Notes under the pieces: model-generated
What the model was told of the DNA's origin: nothing
What the model saw: the letters and a program-made list of their open reading frames with translations, nothing else
The model's database searches: none
Assembly: GCA_015657535.1 (NCBI GenBank)
Contig: JADHZB010001950.1
Span: forward strand, 62,001 to 126,000
From: Nephromyces sp. MM_2019
Taxonomy: Eukaryota; Apicomplexa; Aconoidasida; Nephromycida
Length of the DNA: 64,000 nucleotides
Direction: 5' to 3'
Made by a program: the position numbers and the translations under genes
In this document: piece by piece, positions 1-64,000 of the stretch
Position numbering within the stretch: position 1 is the stretch's first letter
Layout of the letters: each line of letters starts with the position of its first letter

Positions 1-3000
1 ATCCTAATATTAGTCACATACATGTAGGATGTGCCGAAGGTTTGTTCTGCAAGGAAAATGAGCGCGATGTTAGTTGGTCATATTATACGCCGGTATATGT
101 TAGGCGGCCAAAGTAGGTGCTATAGTAGAAAACGAGCATCAGGTGGAATATTAGCAATGAACGATCGATTATCGCTTTTACCAATAATACGCTGCGAATA
201 TACTCTGCCGATGGTGAAGTTTCCATAGATAAACAACAATAACACTACAAAACAGTGGCTGCATCTCCCTTGTAGGTGCTACTCCATAGGAGAACATCTT
301 TCCGAAGCAGGACAAATATCATCTTTAGGAATACCATTTCATATTTGTTTTCCGCTTAGTGATCCTCAAACATCACACTCTCTAGACTAAAAAACCTATT
401 TTTTGCAGGTCAACAAGAAGGATAAATATGAGAGAAAACATGTAAAGCCAAGGGGGCAGGACCGAAATTTAGTCGTAAGGCCACGTCACAAAATCTGAAA
501 TGTGTATCATTGTAGCATCGATGATGAGGGAACCGTCGCGTATCTTCGTCATTTATGAAAGTACGAAGCATTGCATAGTACACAAGCTACCTTACATGGT
601 TTCATAAGATCAGGGTTACTCCAAATGCTTTACCTTTATGAAATATCTCACAGGTGCTACCCCTAAAAGTTTCCTAAAATAAGCAAAATCATTTGAGCAT
701 ATCTATTCAGGCTGTATGGTACGTCGAGCAACTTGTATCACAAAGACCTGTATACAAAGCAGAATTTTGCCATGCCGAATCCCAGTTTACAACGCATTTC
801 ATGAGAGCTCTGATTCTCTACCCTTGCTTTTTGGATTACGGAGTATATTCTGGTTACAGTGATTCCAATTATTACACATCCACGTCGTACGCGGAGTAAT
901 ATATTCAAAACATTGCTTACTGTTAACAGCATGAGATATTTTGTTTCACTGGCGTAAAACCAAGATATAGATAACAGAAAGCTCAGATAGGACAACTCCG
1001 CTATTCGAAACTTAGGAATTAACATAGAGGGCAATTATGCATTGCGTTTATTACAATACAGAACTTTTAAATGCCTGAAAAGTAGCAAGTCAATTCATCA
1101 AAAGCCCCCGTAGGCAGGTAAAATTAGAGACATACTTCCGTTTATCTGTTTAATTTGTTTATATTTTCCAAATAGAGATGGTATAGTGGATTCATGCTGG
1201 ATTGAGTAAGGCTATAAAATCGCATATTCATCGCCGACGAGGTGCCTCTCCCTAAAAAATTGTACAAGAAGCTCACTTAAGCGAGCATCTTCAGTGTTTT
1301 TCACGAATGCTTCCACTCTTCACCCCATGAATTTGTCATATAAGTGAACTCACCTGCATTTTTATGTTGCAGGAGTTTCGGCATGGATAGTAGCTTTTGC
1401 CCAAAAGTTTAGTTTGAGTGACTCAATACACCCAAGCTTATGATATATTTTATAGTATGTAGCAGGCCAGTTAACCTGCGCAGACTAGTTATGCTTCATT
1501 TTAAATGGCCTTGTGAACATTTCGGGCTTATCTTTGTTAAGGCTTTCGAGGTAAATCTGTGTAACTCAGCATATAGCTAGAACTTAGCGACTAGATTTCG
1601 TACGCCATTCAGTACATGTCCATAAATGTGTGATTTAGGAAAGGAAATTGTAACACCTGTGTTCTACCACGAAATGGTGGGATATTGCTACGAAAATTAA
1701 CGGAGTAATGATAAAGCCCACAATAACCTGGGTTGAAAAAGGAGAAAGTTTTTTTCTTTGATACGAGTCAGAGTGTCTTTCCGAGTTAAACTGACTAATC
1801 TATCCAACTGTAGCATGACACGACGTGTATTTTGGAGCAGCAAGCATCCCCAAATGCGCTGCGATACTAATCTGTTTTGCTGACTCAGCCATTTTTATAG
1901 CCTGCACGATAATACCGGAGAAATGCGCCTCGTCTCGCGAATTTAGTCATCATATTCCCGTGTATGCAGTGGCAGAAATTTTATCAGGCCATAAGACTCA
2001 CCCTTTTCTACATATAAGTGAAGGCTTCTTAGTTCTTATGCAATTGACCAGACTGAACCAACTGCTCTATTCTGACTTTATACATGCAATCCGATCTCTT
2101 CCCGAATTTTTTCTTAGCTTGGTTCGAAAAATATTTATTCGTTGGTTCAACCACTTTTCTAGCATATCCTATCCGGTTGGCAGCCATATATTTCGCAGCT
2201 AGTCAGTACTCTTTAATAGGACATTATAAGTGTGAAATTCTACAAAATAGGAACTTTTGCTTCTTAAATTATGAAAAGAATTGATCAGTATAATTTTTAA
2301 AAAGTACGCTTCCGGAAATAGCGACTAAGTAGGTAGAGCGACGAGTATTTGATTAAGAAATATCTGCCACAGCTATGATCTTGTAAGAGCACGATACTGT
2401 AACAGTGCTTTCCTTGAGAGCTTTGTGCAGAAAAACAAAATTTAGAAACCAAATAACTCGGCTTGCCTGGCTTGCAAAGCAGCCAGTAGAATAATTCATT
2501 TTAATGAATGATTTTCTGAAGGAAAGTACCATCCCTACATTACACCCAAGTGCGGGTAAAACTACTAGAGTAACTGGTCAGTGCCTTTCATAATCAGCAT
2601 GAATAAACATATGCTCAGCATAAGAAAGCCCAGGTTTTCATTATGTACATGATAACGCATCACTTATGGGATAATAGCAACCGAAAGAATAGCTATGAAG
2701 ACCAGTGTTGTAGCCGATACGCACCTGACTGACACGGGGGACTCACGCAGCAAACAAGTATCCCGAATCGTCCTCGGAAATAGAAATTCTTCCAAAGGGA
2801 ATAAGAGAAGCCTTTTGACCAAGATCTTTTGAGCTGTCAGCACACAATTTTGTCGCACTACTATCAACATGTAAATGTGGTGCATCTACCTGAATTCTTT
2901 CGCTCACGCCTTTATATGCGAAGCATTTTATTTTTTCATTACTATTTATGGTGTGAAGTTCTTGGGCCTTACTGTAGTTTATTCGTATATCATAGAAATT

Positions 3001-5433
3001 TATGAAGCACTTGGCATTTTTAAGGCCTACCAGAATAGTGCAGTTAAAACAAAAGTGCGCGAGGACTGATGCTGAGGTAAGTAAACAAAAGAGGCGATTT
3101 CTTCATGTTGCAGGCGCACCCTACAGTACATATGCTGGAAAAAATATCGCTGAATCTGCAAAATATAAATCAATAATTGAGCCGTTTCCCAAGTGTATGA
3201 CGATATATCGAGGTTTTGCTGTTCTATGGTTTGCGTCATTTCACCTATGGGAGTGAGAATAAGCATCGGTTATGTGGCTTTAGCGTGGTAAAGATGCAGA
3301 TTGGACGCGTAACACTCCTGAGCGCAAGTGAGAGAGTACTAACATGCACCTACATGAGTACTGGGTGTTAATGGTTACCTGTTAGGGTACTTAAAATGTA
3401 CGCACTCTCACTACTAAAGTAATTTTCGAAGCTATACATGTACTTCACGGCATTTTCAAGCGGCTTGTCACTTCTAGAATACTATTGCCACAATCACAAC
3501 GCATACTCTCTAGTTGTGTGTTCCCAGAGTAGGGAAACAGCATAAAGCACGCTATGACCACATGAAAGGGAGTTTCAGGCTGACCAGTTCAAACAGATAA
3601 AGGAAATATTTCGCAACCACGTTATTCTTGTCATGGGGGTGCTGAATATGTTTTAAAGGATATATTCCTTCTTTAAAATTGAAGGCTCCGCTGCTACTTT
3701 CATGCGATAATAAAACAGATTTCTAGCAGTTTGCAAGAAAAAGAATTCGATTTATTCATCACCGAATCCTCTCTTGTTGGAGCAAACAGGGCTGGAAATG
3801 CAAAATAGGCAGGAAGCAATGAAGAAATTTCCACATCTTAGAATATAGCATGAACGCTCTAATATTGACATAATCATACCTTCATCAATGAAAGCAGTAC
3901 AGCCGGTGTCACACTTGCAACAAAAAAGGGCATGCAGTGTAATGCGGATTGATATCATAAACTTTCAAAAAAGTACAAAATGTTCCCATGATGGGTGAAA
4001 TTACCGTCTCAATGGTTTAGTATACTGGACACGCCCTTAATCTGTCTTCTTCCATCCGTAGGATTCGGTATTTTAGTACGTTTTTCACGCCTCAATGGAT
4101 ATCTTCTCAAATTGTAGAGCACCAAAAAGCTGGCCTACTACGCCGTAGGACATAATGCAAATATATACTAACCCCAGGGTAGTTTCTTCAAGGGCTGCTG
4201 CCATCACATCAACTACCATAGCACCTCAAAATAATCGGGTCATTTCCCCATTTGATATTATGAGGAGCAGTGGGGCACATAGCATCATTTCTCAAAAAAT
4301 TAAAGTTAGTTCTTAAACAAAATCAAGGGCCCATTCGTTGGGGTAGCAGAACATTAAATGCGGTGCTCGCAAAAAAAACTCGTCGATGCATATAGCCAGA
4401 CACAACGCTGGATAACAGAATTTCTCACCTGCTGCCTCACTTATCAACCGCATACTCTATTCTTGCGGCAATATTCGTGAAGTAAGCTAGCAAATTCATA
4501 CCAGCATTGCGAAAGAAATAGAATCACATCGTCATTACTTTTAATCAATTTGGCAAGATTAAAGGTAACTAGTACATTGAGTTCATTTACGTAGCCGCTG
4601 CTACATCTCAGAATCTTGAATCTTTCTTTTAGTTTTGATTAATTAAAGTAGAGTAGCACAAAATAACCAAAGCACACCAACCTCATTGCATAATTAGTAC
4701 CCTCTTGAAGCTAGGAAAGACGTAACTAAACAAGAAATTCGAATCGTACCCAATACTGCTATCATTATTGTTAAGTGGCTAATATTCGCAAGGGAATTTC
4801 CTGAAAAAATAACGAAGCTTTGGGTGGTGCATACCCTAATTGGACTCATTCCCATGCTGAGCTGAAGTATGTCTATCCATTTAAGAAGCCCCAATATAAG
4901 GCCGATGGGATAAAAATACAGCATATACCCTTCTACACCTGCACACCAGACTTATCCCGGAAATTCAGTACAAGTTGAATTAGTTTTTGATTTCGCAGGT
5001 TGTAAGGGATGTTAACAGTTACTCTGAGCACCAAGGCTTAAAACACGGGAGGCACTGAATCTTGTACATATGCCCCAAGCGTACTCAATTTAGCATATCA
5101 AGATTTGCTGTTTTCAAATTAAGATATATAGATATAAATTCAGTATGCTTCAAGAATCTCATCCTATTTATTATCTTCTGAATTCAATTTTATAGTATCC
5201 CAAAAGATTTCCAGAAGCATAAAAATGCAAACGAAGAAATAGCACGTACAAAACGTTTCCTGCAAATCTGGCTACTAACCACTACACTACACTAACAAAA
5301 AACTTATATCCTCATTCCATCTGTTTTTCAAACAAAAAAAGGTACTTTTCCAATACAAAAATTCGCCAATAAAGCAAGCCACTTAGATGATATGTCACAA
5401 GGCATCAAAAACAGCAAGCTTCCGTTACGATCT
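1..5433. other. No supportable gene
   Basis: About 5.4 kb of AT-rich sequence. Open stretches reach about 125 codons (1825-2202, +), but they start at non-ATG codons, have no recognisable motif, and are no longer than chance allows at this base composition. Short exons could still be hidden here, since real exons elsewhere in the window are often under 100 bases. I saw no tandem repeat, RNA gene or mobile element. Confidence 0.5.
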
Positions 5434-6941
5434 TCACAATGGGTTGAATTTAAGAGTTTCCCTCTGCTCATATGAAAAAATCCTCGCTTTTAACCAAAGT
5501 GACATCATACACTGACGAGTATCAGTTGGGTCACCGGGAGAAGGCATCAGCGCATTGTGGGCATATTCCACACGGGCCTTAACATCTCCAGAAGATTTCA
5601 GATAACCCCACAGAGAAGAGAGCACCGTCGGATCTTCCCAGGAAAATGCATTGAATGACCGACTCATGGCTGATGGTTCCTGCCAAGAAGCAGCGGAACT
5701 GTACGCACACAACATCTTCATATCAGACAACAAGAGATCTACATTGGATGGCTGCAGTAGCACATCAGACGGTGCTCGTACAGGTCCTTCTTGGGAGGAT
5801 CTCACGGAGCGAGCTTGCATGGCCATAAGGCTTAAATTTGGCAAAAACAAGAAATTGGGCAGAATATCTCAGTTACAGCGCGAGGAATAGAGTTCCTTCT
5901 CGCACACAAAGAAGATATGTATAATCCTTTGCATCTATTACCAGAAGACACATTGACGTTTTCACTTAGGTGGCTGACGCAAGAAACATTATGGGTTGTG
6001 ATATGTCCTGCCGAAAAGCATAAGTATATGCGCCTCCGTCATCATGTTTCGGAGATGGAGTTGCCCTTTTTGAGGAGCTACGCCGTGCTACATCCTAGGC
6101 TGCTTCGCCGGCGGTTGTAGCGGCGAGGAAGAAAATATCACATGGGTACTCGCAGATACCAAGCGCACGCAAGCGCGAGGCATGCTAAATTTGAGTACCT
6201 CGATTTGAAGTGTTTCGGCTTGCCTGTGCTCATCTGTAACTTCAAGCGAACACTGCATAAAAAGTAGCGGTGCGGACCAGCGATTTGCAGCATTGCTCCA
6301 TGTGCTGTACTGTAACTCAATTAATTAAAGTACGGCTTGATAGTACACGAGTTTTGCAATCATTACAGCGTTGCAAATTATCGGATATATCCGTGATTAA
6401 CTACACAGAACATCTTGCTTGATGTCGTCACTACGCTTATTGGACTGCACGCAGGCAAATATTAACGGGTCTCCGGGGAGCATCTTTAGAGTTTTACAAG
6501 ACTTGCATGTTGATACGAGCAATACGGACTATAATGTTATAGCACAGTTAAAAGCGGGTCTCGAAATTTCTGCTCATACAGGTATTTAAACTGTCAGCGC
6601 CAGAGCTAGCACAATTAGAGCAAGAGTCATAGTGTTTCAGCTAATGGTAGCTCTAAATCACGGAGATACCTCTGATTGATCATGTATGACTATTGAGCTG
6701 GGCCTAAAAATAGTGGCGTCATATTCTCATACGCTAAAAGCTAGCAGCAGATAATGCTTTTGTGGGGTATACTATTTCATGAGGAGGCAGTTACTATAGC
6801 ACATTCCAGCGCATTATTCACGGCATCTTCTATTTGCGTCCGTGCGACACAATAATTGGTACGCTAGGTGACTACCAGCAGTTGCAGTTGTAGTAGCAGC
6901 GCCAACGCCTACAATGGTGTTTTCCGCCCATATCACAATTT
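5434..6941 (-). CDS. Unrecognised multi-exon gene, 3' part
   Basis: Six exons join with matching phases on the minus strand: 6941-6876, 6829-6795, 6483-6412, 6309-6199, 6094-5979 and 5830-5434, ending at a TGA. They encode about 265 residues. GC content is clearly higher than in the flanks, and the last exon carries 132 open codons. Readable segments include IVIWAENTIVGVGAATTT in the first exon, MLPGDPLIFACVQSNKRSDD in the third, and a Ser/Pro-rich, Trp-containing tail (SWQEPSAMSRSFNAFSWEDP). The first exon begins in phase 1, so at least one 5' exon is missing; I could not place it. The WAENTIVGVG stretch is faintly like the CAP/SCP signature, but no other CAP hallmark is visible, so I assign no function. 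The internal splice choices are by eye; the weakest is the 5979 donor (GC before gtcagc). Confidence 0.55.
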
Positions 6942-7847
6942 CTTAAGCGTGGAAAGTATTCAATTCTATGTGCTTGACACATGCGTTACATCAGTAGCGA
7001 TACAACAAAATTATATTCCAGTTGGTGACGCTTAAATCAGCAGAGCTGCAAGAATAACTTTAGTATAACTGTCAAAAATATTATGAATGGAATAAACTCT
7101 TGGATGATTACTTGCTTTCAAGTAGAATGACTTCAGCCCTGCCTTCTTCATGTTCTAACTTATTATGGTCTTGAGAAAGGATTTTTTAATATCTCAGAAA
7201 AAGTGGATACCAAACGACTAAAGCTTGGTATGCACGGAAATTTTGCAGCATGCCTACGGTAGCGGAAATATTTATCTGAATCTTGCTATTCTATGGAGGT
7301 TAAGAAACTCCATAAATATTGACTGTTTTTTGGGCTGTGATAGGCATATTCAACCATTAGGAATTTTCACTTTGTTCCTCGAAAAATTGTTTTTGCATCT
7401 AATTTTATCAGTTGCTGAGGCGCATTTGCACCAGAAAGGTTGTGGATGCCATGTACCTCAAAAGGTGTTGCAAAATACGCAAGTAGTCTCTCCTATATCA
7501 TGAAGTGAATATAAATTTTTAATAGTAAGAGTCAGAGTAGGCTTACAAAACTTTTAATCCACCGTTTAAGCCTTAAGAATTTTTCGCTATTCTGGGGTTG
7601 CATACTGCTTTCCTGATATTCCTCGAGCCATTTAAATACCTCAAGGAACTCAATAAAATATTGTTCATTTCCTGAAGCTCTCTGTTCTAGCGCTTATTAA
7701 ACAGTAAAAAATTAAAAAAATACCGCTTTTATGACTGCACATGTGATCGTAGCCTAAATAAGGTTTCACGGTATAAATTCCTTAGCTATGTAGTCGTATC
7801 ACTGAGCATTCGGGCAGAAACCAAGTCACAGAAGGGGCTATTAAAAA

Positions 7848-8936
7848 TGGCTGATCCTTCATCTGGTAAGGAATACTCTAACTTGGGGCTTATGATCGCC
7901 ACATATGCTGCTGGATGTTGAAAAGGCTATTCTGGTAAAATTTTTTATTGTGCAAGAAAATGTTATTGTAACCGATTGTCAACTTGGTTCTTTGCCTATT
8001 CCCATGAAAGCTCATGTAACGTGCCATGTGAAGTTTGCCTGCTTCTAGTGCTTTAAAGCTCGTTTATAGTAAAAAAGAAACTGTTCAGGAGTATATTTTC
8101 AAGCAGTCATAACAGAAGCCATGCTAAGCCCTCAAAAAGGGAGAATAACTATACAAAGAGGGGATTTTTTGTTCCTTCGGGGTCCCATAGATGCAAGCTA
8201 GAGGAAAATACCGCTTTGGCTGTCAAAGCATTATCATCCTATTATAGAGCTTTATCTAATATGTGTTGCGTATTACAAATATTCCACACGTAAATTGAAA
8301 CTTACAAGTTACCATGCATGCAATTATTTTTTTCCAATGATGGGATATACCAATCCACAGCATATTCAAGCATTCTATGCCTTACAGGAGTAGGTATCCC
8401 TGCTGAATTATGGGTAAATAGGTAAAAATTGCATTAAACTGACCGGAATATTTCTCAAGCTTAATCTTGCTGAAAATCGCGAAAGTGTACATTATTCTGC
8501 AGGGAAAGTCTCCGAAAATTTTTTTTACAGCATAACAGATGCTTTTCTATTGCTTTTAAATTTCAAACTCTATTTTGAAGGGGGCCTGTAAAAATGAAAA
8601 AATTAGTCGGCTTAGCTAAGCGGCCTTCAATCCCATAAAAAGTGCGCAGTCGTATTCAGTTTCCATGGTTTAGCCAATTTCCACGTTAAAATGGCCGTAC
8701 CTCATTTTGATTTGCAGCCAACTTTGGATAGTTCTACTTAAGCGATTCATTTGGTAGCCGTAGAGCTAATGAGCAAATCAACGGCTTGCTTCATCAACTT
8801 GCCATCAGAATTTACTTCCTTCCAACCTGAGCAATGTCAAAAGTCATATGTACACTATTCTCTTGAACCTCTGTATGGCGTTGCTACCTGCTTTACGAAA
8901 AGCTATTATTTTAAAAGTATTTTAGCATTTGTTTAA
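7848..8936 (+). CDS. Tentative short-exon gene
   Basis: An ATG in a good Kozak context at 7848 opens a 19-base reading (MADPSS then a split codon) that ends at a strong gtaagg donor. Downstream plus-strand blocks look coding: one starting TGC AAG near 8191 (CKLEENTALAVKALSSYYRA) and ending at a gtaaat donor, one near 8503-8590 (KVSENFFYSITDAFLLLL), and a Cys-containing block at 8751-8936. I could not make one continuous phase-consistent chain, so this may be one gene, parts of two, or chance. The last block ends in a stop at 8936, overlapping by a few bases the end of the minus-strand wall-protein gene. Confidence 0.22.
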
Positions 8937-11900
8937 ATTAATTTATTACTCGGAAATAGCTTTTCCATGGTGTCTTCAGTGGGGCTAAAAGTGGATGCAA
9001 CAGTCCTGAGTTCGTAACAGGTCATGCTTCTCTGATCTTCGAACAGAAGGGAATGGTGCTCTGCCTCGTAGGACTCCAACTTTGAGAAAAAATGTAGTTG
9101 CGTGAATACTATGTGAGTGCTCACGGAGATAGGTTTCATAAAAAAATTACTTCACCTTTTCACACTGATAAGTGGTTAGCGAAGGAATCCTAGATATGCA
9201 TATTGGGGAAGGCTTGGAGTAATGCTGATACAATAACGCAGGAGCGTTCAGAACGTATCCCTGAATAAAGTGCAAAAGCTTTAATTTTAGATCAAAATTT
9301 TCTGCCAGTATCTGGATAGCTTTTTCTGAGTCTAGGTATTGGATGTAGTAATGTCTTGGAGGCATTGATTTGCTCTAAGTGTTGACAAAAAAGCTGCCGC
9401 CTTCCTCTAATGTTTGAAGGCAAAAGGCAAGTACAGTCAAGAATCTAACAGAATAACCTAGTCTGGCCAGAAGATGGGCAGACATTGGAGATAATATTAT
9501 GAATTGCAGGCAAATCGGATGAAGTAAACTTATACTCTTATCAAGTTTTTCCACATTACTCAATATCCATCTTAGCTTGAAACACCACGGTACATATCTC
9601 AGCATTAACTATTGTAAATAAGCAAAAATATGACCGAAATTTAAAGACAAGATAACCCTATCATTCGAAAATAACAGCACCTAGAATGAAATGATTTACA
9701 TCATTCTTAATGGCTTATCCATAAAAGAGCACCAAGAAATGAACACTATATTCATTCCTATAGATTTAATGGCCATTTCAGTCTGTGTCTCGTACTATCA
9801 CTATTATCAGTGCATTCTATCAAAATCCTTGGAGAGCTTATTAGACGCCTTCTTAACTCCGGCCACCAAAAAACATCGAATTCACTTATCACCATCCTTT
9901 GTACCAGCTGCACTAAACACTTGCTTTAAATTCTTGCCGTAGGGTATTATACATTACCTCTGGGCAGGATAATACAAAGTTATCATTACTTCGATTCCTG
10001 CAAGTAGTTGGATTCACTTTCTTGTGGGCATAACCTTCCGGGCACCGAAGAGTCGGCTTCGCATAGTGCTTAGTAGCACACACTACGGAGAATGATATGT
10101 TTCTATGTCGATAGACCACAGATCCTCCGTCTTCTGCTAAAATGCGTAAAAATACCAGATTATATGACTTTTAGGAGATAATTTCGGCTTTCTCGCATGC
10201 ACTAACTAGTTCAAGGCTCAAAGTTAAAAAGAATAAAAAAAGTAAACAATGATTACCAAATACTGCTAGAAGAAATGGAACAAACATTCTGTCAAATCTT
10301 AGCTAATGTATAAAGTGACTTGAGTACGGAATGCAACAAAATTTTATTAAAGTTTCTGACTTGTAGTTTAAAGGCAAACCAATAAAGGTGCGAGAATCAA
10401 AACTTCTTGGCCTACTTTCAATAGCTTTGTATCTGCTCCAATCAGTGATGATTCCCTGCAAACTACTCGCAGGAACCAGCTTCTCTGTAGGTATACTGGT
10501 TAGAGAATTTATCTCCCCATAGAGCAGGTAAGGAATTTCTTCAAAAGCTTGGCAATAGGGTTGCACATGTATCGACTGAATAAATAAGGCAGCCAAAAAC
10601 CGGTATCGCCGAGGAAATTTTTTCGATGAAATCAAGACGGTGCCAAGGAGATTTTTTGAGAATCTTCTTATAATCCTACTATTCTATCTTCAATATTACC
10701 TGTTCTTCAACTTTCTAAGAAATTATTGTTTTTTTAATACAAAATAGTGAAATAATGCCCTAAACTATGTTGGATTCATGGAATTGGAATAAAAATACAA
10801 CGCAATAGAAAAATTTTTGAACCTGAAAACTGGGAGTGTAGTAAATTCGACTATTCTGACATACTTGCATGTAAACGCATGTTTGCAAAGGTGACTGGAA
10901 TGATGGATTAGTCATGACCACGGGGTGATCATATAATTGCAAGTAGTCCTCATACGGGATAGAATCCGGTTCACAGGCAGGCTTTCCAGGAATTTCTTGC
11001 ACCTATTGATACGACAAAACTTTAACGGAATATTCTATGCAGTCCAAAATACAGAAAAACAAATTCGGTGTTTTTATGTGTTTGAAACGATGGCATCAAG
11101 TACCACTAGTATTTCGAAAATATAACATGCTACGCACAGGTTTTATGACGCTTGCAAAGGCAGTACTGTAGTAGCTAAAAGTATGCACAGCTAACACTTA
11201 TATCAAAGATCTGCTACATGCAGCGGTTAAATGGTTGTCTCAATAACTGCATAATGTACTTCTCGCCTACTAACTTCTCTGCAGATCAATCGGTCAGTCG
11301 TCAAGTCACTTTCTTTGGATACTATCGCTTCGCTCGTGCTTTCCGGGCAGCTTTGGACCTCATTGAGGTCGAAGTTTGTTATGAAAGTTTTCCTGCATAC
11401 CCCCGTCGAATCGCCCTTATAAAGAGAAGACTCGAAAAATATTGTTTGCTCGAGGTTATTAGTTTCAAAAGCAACTAATTTGCAACTAATGACGAGATTT
11501 TAGCACACTATTTTCTACCATGTTCAAATATTTCCACAAATACATAATGGATATATTCTAATTGAAATTCGCTACCTTCAAGAAAGGCTGGTACGTCTCA
11601 GGGCACTTGATGAATTTTTGCTTCTGCAAGGCAGCCTCGCAATAACTCCGATTTTTCCGCTTAGTACCCTTCATATAAAAAAGGAACATTCGTCCATTTA
11701 GGAAACTAGTGCTTTCCAATAAACTATGGTGATAGGACTAGTTCTTCTTACCCCTGGGCATCCGATTAACCCATGGCGAAATTCTCTAAAGAAACAAACA
11801 GTTCCGTCGGTGGAAAGTTCATACGGTGGATCACATTTGGGAGCCGCTGCAACGTCTAGCTCGGCTTTACAAGAAGCCGAATAAAAGTCAGCATAGAACT

Positions 11901-14298
11901 TCGACAAAACAAATCCTGGAGGGCACTGGACAAACGGTTGCGCCTGCCAAGAGGAAAATAAGGAGTTGTCATCATAATTTTCTACTTAATTATAAGCAAC
12001 GAAATAAGCATCTCTGCTTTTGTTAGTATCTTCTTCCTATAAGTACCACTGCTCTATTTTATCAGTTTTCAGAATCCCATCTCTTTTAATAACAAGCGTA
12101 ATCAGCCTTTAAAGGGTTTTCAAATTGTCTCAACGAAATTATTACTATACAACATATTAAAAAATACGAACTAAAATAATTCGGTTGGAAATGTTCAGAA
12201 TATTTCACAACGTAAAAATGGCGCGTTGCAAGGATTATCCTGTGAATTTATGGAAGGTATTCTCACGAAAATGCCTTTAAAACCACGAATCGAAGTATGC
12301 ATGTTTCAGCTTGCCGTATGAAAGCCTGTCAAGGGCGAAATTAATTGGCAAGAAGCGAAAAAACTTAAAGGGCCGCTTAGCTGCATAGTGCAGCAGAGGG
12401 TCAGGAAGAAAATACGAACAAATAGAATAATGCAAGTGGTTAGAGGCTACATAGTGTAAGCGGGTAGCACCAATGGAGTGGAAGATGTTTATGTTATAAG
12501 TTCGTTCGGGCACATTAAGCGTAAGCGAGGCTTGGATGCCAGAGCCTTGCTTAAAGAGTTAAAAGCTAGTTATTACCTGATGCTCTACGTAGCATGTTTT
12601 CGTCGCTACGTCATACTTGGCGTTTCCCTGGCATACTGGAATAAGGGGGTAAGTTTCGTTGGTTTTTCTGAAAGACAGATTAAGCGTAATAGAGGTTCAA
12701 AGCACATCTTTAAAAAAGCATTGCTTTTACTAAAACTCTGCTCATTAATTAGAGCACCTTGTCTTGAACATTTTGTCTTCTTTATGCATAAATTTTCAGG
12801 TTAATTTATGAATTAGAACTTAAAGCTTGGAATTATCAAAAATTGTAATATAAGCTTACAAAGCTTAAGTAAAGGGAAAATAATCGAGGATACCTCGCAC
12901 ACAGTTGAAGAGAAATAGGAGAGAAATCTGGGGGACATCCAACTAGAGACAACGGATCTTTCCAATTAAAGTTACTTCTTATATTCCCCGGTATTTTCCT
13001 TAACTCTTCGTGGTAGTAAGCTTGTAGATACACCAAACCCGCTTCCTTATTCAGGCCATAGTCCTCTCTCGCAGCTTCTGTTGATTAAATGCTAGGAAGG
13101 CCATTGGTAGCAGACTATAATTTGTTATGAAAGCTGACACTATGAGATGAACGCAGGAAAAAATGCAAAACTTGCAGGTGCATTATTTAATACATTAAAT
13201 GATGCTCGTGAAGAAAACGAACCTACGATTCGCAATTAAAAACACAAAAACAATCATCTATGACGTCACTACGGACTAAGGTTACTCCAAATTCGAATTA
13301 TCTTATTGCTTTCTACAAAAAGAACAGTTGATAATAGAAGAACGCTACGAATTCGTGCGTATAGACCTTCGTAATTCTTAATTCAATGCAAGAAGAAAAA
13401 GCATGTTTCGTTTGTATACCTCAGGGAACTTCTTACCGTAATATGTAAAGATTTTAGTGTCTTTTATATCCGCGTATTCATTGCTTTCAGGAGTGTTTGA
13501 AGAATCGGTGATATTTAAATCCCGTTGTCTGACTACAGAGGATTCTGGGATACCTGTTGAGTGCACTAGTAGCAGAATAGCAACGCGGGCATATTTTTTG
13601 TACATTTTGCCGGCCAGACACCCGCTAGAAAACATTCACCGAGACAGTACTTCCTATGTCGAATTAGATGTAAATCAGTGCTACGTGTGTAACCCAACGT
13701 GTTTAACATTACAATTTTTATTACGAAGGCTACCAGCGCATGCTACTGTAATGCTAAGCAATTTTTGCCGCTGATCTATACATGTAACATTAGTTTTGCT
13801 GATGTAATCCTAGCATAAAATACCATCTCCCGGCATGCAATCTTAGAATCGATAGGATTGCACCAAAGTGCAGACTCCAACTTTACAGGTATCACTCTAG
13901 ACAGGTGTGCGAGAAATTATATTGCTGGACAGGAGGCCGTTATTACGAAAAAATACCCAGATATCGTTGGTGTATTCACCTGCTTCGAGTGAAGTTTCGT
14001 CCTCTTCGCCATCGAAGGCAGCCTCTGTGTTACCAGAGTCTGATGAAAGATACTTATTGCCGCCTTTACTTTCTTTCGTGCTAAAGTTTAGGATTTTAAT
14101 TTCATTCGCTGTACTCGGTAGAGGTGTTCTGGATGCGAAATATGGCGTATTATGACTAAATATCTGAAATGGGGTTTCGTCCCCTCTGGCAAGGCCTTGA
14201 GAATGAAGTAGCTCATTCTTTAAACGTATATCATAAGCTTGACATACATGGTGCAATGGTATATAGCACCAGAAGACCAGTATTAGCAAAACTTCCAT
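8933..14298 (-). CDS. Oocyst wall protein (COWP/OWP)-like secreted Cys-rich protein
   Basis: Oocyst wall proteins are secreted and cross-linked by disulfides in the walls of coccidian and Cryptosporidium oocysts. The ATG at 14298 begins a signal peptide (MEVLLILVFWCYIPLHHVCQ). Exons by eye: 14298-13980; 13745-13685 (tentative); 13624-13437; 13077-12894; 12667-12577; from 12545 (frame problem); 11943-11752; 11668-11576; 11448 or 11430 to 11260; 11002-10865; 10575 to an unresolved donor; 10136-9958; 9260-9156; about 9117-8933. Phases match wherever both ends are clear. The exons carry a repeating CP...C pattern: GCPPDFSPISLQLC, KYDVATKTC, CPPGFVLSKFYADFYSASC, CDPPYELSTDGTVC, CPETYQP, RCPEGYAHKKVNPTTC and SCPEGYVLN (the last spans an exon junction). 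This is the spacing of the COWP type repeats. The gene may continue below 8933. An alternative start at 13635 or 13603 with its own hydrophobic N-terminus (MYKKYARVAILLLVHS) cannot be excluded. Confidence 0.72.
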
Positions 14299-17200
14299 TA
14301 TCACCAATAATTCATCGGCTAGTACGCGTTGTAGAGCTATTTTGAAGCCTTCAAAATTTTTCTGGCATTTATGAAATGATTGAAGTATTGAATGTAAATA
14401 AAAGAAGTAGCTCTGCTTGAGGTGTTCTTAATGAGTAGTGCCCAGTGATACCCTTCCCAGATATGAAATTCTTTTCGATCTATCCGATCATCTCCGCGTC
14501 AGCCTGGTAGGTAGCTTAGTGCTGAATATATTACATTCATCAGCGGTAACAAAAAAGTGTTACCCGGTTTAGTCATCTGCTGCTCGATAAACGTGTACTA
14601 ATTAATAAAAGTGGGAAGTTTACCGGAAACTTTACGTGATTGGCAGCTAAATCAAGGGCTATTTCACCAGAAATTATACGCAGTGCACTTAAAAAGAAAT
14701 AGACTTGAAATAAAAATTTGTAGCAAAAAACATTATCGGATTATAGCAATGGCTTGGGGGAACACTACGCTTCTAATTGTATGACCCCTAAGAGCGTGGC
14801 AGAGCTGAAGTCGCTACCTTAGCTCTCATCAAAGTGTGACCCATAAATGTAGGCGCGGAAGAGTAGTACAATTTGCTTTCACCAAGAATCATTACTTATA
14901 CGTTAGGGTATTCAGCTGTAAAACAATTCTATGCGCTAAAGCACCTTAGGTAGTAGGCAGAATGTAAATTTACTAACGGACGAGGACCTAAAAAGCCTGA
15001 ACGAATGCACGCCATTTTTACTCACCTCGAGTATCACACGAGTTCACATATACGAAGTACCGAAGTATTAAAGTACATAATTCATCCTCTGAGATCCAGG
15101 TATTGTTGGGAGTTGTAGTACCCATCAAAGGTTGGTACTGTTTTATTTGTGCCTTACACGAAGTTATTCTCGTACAAGAGCAAAACGTTTCATCGTCGTG
15201 AAACAGGATAAATGCAGGAGTTTTGGTAACTTTAGATGCTGAGGGTTACATCGAACTGATATCCTGGAATGCGTTCATATACTGGGAAAAAAAATAATTA
15301 CGGTTACAGGAGTCGTAGCCCATACGCCAGATAGCAATGTGGCAGAAAATTTGCACTAGTGTCCCGGTATGTTAAATATTCCAATTTACTGCTAGAAGTG
15401 ACGACACCGTAATCTTCACAGTGTACGGTAAGCTTATAAAAAAGTGTAAGTGCGGCACTTGCGTGTGACTTCATTGCAAAAAGAGGTTATTCAGAGTTCC
15501 ATACACATAGCCATAATCGCGGAGACAGAGGCCCGCGACTGTATTCCGCAGTTGAAATGGTTTATTCTGTTAACGACGATGGAAAGCATTCCCAAATACA
15601 CTTCGCTGATTTTTCTATCGTTAAGGCTCAGAAAAAAAAGTAAAGGAATTCCATTACCAACTGAAGAGTTGTCAATATATCAGAAAATGTTTGCAGCAAA
15701 TCTATATGGTCACAAAGCCACGCATTCGCCAGTATTAGTGTCACTAACAATCTTCATAACACGTGGAAAATTTGATGAGAGTGGTGCCAGACTTTCTGAA
15801 TAGGGATAAATTTTCTTCGGCTGGCACCACTTAATATGTTTTTATACTACCATTCTGAATTATAGTTCGGTGTAGCGATGCAAACACTGTAACAGCGTTA
15901 ATTTCTTGAGCAATGAAATTGGAAACAAAAAACGCAAAAGGGAGGCTTGCTATCCCTCTGGAGCTGAAGCACTTAATCGTAAAAGTTCAGCATCAAATAT
16001 AATTTCCCGCCAGTCTTAGGATAGCCTCCGTGGTTGCTAATAGCAACAAAAATTGCACATTTGCTGTATTGATTCATTTGGATAAGTATGACGATAATAA
16101 AATAGCATAACACCTTTATTATAAAGCTAAAAAACAGCAGAGCCACGCAGGCAGGAGCAAAGCTACGAAATAGAGAGAGGAAATTCATCCGGAACCAGAA
16201 TTTACCATTGCAAGATAAGCTATAATCGACTTCACAAATAGGAGACGCTAAAAATATAAAAGACATGCATCAGGCTGCACTTAGTACCCATAAGTAGCCA
16301 CTACGTAGCCTCGCCCTTAAATCAACTAGCTCCAACTCATTCTTATGCAGCTGACTTACTTATTTATGGTGTAAAATCTTCTTGTAAGTTCATTTATGGC
16401 ATTGATCACAGTCGCAATACACTATTTTCCCCCAAACAGGTAGCTCTGCTCTACGTAGTATTAAATATTCTCGCCATGCACGAATCCAGAAACACAATCC
16501 AGACTAGTAAGTTAAAACAAAATGCAATTCGTCTAATTAGCGATATTTCATATATAACCACAGCAAAGGCTAGAGGGCCGGCCTAAAATAGTAAACTGAA
16601 GGAATGGACTGGAAGGTGCTGATACCTCCCAGGAAAAGAAAAGCGGGGGGAACAATGCGAAATGAAACGATTCATGAGACATGCATTCTGTATAGCTCTA
16701 AAAAGTAGCAAGCATTTTCAGTAAGCTGTCCTAAATGGAAGAGCAGAAAATGTTACCGGAAAGTTAACATTTACTCTAATCTCAAGCAGCTTAAGAAAAA
16801 GGGAAAAATTCATCATTGCAGGACGAATTGAAAAAACAGTTCGCAGGTCGTAGCCGTTAAAGTTTTCGAGTTAAGAGAGGTTGAAATGAATAATTGAAGG
16901 ACTTCAAAAGTTTAGGAAACCGAGAGACCCTCAGAAATTATCATATCATCCGCGGTACCAAGATAAACCCTTAGCGCTAGTACTATTTCAAAAAAATATA
17001 GGAAAGCGTGCATCTAAAATATCACGGGATTATCTCTACGATATGAACATGGGAGTGGCGCGAAGGTATTGCTCTTATCTCCCATGAGAAAAATCTCATA
17101 TAATTTAAAGACAGGCAATCAACTAAGCACAACCAGCTGAAGCTAACCACCTATTCGAACTCTTCAGGCAACATTGATTGAATAAAGTGGTTTCCATCGT

Positions 17201-17793
17201 AAGTCCATTGAAAAAGACAGCAAAAGCTTGAGCCGTCTTCAATACTAGAAATACTGGCGATGTTCATCGAAAATCCTAAGATTCTCCGCTAAAGTGAAAA
17301 GGGAAAATTCAAACGCTAGAATTTTTGCATTACATCAAGAAAATAGTAGTATGCATATCCTTCAAAGCAGAGAATAGCAAAGTCTTTCTGGTAGGATGAA
17401 GGCACAAATATGGATACTTTATAAAGGCACTAAACAGAATGTATATTCGTGCTCAATAAAGCATATACTTAAAAGGTAGAATGGCTATAGAAAAATGCAA
17501 AATTCGCACAATAAACATTTTCGATGAGCTATATATACCTATTAATAAGAAGAATGATCAGTATAGTATCGGAAAGTGCAAAATACACATCTATTTAAAT
17601 TGGGCTAACAGCAGGTAACGCTAAAAAAAGTGTATCAATAAAATTCTGCTATAGAAACTATGAAAACCCGAACCTACGGCAGGTTCATTGTCAGCATCAA
17701 CTTCTCAAGTGATGCAGATAGACAAGGCACACTCACCAAGCGCTAGGAGAGAGCAATAATCGTCCTGCAAAAGAGTCTTAAAAAATCTTTAAA
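14299..17793. other. Mostly non-coding, one weak plus-strand candidate
   Basis: No confirmed gene. The best coding-like stretch is 15450-15803 (+), open for 117 codons to a TAG; its second half (PTEELSIYQKMFAANLYGHK and following) reads like a terminal exon, but no ATG start, upstream exon or family is visible. A minus-strand ATG at 16266 opens a short reading (MSFIFLASPICEVDYSLSC) that stops at a gtaaat donor and could be a first exon. The rest shows nothing I can name. Confidence 0.3.
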
Positions 17794-20700
17794 TTACCTG
17801 CTTCGTAGTTTTCTTGCTTTTGACTTAGGTCCCCAAAAAGGTTCCGGATTAGGAACCCATTTTGCAGGGCGTTTTTTAGACACAAAATCACCAACAACTT
17901 CATTACATTGCCGCCCATCAAAGTCTATAGGCGCATCCACCCTAGAAATACATCGCGCAAAAACTTCCCACTTGTCATTACAAAGAATAACTCTAGGAAG
18001 CAAAAAGCAACTCCACAATGAGCTTTCCACTCATGTAGAACATGAAATCAGCTATTTTCCTCAAGGGGAATAGCACTCTATGCATCAGTTGGATTGTAGC
18101 ACAAACTATCGCTTTTTGAAACGTAAGTCCACAATTCCCGCTGACACCTTGACGCAGGCATCTTCACTGGAAAATAAAAAAAGGGCAACAAGCTTTCCAT
18201 TTCTTCTTCACTATTTTCTACTAAAATATGAAGTTTTTACCTTTAAGCTCAATCTGAACATAATCACGCAATTTCTCAAACAGCCCTAAATCAAAATATA
18301 TATAATCATGAATTTTAGGCAAAAAAAATCATCAGAATTGGCGGAAAAAATTAACAGGAAACGAAGAATAAAAATTCTACAAACCTAAAAGAAAGCAAAG
18401 AGTTCCAAACTAGGAGTACCAAGGCACTGATTCAACCGGGAAAATATAGTTACAGTTTTAGCCTAGTTAAAAAGTGAAATATTATTATTATTATTATTAT
18501 AATATACATCTAGAGATTGAGCTAAATTTTCCTTTATGGATAACAGATTTTAGGCTGGGGAGTAAATAGTTTAATTTAAAAAAATCTTTTCATAGAATAT
18601 CTATTCTACTAAAAGCTAATTCTTCAAAATATTTGCTCCCGATATGCACTCTAAAAGCATATATTAAAGATGTGGCTCACGTTATTTCCTTCATTAAAAT
18701 GGATCCCCCGTCCTTCTTCTTTTTTGGTGGGTGCTCTTTGGCATGTGCTCTGACAATATCAAATACCACCGAATTCGGTGCATTTGTTTTGATAGATTGT
18801 GCATGCCGATGGAAATGGGAGACCTGGTAGCCAAGATTGCGTAGGGCCGTTCTGCATGAGGATCCAAAGCACAAATTAAAGATGCTTTTCAGAGAGAGTT
18901 GCCATGTCCAGGAAATCGAATACATTCAAAAATCATGAAAGATTCACAAATCAGTTGGACTCTTCAAAAAAAAGCAATAGAAATTATTTTAAGCTAAAAT
19001 ACGTCGACATATATATGACCAAAATAAAGCTTGATCAAATGAAACCTCAAAGTTCTCACTAGGGTAGCAGAATGGGAGTAGAAGAGTCAATATCATTAGC
19101 TAAAAGTTTTTATAAGAAATTAGATGTTTTTTCTGCTTTTGAAGCTTTAGGGGAAAAATTTACCAATAAAATTGATGCTAAAACTTCTAATGAAATTCCT
19201 GATTATTAAATAATAAAATGAAGTCACAGGAATATCAGTTAGAGCTTCCATACGAAATTTTTCTATATATTGCATATATGTTTTATAATTAAGTGAACAG
19301 GCACATATACTTCCACATGCTTTTTTTATGCTTAAATATTTCATTATATGGTACTTTAATACTGGCATTTATAGCCCTTACAGGCTCATAGGCAACTATT
19401 ATATTTTTAAAAAAATTGAATAAAAAAAATTTAGCTTGCATCCCTATTCTTCGCAATACACTGATTGCACTGGAACTTCCCACAGGGTGGATAAGCGAAT
19501 CAGTGGCAAACAAAAAAATGTTGTTCTACTATTATAATCGGCCAAGGTTCGTGCTGCCTTTTTAATTTATCTGTTTGAATATAAAAAAAGCATAGAAAAA
19601 TAGGTTCAAGTTAATATTAGATGTAGTGACAGAGAGAGTTAATGGCACTCGCTCAGCAAACTGCTTTCCTCCGTCATCATCGCAGCTTCAAAAGAGCGCC
19701 AAATTTCATCATAAATATAAAAATAAAGGCATCTGTGAAGTGAAAATGTAACTTTTCACTAAAAAAACCACACATGTTCATACATATATTGAAATGAATA
19801 AAGCACCCAACAGATGGCTACATAAGGGCACGTTTTTAAGAGCATATTATAAACACGGGATCGATTCAATGTGTTGAATAAATGAATTTTCTAAATGCAG
19901 AAAATGTATAAAAAAATCTTTTTTTGCCATAATCAGCCATTTACTTGAACTTTGACGGTTTAACCATTGTTAATTTGACATGGTTTAGTAGCATCGGTAA
20001 GCTGTAATGCAGGGGAACGTCAAACAGCTCCTGAGCGTAGGTTAAATAATGAAATTAAAGCCAATATCAGGTAATATTTGTAAAAATATCCACAAAAATC
20101 GAAATTTTCCTGATTCTATCACATAAAACTTAAGAATTTGCTTCATCAAAGCGAAAATGACTAACAAAAATATAAATCATCCAAAAAAAACAAAAATGAC
20201 GGGATATTTGCCGGTTTTATTTATCCCGAAAACAACATACAGAAGGTAAAGTCAAGGCGTATGTGACTGGTGTGTGTGTCGTACTTGTGTAAATGCATTT
20301 TCTGTTTGATTTGTGTGCTGGTATACCACTTCGTGTGGGTTTTTGTTTTCTTCTGCTATCCTGTGCTACCATCCGCTAGCGACACACGGACACACCTGCC
20401 TAGTCGATAGTATGCCGTTTGAGTTTTTAAACTGAAGGCCTTCATCTCATACGAAACACACACGCAACTGGCAGCAACTTTGCTATATATTTTCCAGAAT
20501 AATGTATTCAGCAAGTATATTAAGAAACTAAAAGAAGCTAACCTCCTCTATAGCAGTAAGAAGGCCTTTTATTCTTTTGGTCATACGGAGACCTGGAAAA
20601 TCTACCTCGGCAGTATCACAAACCTTGAGGGCTTCTTTGATAAATTCCTGACATTTATGGATATAAAAAAGCTTAAAAATGAATTTATCACGAAATTTTG

Positions 20701-23700
20701 TAGTTAAATGGGAACTTTAAGTGCACAAATATTTGAAAATTGAAGGTTTCTCCAATTTCCAAGGTGATAAGCCTTACTAGAGAGTGAAAGTAAGGTATTG
20801 ACAGTCTGAGAAACATTCAGAAAAAGGTGGAAAAAAAAGGCGAAAATAACAACTCAGAGAGTATGCACAGCAGGCTTTACACACGTGTGATGCAGCGAAA
20901 TCAAAAGTTGATCAAGAATCTTCAAACCCTATCTTCAACGCTCTATTAACAAGCCCCTATTGAAAAAAAAGCGGAGCTCTAGCAGAATTGCCGACACTCT
21001 TTTCCCTCAAATAGCCACTCAATAGTTACAAACACATCAACAGGTATATGAGGTATCAAAATACCTATAACGTAATTCTTTTAATATTTATACTAATTTA
21101 ATCGAATTCTCAAAGTGCTCTTTAAAAAATTCTCTCCTTTGTGAATCTCTGTAATGATCACATTCAAAATCATTCCATTGAGACCAGGCGACGATATTTG
21201 CACGGAAATCTATATATTATACCTCAAAAAAATAGCGTGATTTCGAAATCTGATAACGTTCCTACTCTAAGACAAAACTAAAAGCAGCTCGTGTGTGAAA
21301 GCACAAAAAATACCCATTATAACACAAGAAGCATACTAAAAGTGAAGGAGTGCTTAGAGGTACCTCTCAGGTATATCAAAAACTCTTCAAACAGCGGTGA
21401 ATATCAACATTAAACATAAAATCAGGCAGGCTGATCGAAAATCAGGAGAAATCGGATAATAAATGAGGCTAAAAGAACTCACCAGACTATACAAAGGCCC
21501 TGAATAAATAGGACCAGCAAAATTGAAGTGAGAACCACATTCTGAGCAGTTAGAGCCCAAGCAGCTCGGCACACTAGCAGCTCGATACTTAAAACGCCCT
21601 TCATTCACCACTTGTGTCTGTGCATTATCGCTGCCTTTACTTGCTGGGGTTCCGCCTTCATTCACCACTTGTGTCTGTGCATTATCGCTGCATTTGCTGG
21701 CCGATAGCCCAGAAGGAGAAGACTCAATAGATGTTCCTAGTGGGGCCACATGAAATGAGCAGCATCTAGAGCACTGGTAAACCTGCAAAACGGAGAGTGA
21801 ATATGTATTGACAAAATTTCGGTGGTAAAGCAAGCCCAATTCTTCAACCACCTGCACACAGCTCGAAATGACAAGTGTTTTACTCAACAACACACAAAAC
21901 GTGAAAAGATATCTTCATTAAGAAATATGTGATTGTAGAGAAAAAGTTCGACAATCTTCATAGGAAAAAAAAATTTGTAAGCCTGTGATGCCACACACCT
22001 TGAATCACAGCTGGAAGGTGTGAAAAAAACACACCAAAATTACGAGTTATTCTTGAAGGCATAAAAACAAAAATCCACACACAAACACACAAATTACAAC
22101 ATTTTTTTCCTTATAGCGGGCACAGTTACCAATGAAGTTTTCTGGGGAATTTCCTTGCAGCCGGAAGGATTTTTTTTTACTCTTACGAATAATCGCACAT
22201 AGAAGTCGACGCTAAAACAGGCCAAAGGAATGACGACTCTTTTATATTTTGCCGCTGACATTGTCAAGGCGTTCATTATTAATCTGCAAAATCACATCCA
22301 AAATAGCAGGAAAAAAAAGTAAAAAAAAACAGCAGGCGCAGTGAATAGCAAAGTGTGTGTGTGTGCTCGTTGTATGAATATCAGCAGAAATAGAAGGAAA
22401 AATCAAAATTTCTAAGATTATCGTCATCATCAAATGCATCAAACGGCAAAAACAGCATCACAGAGACGAGGGTAGCACATCAAAGGATCAATTCGGGAAT
22501 ATTAAATACACTAAAAAAGCCTTCCCACCAAACCCCCCAAAGCCTTCCCACCAAACCCCCCAAAGCCTTCCCACCAACCCCCCCAAAACCTTCCCACCAA
22601 CCCCCCAAAAGCCTTCCCAACGAACTCTACGCAATTAAAAGCATAAATGCGCACCAGGCAACCAAGTGATAGCATGCATCCCCTCTCTTCATCATAAAAA
22701 AACTGGCAGCTGTTTCACACACATAAAACTTGCGGTATGTAAAACCCCCGCAGCCCAAAAGTCACCAAGTTTTCCTCGACATTAATCAGCGATAATCGCT
22801 TCAAATTTCAATAAATAATAAAAATTTTATGCATATTTACTTGAACAGATACTTTTTGAGTACACACGCTACCCCTTGACTATGAAAAAAAGTGCAAATA
22901 TAATTAATGTAGAAAGCATTGTATACTTCCTCTATAATAAAAATTAGATTTGAAAATCAGGAAACAGTAACAAGAAGAAGAAAAAAATCTCAAAGTAAAA
23001 AGTTCATCAAATTTGGAGTAGGTTTATCATAAGTTTGTCTTCAGTTAAAAAATCCGGTTTTACAAGAAAAAGACTCACTTAGCCTACAGAAATCATGTCA
23101 AGAAAATTTGCACACACCACTACCACCCCCATCAAAGAAAAGACACACCTACCGTAAAGACATTTCGTGCATGTAACCAGCTTTGCTGGATAACCCTCCG
23201 TATTTATAAAAGGAAACTTCAGGGTTAACTCCACAGAGAACAGGCATGTCTGTGGATGTAACACACAGCATCCCACCAGGCCTTACAGCTTGTATGGCGC
23301 TATCCAGAAACTGAGAAACACTTCCATAAGGATCTATGTCAACCACGTCAAATAGCATGTCGCTACTATCTTCATCAAAATCATGAAGAATTGAAGATGC
23401 AGAAACTTTGGGAATTTTGTGAAAATTCGTTATGTCCCCATCCTCAGCAGGTTCAGCTCCAAGCAGCGAGGTAGGTTGAGGAAAATCTGAAGATTGTGAG
23501 AAAAAAAAATATATAAGTGGTAGGTATTTAAGTAACTGTTATATAAAAGTTTCTCCCGATTGCTGGTGTATGTACAGCGCTGCAAAGATTGGGTGTGTCT
23601 GGAAGAGAGCCGTTCATAACTTAAGGATTAGGTTGAAATATCATTGCTATCATGATAGCAAGATAAAAGCTATTGCCTTGTGTGATGATATACTATGAAG

Positions 23701-26700
23701 GAAGATGGTGATCATGGGTGCAGTGGTGGGCAAAATATAGTTCTGGAATATGTATGAAGATGACGCTTTGAGAGCATAGCAGGAGGAAGCATGAGCTTAC
23801 CATCACACGAAAGGCAGTTTTTGGGGTAAGAAAAGGCGAGTTTTCGCTCACACAAACAGAACCAGACTAAAATAAAAATTGAGAATATACAAAGAGACGA
23901 TTGCTGCTCCTCTAGAAAAAACGTGCTGAAATTACACCTAAACTCACCAAAAACCCTGCTCAAAAAACCGACTTCACATAATTTTTTCGCAACACCCTAT
24001 TCCCTGCATCTATTCTAAAATGTATGCAGCTCAATCATAAGAAATCACAAGAACAAACTACACACAAAAAGGCACACACGAGCGAAAGACACCAAGATAT
24101 ATATTATACACACTGCTTTTTCAATCATACTTTTTGAGTGACTCCAATCGATCTCTTTAACAACTACCAGCCCTGACTGAGCCAGTCAAGGGCTGCAACA
24201 TTCGCATAAAATCAATTTATTAAGCCTATAAACCTAAGAAAGCATCTTGAGCATAAGAAGCCTCTTCAGCACACAGTAATCCTCTTGGCACACATAAGAA
24301 AATTCATTGAATTACCTGGAGAGCTCACATCAGTAGGAGGAACACACTTCTTGGAATTTTGACTATTCGAGCTTCTCAAACAAACTCTTGAACCAGGAGG
24401 ATTCAATGCCTCAAGTCTTCTTTCTAATGTGGGCAGATTATGCTGCCGAATGGCAATCTCGTACATTAACGCGCAGCCCTCCTTGCATTTAACTGAGCAG
24501 CAAGAGACACACATTTCATCAGTGCGACAGAAGCAACGCTGTTTGGACCAGCTAAAAGACACACACAAAGCTACAAAAATAGAAATAAAAAAGGAAAGGA
24601 CAAAAACCAGTACTCGTCCAAAAAAATGCATATTAAAAGAAATGAAAAAGAAGAGAGTGTGAAGAAATGGGTGCAATCTTAAAGAATTCGGCTGCAGAAA
24701 GTAACAAAATGAGTTTTGTTGATAATTTTTATGTTGTGTGTCTGTGAGGGGTGGGCGAAATATTTCACAAAAGCGGCAGTTTGTGTGCCATATAGCACAA
24801 AATAGGAATAAAAACATAAATTCATGAGAAACTCGCAACTCAAAGGGGAAGAGCTGAAAGGAGAATGCAGAAAAAGACTTGCAAAAGCTTTGAGAAACTC
24901 TAATTTCTTGCAGCAAACCTGTTATTTGCTTTGAAGATACATCATTGAGAATGCAATTCTTCTTGATAGCATCGGTGGCTGATGGATCAATATCATTGGC
25001 ATGTACATGGCGCACAATTTCGGAAAGCTCTTTAGCATATCTAATGCTACGCAAGCCTGGGAAGAGAAGCAGAGGATATCAATAAACACACACGCACACA
25101 GATTGACATACACAGAGTGGCACACACATAAACACAAGAAGTCAATCGCAACTTCAACCTAAAACAGTCAGTTAAGGCCTCATAAAATACAGAAAAACTC
25201 ACAAAAAATATCTTTCAGCGTAAAAACAACTGAAGATATTTCAAAATTTCAGTAGAAATCAAAGAAGTCAAAGAAATACACAAAGAATATCCGCTATAGG
25301 CGTATACTCTCAAGATTATCGCAGAATTTCGCATCACTATACTCTTAAGAATTGCACTGAATAAACCTGCTAAAAGCTAGAGATAAGGCAAATTGAAAAG
25401 AAGGTAAAACTAGCCAAAATATAGAAAGAGGTCAATAGTGAGATTTGTGTGTAGATGTTTATAAAGAGGATAAGAAAGAGATTACGGAACGAATATTAAA
25501 CGAGAAAGAGGTAAATAGTGAGATTTGTATGTAGAAGTTTCTATAATGAAGAATCTCATTAAAAAGATAAAAGATGTACTAAAAGAAGCACAATAGGATG
25601 CTTTGTAGCAATTTGTGCAGGCGAAAAGTTAAGTAACAACAGGGGGATATCAAATTCAAATTTCTATACTGAAACAGTAATAAATGATTATTTGCAGTAA
25701 TATTTCTACACAAGTATCTGCTTAAAACATACACACACACACAAAGAGAATTTGCTAGCAAAAATATCAAACAGAAATGACTCACGCAAACTGATGAATG
25801 AGTAAAGGTAACAACACACACACCTAAATTTCATACAGGCACAATGTGGGGGGTAGAGGGGGGTTAATATGTATATGTCTGTTGGTGGGGTATGTGTTGA
25901 TATGTGTGTATTTCGGTGGGTTGGGTAGGTGTTGACCTGTGTGTGTGGGTTTGCAAGAAATAATGCTATGAGATTAGAGAACACTTGCACTGCAAAAGAA
26001 GAATATATCCCCCTCAGCAAGAAACTCAACATAATCAGCGGATCAGATTTGAATCAATATTTCACTTCACACACACCCGATGCTGCCAGTGGTTCCAAAA
26101 TATTAAAGCCTTCAAAGGTGACATTGTAAGACAGTTCAAGTTGCTCAGCTTCCTGACCAGCGAATCCTTGCTGCTGCTTAGAGAGTAACTCATTATTTTT
26201 CCTTTCCTGAGCTGAGGCAGCTGCTCGGAAGAAGGGTTGAAAAAACTTATAGAAACAGAGCAAACGGCTAAGCAGTAATTGGACCCGTAAAATGAGAATT
26301 TTTTAGTAATAAAACACAAACAAGAACATTCACAGTAGATAAAAAACTTATAAATAAAAAAGAATGTTTGTATGGGAATTGGTAAAGTTCCTCATGTGTG
26401 CAGCTGTGAGTTTCCCGGATAAAAAAGACATTAAATAGTGTGTAAAGTATCAGGGGGGGGATTTGTAACACTTTTTTACAGTACCCATCGCAAGAAATTT
26501 AAACTGTGCGAACCATTAAATGAATAATCTCTCCAAATGAAATACACTTCAAAAAATTAAGAAAGTAGGATTTAGCGGGGAGCATCATAGAATTAATATA
26601 AGGATATGCAAATTCTCTTGTCTTCCGAGATCTTTTTAAATTATTCCGTGAAGAACCCTTGCAGATTTGAAAACTAAGCAAAAAATAAGGGTTTAGGGTT

Positions 26701-28171
26701 TAGGGTCTCTTAAGTTTCAGGAAAAACCTCAATCTCATGCAATGTGGGGATCGGGGCAACATCAAGCAGAAACGCTGCAAAAGTTACGAGCAACCTTGTA
26801 AATAAGTCAGGAAAAGCTTCTTTTATTAGGGAAAAAAGAATGACTTGCTTACATTAAGGTGTTTGATAACTATACGGTAAACACACTTTTTTTCATATGC
26901 TCTCGAATAATTCCCGCCAGCATGACAAAGTTTACCTATGATAAGTTCTCATTCTAAAGCAGGCGTTTACTCTCTAATTATATGTAAAAACAGCGGAAGA
27001 AGCAAGAAAGCGTCAAAGTTTCGTTACAGGCATACTCACCATCTTCAAAGAATATCCTAAGTAGATTTATTTTAGAGGAAAATCTCTAGTTTAAAATAAA
27101 AAAAAGCTCAAGAGGAAGTATATGAGTGCTTGAAAAATCATACTTATATACTCGAAATTGCTAAATCGCCCAAAATGTTTCTAGGAGGAGCGCCATCCTG
27201 CTAGTAATACATAGTGCCTATTATTCGGGGAGGTTACAGCGAAGAGGCAGACACCAAGATAGTGGAGGTAAGAAATTCTTTTAAATATTGCGCAACAAAA
27301 AATTTAGCAGTACAAAACAATACTTTCCAGTAAGCAAAGATTCGTGTGTGCGCCATTGTGTTGCTCCCTTTGAGCATATAGTTAACTACTTCTGCGTGCG
27401 TTTAAAATCAACATGAGAAAAACGGAGAATCTGATGAAGGTTAATGTGATTCCCCTAAACTTTTAAACAATACTTAAGCAGTTCGTGAGGATCTCGTGAA
27501 GACAACCAGCTAGTTTCGCTATAACTTATATCTAACGGTAGGAGAACGAGTTCTTTGATGAGTGCAGAGGATTCAACGTTTCTCCTGCAATATTTTTTTT
27601 GGCACACTAACCAATATATTTAAGTCAGACTCACACCTTTTATTTATACTATCAATTTTTCTCACGCTTATTTGCGACCAGGTAAACGCAGAAACCATCA
27701 AATATCATCAATAAAAATACCTTGATTGTGACAATTACTACTTTATTCTACGTCTAGAGCATGAAAGATTCCTTCTAGAGCCAGATTGATGTAATTCCAA
27801 TAAAAATCATACGGCTGGTCTGACCATAACAAAAAATTTGGACCTTGAACCAGCGAAAGATACTGTAACAGGAATACGCGGTATTACTCATGCGTAAACT
27901 ACAAAAAGTCCGGCATTAAATGTAGTGAATTCCCAAAAAAATCCTTTATATTACACCCGACACCCTTATGAACGTAGTATTTCAACTCTTGCGTAAATTT
28001 TACCATACCTTTTGCTTCAATCTCCCTCTTGCAAATTTCAGCGAAGCTTTTTATAGCAATAATTGAGAGGTCTCGATTCACAACTTGGGCAGGGTTGTAG
28101 AAAACTTCGTCAGAAGTCTGGGACAGTACCACAAGCCCCTCCTTGAGTCTTTTCTCAGTCTCCAGATTCAT
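17794..28171 (-). CDS. TRMT1: tRNA (guanine26-N2)-dimethyltransferase Trm1
   Basis: The enzyme uses SAM to make m2,2-G at position 26 of nuclear and mitochondrial tRNAs. Eleven exons join with every phase agreeing: 28171-28009, 26223-26077, 25056-24919, 24492-24316, 23486-23153, 22283-22130, 21782-21483, 20647-20543, 20030-19945, 18851-18681 and 17992-17794, giving 657 residues, close to the human protein. Family motifs occur in order: EVFYNPAQVVNRDLSI near residue 22; the SAM site NILEPLAASG joined across an intron to LRSIRYAKEL; ANDIDPSA; the catalytic VVDIDPYGS near 257 with CVTSTDMPVLCG; YMHEMSLR; SVDFYVRLFVRV; CxxC pairs near 375 and 450; GPIYSGPLYS; ELFDVPLHYSL; SIKTNAP; and the C-terminal WVPNPEPFWGPK. 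The exon 2 acceptor could be 26223 or 26220. The final AGG-TAA also resembles a donor, but the family ends here. Introns are long, up to about 1.8 kb. Confidence 0.95.
18480..18501. repeat. (ATT)n microsatellite
   Basis: About seven consecutive ATT units in the last intron of TRMT1 (between the exons ending at 18681 and starting at 17992). Confidence 0.9.
21588..21701 (-). repeat. 57-bp in-frame tandem duplication in TRMT1 exon 7
   Basis: Two nearly identical 57-base units lie head to tail inside the seventh TRMT1 exon. On the protein they give the 19-residue unit ASKCSDNAQTQVVNEGGTP followed by ASKGSDNAQTQVVNEG. The unit length is a multiple of three, so the frame is kept. It lies between the two CxxC pairs of the zinc-binding part, where Trm1 proteins vary in length. 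One copy has Cys where the other has Gly. Confidence 0.95.
22518..22620. repeat. 23-bp minisatellite, C-rich on + / G-rich on TRMT1 sense strand
   Basis: About 4.5 copies at an exact 23-base period (unit begins GCCTTCCCACCAAACCCCCC on the plus strand), with a G-to-A change in the fourth copy and small A/C run differences. It lies in the TRMT1 intron between the exons ending at 23153 and starting at 22283. The pre-mRNA would carry repeated runs of five to seven G plus GGG and GG runs. Confidence 0.95.
25845..25950. repeat. G/T-rich low-complexity tract
   Basis: A plus-strand tract of G runs (3-6) separated by T/A-rich spacers and ending in (TG)n. It lies in the TRMT1 intron between exons 2 and 3, so on the transcript it is C/A-rich. 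This is the opposite strand bias to most other TRMT1 introns. Confidence 0.8.
26689..26706 (+). repeat. Interstitial TTTAGGG-type telomere motif
   Basis: The 18 bases read GGGTTTAGGGTTTAGGGT, two and a half perfect units of the TTTAGGG telomere repeat used by coccidian apicomplexans and plants. It sits inside the first TRMT1 intron, not at a chromosome end. Confidence 0.9.
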
Positions 28172-29765
28172 GGGATTGAAAAGAAAAGCTTCAGATCAGT
28201 CGAGGCAAATTTGAACATATCAAACCACGCGCAATTGAATGCTTGCAACTATTTAGGGCGATAGCGTCAGTTTAAGCTCAAGAATAACACGAGATATTTC
28301 GGCCTGAAATTATGCTGGCTTCCAAAAAAAAAGCTCTACGGGATATAATACATAACCTTCTTAAGTGGTGAAAAATTAATTAAATTAAAGGTAAGCGGGT
28401 GCGATAATGGATAACAGCATAGAAAGCAGCACTATTAAGTCATTGAAGCTGAAGATATGCCGGAGGTCACGTAGAACGACTATACAAAAGGTTCAACATT
28501 CGACCCAAGAAGCTACTGAATCCATGTGATAATAGAACTGAGTCTTCAATAGACTTTTCTTGGCTAACTATATAAGATCCAATCACACTTTCATGCTTTA
28601 TGCTTTCTTCGCTTTAGATTTAGTGTGATCACGATAAGGCACGCGGAAAGTGCTTTTTTTATACGCGGGGTATCACTACAAACTGCATGAAATAAAAACA
28701 GTTAGAGTGAAGCCAGAAGTGGTACTCCTGCGACCTAAATGTTTACTCGCGATACACACTGTCCTTCGAGACGTTAGATCAAACAGTCTTCACTTTGGAA
28801 AAGCAGATTAAGGCGCGAGTACAACAAAAACTGGCATTTTTTGCGTAGATTCTGTACACGATACGGCGTTTCCCTAGAATCTCGGCTAGATTGATTTTTT
28901 TTGGGTACATAAGTATTTTGTGGTAATACAGCTATTTTATGGAGAGTATACCAATTTTGCTATACGTGAAGATTCAGCGCATTACATAAAGAATTTAACG
29001 ATGTGTGGTGACCGAAGTAGCGGCGCTTGGGCGAGCAAAGTACTATGCAAGCAGTGAACCTCAGCTTGTTTTTTAAAGCCCCGCAGTAGCATCTTTCAAT
29101 ACCAAGTTAACGCGAGTAAAGTTAATATCCGTCCTTAAACCTATGAACGATACTCCTGTTGAACCCTCGGAGTAGTTTAATGTCATCCATGTGTAAGCTC
29201 ATTTTTTGATGAGTTCATCTAGTTTAGTAATATAGACAATGTGGAAGAAGCATGGAGGAATAACTAAGTAAGGGACAGGTTTACAGTGGCTTCCTGTACA
29301 AGATTGCTGTCATTGTGAGCCAGTACTGGGAAGCTGCGTTGTTGCAACATGTAATTGGAGTTATGGGTGGATAGAAAAGTTCTGCAAGCACCCCCCATAC
29401 CTCCGTTTCCTCTGGCTAAAATCCAACCGTTTTACTTCCGAAGCAGCCCTTGAGGCAGCGAGGTAATCACAGTAGTAACAGGCTTCATTGCATTCTCTAG
29501 ATTGATTTCATGCCGCAATAACTTTGCCGAATTGGAATATCGCAAATTCGTTGAGTGTTCATAGCATACGAAAATGCAACATACCGTAAGCTCGATGCTG
29601 CATTATCGTAGGAAGTTGCTACTTATGAAGTTAGAGGAATGCATCTTCTTACTTTTTGATAAAATCCCATTTAGTCGAGTTATTTTCGGTCATTGCTATG
29701 ATATATATATGCGTGCCATCGCTGCACTCTCATACAGTTGCAAAGAGCTCCACATTGAGTGAAGA
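28172..29765. other. Divergent intergenic region TRMT1 / RBMX2
   Basis: About 1.6 kb between the start codons of two divergently transcribed genes, so it should hold both promoters and 5' UTRs. I see no further gene, no clear TATA box I would defend, and no repeat. Confidence 0.6.
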
Positions 29766-32700
29766 ATGGCTATTGGAGGCCCATCAGTAAACATTAATAG
29801 CATATCAAAGCTCTCAGAACTGCAGATCGAGGTTGATGCGAAAGATGCATCTTCCTGGCATTTTCAGTATAACGAATCTTCCTACATCTTCATAGGTAAG
29901 TTTATATGTTGCCATCATTTTTCTCGCTGCATAAATTTTCGACCACATCTACTGTCTTCGCTTGTCTGATGCCGTGTTGGTCAAAAGCCAAATTCTACTT
30001 GTAAGCTCTTGGGTAAAGTCGTCTTCTACGTTCGTATGGTGCGCTAGGTACTATATCAACTGAGCTAGTTGAAATATAGAATATTTTGTGTATGGCTACT
30101 ATGGCATGTGGCGTTCCAGCATCATCTTTTGAGTTTTTTTTTCCGCTCTTTCTAATCTTCATACTGGTAAATAGGAGGCTCTGTCTGGGGTTTACCCAGC
30201 AGATTGGATTTATATCATGCTGAAGTGGAAGGCACTTAATTTCCCGGTTTCTAGGAACTGAGAATAATTTACTTCAAATTTGAGCAGGAGCTCATCTTAT
30301 GTGGCCAATTGAGGCTTTGTATATATATTTTGTGTATCTTATCTGTTTCACATTCTACAGTGATGCCTAGCTACTATTTTAACGAATAATTAATAGCCAA
30401 AGCACCCTGGTACTTGTCATTTTATGATGGAAATAGCTATTTGTGAGAAAAAGGTGTTTTTCGGTTGTGTACTATATTGGAATGTTTTTTTGTTTGGGTA
30501 TATAAACTATTTTTATTGAACATAGACAAAGTAACTTAACACACAGCTGTAAATTGTGACTATAGCTGAATAGCTTCATGATTCCACAGGGTCTTCTGTC
30601 TTCTTTATAGTGCGTTTGGTGCCCTTTCAGGCTACTTAAGGTGATTGAATACGCACAAACGTGTAGCATTGCGTCTATGAGTATGTGTTTGGTATTGATG
30701 TGCAATTTCTGCCTATGGATATGCTACTATGCGATGATGTTCCTGCCTGGTGCAGCTCTATTTATGTTTATAAATATTAACTTCACAGGAGGACTAGATT
30801 ATCGTTTGACTGAGGGGGATATAGTCATTATTTTTTCACAATGGGGTGAACCTATTGATCTCCACCTTGTCAGGGACAAAAAGACAGGCCAGTATGACAG
30901 TATAGTCTGCGATTCTGCGTTATCGCCAACTAATGCATTTTTTGCAATGAAATTTTGCTCATCTTAAAGCCAAGATATTGTGTTATATCACTATTCTTGA
31001 TACGTTGCTGTGGTTTAATAATACTGAATGGGAAACTGCGCAAAGTAGGCATTACGAAAGCGTAGTCAACTTAAGCTCCATGTATGCTTGCTTGCTGTAA
31101 TCTTCTATTCCACTTGAGACATTTCAGTAGATACCGATTCTGCTTGGTGTGCTATTAGGCCTTTATTGATAGTTGCAAATATACCATGTGAAACAGAATA
31201 TTCTCAATACAGTTCTTACGCAACATTTATTGTGTAGACATGAAAAGCTATACTGATTTTTGTAGTAAATACTTTATACTATGGCATATTAAATTTCAGC
31301 ACGGAGCTTTTTGATTATGAATGATTCCATTTAAAATCATCGCTGATTCTCTTTAGTTACAGTCAATGCAACAAACTTTCAATCTTCCCTCATGAGGGTT
31401 TTTTGTATATTTTTACTTCGTTCCGCATAAAATAATTTGGTATAATTACCCTTTGGAATTTTTTATTTTGGAGCCGTGCTTGAGTACGCAATCCAGAACT
31501 ACGTATATTATTGCAGAATGCTTACCCTTCTAAGATTTTGCTAGCTTATTTCTTTGTAAGGCTACTTGATGAATTCATCATTTTTTATAGGTATAAAGCA
31601 AGGATTATTCTTTGAGCCAATGAAAAGACATGAAAAAAATGTAGCTTCTATGTGATATCTCTCTAGTTTATAGTCAGATTCTTCTAAAAAATATTGTAGT
31701 TTTGTTTTCCTTGTATCCGATGTACGTATTGGGATGCAAAAAGTAGTATCGGAAACACTGGTAATTTTTTACCCCCAAGTTTTTTAAAATAAAATTTCAT
31801 TTTGGTACGTGCTTTTTTCAAAGTTATCAGGCGTTTATGTTATCTTGAAAAATAGGCATCGATTCTTTATGATTGAATTTGGTGAGCGGTATTTTGCTTT
31901 TTAAGAATTTTTTCCCAATTTTTACCAGAAGGTATATGAATTTCGACGGATATGTAGAGCTACATTTCGCATCTTAGCAGAAAACTTTGTAGTTTCGAAA
32001 ACAATTTTGCGCGCGTTACTATGAACAGGTAGCTCTAAAGGATTTTGTTTTCTTGCATATGAAGATCAGCGGAGCACTATCCTAGCTGTTGATAATGGCA
32101 ATGGTATGGAGATCTTAGGAAGAAAGCTCAGGGTTGATCATGTCGAACATTTCAGAGCCCCCAGGACTCTGCCTCAACAAGGAACTAAGGTAATTCAGCA
32201 TTTGCTGCGAAACTATAAAAAAATGCTCTTATGGCTGATAGAGGGTTTATGCTGATAGTCATACACATAGTGATGACATTTATGCAATGCTTAAGTGTGC
32301 TTGTGGCAATGAGTCCCCCTTGATTTTTTTTCATTTTTTACTTATCCAAAAAAAATAGTAAGCTAACGAATTTGATGGAATTATCAAAGGTTGTATCTAC
32401 TCGATTTTCTAGGATGGCCATTATATAGAATTTAACCCATTTAACCTGATTACTTTTTCGGTTCACCGTAATGTTTCGTGGCTTTTACATCTCTATAGAC
32501 GAATGTGTATATGTTGCAGCTTTTTTTGTCTTTTCATGCACTTCTTATAAATATGAATCTAAAAGCTAACGCCTCTGATTGGTATAGCTATCTCAGCGGA
32601 TTTCGTGCTTTTAAAAAAGTTATTTAATACATAAACTCAAGCATTAATGTGCTAATCTAGCTGTCGTCGGCATTTTCTGCGGTCATTTTGAATGGTATTC

Positions 32701-33107
32701 CTTGTTACCCACAATCATAGCTGGTGAGCCCTGATTCCTGCCAGCAATGAGAGCAGGGCTTCCTATTCATTCATGTTTCTTATTCTGCTTGAATACAGTA
32801 TTTTTTCCATTGAGTTTGGGACTTAGCTGCACAAAGTAGTTTTTTTAAAAGGATGGGCAGATTGTCCAATTTCTTTGGCGCCTGCTTCTTTTTTTCGTGT
32901 CAGTATATCAAAAATATAAGTTTGTTTATTAGGGTTGATCGAAATATATAGCTTTGCTGTAAATAATTTCAGGATGATGATAAGACGGAGGATTCTTCCT
33001 CCAATGGAGTTGTCGAATACAAAGCTAGCGGTGCTGAGGGCTTGGGAATAGGGGTTTACGGAAAAAGTAAAGAAACCAAAAAATCTTCCAGCCGGGAGGC
33101 TGGTTGA
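29766..33107 (+). CDS. RBMX2: RNA-binding protein RBMX2/Ist3 (Snu17) of the RES complex
   Basis: Ist3/Snu17 holds Pml1 and Bud13 together in the RES complex of the activated spliceosome. Four exons join with agreeing phases: 29766-29895, 30789-30899, 32041-32189 and 32973-33107, giving 174 residues. The family signature is continuous: [15 protein letters not shown] then [20 protein letters not shown] (first exon junction inside this RNP2 region), [27 protein letters not shown], and [16 protein letters not shown]. The acidic tail ends with [10 protein letters not shown], like the GxGVY tail that Ist3 proteins share. By the chosen splice (donor gtatag at 30900), RNP1 reads [12 protein letters not shown], where the family has [12 protein letters not shown], so Gly is replaced by Arg. 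Another donor, or an unseen micro-exon, would change this. The start is the first ATG upstream of the conserved SVN...SWH segment. Confidence 0.93.
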
Positions 33108-33228
33108 ATTGAATTTATATAGTTCTTTGCGATGGGAATTGACACTGTTGACTGAAGTTGAAGTTAGGCTTAGATAAATTTAGAGCTAGTAGTATTTCTT
33201 TTATATTATGGTGACACAACCATAAATC

Positions 33229-33549
33229 CTATGGGATAAAATGGGAAAATGGTGAAATTTTGGCGTGAAAGCAGCGAAAAGAAGTCGAATAACCGAAGAT
33301 TGTGCACTGATGGAAATGGGTGAACATAGCTTTAGCTAGTACTTTGGCCATTAAATCGTCTAAAACATCCTTGAAGTCGACCACATTTTTTAAGTCGGCT
33401 ATAAGTGCGCCAATATATATTTTGAATCTTAGCTTAGAAAAGTTCAACTTGCGAACTAATGATAAGGTTTTTTTAGGGTGATATTCTGCGCTCAAAATTT
33501 TGAGCAGTATTTGAATTAAAGGCGTCAATATGGGTGTATTTGGCGCCAT
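33229..33549 (-). CDS. Hypothetical 106-residue protein, single exon
   Basis: An ATG-initiated frame ends 120 bases beyond the stop of the convergent RBMX2 gene, so there is little room for further exons. The first two thirds are amphipathic and Leu/Lys-rich (PLIQILLKILSAEYHPKKTL, then FKIYIGALIADLKNVVDF), which looks like a helical protein. The last 35 residues are less convincing. I do not recognise a family. A 5' exon upstream of 33549 is possible. Confidence 0.4.
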   Translation of the reverse strand: MAPNTPILTPLIQILLKILSAEYHPKKTLSLVRKLNFSKLRFKIYIGALIADLKNVVDFKDVLDDLMAKVLAKAMFTHFHQCTIFGYSTSFRCFHAKISPFSHFIP

Positions 33550-33905
33550 TTTTTTTAATGATTGTGTTGTACCAAAATCTTAATATAGTCGAAACGGCAT
33601 ATTGTAGCCGTCTATTTATGCCGAAAAACAGCTTTTGTTACAATACTTTATAATATTATTCTCACGTTTCCTTGAGTCCTTTCCTTCGAGTAATAATTAT
33701 ATGGTGAGGATTTTGTACTTATTAAAGGAAACTGAGTTTTTACTCGTTATCGCTATCTTTAGCCACTGCAATGCAATTGAAAGGGGCATATTTTGTCTGA
33801 TGATATTTGAGACATGCTTACTTATACAAAAAAGGATGTTCTTATTTTTTTACTTAGTAAACTGATTTATCGTCTTGATTTTTTGTGGAGCTTCTGAAGA
33901 TCTAT

Positions 33906-34645
33906 TCAGGTATTCCTGCCTTCATTTCCATATTTGCGGAACCTCTGTACATGTGGGCAAAACGTGAATAGCATATCTCGTGGTATGGCACATGTATGAA
34001 CCACAGCGAGGAATCTGGAGCGTATTTTTAGAATACTTACTCTCAAGGTGTTAAGCAGGTACCTGTCTTGACTGCTAACCGATAGTTTATCGTCATGAAA
34101 AGAGCGTATTAAATTTTGCGGTGGCGCGATTGGGACCAATTGGTTTCTCTCCTAATAGTCATGGCTTCTTTAAATAGGCAGATAACTTATGCTTTCAACA
34201 CCGTTTAAAATGTAGCAAGGAGCGGCGGCAAATAGGTAAACAGCAAAGCAATTTCTTCAGCTTAGTCTTGATTCGAATTAAAGCCCATCAATATTTATAA
34301 CAGAGGCACTGTTCGCTCTTTTTTAATCTAAATATGTGCAAATTTTGTGTTCTAGAATTGCGGATTGCTGACTAGTGGATACTACAGGGTGACTTTAAAT
34401 GCTTCTAATATAATGGCTTTCAAGCTATACCTCCCCCAGGACTCACGCGCACTCTTGGCCCTCGTGTAAGAGCTGCACATTCGCCCCCTGCTATGCTCGT
34501 CCACTGCTGACCTAAAGTGCCTTATTATATAAAACCCGGCAATTTGGTGATGCTTTCCTTTGCGGCATAAAAAAGGCCATGCCTTGCTGAGTGAACAAAG
34601 ATGCCAGGAATAATGGAATTTTCCACTTTTTAGTACTAGGGGCAT
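33906..34645 (-). CDS. Candidate short-exon gene
   Basis: An ATG at 34645 opens a basic stretch (MPLVLKSGKFHYSWHLCSLS and following) containing a strong gtgagt donor near 34452. A second block from about 34164 (ERNQLVPIAPPQNLIRSF and following) ends at a perfect gtaagt donor near 34039. A third would end at a TGA at 33906. The phase between blocks one and two does not match with the sites I chose, so the connection is unproven. No family recognised. Confidence 0.25.
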
Positions 34646-34862
34646 ACACGTGAAGTCGCTTGATCTACTGAGTTACATTAATTGTATCGCGTCCTATTGG
34701 GTGCTGTAAAATTCAAAGTTTACAACTAGTTTCTCGCTTACAGACACTAAACTCCAGTACGGCATATAATTTTAATGAGCGAAACGATGAATCGTTCTTG
34801 ACATCGCAGTTGCACGTAGAAGCTGCTTTGCTATTATTGTTTAAGCTTGCAAAATAGTAGAG

Positions 34863-35093
34863 TTATCGGTTAATCCTCTCAGATGTGACTGAAAATACAG
34901 CGGCAATACTTCTGTCGAAGGTACGTCTCTTTGTGGCATGGGGGCTTTTCCTAGTTGATTTACTTGAAGGAATGCATAACTCATTTTGTTGTGTTAACCC
35001 ATCATACTGTTGAGGAACCCTGCTAGATTTTTCAGGCATGGAATTTCGCTCCACAGGGCCCGTAAGCGGCCCCCTATTTAGGTGGGTTATCAT
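34863..35093 (-). CDS. Hypothetical small polar protein
   Basis: An ATG-initiated frame of 76 codons, rich in Ser, Arg, Gln and Thr, with a coding-like composition (for example GPVERNSMPEKSSRVPQQY). It may be a complete small gene or one exon of a larger one. No domain, signal peptide or membrane segment is visible. Confidence 0.3.
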   Translation of the reverse strand: MITHLNRGPLTGPVERNSMPEKSSRVPQQYDGLTQQNELCIPSSKSTRKSPHATKRRTFDRSIAAVFSVTSERINR

Positions 35094-35306
35094 AGGCTTC
35101 TAGGGGCTTTATTTTTCTATGTAGTAGCATGGAAGTTCTGCGTCTTAGCCATACAGAAGTAGAATATTTTTAGTGGTAGAGTAAGGACGGGCTCGTGAGC
35201 TTTAATCAATTTTCAATGATGTATTTTCCAGCAGCGGCATAACACCGGGCCTTCATAAGAATAGGTGCGCATTTTAACTGCGTAATATATTCTGTAAATT
35301 AACTTT

Positions 35307-35522
35307 ATGAACTTAAAATGGTATGATAGATGGCATTGCTATACTCTATTACCTCAATGTGAACATGGCATGGAATATTCTGGAAATTTTCTCGGCATAG
35401 CACTCCCTAAAGATATATATCCGGCAATGAGCATGAAGATTCGAAGGCTCATAAAAAACATGATAAAATTCCCTAGCTACCATGCCAAGACTATGAAGAA
35501 TATAAGACTAATTTGCCGATAG
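35307..35522 (+). CDS. Hypothetical small basic protein
   Basis: An ATG-initiated frame of 71 codons with a Cys/His/Tyr-containing N-terminus and a strongly basic C-terminus (MKIRRLIKNMIKFPSYHAKT). No family recognised. It lies 380 bases beyond the 3' end of the minus-strand PAS gene and could be chance. Confidence 0.25.
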   Translation: MNLKWYDRWHCYTLLPQCEHGMEYSGNFLGIALPKDIYPAMSMKIRRLIKNMIKFPSYHAKTMKNIRLICR

Positions 35523-35900
35523 ATGCACATGTGAGCTATATATCCTCCATACTCTTTCAATTCCTCACTATCTTCTCTCAGCTGCCTGCGGAAAGTGATT
35601 GTCGGCTGTTTCCCTACTTTTTGTGAGGGCAGCATGGACTAAACACAAGCGACCGCAGCATTACGTGTATTGGGTGCTATCACTAACAGGATCCAGATAG
35701 CATAAATTAACGTAGCGGCAGGCTTTTGACGTAGTCTATATCTCAACCAGCTTCAAGATAACTTGAAAAACAATTAAACTTTAAGTTATAACTTTGTGGA
35801 GGTCGGTATATAAATTTATTCTCATTGGTAGCACATAAATTCGATAATTTATGTTGAATTTAGTAGTACTACCAGCTATCATGTTAGGATATTTTCCCAT

Positions 35901-38120
35901 TTAGTCTGCTTCGTCAATATCATCTTTATTCCCTGGGACGAAACCCAATCCAGAGATGTAGCTCAATTTTGTGCTGATTCCGTAGAGAACCAGGCCGGCA
36001 TCGTCAGGATCAGTGCATACGGTAGCATGGGCAGGCACTGACTCTCTGCCCCCATTCCTATAACTAATAAGTTTAACAGGTATATTTCTGCATCTGCCTC
36101 CTGAAGTCACATTATTGGTGATTGGCTGCGGCACCAGGCAAGTAGAAGGTCCGTGGACGAGTTCCCGTCCCATAATATCTACCAAATTGGAAGAGGCCTC
36201 AAGAATGCAGCCCTCCTGAGCGTCTATCACGCCATATCCATCAAATTCCGCCCCCAGCAGTGCTTTGAGCTTGGATAGTTCTCTCTCTAACTTTGAAGTC
36301 TGCATCTTTTCCTCGGTGACATCTTGAAACAATCCCCAAAAAATTGGAGAAGGGTGGCAAACTACATGACCGGCAGCTTTGAACCAACTGATGTGTCCAT
36401 CTGGTTTTTCGTATCTTATTTCCGTCTGGAATGGTACATACAGATCCATCAGTTCCCTCATTGCGCGGAACAGCTGTACTCGATCAGGTTCAAATATATA
36501 TTGCATCCAGTCGTCCTCCGGGCTTAGCACATTCCCATCTTCGCTCCTCTCGCACCGACGTCCGGTAAGTTGCTTGAGTACCTTGGATGCAACCCAAGCA
36601 TTAGAGTTGTTGCTGTCAACTAAAATGTTAAACTGTTGCGCAGAGCTCTTATTGGATCCTTGAGGACATTGTTCAAGAGTAATTTTATCGAAATAAGCGT
36701 GATTAAACGCCCATGCTGCTGTCTTATAAGACTCTGAAAGTGCTTCAAGTAATGATGTAACAACAAGTTTATGTCTTACTTGCGCCGAGACGTCGCGCAG
36801 CGAGCAAACAAATATTTTGGGATCTTTCTTGTAGATAGATACCGACAGTTCACAGTATATTAGGTGCTCCGATGATGCAGCTTCCAGAGCCCCATTCTGT
36901 GCAGTGGCAGCGGACGTTTCGGAACTTCCATGTATGCCTCCCTTCAGCAAGCGCACAACCGCAGAATTATGCAGCCTTTTCCCGATCAAGTTATCAGCAG
37001 AATCAGTTACTTCGTGTAAAGTTTTCTCTGTTTTGTGGGATTGTTCTGAAAATTGGTGATCTGTCTGGTCCTCTTCGAAAACCGTGGTTGCCGCTTCGAA
37101 TAAACTTTCGAAGATAGCGGTATCCGCCGGGAGCACATAATTGCTAAGAGCTCCCAACCTGAGGGCATGCCTTCCCAAATTTGGAACTTCACTAAAACTC
37201 GATAAGAGGCATTCGTCCTCTCCAAAAATATGGCTACAGTTAGGTGTAGCCCAGAAGCATATGTTCGTCTCCGTGAGTAGTAATACAGCCCCCCCGCTGA
37301 CTCTGCTTAAAAGGTCCATGTTATGCTCTAGAAAAGCAGTTAGGAAAGAGTATCTCTCGGTAGTTTTTGAAGAAACTTGTGCTTTACTACTGTCGTTATC
37401 CGAAATAAGAACATCTCGGTTAACTTCAACCTCAGGCGCTTTAATTAGCAAAGACTTCATTACAAAACACGCCGTACAGTACACTAGCATCTGAAGCAAG
37501 TCTTTTGGGGCATTCCTAGGCTCTGCAAAAACGCGCGTCACCAAGCCAGGTAAGCACCTACACACGACGATGGCAGTTAAGACACTGCGATGACTCCTCG
37601 CTATCTCAGGGTGGCTTGGAGACGTCAGTAAGAGGAATACTACAAGAGGCTCTGTGCTTGATGTTTTATTGCAAAATGAATGGGGCGATATCCCTAGCGT
37701 TTCTACGAAGAACCAGCATGCCAGGGTGCAGATGGATCTAATGTAATATTTAGGAAAAGTGGAGCATATTCTGCTGGCGAAATATGTAGAGCACTCCAAA
37801 ATGCATAAATTGAGAACCAGCAGTCCATATTTCCAATGTGTTGAGCTTGTAAAGAGATGGGCGGCAACATTAAAAGCTAGATACCCGAAATGTAGATTCG
37901 CTGCAGCTTCCGAATTGGCAAAGTTACCGTAGATATACTTTTGCAGCATGTGCGGCAAGCATCCGGTAGGATGGCTTGAAGATCCTGCCACTTCAGCTCT
38001 GCTATTATCTTCTTTTTCCGCAGTATTGCCGAAAATAATATGTTGATCAAATAATAAACTTACTTTGCGTAGACGACTCTCCCTACGCACCTCTCTGGCT
38101 AGCTCCATCACTCTGTGCAT
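35901..38120 (-). CDS. Multi-pass membrane protein with tandem PAS domains
   Basis: One uninterrupted ATG-to-stop frame of 739 residues, intronless among intron-rich neighbours. Residues 1-60 are polar; about 76-230 hold four or five hydrophobic segments broken by short polar loops, a likely membrane region. Three PAS-like regions follow. The first is near 270-450, with a Ser/Thr-rich insert near 350-420. The second and clearest is near 490-602, with DDWMQYIFEPDRVQLFRAMR, then EIRYEKPDGHISWFKAAGHV and the terminal FWGLFQDVTEEK typical of the PAS_3 fold. After a short coiled coil near 603-622, the third is near 623-720. No kinase, cyclase, phosphodiesterase or DNA-binding output domain is present. 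PAS domains sense small ligands or mediate protein contacts; the ligand here cannot be told from sequence. The acidic C-terminus (DDIDEAD) looks like a natural end. A role as a membrane sensor or scaffold is inference. Confidence 0.88.
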   Translation of the reverse strand: MHRVMELAREVRRESRLRKVSLLFDQHIIFGNTAEKEDNSRAEVAGSSSHPTGCLPHMLQKYIYGNFANSEAAANLHFGYLAFNVAAHLFTSSTHWKYGLLVLNLCILECSTYFASRICSTFPKYYIRSICTLACWFFVETLGISPHSFCNKTSSTEPLVVFLLLTSPSHPEIARSHRSVLTAIVVCRCLPGLVTRVFAEPRNAPKDLLQMLVYCTACFVMKSLLIKAPEVEVNRDVLISDNDSSKAQVSSKTTERYSFLTAFLEHNMDLLSRVSGGAVLLLTETNICFWATPNCSHIFGEDECLLSSFSEVPNLGRHALRLGALSNYVLPADTAIFESLFEAATTVFEEDQTDHQFSEQSHKTEKTLHEVTDSADNLIGKRLHNSAVVRLLKGGIHGSSETSAATAQNGALEAASSEHLIYCELSVSIYKKDPKIFVCSLRDVSAQVRHKLVVTSLLEALSESYKTAAWAFNHAYFDKITLEQCPQGSNKSSAQQFNILVDSNNSNAWVASKVLKQLTGRRCERSEDGNVLSPEDDWMQYIFEPDRVQLFRAMRELMDLYVPFQTEIRYEKPDGHISWFKAAGHVVCHPSPIFWGLFQDVTEEKMQTSKLERELSKLKALLGAEFDGYGVIDAQEGCILEASSNLVDIMGRELVHGPSTCLVPQPITNNVTSGGRCRNIPVKLISYRNGGRESVPAHATVCTDPDDAGLVLYGISTKLSYISGLGFVPGNKDDIDEAD

Positions 38121-38440
38121 ACTGCATCGAAGCTAATGAAGTTTGCTAGTTCAAAAGCTACAACAACGCGATTATCCTAGCATCTTTCTCACAATTTTAA
38201 GCTTTGCCACATTCTACGATGACGTAATGCTCAATATGCTTCATCTCCGTAGCGCAGTGCTAACTCCGCGAGGCGAAGCTTATCTCAACTCTATCTTATG
38301 AGCTTGACGAAGCGAAGCGCCTATATGAAAATCCGAAAGGCCTGAATGACTATTTGTAACATTGGAGCTGCTGAAATTAAAGTGCACAGAAGATATTACC
38401 TTCTATGGAGTTCATGATTGAATAGTAGGGCGTTTAAATG

Positions 38441-38808
38441 CTAAGCAGCCCATTTTTTAATACTTTTTTCCTGGTGGCGTGGATGCGGTACTGGGGCTCG
38501 CTTTGAGCGAGTGGTTGTCGACACTTCAGCTAGCGGCAGTTGCCGGTACTTCAGTTAGAAAAGGCTGCCTCCGTAGTAGAAGCCGAATTCTTGGGGCCTC
38601 ATCAGGGCCTAGTGCATTCGATGATAAATCGTACCGGTTCTGACACTTACCTCGATGTGCACGTCGGTACCTGCAGGCGTGCTTGAATCATACAAGTCCT
38701 AGGGTACTGCTTCAGATCGCCTGGGAGCCAAGGGTCTCCATAACTGTACCTGTGCAGCTCTAGAAGATCGCCACAGTGTGGCGGCCTGCGCATTCCCAGA
38801 TTTGCCCT
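38441..38808 (-). CDS. Unrecognised gene, last exons
   Basis: Three exons in consistent phase within a GC-rich patch: 38808-38750, 38698-38651 (ends at a perfect gtaagt donor) and 38548-38441 (ends TAG). They give about 70 residues with a basic tail (EVSTTTRSKRAPVPHPRHQE and following). A further upstream micro-exon (AADLI) near 38900 fits in phase. The 5' part is not located. The last stop lies about 320 bases before the PAS gene start on the same strand. Introns are tiny (about 50-100 bases). No family recognised. Confidence 0.5.
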
Positions 38809-38909
38809 CTATCGATCGTCTATCTACACGGGAAATGTTTTACATGAATTTAATCGTTTGAGCAATCAAATATTCACTACAAATATTTACCTATTAGGTC
38901 TGCAGCTCT

Positions 38910-41900
38910 CAAAAATGGTTGGCAGCAAGTGTACGCAGACCTTCCAGTTTTACCCATGTTAAATTTGAATTAGGTTACAAAAGCTCTCAGGACGAACAAT
39001 TTTCTTAAAGCCTTTAGCATTATCAGGTCAAGTTCGAATCAATTTTTATGCCCAAATCTAGTTTGTGAGCTTCAGCATAAGACTATGTGTATTATCTTTG
39101 CGAAAACCTAATTTCAAGTTTTTGCTTACCACCATTTTCATCGCCAGTAGATACATTTAATAAGCCACTATTCATTTCATTATATTCATTGGATACTTTC
39201 AGTGAGTACTTTCCATGAGCAGGGACTGAAACTTCTTAAATCTCAGCATAGCATATAATCCTATGAGTCTTGAATTTTTGGGGAAGTTATGCGTTATTTT
39301 ACCAAATTGATGGAGCCCGCATTTTCATGAAGTTTCGATTCAGATGAAGGCTCTATATAACAAATAGTGCGCGGCAGGCAATTTATGCGTTGCTGCCATC
39401 AAATTGAAGTATGCCCGCTTGATGGGGAATAAAAAAAATTCTCAGCAGGCTCATCAATATTTGGGAATTAAAAAGTCCTACTAACTGTCCGGGTGACCTT
39501 GATTATTTTTTCACGACAGAAGAATAACTTTGCGAAGTTATATCATTAAGTCACTACAATAGTGTGTAGCACACACGCATCCGGAAAGTCTGGTACTTGT
39601 GCAAGTAGGCGAAAAACATGAGTGGATTTCCATCCACAACTGCGCATAAAAAGCCATTTTCAATAACTAGCATACAACTTTTTCATCATTTTTGAAGCTA
39701 TACTTTGATAGACTAATTGCAAAGTTTAGGTATTAGTGACAATATATTTCAAGGGATTAACCCAGCAAAATACAAATTAATAAGCGCCAATACTGCGTAA
39801 AGTATTAAACAGGCGAATTCAGCAAGATGTGTTCATGGCATTGGTAAAATACTATAAGAGGTGCTAAATTAACCTGTTAAGATTTCTACCGCACAAAATG
39901 CAAAACTAGGCTTACAGCAAGACCCAATAGAAGCTTCCAAATAATGCCAGCTCTCACTTAAGTAACTAAAAAGCAAGGCCGTGCTAGAGGGTCGGCACAA
40001 TAATACTCATAACCTAGCAATTTGTGCGGAGTTCTAACGAATGATTCGAAACAGACGACAAAGACTCCATGGCATTAATTTGACGGCAATTTAGTCCACC
40101 GATAGCACCTAAGATTCACTGAAAAAGTGGCGAAATAATGTACGCGCTTTAGCCTGTATATACTACAAGCGAAGATTATTAGCCTTGAATTAATTATAAC
40201 CGTTGTGTCAAAAATTCAAGCGCTGACAGAAAAGCGCAGCAACGTATTAAAAATACTTTCTAAATATACACAAAAAAGCGTTGCTTCACGCAGAAATCAA
40301 TTTCGAATTATTTTGGTAATACTCTTAAGCTTTTGCTAACCTGGGAAAAATTAAAAATAGGAGGAAGACATAAGATGTTTTTAATGCAGATAAAAATCGA
40401 AAAAGACCAGCAAAATCCACCAGGATTTTTAATTAGCCTCAGGAGAAACACATCTTATAGGGGCGCATATGATCAAATTCACTGGCAGGACCCAAAGTCA
40501 ATCTTATGAAAATATCAGATCGTTATGCCACGTAAAAACTTAGCTTGGGCTAACTTAGAGAACAGTGGCGCAAACTTTTACTAACGAGATAGGCCTTAAA
40601 GTCTATCAGGCATCACAACAAAGATTTAAAGTTACGCGCTGCCGCAACCAGTAGCACGTTTGCCATATCACAAATACACATGAATGAAGCTAAATATTGC
40701 TAAGCTCCTCTGGCCAGTTTTAACTGCTGCTCTTTCCTGAGAAAAATAAAGCTAGCATATAATAAAGCAAGTGCAGATTAAGGAGGCAAACCTGTGATTA
40801 GCGAATGCAAATGAGACTGTAGGCACCACAGCCAGCATTACATGGAAAAAAATTTAGTAGCCCTTTAATGCAAAAACGTATGACGCAATCGAAAAAACTT
40901 GACCATGGATTTGTCAATATACTGAAGATAAGGCAAAAAAAGAGCGAAAGGGGCACCCAGAAAGAGTAGCAAAATTTGTGGAAAAAAGATAAACGAGAAA
41001 GAAACATATACAGCTAACCCCGTCCCCACCCTTTTATTTTATACAACATGCAATACCAAGCTCTAATCAAAAATTGTGAATACCTTAGTAAATTAGCCTT
41101 ATACTGATCCAACCAGGCTCTGAAAGCAAAGAAACCTCATATTTCTTAGAAATAGCAGATTGTACCAGACTAACCTACGTACAAGAAATGACTGCCAACG
41201 AATATATTTACTGAATGGTTCCATACCTTTTGACATTAGTATAATCAAATTGATTATTTAGATAGTGCCATTTTATTGCCTGAAAAAAAAAGTTGAAGAA
41301 GGAAAAATGTAATTAAGTGGTAGCTCTGTTACCAACTCAAAATGACTTGGCAGCTCTTCAAAGCAATAACTTCATAAAATATGAAATACTGACTTAAATC
41401 TAAAAATCTACCACACTTCAAAAATATGTATTTCTTGAAAGGACTGGAAGGCAAGAGCGAAACTCCCAAGATCAACCGAACATGTCTAGCTGCAGAAGAA
41501 ACGTACCAAAAAAAAGGAACAAGCAACCTTATTGTATAAACGTACATCACAAAAAAGTTCATACTTTATATCTACTACCTGACGATGCCAATATCTGGTA
41601 TGAGCATTTAGATAGGGCGCCCAGCCATGGATTACATTTGGACTCACTTTTCTAGTGTGCAGACTATATCTCATGTCCATAGCTAAACTCTTTGGTACCT
41701 ATCAGTAAAACAATACCAATTTTTTGCTGAGGAATTCTACTTATTATGCAAAGCAAAGATAGTATCACATTATATTTTTATCACCGTAACCCACCTTACA
41801 TCATATTCCATAAATTAGTAGACTAACTATTATCAAAGGGAATGCGTTCTAGTATCAAAAAATAACGGAGATGACTTGTATATTCCATCTTTCTAGTGAA

Positions 41901-43959
41901 TTTTTCAAAAATTGACTGCAAGTCTAATACCGGAATACAAGTGCAATTTTCTTAAAAATATTTCATGAGTAATTTCAGGGCTAGAAATAGAACAAGCTGC
42001 CAATGAAATAATACAAAAAAGATAATTAGCTACATTCTAAAGAAGAAAACCCTGCAAAAAGGAATACCACCGCCTTGCTGTAATGTGTGTTAAATCGAAA
42101 ATTACTAGCAATAATAAACTACTAACAATACTTTTCTACAAATAAAATGCAAAGTTTCTTAGATAAATTAATTTGTGATAAAAAAGCTTCTCCTGCCACT
42201 TGAATTGGATTATCAATTAAGCTAATTAGCAGGCCTACATTAGTTTACCACAAGTTATCAGGGAGCAGTATGTGACGTTTAGGAAAGAGCTGCAAGTGAT
42301 ACAGTGCTAAGTTTACATTCTAAATCAACAGCTATAACCTCGAGAATTTCACTATTTTTTCAAAAATTAACTGAATTAATAAGTGAAACTCTGGTGATGC
42401 ACAAACTGGGCGGTTTCATAACAAAAATATAAACAGGATAATTAGATTTCTTCAACATAGTCGCTCACACGATGAATTCATTGCTTCTTAGAAAAGTAGA
42501 CAAATTATGTAATCAAAAGTTACAATAAGGCGCCTAGATTTTGCGTAAACTGGAAAAAAATTTGAATAAATCCCTCAGGGTCAGCAGCTCAAGGCCCAGT
42601 ATAATCCATGAAATGCAATTAACATTATCATTAAAAAATATTAAAAATAATTTGTGCTCACGAGTTTTTACAAAGCGTCCCATGAAGTAGGAACAGAAAC
42701 GCCCGATAGGGTTGCCCCAACAAAATACGAAAAAGCCATAGAGAAACTAACCAGCCCTTGTAAATATACTCTGTGAAAAAAATGTGACATCGAGATCTCA
42801 GACACCCTTATAACCACACTATTCCTCCAGCTACGAACCATGCCATAGCGGTTTCCTGTTGTAAATACCGATAAAAAGTATGCACAAAGCAGCCAAAAAA
42901 GTAGAGGTGCAGGGCCAAACACAGACCAATACAGCAGCACACAAAAAAACCAACACTATTACTCTTCCCATTCGAAAGAGCAAGAGTGATCATAATCTTG
43001 CGTCAGAACAAACAATGAAGATAGGCAAAATGCTAGTATGCATACTCCAGTGGAACACACAAGCGCTAAACACGTAAAAACGCCACACACATACAGACAA
43101 ACGCCAAACACGCATAAACGCCACACACACACATGACCGCCAGAATTACAAGAATTCTCCTAGAAAAAAGAAAAACTCAACCTATTAACTAGGGTGCACA
43201 TTACAATATTCCAGATAATAAAATCATTATTCTGCGTACATTAGAAAGGCTCGTGATTCTAATGCGAGAAAAAAAAAGGCTAAAAAAATCCGCTAGAAGT
43301 ACCCTTTCTAAAAGTGTATAAATCACCTGAGAACGTAAAAGGTTCTTAAAGATACCAAATACATACAAATGGTACGATTCAAAACAGTTTGACTGTACAA
43401 CTACACAAGAATGAAGCAGCAAAAAACATAAGCTGCCAAAAATGTAAAGAAAAACATCAAATTGAAAAAAAAAATTTAGAGTGTCTTCATTGAAAGCATA
43501 CACAAGTCAATTGGATCCATAATTTCACTACCCAGGGAAAAGCGATTGAAATAGCGTAAATCACAAGCAAAATATCTTGCAAAAAGTGCTATATAAAAAG
43601 GGAGAAAAACCTCAAGAAGTTCTAGGGGAGCCCAGAAAATTCCTATAATATAAAAATACCTCATTACAGCTCACACAAAATTATAGAAAGAGCGAACCTC
43701 CAACAAAAGCGAGATGCTGCGATTAAGCGAACATAAAAAAATGCAACACCTGCGGCGTTTAGGCGTGAAATGTCATCAGTTCAAAAAAACTCCGTAATAC
43801 GACGATTATACTAAGAGTAATCTGGAAAATGTGCAACTTTTTACGATAGAATTAGAATCTAGAAGATGAAATAAAAAAAAATAGGCTAATATCCCATAAC
43901 AAGGGATATATTTCAGCAGTAATAATACACAAACCTCTTATTGACCTTAAGAACTTTAC
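38910..43959. other. Intron-like or intergenic region with isolated coding-like stretches
   Basis: Low-GC sequence where I could not assemble a gene. On the minus strand, a stretch starting at 42770 (VYLQGLVSFSMAFSYFVGAT and following, ending near a gtaaaa donor) and one near 41675-41585 (RYSLHTRKVSPNVIHGWAPY, ending at a gtag donor) look like exons. The first could belong to the unresolved 3' end of the uL22m gene upstream. A CA/TG-rich tract runs about 42860-43140. The rest shows nothing I can name. Confidence 0.35.
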
Positions 43960-46900
43960 AGGAGAGCCATAGTTTACAAAAGCTTCTTCTGAGGAATTTT
44001 TTTTTAAAGAAATACATCAAATTTTTGGTGTTGAAAATGAAGAAAGGATGCAGACGATTACTAAATACAAGCAGCGACTAAAAAATTCCAATTGTGAAGA
44101 AAAAACTCGAAAACATCAAAGAAACACGAAGGCATTCCGCCGAGTTATAAATTCCACTCCAAACCATAATAGACTACAATTTAATAACATTTTGGCAAAT
44201 CAGCAGCGAATGAAACCCAGGAAACAGGAATATACCCAAGGAGCCTAACAAAAATCCAGAACTGCAAAAAATATTAGTTTCTTGATCTTTAAAGGTTAGA
44301 AAACATATGTGGCTCCTTTATGCGGTGAAAAGTGCATAAAACAAAATTTTAAGGACAATCCGTACTCGGCGGAAATTTTTATGCGCAAGAGCAATCAGTA
44401 TGCTGAGAGGGTATAAATTAAGGCAGATGAAAACGTCAAAAAAAGAACTTACTGATAAAGAGGCGGCTAGAATCAGCTCTAAAGTCGTTAACACATTGAT
44501 GCCTGGCCCAGTTTAACTGAAAATCACAGATCAACAAATCTTCAAAGATAAAATAAACTAACCATAAAATCAGCTTTTAAAAAAGTAGCCTAGCATGCTT
44601 AAAAGATATGTTAAGCCAAGGAATTTGAAACCATAAAAAGAGCACATAATGGAAGAAGTAAAGTCAGACTTGCTTCATCCATACAGGTTCGAGGGATATT
44701 GCAGGCAAGCTTATAGTTTCCGACAGAAAAACTAGCATCTTCTCAAAAAGCTAGTCCGTCAAACTACGGGGGAAGAGCGTGTGGATCTCACACACACGGT
44801 TGCAGCAAAAAGAGGGAGTGGTATATACACAGATGCAATGAGAGAAAGTTGCACACACAGATGCAATGAGAGAAAGTTGCACACACAGATGCAATGAGAG
44901 AAAGTTGCACACACAGATGCAATGAGAGAAAGTTGCACACACACACAGATTTAGTAAAAGAGCGTCACACAAGGTTAAGATATACATCATAGCTAAACTT
45001 CTTAAAATAATGCAGAGTTACATCAAATTTGAAGATTTCCACCGAAGATAGAGATGCAGTAAATGAACTCAAACATATTCATGACATAATTAAGAAGTAG
45101 GGGTGATATTGCTCTACGTGTTGTAGAGTATGAGCGGCAGGAAGTTCAGATGGAAGTGGCATGCAAACATGAGAATTCCTTTTTCACAGAAGAAAAAATA
45201 CCTTCATTAAGCAGCGAATTCTCATAATAATTCGCTCCACTACAAAAAAAACGAAAATTAACACAAAAAAGCCTCAATAACGTAAATTTTCAACGCTAAA
45301 GTTAATTAAATTGCTGCTCCGAACAAAGTAGCGAAGAACACGATAACATCAGCGTGTTTTGCAATCAAAGCTAAAAAATTCAGCCGTAATCAGGCACTAA
45401 ATAGCCTAAACACGGCATGAATGTGTTGGGTGTGCAATACCATCAAACACATTAAAAACTTAACAGCATGGGCAAGCTTTTTTTAGTACAAAAGAACACC
45501 TTCACTCCTTAGCTTCAAGCAAAATTACGACTTTTTATTTCACAGCTAAATGAATAGAGACGCATTTTCGTTTAAACATCAAAATGGAGCTGCGCAGTAC
45601 TACTTAAGTCAAAACACACTGGTTAAAATCATCAAAAATCTGCAATTAGCACAAAAAAATGTGTAAATTCCAGATTTGAAAGAGAAATGATGGCACTCAG
45701 CTGCATACGGTTCAGAAAGTGAAACTGCTAAGTTCATCTTTAGTAAAAGTAAGCAAAGGAAAGATGCGTCGAAAAAGTCTTGGGTAAAAGATTCAAAGTA
45801 GTACATTTTGACAAAACTGAAGACCTTTTTTTTACAGCTTAACTAATGGTAGGTATACCATATTAAAAATAGGGTTTATGCGAATAATCGGGATGGCAGC
45901 TATCCAGTCTAACGCATCCTGAATGTGAAGGCCACGAATCTGCCAAAAAAAAAGAAAAGAGGAAGCTTAAAAAATTGTATGGTTTAGACAAAAACAATTA
46001 AAAATTTATACGGTGCTGAGAAAGCGTAAGACTAACCACTAATTTCTTACAGCGACTATTTCATACATTAATCAAAGCCCAATAATAGAGACAATACTCA
46101 AAAATCAGCCAATTCAGCATAAAACTAGTATTTTCCCAAAAGTAATACTTTGTTAAAGAGCAGATTTTATTTGGGGAAGTGTACCATGAATATATCGCTC
46201 AATATGCACACTACGGCAGGTGTACTAACTAAAAAAAAACTCTGAAAAAATCTAGCAGAAAGGCTTCCAGCTGCATGACGCATTATTGCAAACGCTGTTT
46301 GCGATACAATTTTTTGATGCCGCAAAAAAAAATGCCGTGAAGCAGAGATTCTCAAAAAGTGGTGTACTTTGTAAAGTAAATCTATAAATCATTTTCTTTG
46401 AAAGATATTTTCTATAGTTGTTAATTTCAACATATCAATACTAAAATGGGTAACTTATACAAATTACTTTCTAGAAATGTTTTTTCGTTACAAGAGTCAG
46501 GAGGATGCTAGAAAAATCCGTTGCTTCCATATATTGACGGGACTAGATATTGGAAAAAAGCATCACAAACTTCCTTGAAATGTAAAACACCAGAATGGCA
46601 AAAATATAAAAAACACTTAAAATTTTTATTAAAACTCTCTTAATATTACGGCGACTATCAACTTGATGCATCTAAATAATCTCAAAAGAGCTGGCAAGCT
46701 AGCAGCCTTTTTTACGAGGAAATTTTATCCCATCTTTTCATACATAAAATCACAAATTGAGAAGGTGCATATATGATATATATGCATGCAGTTAAACAAG
46801 TTTGAAAGAAAATAACGCCTAGGCAGCAAGATGATGTGTAGGCAATGGGAAAAGATGCTTTATACTCTGATTTCATGGCCGGGGAAAATTCGAAAATTGC

Positions 46901-48522
46901 CAGATTTCACGAAATAGCTTAGACGTGGGGCGCAAAAAATTTACCAGTCTACAGAACATTTGGAGGTTACGCTGAGACATTTTTAGATTCTTGATACTGT
47001 ATGTCCAGAGACCCTCAGGTTCATAAGAGGCAGGCTGTTAAAGCAGACAAAAAAAAATTTCATGAAGATGACAGATAATTTCCCAAAGCCACTCATGGAG
47101 ATATCATGATTGCGAAACTATCGATAGACTTGCCTGAGAAGCTGCAGTATTATGAGCATACGCATCATTAGCTCTTCGTGGTAGAATATTCTTCTTCACA
47201 AATCTTGCCCTGTTCAATTTCTTAATTATCTTTTTACGCCACCTGAAATTATAACAGACAGTATTAATTTGATTAATGAGCATACAAAAATATTTTCATG
47301 TCCCCAACGTATCAATTTTAAACTCGTAGCCAATTAGAAGAGCCTGCCCAAAATAACTCCAAACTATATGATGCAAACGAATTAGAGAAAAAGCGATACT
47401 CCTACCAAGCTCAGTTATGTAGGCGATAAGGAACTACTACTACGGACACAGCAGGGGATGCAGACCACGAAGGCTGAAGCGAAAGGAATTCTATTAAGCT
47501 CACTGCTCTGCAAAATTGTGCTTAATCCAAGGCGCTATTCCAAGCAATTCACACTGCTTTGCTCATACAAAAAAATTTAATTAAAACTTCACTGCCAAAA
47601 TGGTAATAAAAGCGAGGCATTACAAGCATTAGAGCTTGAAATGAAAGAAACCACACTGCAATGCAAAAACAACGTAATATCTTTAATCAAATGGCAAAAC
47701 GTATAACCGCGGAAAGACACTGTTGCAACGAAGTTTCATCAAGGGCGCAACAGCTCCATGATCCGCAGACACTAGATCAATGCCCAACCACTTCAGTTTT
47801 GAATCGTCACGTTCTCAAAAAAAACAAAGCCTTACGACAATCGCAAAAGCAAGCAGGACAAAGGTTAGGGTAGGAATTTTTATAACGAAGAAAAAAAAGC
47901 ATATATTGAGTCCTAGTATAATTACTGTAGTATAATATTAAAGGTTTGTACATTCTGCTACTGTTTGGATTAAAATTTCATTTAGACATTTTGCTTCTCT
48001 ATTTACTTTTTCTAGTTCTTGTACTAGTGCAAATTTTTTATTTGGATCCAGTCTATACTTTACATAATCCTTACAAAAAAACCTTGGCGAAAATTAAACG
48101 TACCAGTAGGTTCCTTTCCGCCGAAAGTACGGATTACGAAGCTGCAGGTTAGTATTTTTGGTACCAGAAAAACATCGTGTACCGATGTCATTGCGGCGCT
48201 CACTATTAGCAAAGTTCCAACAGGTATGTACGGAGTATGGGTAAGGCAACACAGGGTTAACAGATTCCCTTAAACTCGAATTACTCGAGGAAATATAATA
48301 TGCATTGCGATGTGCATTGGTAGGCAGAGAGCTATGAAGACATCTCACACTTCCAAGTTCAGCTTGCATAGCCGGAAGTAACGAGGGGAATTGAATGCTT
48401 CGCCCAGAGAATACAAATAAATTTTCCGGTCTTCCATTACAGTAAGAAGCGAAAGTTTTCCACCGAACAGAGCTGACAGTTATTGCCGCTGCGCCGCCAC
48501 AAAGCTTCCGTAGTGGTAGCAT
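43960..48522 (-). CDS. Mitochondrial ribosomal protein uL22m, 3' end unresolved
   Basis: uL22 lines the nascent-peptide exit tunnel of the large ribosomal subunit. Six exons join with agreeing phases: 48522-48104, 47242-47134, 47034-46945, 45939-45859, 44516-44453 and 43988-43960, giving 264 residues. The first exon has a mitochondrial-type leader (MLPLRKLCGGAAAITVSSVR, basic and hydroxylated, no acidic residues), followed by a long variable region. The uL22 core then reads YEPEGLWTYSIKNLKMSQRN, LIRGLHIQDALDWIA, ARHQCVNDFRADSSRLFI and EAFVNYG. These correspond to the family order: bridging helix, IRG...AL, the A...H helix, then D..RL.I..A...G. The basic C-terminal beta-loop that should follow is not located; it must lie below 43960. 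The second intron uses a consensus GC donor (CAG then GCAAGT). Introns are long and TG-rich on the sense strand. Confidence 0.82.
44831..44942. repeat. 28-bp minisatellite
   Basis: Four near-perfect copies of a 28-base unit (AGATGCAATGAGAGAAAGTT then GCACACAC on the plus strand), flanked by CA dinucleotides. It lies in the uL22m intron between the exons ending at 45859 and starting at 44516. Because 28 is not a multiple of three, it creates overlapping open frames with Cys-rich repeats that are artefacts. Confidence 0.95.
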
Positions 48523-49800
48523 TGATCAAATCTGCTGTATCCCCTCAGGTACTATATCACAGAAAAAAGATATTTTCTTGCTGAGTCAAAGCGAAAGGGT
48601 GGGTATAGTAGCTGCCAGAACCAGAAAATGTTCATGAGCAGACTACGCGGGTCTCTCCTTAGAAGTCAGCATCAATATTAATAAAGTTGCCGTTGTGGAA
48701 GTACTTGAACACAAGCAATGGAAATCATCTTATGCACGCTAATGCTGCAGTCTTAACCTTCGACTTGAGAGAAGTATCGCTGAGAAGGCTCTACTATCAC
48801 AATGTTTGACACGTGTTCTTGTAATCATACTCAAAAGCCCTTTGTCCCCGAGATTGTATGGAAGCATGGCAGTCTTACTTTTTGACGATGTGAGGCACTT
48901 ATTGCATCTAAGCGACGTACACGGAAGCTGAGCTGTGCGTAAGTTACAGAAATGATGATATTAGAGACTGGCAGCGCGGATCGAGAAGTACCAAGGAGGG
49001 ACTAAGCACTCAGTCATTTCTGGGCGGAAATGTAAACTGATAGCGAGGAAATAGTCCATCAAATGCTTGCAGAGGGAAGTCTGCTAGCCCTTTTCTAAAA
49101 TGAAAGGAAATCAAAGTCAAGGCAATGCAGCATTCTTTGCTGTTCTAGTTGGATAATTGCGAGTATTTCGCGTTATTTCGAATTCCCATTTGCTGGGTCA
49201 ATCAAATAAAAACTAAGGCCTAAAAATCTGAGGGCTTATGGCATCTTCATGTACCAATGTGACGCTAAGAATAAGTTGCAGAACAAACTAATAATTTTTA
49301 CACACCTGGCTCTACAGATGCCTTCAGTAAAATAAGAGATGCAATTTTATGTTAGCATCGCAACTGAAGCAAATGATTGTACGGAAAGCCAGTGAGGGCA
49401 AGAAATTCTAGTCTCCGTTAATGGTGCATGAGAATGAGTGTATGCACGCTTCCGCATTATGCTCATATAAACAAAAGCATTATAGTCCACTGCATACCTG
49501 CTCTTCGTGAAACCGGGATGAGGCTTCACCGCTAGTTTGGTAGAATCCAAAGGTTGCTGTGTCATTCCGCATGAAAATTTCGAATCATTTCGGGATAAGC
49601 ATACCAAAGCTAAGGTGGTAGAAGATAGTTGGAGATTTTTGTTACGCCATCACTTTCATCGCACCGATTTTATCCAGGGTTTCACGACGGTTTTGCTGCT
49701 TCCATAGATATCCAAGGGAAAACGCAGTCATAAAATTGTTAAGCTAAATGGAGATGGAAAAAGATATGTAGGGCAGAATCACTTATACTGCGCTGCTATG
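48523..49800. other. Upstream of uL22m; one exon-like stretch
   Basis: Includes the uL22m 5' flank. A minus-strand stretch at about 49610-49500 reads SKFSCGMTQQPLDSTKLAVK and ends at a gtatgc donor, which suggests an exon of another minus-strand gene. I could not extend it. Nothing else is supported. Confidence 0.3.
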
Positions 49801-49830
49801 AAGTTTCCCTGTGCCAATGCATCTAGTTTA

Positions 49831-50031
49831 TTAAGTTACACGAATAGCTTGCCAAAGGATTCGAAGGCACACACTACCACCGATGGACCATGATTTCCTC
49901 GAAGAGATACAAGAAAAAATTTTTTTTTTGTTTGTCTTTAGATGTGCAACTCTGATCGCATATAATCCTAAGCAGAAACTTGCACTCGTATCTATTTTTT
50001 CAATAGATACTTTCGTAGGTAATAAAGGCAT
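49831..50031 (-). CDS. Hypothetical 66-residue protein or first exon
   Basis: An ATG-initiated frame beginning MPLLPTKVSIEKIDTSASFC with a run of five Lys (AAC then A-rich) in the middle and a TAA stop. Composition is coding-like. It could be the first exon of a gene that includes the exon-like stretch near 49.5 kb, since several donor-like sites lie inside it. No family recognised. Confidence 0.28.
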   Translation of the reverse strand: MPLLPTKVSIEKIDTSASFCLGLYAIRVAHLKTNKKKIFSCISSRKSWSIGGSVCLRILWQAIRVT

Positions 50032-50768
50032 GTCCTAGACAATATTCCCTTAAACGACGATAACTTGCACTAAAATATCCTGAAGAGTAAAATTTACTTT
50101 CCCAACACAGGGCACACTTTTATTCCAAAAACAGATTTTGCAGATATATTTCGATGTGTTTTTCCGTTTAATTTTCGATGAAGGAGATAGACATACTTTT
50201 TTACGCGTATTATTCACACAGCAAAACTGTTTTATAATACCAAATAAAGTTGAAAATTATACGCAAAAATACTGAAACACCTAAAATCTTGGCAACAGGA
50301 AGGGGAGGATACAAAAACACGAGCGTAAATATACTTGGAAGATTTCCGGGATGAAAGAAAAATGTGCATTTCATATCACTTTACTTATAAATTTTTCCTG
50401 TAACAGGAAAGGGAAAATATCCGTAATTATGGTGGTGATCCAAATATTCAAAGCTTAACCATGCAATAGTAGCTATTTTTAGCCCTATGCTTAATGAGTT
50501 TTATCAATGTCTTCCTGGCTCCAAATATTTACCGCAGCATTGAAAATAATCAAAATAGATTCTCACAGTTAACGAAGAAGTCCCACCCAATAGCTTTGGG
50601 GATAGCAGTATGTCATTAAAAAAGACTTCATAATATTTAATGCCAATCATTATTTAATCATGTTTTAACTGTTTCATTGCCCTTTTCTGACAGTACAAAA
50701 ACATTAGAAGCTGAAACAGTATTACTACAAATTATGTGCGGAGAAGCGGATACGAAAACCTTTTGTAC

Positions 50769-50931
50769 CACTCCAGTAAAAAGCCGGAAAGAAACCGAAA
50801 GTGTGTACAAGCAGTGTAGCGAAGTAGGAAGATAATCTTTTTCGAAAGAGGCTAGTATTGTACTGACTATGCATAATGTGCTGAAGGAATGCACGTGATG
50901 GCACTGGCACTGCTACACTTTTGACTCGCAT
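50769..50931 (-). CDS. Candidate first exon with hydrophobic segment
   Basis: An ATG frame of 54 codons plus one base, ending at a gtacaa donor. It begins MRVKSVAVPVPSRAFLQHIM and ends with an aromatic hydrophobic segment (SYFATLLVHTFGFFPAFYW) that could be a membrane helix. The next exon was not found in the 700 bases below. Confidence 0.35.
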
Positions 50932-51801
50932 ACAAGAAAGTTTTGCAGGAGTAAAGAGAACAGAGCTGATAAACCTGCCTTATTTTCCCTGATGCAACTA
51001 TATAATGCATAGTTTTCTGAGTTTTGTTGAATAATATTAATGCACATAATTTCAGCGTAAACGCAAGGTGGGAAATTATTTAAGAATATGTTTTATCATG
51101 AGCAATTTATTTCCTGCTCGCTACATGACAGTCGCATCTACCACTCTAGAAGTTGCAAGTGTGATGTAATTTTACAAAAGTGTTTGTTTTTAGTATTGTG
51201 ATAGGAAAAAAAAGCGACATGCAACGCATTACCGAAACGTAAAGCTACTAGCATTTATTTTAGAAATGCTACCACAATAATTCAAATTGGCTTGACGTTC
51301 TCTTTGCAGTACATAACGGCTATGCTAACTTATACAGGAATGCAATTGAGGATTCCCATAAGGATAAAAACTGCTCTACCTTATTTATAGTATAGCAAGT
51401 ATCAGCTTAGAAGCCGAAAAGGACGCAACACTCGTTACGGGAAAAAATGGAGTACATTTTTTTATAGCTCTTCAGAGTGCCAGAAGAAAACTTTTTCATC
51501 CGCATGATTCTTAAATAAGACGGAAATAGAAAAAAATGTGTTTGTATAAAATCTGCAGCATACTTAACTAACTTGGTCGAATATCGTTCTAAACTACCTA
51601 GACAAAGCGTACAAAGCTCAAAAAATTCCCAGTAGCTTTAAAGCTTGCTGATGCTTTTAGACTTAATAACTTGCTTCGGATTGTACATAAACATGCCAAG
51701 CTAATAACAAGAAGTGATATTCATATGTAAAATTTCATTTGCTGTCAATTCGGCATAGCATATAAACTTTTAAAATTCATCTTAGCCTCGAGAATATATA
51801 C

Positions 51802-51936
51802 CTTGCTTTTGGGACATTCCTTATACTTGATTTTGCTTGCTGATGCGACTGATAAAACAAATAAATGATCAAGCAAGACATCTAACAGCACGATTACTTT
51901 CAGCTGCATTGCCTCGTCCATTCTTCTATACTGCAT
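51802..51936 (-). CDS. Candidate exon with membrane segment
   Basis: An ATG frame of 45 codons ending in phase 0 at a gtatat donor. It starts MQYRRMDEAMQLKVIVLLDV and continues with a hydrophobic run, then a basic/Cys end (KIKYKECPKSK). It may be an N-terminal signal-anchor exon. No downstream exon was identified. Confidence 0.33.
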
Positions 51937-52622
51937 CACCACTTAAGACATGGCGAAGCGATCAATAATGAAGTACATTACTTAGCTGCTACAATATGAA
52001 TATGAATTGCTTTTCTGCTCCCTTTAGTCCTCACTGCTTAAATTCATATTATAACTTCTTATTCGATTTGTGTTTAATGGCCCAAAGGCTTGGTAAGGCC
52101 GTGCCAGAATACTCGTTTCGCAGCAATGCTCTCACTGCCGCTGTTACGTAAAAGTCGACTATACTTTCAAACTTGAAACTTGAGAATTTACTGTCCTATC
52201 AGCTGAGTTTGCCTTCAGCAAATTTGAACCGGTCCGCAAGCTTCTAATGGGCAAGCGCGCCTCACCGTATTGACCATTGTCATTCCCTCCCATCGCTAGC
52301 GCTTTCGCCTAAATTGTTCGTTGAAATGCCGCATTACGCGATGGCATATTCTTTCCTTTTCTCCTCAAATAAATGTAATTAATAAGGTTGTTTTCTTGCG
52401 CCAGCGGTGATACTGGCAAGTACCAGACCACGAAGTGTGATTCCCTATGTCATAGCTACATTGCGTGCTGCACTTTGTGCCCCTGGGAGCCTGCATTAAA
52501 AGATTTTTAGTTTGAGCAGTACTTTTTTATGATTGAAATTTGCTCTCCAGGTTCTTGGGAATTTATATCACCTAGCGCGTAAAACATATAGTACCTGCTT
52601 AAAGAACACAGAGAGTGTCACG

Positions 52623-53515
52623 ATGGCTGCCCTTCCATCTAAGTCCCTAACTTCTCGTACCTCAGACTTTCAGGCCCGAATTGATGCAATGATTAATTCG
52701 ATTACTCATGCTGGGCTCCCACTACAGAGAAAAGCCTTTCAGTGCTGCGTAGATTGCTTCCCTAATTACGATAGTTTAGTCCCTAAAGAAGCACCAAAAA
52801 GTCCAGCCTTATCTGGAAAGAGCGCTTCTGAGTCTCCTGATGAATACGATGCCATTTCTCGTTGCATCCAGGAATGTCAAAAGCCGTCGGAGCAGTTTTC
52901 CAGCTCAATGCAGAATGAGATGCAGATGCTTCAAAACAATCTTCATGCATGTCAGCAGGTGCCATTAAATATTAATGATTAACAAGCTTGTCGCATGTGA
53001 AAGATGCCACGAATTTTCGCAAACATGATCTCTCTCAGTTGATAAATGGCGTTGCGCGCGCTCTGTTTAAAACAAGCCCAAAGCTCTTCGTTACGTTCAT
53101 GGGCTTTATAATGAAATTTTGGCCGTTCTTCACAGATTCCGCTTCCTTTTGCTGAATTCTGTTATTATCTATGAGTAGCATATACTGTTTGCTGCATTTC
53201 ATAAGTCGCGAAGATATTTCTCTTTTTACTTCTTCGTTTGGTTTGCTCTTCGAGCTTGATTATGCTTTTCCTCTCTTCTGTTTTTCTAAAAAGCTCATGC
53301 CTTTCACGCTGTTTTTTTTCAATATTTGACTCCTGCAGGTATGTTTTAATCGGTTTGCCCCACTTTTAAATGATGGAAAGAGTACTAGTGATCGAGGAAA
53401 GATAGAACAAGACATGGAGCAATGTGTATCCCAGTGTTTTGACCAATATGAGCCTTTTATCAACGAAATTTCTCAGCGAATGCAGTCACTACTGAACAAG
53501 CTGTCTTCTGCTTAA
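52623..53515 (+). CDS. FAM136A-like twin CX3C protein
   Basis: FAM136A is a small mitochondrial intermembrane-space protein with paired CX3C motifs, the kind imported by the Mia40 disulfide relay. Two exons, 52623-52958 and 53339-53515, join in phase 0 and encode 170 residues. Four CX3C motifs are present in order: C41-C45, C81-C85, C110-C114 (split by the intron) and C141-C145. The N-terminus (SDFQARIDAMINSITHAGLP, then LQRKAFQCCVDCF) matches the DUF842 start. There is no cleavable leader, as expected for this import route. The region between the first two motifs carries a Ser/Pro-rich insert. The ATG at 52623 is chosen because it begins the conserved part; the upstream frame has no ATG. Confidence 0.88.
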
Positions 53516-55227
53516 AATTTTCCCCTGGTTTTGCGCCGTAATTTCGTTTTTTGGGTGAGCAAGAGTTTAATGTATTTCCTTTTTTTTTATTTTTATTGCG
53601 AAAAACTCACGGTAGCTGGAGGTTGCCTTTAATTATTTCCTTTGCTATTCTGCTGGTGAGGTCTTTGATCAGCTACTGGCAACCAGGACTAATACTTTAT
53701 ACTTTATTCCTATCATTATGCTATTGCAAATTCCTATTAGTGAGTTATTTCTATTATCATGTAGCTGTGGTATCTGCTAGGTGGCTACTTAGTTTTATTA
53801 GGAGTAAAGTTTGTACATTGTTTGCTCAAATTTTCCTCTATAACTGTTGCTACAAAAGCACCAGATGCTTGAGCATAATGTTGCTGCTATTTTTCAGGGT
53901 ATAATTCGATAGGCCTAGAGATATGGTATGAGTCCCTTGCAGGACAGTGGAGGCTTGTATGATAAGAGTATGAGAAATTTGGCTTTGACGGATGATTCGC
54001 CTGGAAATTGTAGTTCTTCGCTTAGAATTTGTAGGAAGAAATGCTAATGGGCAGTTTCCTCTAATTAGACGCTTTGAAGTAACGCACTTTGGCTAAATTA
54101 CGTGTACTAATTACGCTAAATGCTTGTTTAGGTTGGATAAACTTATGCACCCGCCGTTTGGACTCCTTAAAATTTACTTTTCCCTTTTTTGTGGTATTAC
54201 CCATAATTGAAGAGCGATTGAAGTAAAACAAGATTTATGCTTTACAGAATATGCTCAAATTTGCGCTCACACTTAGCCGCGTTAGAATTTTGTTTTTTTT
54301 GGGATTAGAAGATAATACTAAAGAACTGTTAACGCGTAACTGTCGCGAAATTTTATGCGCTTATTACTATCCTGTTTTAGCTTCTCTGCCAAAGCGTTTC
54401 ACTAGTGGTTCCTTTTGTTTATTTTTACAAAGGGGGTGTTGTGACTTCTTGATCAGATTTGTGAGGCATGCTGCATGATACGATATCCCTGTGTTGTTAT
54501 ATCTATGATAAATAGAGATAATTCATTTCTGCACTTCCATGCTTCGTCTACCTTATTGATTTTTTGTCCCAATAATCAATTGGAAGCCCGTTGACGCGGT
54601 TCGGTATACTAATTTTAATCTGGGAAATAACTGGTATTTTTTTACATCTGAAGGCAACTATGAATTGCTAGCCAACTTACGTTAATATATCGGGGTAAAG
54701 ATTGCATTCGTTGCCGAACAGATCCTGCTTTTTGTGTGTTACTGTTGACAGAAGGTTTTTTGGTTATTTTATTTATTGACTGAAACTAGCCTTTTAATTC
54801 GTCCTCAGGTTGTTGCGAGGTCGTGGGATAACTTGATTTTATACTTTAGGATTTACGCTTCATGCTTTTGCAGCTGCTTGCACAACGTTATATGTATCTT
54901 CGGAATACTCTGAGCATGAGCTGTATTTATAGTTCATGGTAGAGGTTTTATGAGGAACTTTTTCTCGTTTTGTAACACAGTTGTCAAGTATGTGCGGTGG
55001 CAGAATTGCAAGCTTTTTCACTGGAAGCAGGTCATAGCATTTCTATTGGTCCACTTTCATAATTGCGGCAACATTTAATATGGTATACGCGTGTAAGAAG
55101 CAGCCAGTTACATATTCCACTAAAGGAAATTTAGTGTACCCCTTGCCTTACTGGTGCTGAGCGATGTAAGCCATGTGGGGTTGATTTACACACTTGCGCA
55201 TATTTTGCCTCTCATTTCAAGCCTGAA
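53516..55227. other. Intergenic, one exon-like block
   Basis: T-rich sequence follows the FAM136A-like gene. A plus-strand block at 54248-54460 has a good acceptor (tttatgctttacag), is open in phase 0 for 71 codons (for example GLEDNTKELLTRNCREILCA) and ends at a gtgagg donor, so it may be an exon. No partner exons were found. The open frame at 53551-53904 is hydrophobic because of T-rich DNA and is not supported. Confidence 0.3.
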
Positions 55228-55804
55228 TCACCGCTGGTTAAGATTTTGTTCTGTAGACTTTTCATTCAATATTTCATAAGACCAACCCCCTGATTGTGGC
55301 TGCGATGAGCTGTGAATGAGCAATGATTGAGGCGCTCTCGAGTGTTCTAAAAAGCCCTGCATACCGCAGTGGTATTCCAACTCAAAGCACTTATCCCTGC
55401 TGACAACGCAAAGCCATTGCTTTGTGAAAATCCAATCAGTGGATATTTTTCTGTTGAGCACTTCACAAGATTAAAAAAATTTAGAATTCAAGCTTAAGCC
55501 AGTGCAATGTATTATGCTTTCAATCTTTTTTTTGATGGGGTAAGAAGTCAAGTTGGGGGATATCATCAGGTATTCTCGCCGTTCAATAAATCCGGAAAAA
55601 TTTTTAACGCAACGCGGTCATTTTGATCTCTCTAGCCAGTAAAATATTTTCCAAATTGTTTCGCTGGTCATCGTGTCGAGATTTGGTCCTGTACCAGCCT
55701 TTAAGTTGGATGGTATGTGTCTTGCTAGCTATCGCAGCGCCTAGAGTTGGAGTATGAGAGACTCTTGAGCCTCTGCTACACTGAGGCATGTCTATACACA
55801 GCAT
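55228..55804 (-). CDS. Hypothetical two-exon protein
   Basis: Exon 1 (55804-55614, ATG start, MLCIDMPQCSRGSRVSHTPT) joins exon 2 (55450-55228, TGA stop) in matching phase, giving 137 residues. Exon 2 has a convincing protein-like run (STDWIFTKQWLCVVSRDKCF, ELEYHCG) and a polar C-terminus rich in Gln, Ser and Asn. The exon 1 donor (GC before gttgcg) is weak. No family recognised. Confidence 0.42.
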
Positions 55805-56655
55805 GGTAAGCGAAAGAAACAGCTTTAAGGAGGCATTACGCTATGCAATGCTTGAATTTGTAGAACATTCGTATATCCGCGCTAACATATAACTAAGTGC
55901 CACGAAGAATCACGTTCAGTGCATCTGATGAGTCGGCGCTGCAAGTAATCATTTGCGTGAGCACTACTTTACTATCTTACGCAGCTACGAAGCGGCCCTC
56001 AGAAGCAGCGGGGCTATCGTGTAATACTCAGTGTATACCTGTTTAAAAGTGACTGCCGTGAGTTGAAGCGTAGTTAAGGTGGTTGCTCTTGGAGCATCCC
56101 TAGTCTCCTGAGTGCTAAACTTAATTCTAGCTTCATGGGCCTATGCTGCGGCTACCTGCCAACCCGCAGGTTACCCTATACTGAACGTGAAACAATTTGG
56201 AAATTACAGATATCGCCCAGCATATCACGGTTGTGTTTGTGACTGAACCGCTAATACACACTTTGAACCCTGAACAAGCAGCTATTTCTCTGCTTCCAGC
56301 TGCTTAGAAAATAGGTTAATTCCCGTTGAGTTCTACAAAACTTGCTGCACAGAAGAGGATTCCTACGGGCCCGGTTGAAGCCATGGCATTTAACGAAGAT
56401 GCCAAGGGCTATTACTATGGTGTCCAAGAAACTCGGGAACCATAACCTTTGCAGAAAATATATTAGCCTTCAGTATTTTCACTGCTTCGACTGAAGGAGG
56501 AGCACAACCTTCACCCTTCTAGCTCGCTCAGTATTTACATAGTGACAGGAATTCCCTGGGCAAATAACACTCTTGCTTTACCAAATTGTGCCGGACGTAA
56601 AAATTTGGTTACGATGTCAGTCGTAATGTCTTCCTGGGAAATTTTGGACATTAGC

Positions 56656-56841
56656 CTATAGACGTGGGGCGCCAATTAGTTTGGTGGGGACTATTACAGG
56701 GGCAGTGTACTCCGGCAAACGTGCTGCTCTGCGTGCCTCCATGTGCTGTTCAGCTGTCAAAACGTTAAGATCAGCAACTCCAAGAATGAAGAATAAAACG
56801 CTAAATGTTGCACACCCTATAATAGCAGCAATTCCCTTCAT
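56656..56841 (-). CDS. 61-residue single-pass membrane protein
   Basis: A complete ATG-to-TAG frame. Residues 5-22 form one hydrophobic helix (AAIIGCATFSVLFFILGV); the rest is polar with a charged helix (LTAEQHMEARRAARLPEY) and a Pro/Ala tail. Helix followed by a short soluble tail, with very few residues before the helix, is typical of small accessory subunits of mitochondrial inner-membrane complexes, but that is inference. It lies 635 bases upstream of, and divergent from, the SET-domain gene. Confidence 0.65.
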   Translation of the reverse strand: MKGIAAIIGCATFSVLFFILGVADLNVLTAEQHMEARRAARLPEYTAPVIVPTKLIGAPRL

Positions 56842-57475
56842 AACTTAGCGTTTTCACAGCGATTAGTTAAGTGGCAATTTTATGGCGTCTGCAAATCAAC
56901 TGAGTACTCAAAAATGTCGCGGAAACGATCACAGTTCATTGGAGATGGAAGTGCCTGATGCTTTTAGCATATGCACCGTGACAAAATAGAAGTTATGCAA
57001 GGGCGTCTACGCCACGAATATGAGCGAGGCTTGGGTAGAGTGGGCCGCTATGTTGCTGTTGACTTTTGGCTCATCTACCAGATCAGTGTAAGAATAGGAA
57101 CACCTTACCTATTCAAGATACCCTCATAACATAATGAATTACTGAAATACACAGCTGTGCCGCATGATTATATTTTTTTAGCTCGTCTATTCCTTATGAA
57201 ATTATGGCCTTCAAGTGCTTTCTGGGGGGCCTTGCATTGTTTGATTGCAGTCATCATGCCTCTGGTGGCTCCTGATGCTTTCGATGTACAAGTCTAGAAA
57301 TTTGTATCGTAGAAAAGGGTACCCATTGTGAAGCATGACGTTGATGTTCCCACCTGAATGTCATTTTATTCCCAATGCTGCGAAAAATCCAAGACCTCAT
57401 ATTGTTTCCGTTTGATTGGAGAATTGTGTGGGAGCTACCACAGCGCAATGTAAAACATTTGAACCTGGCTTGCTA

Positions 57476-60400
57476 ATGGGGTTGATTAAAGGAACATCTG
57501 CCAGGGTGGTTTTGCGCATAGCATTTTTCTACCTTGCAATACTGAGTGTGGGGATTTGTAATGTAGCAGCTTTTTCTTGGAAATTAAGTGGTACCCATGT
57601 ACTTTTTAAGTGCTCTGGCGCCTTGGAAGACGGGAATAGATTTACCCAGTTTAATGCTTCAAGTAGAAGAGTGTCGTTTCTCCCTCTTTTCAAGCATTTG
57701 TCGGCTTTAACAACAACTTCAGCTGTGTTATATGATGCTTCGCTTATTCGAGTAAATGAGCAATTTTTCCAGCGAACAAAACTTAAATCGGTAAGCTCTA
57801 CTAAAAATAGCTGTCCCCCGCGGAACCCCAGGCGGCAGTCTTTTTCTGAGCTTCATAAAGCCCTTCGTCGTTATGATTGGCTTTGTGAGTTATATAATCC
57901 TGATTCAGCCATATCAGGTGATAGCAGGTCCAAGCAATTTTTACTTGAGTTGAACCCTATAGAAAAAAGGAATTATTCGCCAGAAGTCTCATTTAGTGAA
58001 GACTTCGAAAATAACGTTCCGTTTAGCAGTAAAGGAGGCTCCTTTGCGAAGCTTACCGCACTTGATGCAAGGCTTCGTCATTTCAATAAAAATATTAAAT
58101 CGGAAGAACCAATTTTTATGTCTGGTCTGAAAGCGGATAAACTTATAGAGCAAGGTGAGAATCTTTTAGAAATAAAAGGTAACCTGGTATTCAACTTGCC
58201 TAATATTTTACGCATATTAGATTATGCACGGAGGGAACTGAAAAATAATGTAAAGATTGCTGCATTTATGGATTTTCTGCAAAAAATTGTACCGAAGAGG
58301 TGGGATCTGCTTATGGCATGCATAGCTATCTTTTCAAAATGGTATTTCCCTTCTCTCAAGTTCGGCGTAGCAGATAGTGATAATGTGCTCAACAGCTGGA
58401 TTTTGGACCGAAAGATGGACAATCAAAGCTTCTTTCGAAAACATAGACTACTTTTTGATCTCGAACTATGGCTTTTCTATGTGAAAACTTTTCCTAATTT
58501 TGTTGGACAAGAATTAATTACAGTGCCCATTCATTGGGATTCTATGCAACTCAATTTTTTGCATCCTCATCTTAAAAACTCGGTGCTGCGAAGGAAACAC
58601 GAATTGTGGAATTTGCTGCATACTTATCAAGAGAGAGTTGAGGGAACATCATCAGATCCTTTTGTTGACCCTGTAAGCAGCTGTATCACAGAGGATGAGT
58701 GCGAGATGTTAGGTAGCTTGTCTCCAGGTTTTAATATGCTTAACTTAGCGTGGGCACATAGTGTTATATCTTCTAGATCTTTCATTTTGGGCGAAAAAGC
58801 CGACAGCATAACTAATTACTGCCTTTTGCCATTAATTGATCTCTGCAATCATGGAAAAGACGCAGCTAGTAACGTGCAGATAAATTTATTGAAGCATGAA
58901 CAGAAATGCGATGAGGATCGTAACGGTAAAGGAGCAAGTGTGCCTCCTTCGTGTAGTCAGGACGCCTCCGAGCTCTTATGGGATCGTACTTTGCTGGATC
59001 CTACTCATAATTCCGTAGCTGAAGTGCCCAACTTGCCGCTGGATTACAGCGCTATTTATAGCGAGGGGTTTGGTACTTTGTTGGAGAGTTCAAAGTTACA
59101 GTGCGGAGCTATCGCGCTTACAGCAAAAAAAAAAATTCTTCCTGGGGAGCAAATTTTACTGGACTATGGTCCCATCAACAATGATCTGCTGCTACTGAAT
59201 TATGGATTCATCATTGACAATCAGTGGGTTAACGTTGTATATTATTTGACTTGTCCGTAATTCTTTGTTAGTTATAGCCTTCCATGGCTATGCATTTTTG
59301 TGCTTTCATGAATTGCCTGCATAGAGTATTGCTTCTTATTGATATAAGATTTTTCATGTAAAAGCTAGCCTAGCTAAGCAGTTGCTTGGTGCATCAGCGT
59401 ATTTAATACTTTGGTCGTTCGCATTAGTTTTCGTGTGTTTTATCTTTCATCTCTTTCAGGCCAGATACATTGAATTTTCAGCTGACTCCAAAATGGATTA
59501 ATGAAGCAGCTACAGCTGCTGAGGTCGCGCCATTTTTCCCTGTGGGATTAGTTGGGGAGCTTAATCCTAAACTTAGTGTGAAGTTGAAAGATTTGTTCAA
59601 AATGTTTGATGGTTGGCTTACAAGGAGAAAAAAAATCACCGGTGCTTTATGTGCTAATAATTTTATTGAAGGTTCGAAAATAGAAAATAATACCCAGGAG
59701 CATGTAAACGAAGAATTAGTAGGATTTCCTATCTTCTCTATTGGCTACCACTCAGGAATTGATCCTCGATTACTGGGGCTGATAAGGGTGAGACTCTCCT
59801 GTAAAAAATATAAGGTTGATATTTTGAGGAGCATAGCTGTTACGTCCCGGAAATATTTTTTGCATTGCAAATACCTTAATCTTCTAACCTGGAAGATACT
59901 CGGCTTATATCCTAAAGTTCACATTTTTACCCTTTTACATGTTTTTTCATCTACAGTTATTGCAAATTAAAGACTCATCAATCTTGGAAAAAATTGACAA
60001 CTCTGAGATCTCCAAACCAAGTTATGTCTTTTCCCAAGAAAATGAGGTGAAGTTTTGTGACTGCGTCGTCCTTGGATGAATATGCTTGCTGTTATTTGAC
60101 TTTCATTTGATGATTCTTAAAAAACTACTGCATGGCACTAGCTTAATCTATGTTAATAATTCATAAGGTGGTCATATTTTACTTTATGGTAGCATGAGAA
60201 ACAGCATAAATATTCTGTTACACTGAAACTTTCTTCAACAGGTAAACACTGTGCGATTGCTTTTGGCTATATGCAAGGACCTTTTATTCTATTTTTTTCC
60301 TGCGAAAACTACGGAAGAAGATCTGAGGGCGCTCGTAACTGGCAAGCTTAATATGCATTCCATGGTTAGGGGCGCGCCTAATGTATTCGAAGTTGATAGA

Positions 60401-60520
60401 ATATTACAGTTAGGAATATCATCTCGACTTCTAAAGAAATTGAGTGTATTGAAAGTTATTCATTCATTAGAAATTAGGCTTGGACAAATATTAGGTAAAT
60501 ATGGGGATCAAGTTGTTTGA
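57476..60520 (+). CDS. SET-domain lysine methyltransferase, Rubisco-LSMT type
   Basis: Four exons join with agreeing phases: 57476-59256, 59460-59787, 59957-60046 and 60242-60520, giving 825 residues. The N-terminus is a signal peptide (VVLRIAFFYLAILSVGICNV then AA) with Phe at the predicted new N-terminus, followed by a basic Ser/Thr-rich stretch low in acidic residues. That is the layout of a bipartite leader for a complex plastid. The split SET domain shows LNLAWAHSVISSRSF, then LLPLIDLCNHGKDAASNV (the NH motif) and, after a long insert, PGEQILLDYGPINNDLLLLN with the catalytic-region Tyr. Exons 2-4 hold the LSMT substrate-binding domain (PRLLGLIR, then SQENE...RLLLAICKDLL, EEDLRAL). The family methylates lysines of soluble proteins. 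Rubisco is not expected as substrate in a non-photosynthetic host. The donor at 59257 (CC before gtaatt) is chosen by phase only. Confidence 0.85.
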
Positions 60521-60905
60521 CTAAGCTTGGAACATTTTTGGGATATAAAGCTACTTAGCAGAGATCACGTTTATTGGTGTTATCTAATGAAGCATATGAA
60601 TACCCTACTTATACCAAAATTCTGTGATGCCTAATAGAGATTATTCGGTCTTAAATTACCCAAGATTCAATTTATTATTAGGAGCGCTACGTTGTACGAC
60701 CATGCCATTGAGTTGACTTCGCCAAAATTATCTCCTGAAAGCATAATTTGTAATTAGAACCGGTACCCATTATCACTTGCTTCCTAACGCCCTGCCCATC
60801 GCAATGAACATTTGCTGTACTTACATTTGACGGTATCCTATATTCCTCATATGAAATTGGAGGCATCTACATAAGGAAGAGCTCGTCACACTACAAGACG
60901 AGAAG

Positions 60906-62760
60906 ATGAACTTGAAAATAATAAATTTCGCGCACTTTGCGCTATACTTAATAATAACTTTTTTTTATGACAAGACAACTCTTTGTACGTCAATACCTCA
61001 TAAACTACAGTTTAACTCAACTATGTTGGACTATCCATTCGCGTCGAACAAGAATAATGAAGCGATGCGCTTCGGCTTGGCGAAATCTCCGCGCTTTTTA
61101 AGAATACAAAGGTTCACTGTTGCAAAATATAGTACTCAGCTTGCAAGTAATTTTTCCGTAACCATTTTCATTCGCTAGCAAGTTCAACTTCCTCCTTTGG
61201 ATTACGAACCGAATCTTCAGCAGTTAGTCTTACTTGGGGATAATTGCGTTGGGCCCTTGCCAGCGGTAATCGCCCGTGACAATCATTTGTTCTATGCTCT
61301 TTACATGTCAGAAAAGAAGTTTTATAAGCCCATTATCCGCAATGGTAAGAATTTTTGAGAAATCTCGCTCTTGGGAAACCTTAAGAATTAGTAAAGGCGG
61401 GATGTAGTTCTAAGCTATTTGTAGTAAGACGTACACTGACTTTGACGCTCTGAATACAGAAGGCTGCCGGGTCTGGCGTCTAGGCGCTGAGGGTGGTGAT
61501 AGGCCGATCAGCTCCGATTGGTTACAAACTAACTCATGGAAATACGATACAAAGCATGCCGAAATATTATACTTAGGTGGGCTTGAAGATGTAGAGCCGG
61601 TAAGTGGGCAGAATTAAGACAATTAGGTTGGCATCTTTGGTATGCTTTGCCTTTTCAGCAACACCCATTTCCCTTCTTCTGGCTCATGAGAAGGTATCTA
61701 CCTGGGTTCTGACTATGAAGTGGCAAGCAAAGCTACCTCTACGTGCTTTTTAATTCTTAAGGTCTTGGTCGCTGTCATCGCTTATAAAACTGGATTTCTT
61801 TTGTCAAGTAACACAGTTGCTGAAGGTGCCTCTAAATATTGTTTCATGACATATTCCGCAGAACTCTAGGCTGTCAGCGGATGCACTGCTTTCCAGTAAT
61901 TCAAAGGCTGGATTAATCTTCAGGTAATTGTAGAAGAGAGGTTAAAAGTCGCTAGCAGATTTGATGATGGTTCAAACTGAATCAGAATCAAGAATGATAA
62001 ATCATATTGGTCTCTGGCTTTATCGCATGGTAAATCCCCCGTATTAAGCCGCATCTATGATGGTGAAGAAAATGTCCTATCAAGTTAGTCTGTAACAAAG
62101 CACTAAACTACGAAGGTTATTAGAAATCTTGCAGCACTGAAAAAAATTACTGTGAGCACTGGGATATGGTGAGAAATTTGTTAACTCACGAAAGCTATAG
62201 TGCCTGTGATTCAAAATCTCGAAATTAAGGTACACACTACAAGTCGAAGGTAAATCATTAGCACGTAGATAATGGCGGTGAGTTAGAGTTCTACCAAATT
62301 CGCTTCATGCCACGATAGAGCTAATTGGAGATCTCAAGGTCGGTTACGCTGGTCGCGATAAATCGCCTCGATAAATTGAGATTCTACTGTATATTGGCGC
62401 ACCTTAGGTGGCGGTTACAGAAAAGGGTGCATTGACACAAAGTGTAGCTCGGAATGTGCGAAAGTCAAATGAAGTGTCGGACGATGATCAAGTAAGGTAG
62501 CTTGCAGTTACGATTCTACCTTGGTTATATTCCCATTATAGGGGGCAGTCGGATTACTAGCCAGCGGTGGACCCGTGAAGTTCAAGTATGACAGTCAAGT
62601 TCCACTTCTTGAAAATTGCAATAGATACGATAACATTTATTTATCATCGCTGAAGAAACATCTTTTTCGGAGATATAAATTGGGTAATTTTGATTTGGTT
62701 CGCCATACAAAGTACTACCAAAGTAAAATGTTTTCTCAATGCAGAGACCTAGTCCCATAG
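60906..62760 (+). CDS. Secreted 325-residue protein, unrecognised
   Basis: Seven exons join with every phase agreeing: 60906-61131, 61183-61344, 61460-61599, 61862-61923, 61986-62083, 62421-62491 and 62542-62760. The ATG at 60906 starts a signal peptide (MNLKIINFAHFALYLIITFF). The mature part has readable segments such as LVLLGDNCVGPLPAVIARDN, CRVWRLGAEGGDRPISSDWL, RIKNDKSYWSLALSHGKSPV and GAVGLLASGGPVKFKYDSQV, and a basic, Cys-containing C-terminus. There is no second membrane segment or GPI-like tail. Introns are short (51, 115, 262, 62, 337 and 50 bases). The first intron's sites (A before gtactc; acceptor gcaag) are the least certain. I know of no family with these motifs. Confidence 0.7.
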
Positions 62761-62982
62761 GTTGGTTTGAGCAAAGTTTTGAAGCTTTAGTTAAAAGCCA
62801 CTCAAAATTAACTTGACTTCGTAGGCGTAATCGCTGGAAATGAGCCAGTAAGCGCGGCACAATAGAACAAACATCAAACACACACGCTAACCAATTTGAT
62901 AGAACGCAGAAGCTGCCAGTGAAGTAAAGGGGGTAATACAATCGGTTGATTCTTACAAGCTGAATAGCTTACATGGTGAGCT

Positions 62983-63568
62983 TTACCAATAAATATTTAG
63001 CGTAGCATGTACATATCTTTTTCGTTTTAGGATGGTGTCCCAAAGGAAGCTTGTGCGCTGAAATATCCCATTGAAGGATTTATTGTTTGAAAATATATCA
63101 GTAGCGTAAACTAGGAATCCGCGCAGCGACTGCAGAACATTGCTCATTAAGCATACAAACACATAATGCAGAAATGCATAGTTATCCGCATTTACCCCGT
63201 CACTAGTTAACAGTATGTAATAAATGCTTCCAAGGCTAGCGCAATGCCATTGTCGGAGCAAGTTATAATAACGTGCAGATTGAGTCTATTCAATGACTTC
63301 GACATTACATGAGTACGACTAGTTGGAATCGTTCCACGCCTAGGCTACGCCAACATAAATGCTGACGCTGTATGCGTTTTAACTGCCCACTTGTAATTTC
63401 TAGCTTTTGCAGTACAGCATAATTTACAAAAATAGATCTAGGTGCCGTTGTGACATACCTTTTGTCTGGCATCAATCGTATAATTTCCAGTGAAGTAGAC
63501 ATTTCCCAAAGGAAGAGCCCCCTTAGCAAAACGCGCACTGCAATGGGCGTTCCGTGGAATGAACACAT
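62983..63568 (-). CDS. Candidate membrane-protein gene
   Basis: An ATG at 63568 opens a 36-codon reading (MCSFHGTPIAVRVLLRGLFL and following) that ends at a strong gtatgt donor (63459). Lower down, 63261-62983 is open with a protein-like mix of hydrophobic and polar segments (SLGSIYYILLTSDGVNADNY, then FLVYATDIFSNNKSFNGIF) and a basic end. The join between them was not resolved. No family recognised. Confidence 0.35.
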
Positions 63569-63569
63569 G

Positions 63570-64000
63570 AATGCGTTCCACTGAGTTTACGCACAGAAAC
63601 CTACCTGCTTTACATCTACAACCACCCTTTGCTTATTTATAAAAAGCCAGAGCGGTCAAAGGTTAAACTAATCAGTACCGATTGATATCGCATCCGTCAC
63701 TGCGACTGGCTTAGGTATATGTGCTTCCTTGCTTTTGATGTTTCTACTCATCTTTTATGAAGACGTTTTTCTCCCGTATTTTGCTTACCTGCTGTGCCAG
63801 TAACTCGTATGTGGGTATTACGCTGGCCTTATGGAGCATAGTCGTCTTCGGAATTTGTAACTGCTTAGCTGTTAAGTTTTGATGTAGTTTATTGTGCTGT
63901 AAGCCGCTTATTATGGTACCGCTGGTTTATGTTGGCATACCCTGGGTACATTCCTGCAATGGAAATTGATGAACTCTGAAATAACGAATGAAGATGAAGC
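63570..64000. other. Right edge, nothing supported
   Basis: No ORF, RNA gene or repeat that I can support in the last 430 bases. Confidence 0.5.

Follow-up and report, generated by a model that had tools for sequence, protein, structure and literature searches.

A many-exon gene for a probable divergent, oocyst-wall-protein-like cysteine-rich protein in a Nephromyces assembly

Oocyst wall proteins (OWPs) have been reported from Cryptosporidium and coccidia, and a CPxG motif is a feature of their repeat. In the extracts cited here, tandem CP-type cysteine repeats are described as the family feature (PMC4514997; PMC7224171), the proteins are held to polymerise through disulfides in the wall (PMC7389338), and OWP-type proteins are also reported from Vitrella (PMC4501334). 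For rhytidocystids, an extract of PMC7522995 gives more than 100 OWP-type transcripts and describes proteins with a signal peptide followed by Cys repeats. Single OWP members can be dispensable, since COWP8 knock-outs are viable and transmissible according to an extract of PMC12548878. Among the matches listed for literature on OWPs with Nephromyces, Cardiosporidium, corallicolids, Blabericola or Rhytidocystis, the extracts contained 'oocyst wall protein' in PMC7522995 only.

The closest described systems are of two kinds. Canonical COWP/TgOWP1 type I arrays have six-Cys repeats at regular distances, with loops mostly of 11–13 residues. TgOWP2 and TgOWP4 of Toxoplasma and EnOWP2 of Eimeria nieschulzi have degenerate type I repeats at irregular distances, as described in extracts of PMC4514997, where EnOWP2 and EnOWP6 reporters are located in the sporocyst wall. 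The same extracts say that COWP type II regions are absent from Toxoplasma OWPs.

We analyzed a window of 64,000 nucleotides from Nephromyces sp. MM_2019 (contig C996 of the assembly), in which a first-pass annotation had placed a large oocyst-wall-protein-like gene broken into short exons. The minus strand at 8933–14298 was read in three frames, and in-frame pieces were joined across GT-AG introns. Judged from its sequence, window 8933–14298 holds a real many-exon apicomplexan gene. Frames read and joined by hand give a minus-strand gene at 14298–8933 with 12 exons, 11 introns and a product of 625 aa. The start ATG lies at 14298 and the stop codon ends at 8933, both coinciding with the bounds proposed at first pass. 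The many minus-strand exons with agreeing splice phases were likewise recovered: 11 of 11 introns are GT-AG and their phases agree, the splice sites having been picked by hand with agreement in mind. The proposed exon size of 30–65 codons fails for exon 1, which has 106. The exons are as follows.

13980..14298, minus strand: exon 1, with the start codon, a hydrophobic N-terminus (putative signal peptide) and the N-terminal region
13437..13565, minus strand: exon 2, the least certain exon, without a separate counterpart exon in the C1072 ortholog (see below)
12894..13077, minus strand: exon 3, with the first CP loop (CPPDFSPISLQLC); acceptor uncertain
12577..12667, minus strand: exon 4, with the CQGNAKYD loop
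11752..11943, minus strand: exon 5, with the CPPGF loop, the CDPPY loop and a CPG loop start
11576..11668, minus strand: exon 6, with the remainder of the CPG/GTKRKNRSYC loop, then CPETY
11275..11415, minus strand: exon 7, with the CPEST loop
10865..11002, minus strand: exon 8, with the 32-residue loop CEPDSIPYEDY...C
10416..10575, minus strand: exon 9, with the bulk of the 65-residue loop and its conserved Cys-free insert (IP.L.YG...PT.LV..S..Q.....WS.YK)
9958..10136, minus strand: exon 10, with a linker, the CPEGY loop, a linker and CPE
9156..9260, minus strand: exon 11, with GY of an intron-split CPEGY motif, then the last linker
8933..9079, minus strand: exon 12, with the last loop, the C-terminal tail and the stop codon

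Searches of the same assembly covered 48.3 Mb in 1,127 contigs. Exon 5 as query found two places, the window and contig C1072, and the C1072 stretch carries the window gene exon by exon. The whole joined protein as query returned its own gene, three C1072 exons and one weak match to an OWP-type locus on C892 (E 1.25, or 0.154 with the C1072 ortholog as query). Both gene models are hand-built, and the C1072 model was guided by the window model. The two proteins agree at 138 of the 423 residues aligned in the Cys core (33%), and all 24 core cysteines of the window protein are met by a cysteine in the ortholog, which has one extra. Eight introns share alignment column and phase. The first intron (alignment columns 125 and 146, both phase 1) and the last (columns 617 and 604, both phase 0) are displaced, and the window gene has one more intron than the ortholog, in its N-terminal part. 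Exon 1 has a phase 1 donor and can be aligned to the first exon of the ortholog; the 3' part of exon 3 matches the ortholog (LV.CP..F.PISLQ.CA); and the ortholog splits CPE/GF at the same place as the CPEGY of window exons 10 and 11. Core identity at codon positions 1, 2 and 3 is 0.496, 0.541 and 0.333, and by this comparison the protein is conserved above the level of third codon positions.

The comparison also shaped the window model. The initial model, which started at 13605 and had acceptors at 11659 and 9374, was given up once it had been compared with the ortholog. The acceptors set at 11668 and 9260 yield a loop of 12 and the intron-split CPEGY motif, a loop agreement that is not independent because both acceptors were moved after the ortholog had been compared. 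Linkers of 12 residues span the introns at residues 242, 384 and 430, which supports those junctions.

The neighbourhood is partly shared by the two contigs. TRM1 (tRNA dimethylguanosine methyltransferase) has eight matches in the assembly, four on C996 and four on C1072; on each contig it shares the strand of the OWP-like gene and lies upstream of it. In the window, the TRM1 gene is found in pieces over 21387–28123 on the minus strand (Pfam PF02005), with the piece at 21387–21914 below cut-off. ATPTG10, which we take to be a Toxoplasma mitochondrial ATP synthase subunit family, has two matches in the assembly, one on each of these contigs. It lies about 3.1 and 32 kb from the OWP-like gene on the two contigs and in differing relative orientation, so that linkage is kept but order is not. 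The window carries its ATPTG10-like exon at 5434–5868 on the minus strand (Pfam, E 7e-31), a hit that points to an apicomplexan or a near relative of one.

All 24 cysteines of the product lie within residues 197–598, where 12 loops and the 11 linkers joining them alternate along the Cys core. Measured Cys-to-Cys, the loops are 12, 13, 18, 13, 12, 16, 22, 32, 65, 14, 23 and 23 residues long, and the linkers 14, 12, 12, 12, 12, 16, 12, 12, 12, 12 and 12. The first-pass spacing of 13–20 residues for CP...C motifs therefore gives way to a constant linker of 12 (Cys-x11-Cys, nine of 11 linkers) that alternates with loops of 12–65. Nine equal alternating gaps are observed, whereas 200,000 sets of as many randomly placed cysteines gave six at most. 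Seven of the 12 loops start with a CP-type motif; CQGNAKYD, CDPPYELS and CQAFEEIP are loop starts, as had been noted. Within the 65-residue loop, one stretch is conserved between the window gene and the C1072 ortholog; no match to this stretch was found.

Compared with canonical COWP/TgOWP1 type I proteins, the window protein shares CP-type loops and tandem 12-residue linkers but differs in its wider range of loop lengths, in the five of 12 loops that do not start with CP, and in having no His-rich stretches. Canonical six-Cys repeats at regular distances are absent by loop lengths, and a search of the 625 aa product for His-rich type II repeats found no His runs. The degenerate type I proteins TgOWP2, TgOWP4 and EnOWP2, as described in the extracts of PMC4514997, resemble it in having irregularly spaced Cys arrays. 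By the same extracts their size is comparable (EnOWP2 467 aa and TgOWP2 462 aa, versus 625 aa), whereas EnOWP2 has two short introns and the window gene 11.

We compared the window protein with OWP-type genes in several ways. A synthetic CPxG-repeat query run against the same assembly gave 58 matches, spread over 12 contigs. On inspection, 11 contigs proved to carry Cys arrays of the CP type, and the twelfth, C1026, has an EGF-like ORF; the window gene is absent from the 58 matches, even at E ≤ 1. We call the canonical genes OWP by their look, that is, by tandem CP-type Cys repeats as described and not by annotation. At nine OWP-type loci, including two His-rich ones, we read 93 two-loop units, and linkers of 12 residues occur in 88 of them (the pattern allowed 10–14). 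An OWP profile was then built from 83 units at seven loci, with the linker fixed at 12 and with the window gene and C1072 left out; it represents this assembly's OWP-type genes, not annotated COWP/TgOWP sequences.

The profile scores the window core at 20.6 bits and the core of the C1072 ortholog at 31.3 bits. No shuffle reached the window score among 2,000 full shuffles (maximum 10.1 bits) or 2,000 with cysteines fixed (maximum 14.2 bits). A Cys pattern scoring no better than random against COWP profiles had been named at first pass as grounds for rejection; against this COWP-type profile of the assembly's own genes, the pattern survived. With the linker fixed, spacing alone accounts for some of the score, but the Cys-fixed shuffles stay below 20.6 bits, so residues around the cysteines contribute. 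Segment permutation leaves the repeats intact and is therefore no informative null (682 of 2,000 reach the score); it was discarded. When the whole window was cut into 1,661 six-frame pieces, the frame of exon 5 was the best profile hit (18.9 bits, E 1.8e-4) and that of exon 10 the second best (14.0 bits, E 0.006); the other exons reach at most 5.2 bits (exon 4), amid unrelated frames and within noise. The EGF-like ORF on C1026 scores 10.2 bits. Profile-profile comparison with the OWP type gave an hhalign probability of 92.6, with E 4.7e-7 for one comparison.

General databases added no named relative. The protein database returned nothing at E ≤ 1 for the preliminary model (3,859 candidates) or for the two-row alignment (best 7,997 candidates by shared words), and no COWP/TgOWP-named sequence appeared among the protein search matches. 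Pfam had no family above cut-off for the window gene, with CPW-WPC not among its hits, and PDB sequences matched at E 0.66 or worse only. One canonical OWP-type gene as protein-database query had two matches, P0001 and P0002, neither named OWP by its source. P0001 (1264 aa, from a JGI metagenome contig of 20,242 bases) is a large protein with OWP-like Cys repeats, scoring 216 bits with the OWP repeat profile, and its gaps are mostly of 10–14. P0002, from the gregarine Blabericola migrator (EukProt), scores 89 bits with the OWP repeat profile; its OWP-like part has recurrent 12-residue linkers and loops of as many as 44 residues, and longer Cys-free gaps also occur in the protein. Its alignment with the window gene is weak (hhalign probability 18.4) and thus gives no sign of orthology. 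Extended loops are unusual, though P0002 offers a parallel and so, by description, do degenerate type I OWPs.

Taken together, these comparisons make it likely that the locus works as a spliced gene and encodes a secreted, divergent OWP-type ('degenerate type I') protein. The first-pass label of OWP-like holds as far as the Cys architecture, the profile, the hhalign match and the canonical OWP-type genes of the assembly go; it is weakened by the non-canonical spacing and by only two exons standing out. The gene would be a new, divergent member of the known OWP family, and a remote relation. Where a new lineage-specific branch had been suggested, we see one divergent gene, with an ortholog in what is either another genome or another copy of the same one. 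The product is probably secreted: residues 1–15 of the window protein are hydrophobic (Kyte-Doolittle mean 2.17), although the N-terminus of the C1072 ortholog is no more than weakly hydrophobic (0.56 in the hand-built model).

A secreted Cys-rich adhesin or invasion-organelle protein, with OWP-like or EGF-like repeats but in no wall, is an unlikely identity for the product. Such a protein would be compatible with the irregular loops, one of them with a conserved Cys-free insert, and with sub-threshold EGF-type Pfam hits, cEGF being found in both orthologs (best E 0.021). However, cEGF reaches 13.5 bits for the window protein where the cut-off is 26.6, OWP-type repeats have the same constant linker of 12 residues, and hydropathy gives no strongly hydrophobic segment beyond the N-terminus.

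The start of the gene bears on a second alternative, that of a short secreted protein (14298–13897) followed by a separate OWP-like gene from ATG 13605. The reading frame of exon 1 continues past the donor to a stop codon (frame 14427–13897), and a start at ATG 13605 also yields an open model, whose frame has a signal-peptide-like stretch at its beginning and is joined in phase; the acceptor of exon 2 falls within this alternative start exon (13605–13437). The C1072 ortholog, however, has an alignable upstream N-terminal exon, also with a phase 1 donor, and by eye the hydrophobic stretch at 13605 overlaps a pyrimidine-rich acceptor tract, so we consider two genes improbable. That in-frame fragments were strung together by eye where there is no gene, or a decayed one, is hardly credible even with two hand-built models drawn from sequence alone, given 24 of 24 core cysteines and eight introns conserved between cores that are 33% identical, third codon positions that are the least conserved, and a Cys spacing unmatched in 200,000 random placements.

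Pairing the assembly's OWP-type loci by reciprocal best summed BLAST scores over their stretches gave C1003/C569, C474/C1087, C437/C892, C161/C29, C1006/C564 and C1072/C996, each with one low-GC (0.28–0.33) and one high-GC (0.38–0.42) partner. By reciprocal BLAST, C392 is unpaired and the EGF-like C1026 has no match. Among the 14 readable contigs in a sample of 20, two have a GC of 0.27–0.28 and 12 of 0.376–0.47. The six reciprocal pairs split by GC (about 0.29 and 0.38–0.42), with TRM1 and ATPTG10 on both C996 and C1072, suggest that two related apicomplexans were co-assembled. Two genomes are unsupported by cox1, which has one full match only, on C105, and one weak, broken match below cut-off on C488. 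Ribosomal protein L32e, used as a copy-number marker, gave no match. An old duplication with GC drift could stand in place of two genomes.

Two of the pairs have features of their own. C161 (L035:1134-2519) and C29 (L036:896-2233) carry OWP-type frames in which the Cys repeats are separated by His-rich stretches; these stretches recall COWP type II regions, and the pair spans both GC classes. C564 and C1006 are a divergent reciprocal pair with OWP-type frames at 33.4 and 31.6 bits (L037, L039), in which 12-residue linkers and some long loops can be seen by eye.

By analogy with described OWPs, the window protein is most likely a disulfide-linked part of the parasite cyst wall, and its even number of cysteines (24) after a putative signal peptide fits such a component. 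It would enter the secretory pathway and end up in the oocyst or sporocyst wall, either from wall-forming bodies in which the female stage had stored it or after synthesis at sporulation. There the cysteines would pair as disulfides, both inside one molecule and from one molecule to another. Linkers of constant length may act as the polymer-forming frame. The stretched loops, which reach 65 residues and in one case carry the conserved Cys-free insert, may lie exposed and account for a role particular to this paralog.

A bolder reading, which we consider doubtful, is that of a distinct old subfamily ('long-loop OWP'), kept near TRM1 in both genomes and with a wall function that canonical OWPs lack. 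The 12-residue linkers would then have been kept as the disulfide frame as the loops grew and one of them gained a Cys-free domain; the function might be, for example, polysaccharide or lipid binding, or a suture.

If the gene encodes a divergent OWP-type protein, as we favour, some OWP-type wall proteins of this apicomplexan would come from genes so strongly diverged that they escape both plain ORF finding and a query with canonical repeats. A usable search signature for diverged OWPs could be the alternation of Cys-x11-Cys linkers with loops, whatever the loop length. Together with the other OWP-type pairs of the assembly, the gene would make oocyst wall composition testable outside Cryptosporidium and the well-studied coccidia. 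Were it merely one more OWP, this would be ordinary family growth.

Elsewhere in the window, a 743 aa open frame on the minus strand (35901–38132) has a PAS fold hit at 24.9 bits against a Pfam cut-off of 25.6. A 614 aa open frame on the plus strand (57416–59260) has a weak SET domain at its end (18.5 bits, cut-off 22.4). At 52533–52982 on the plus strand lies an exon of a DUF842 protein (Pfam, E 3.4e-13).
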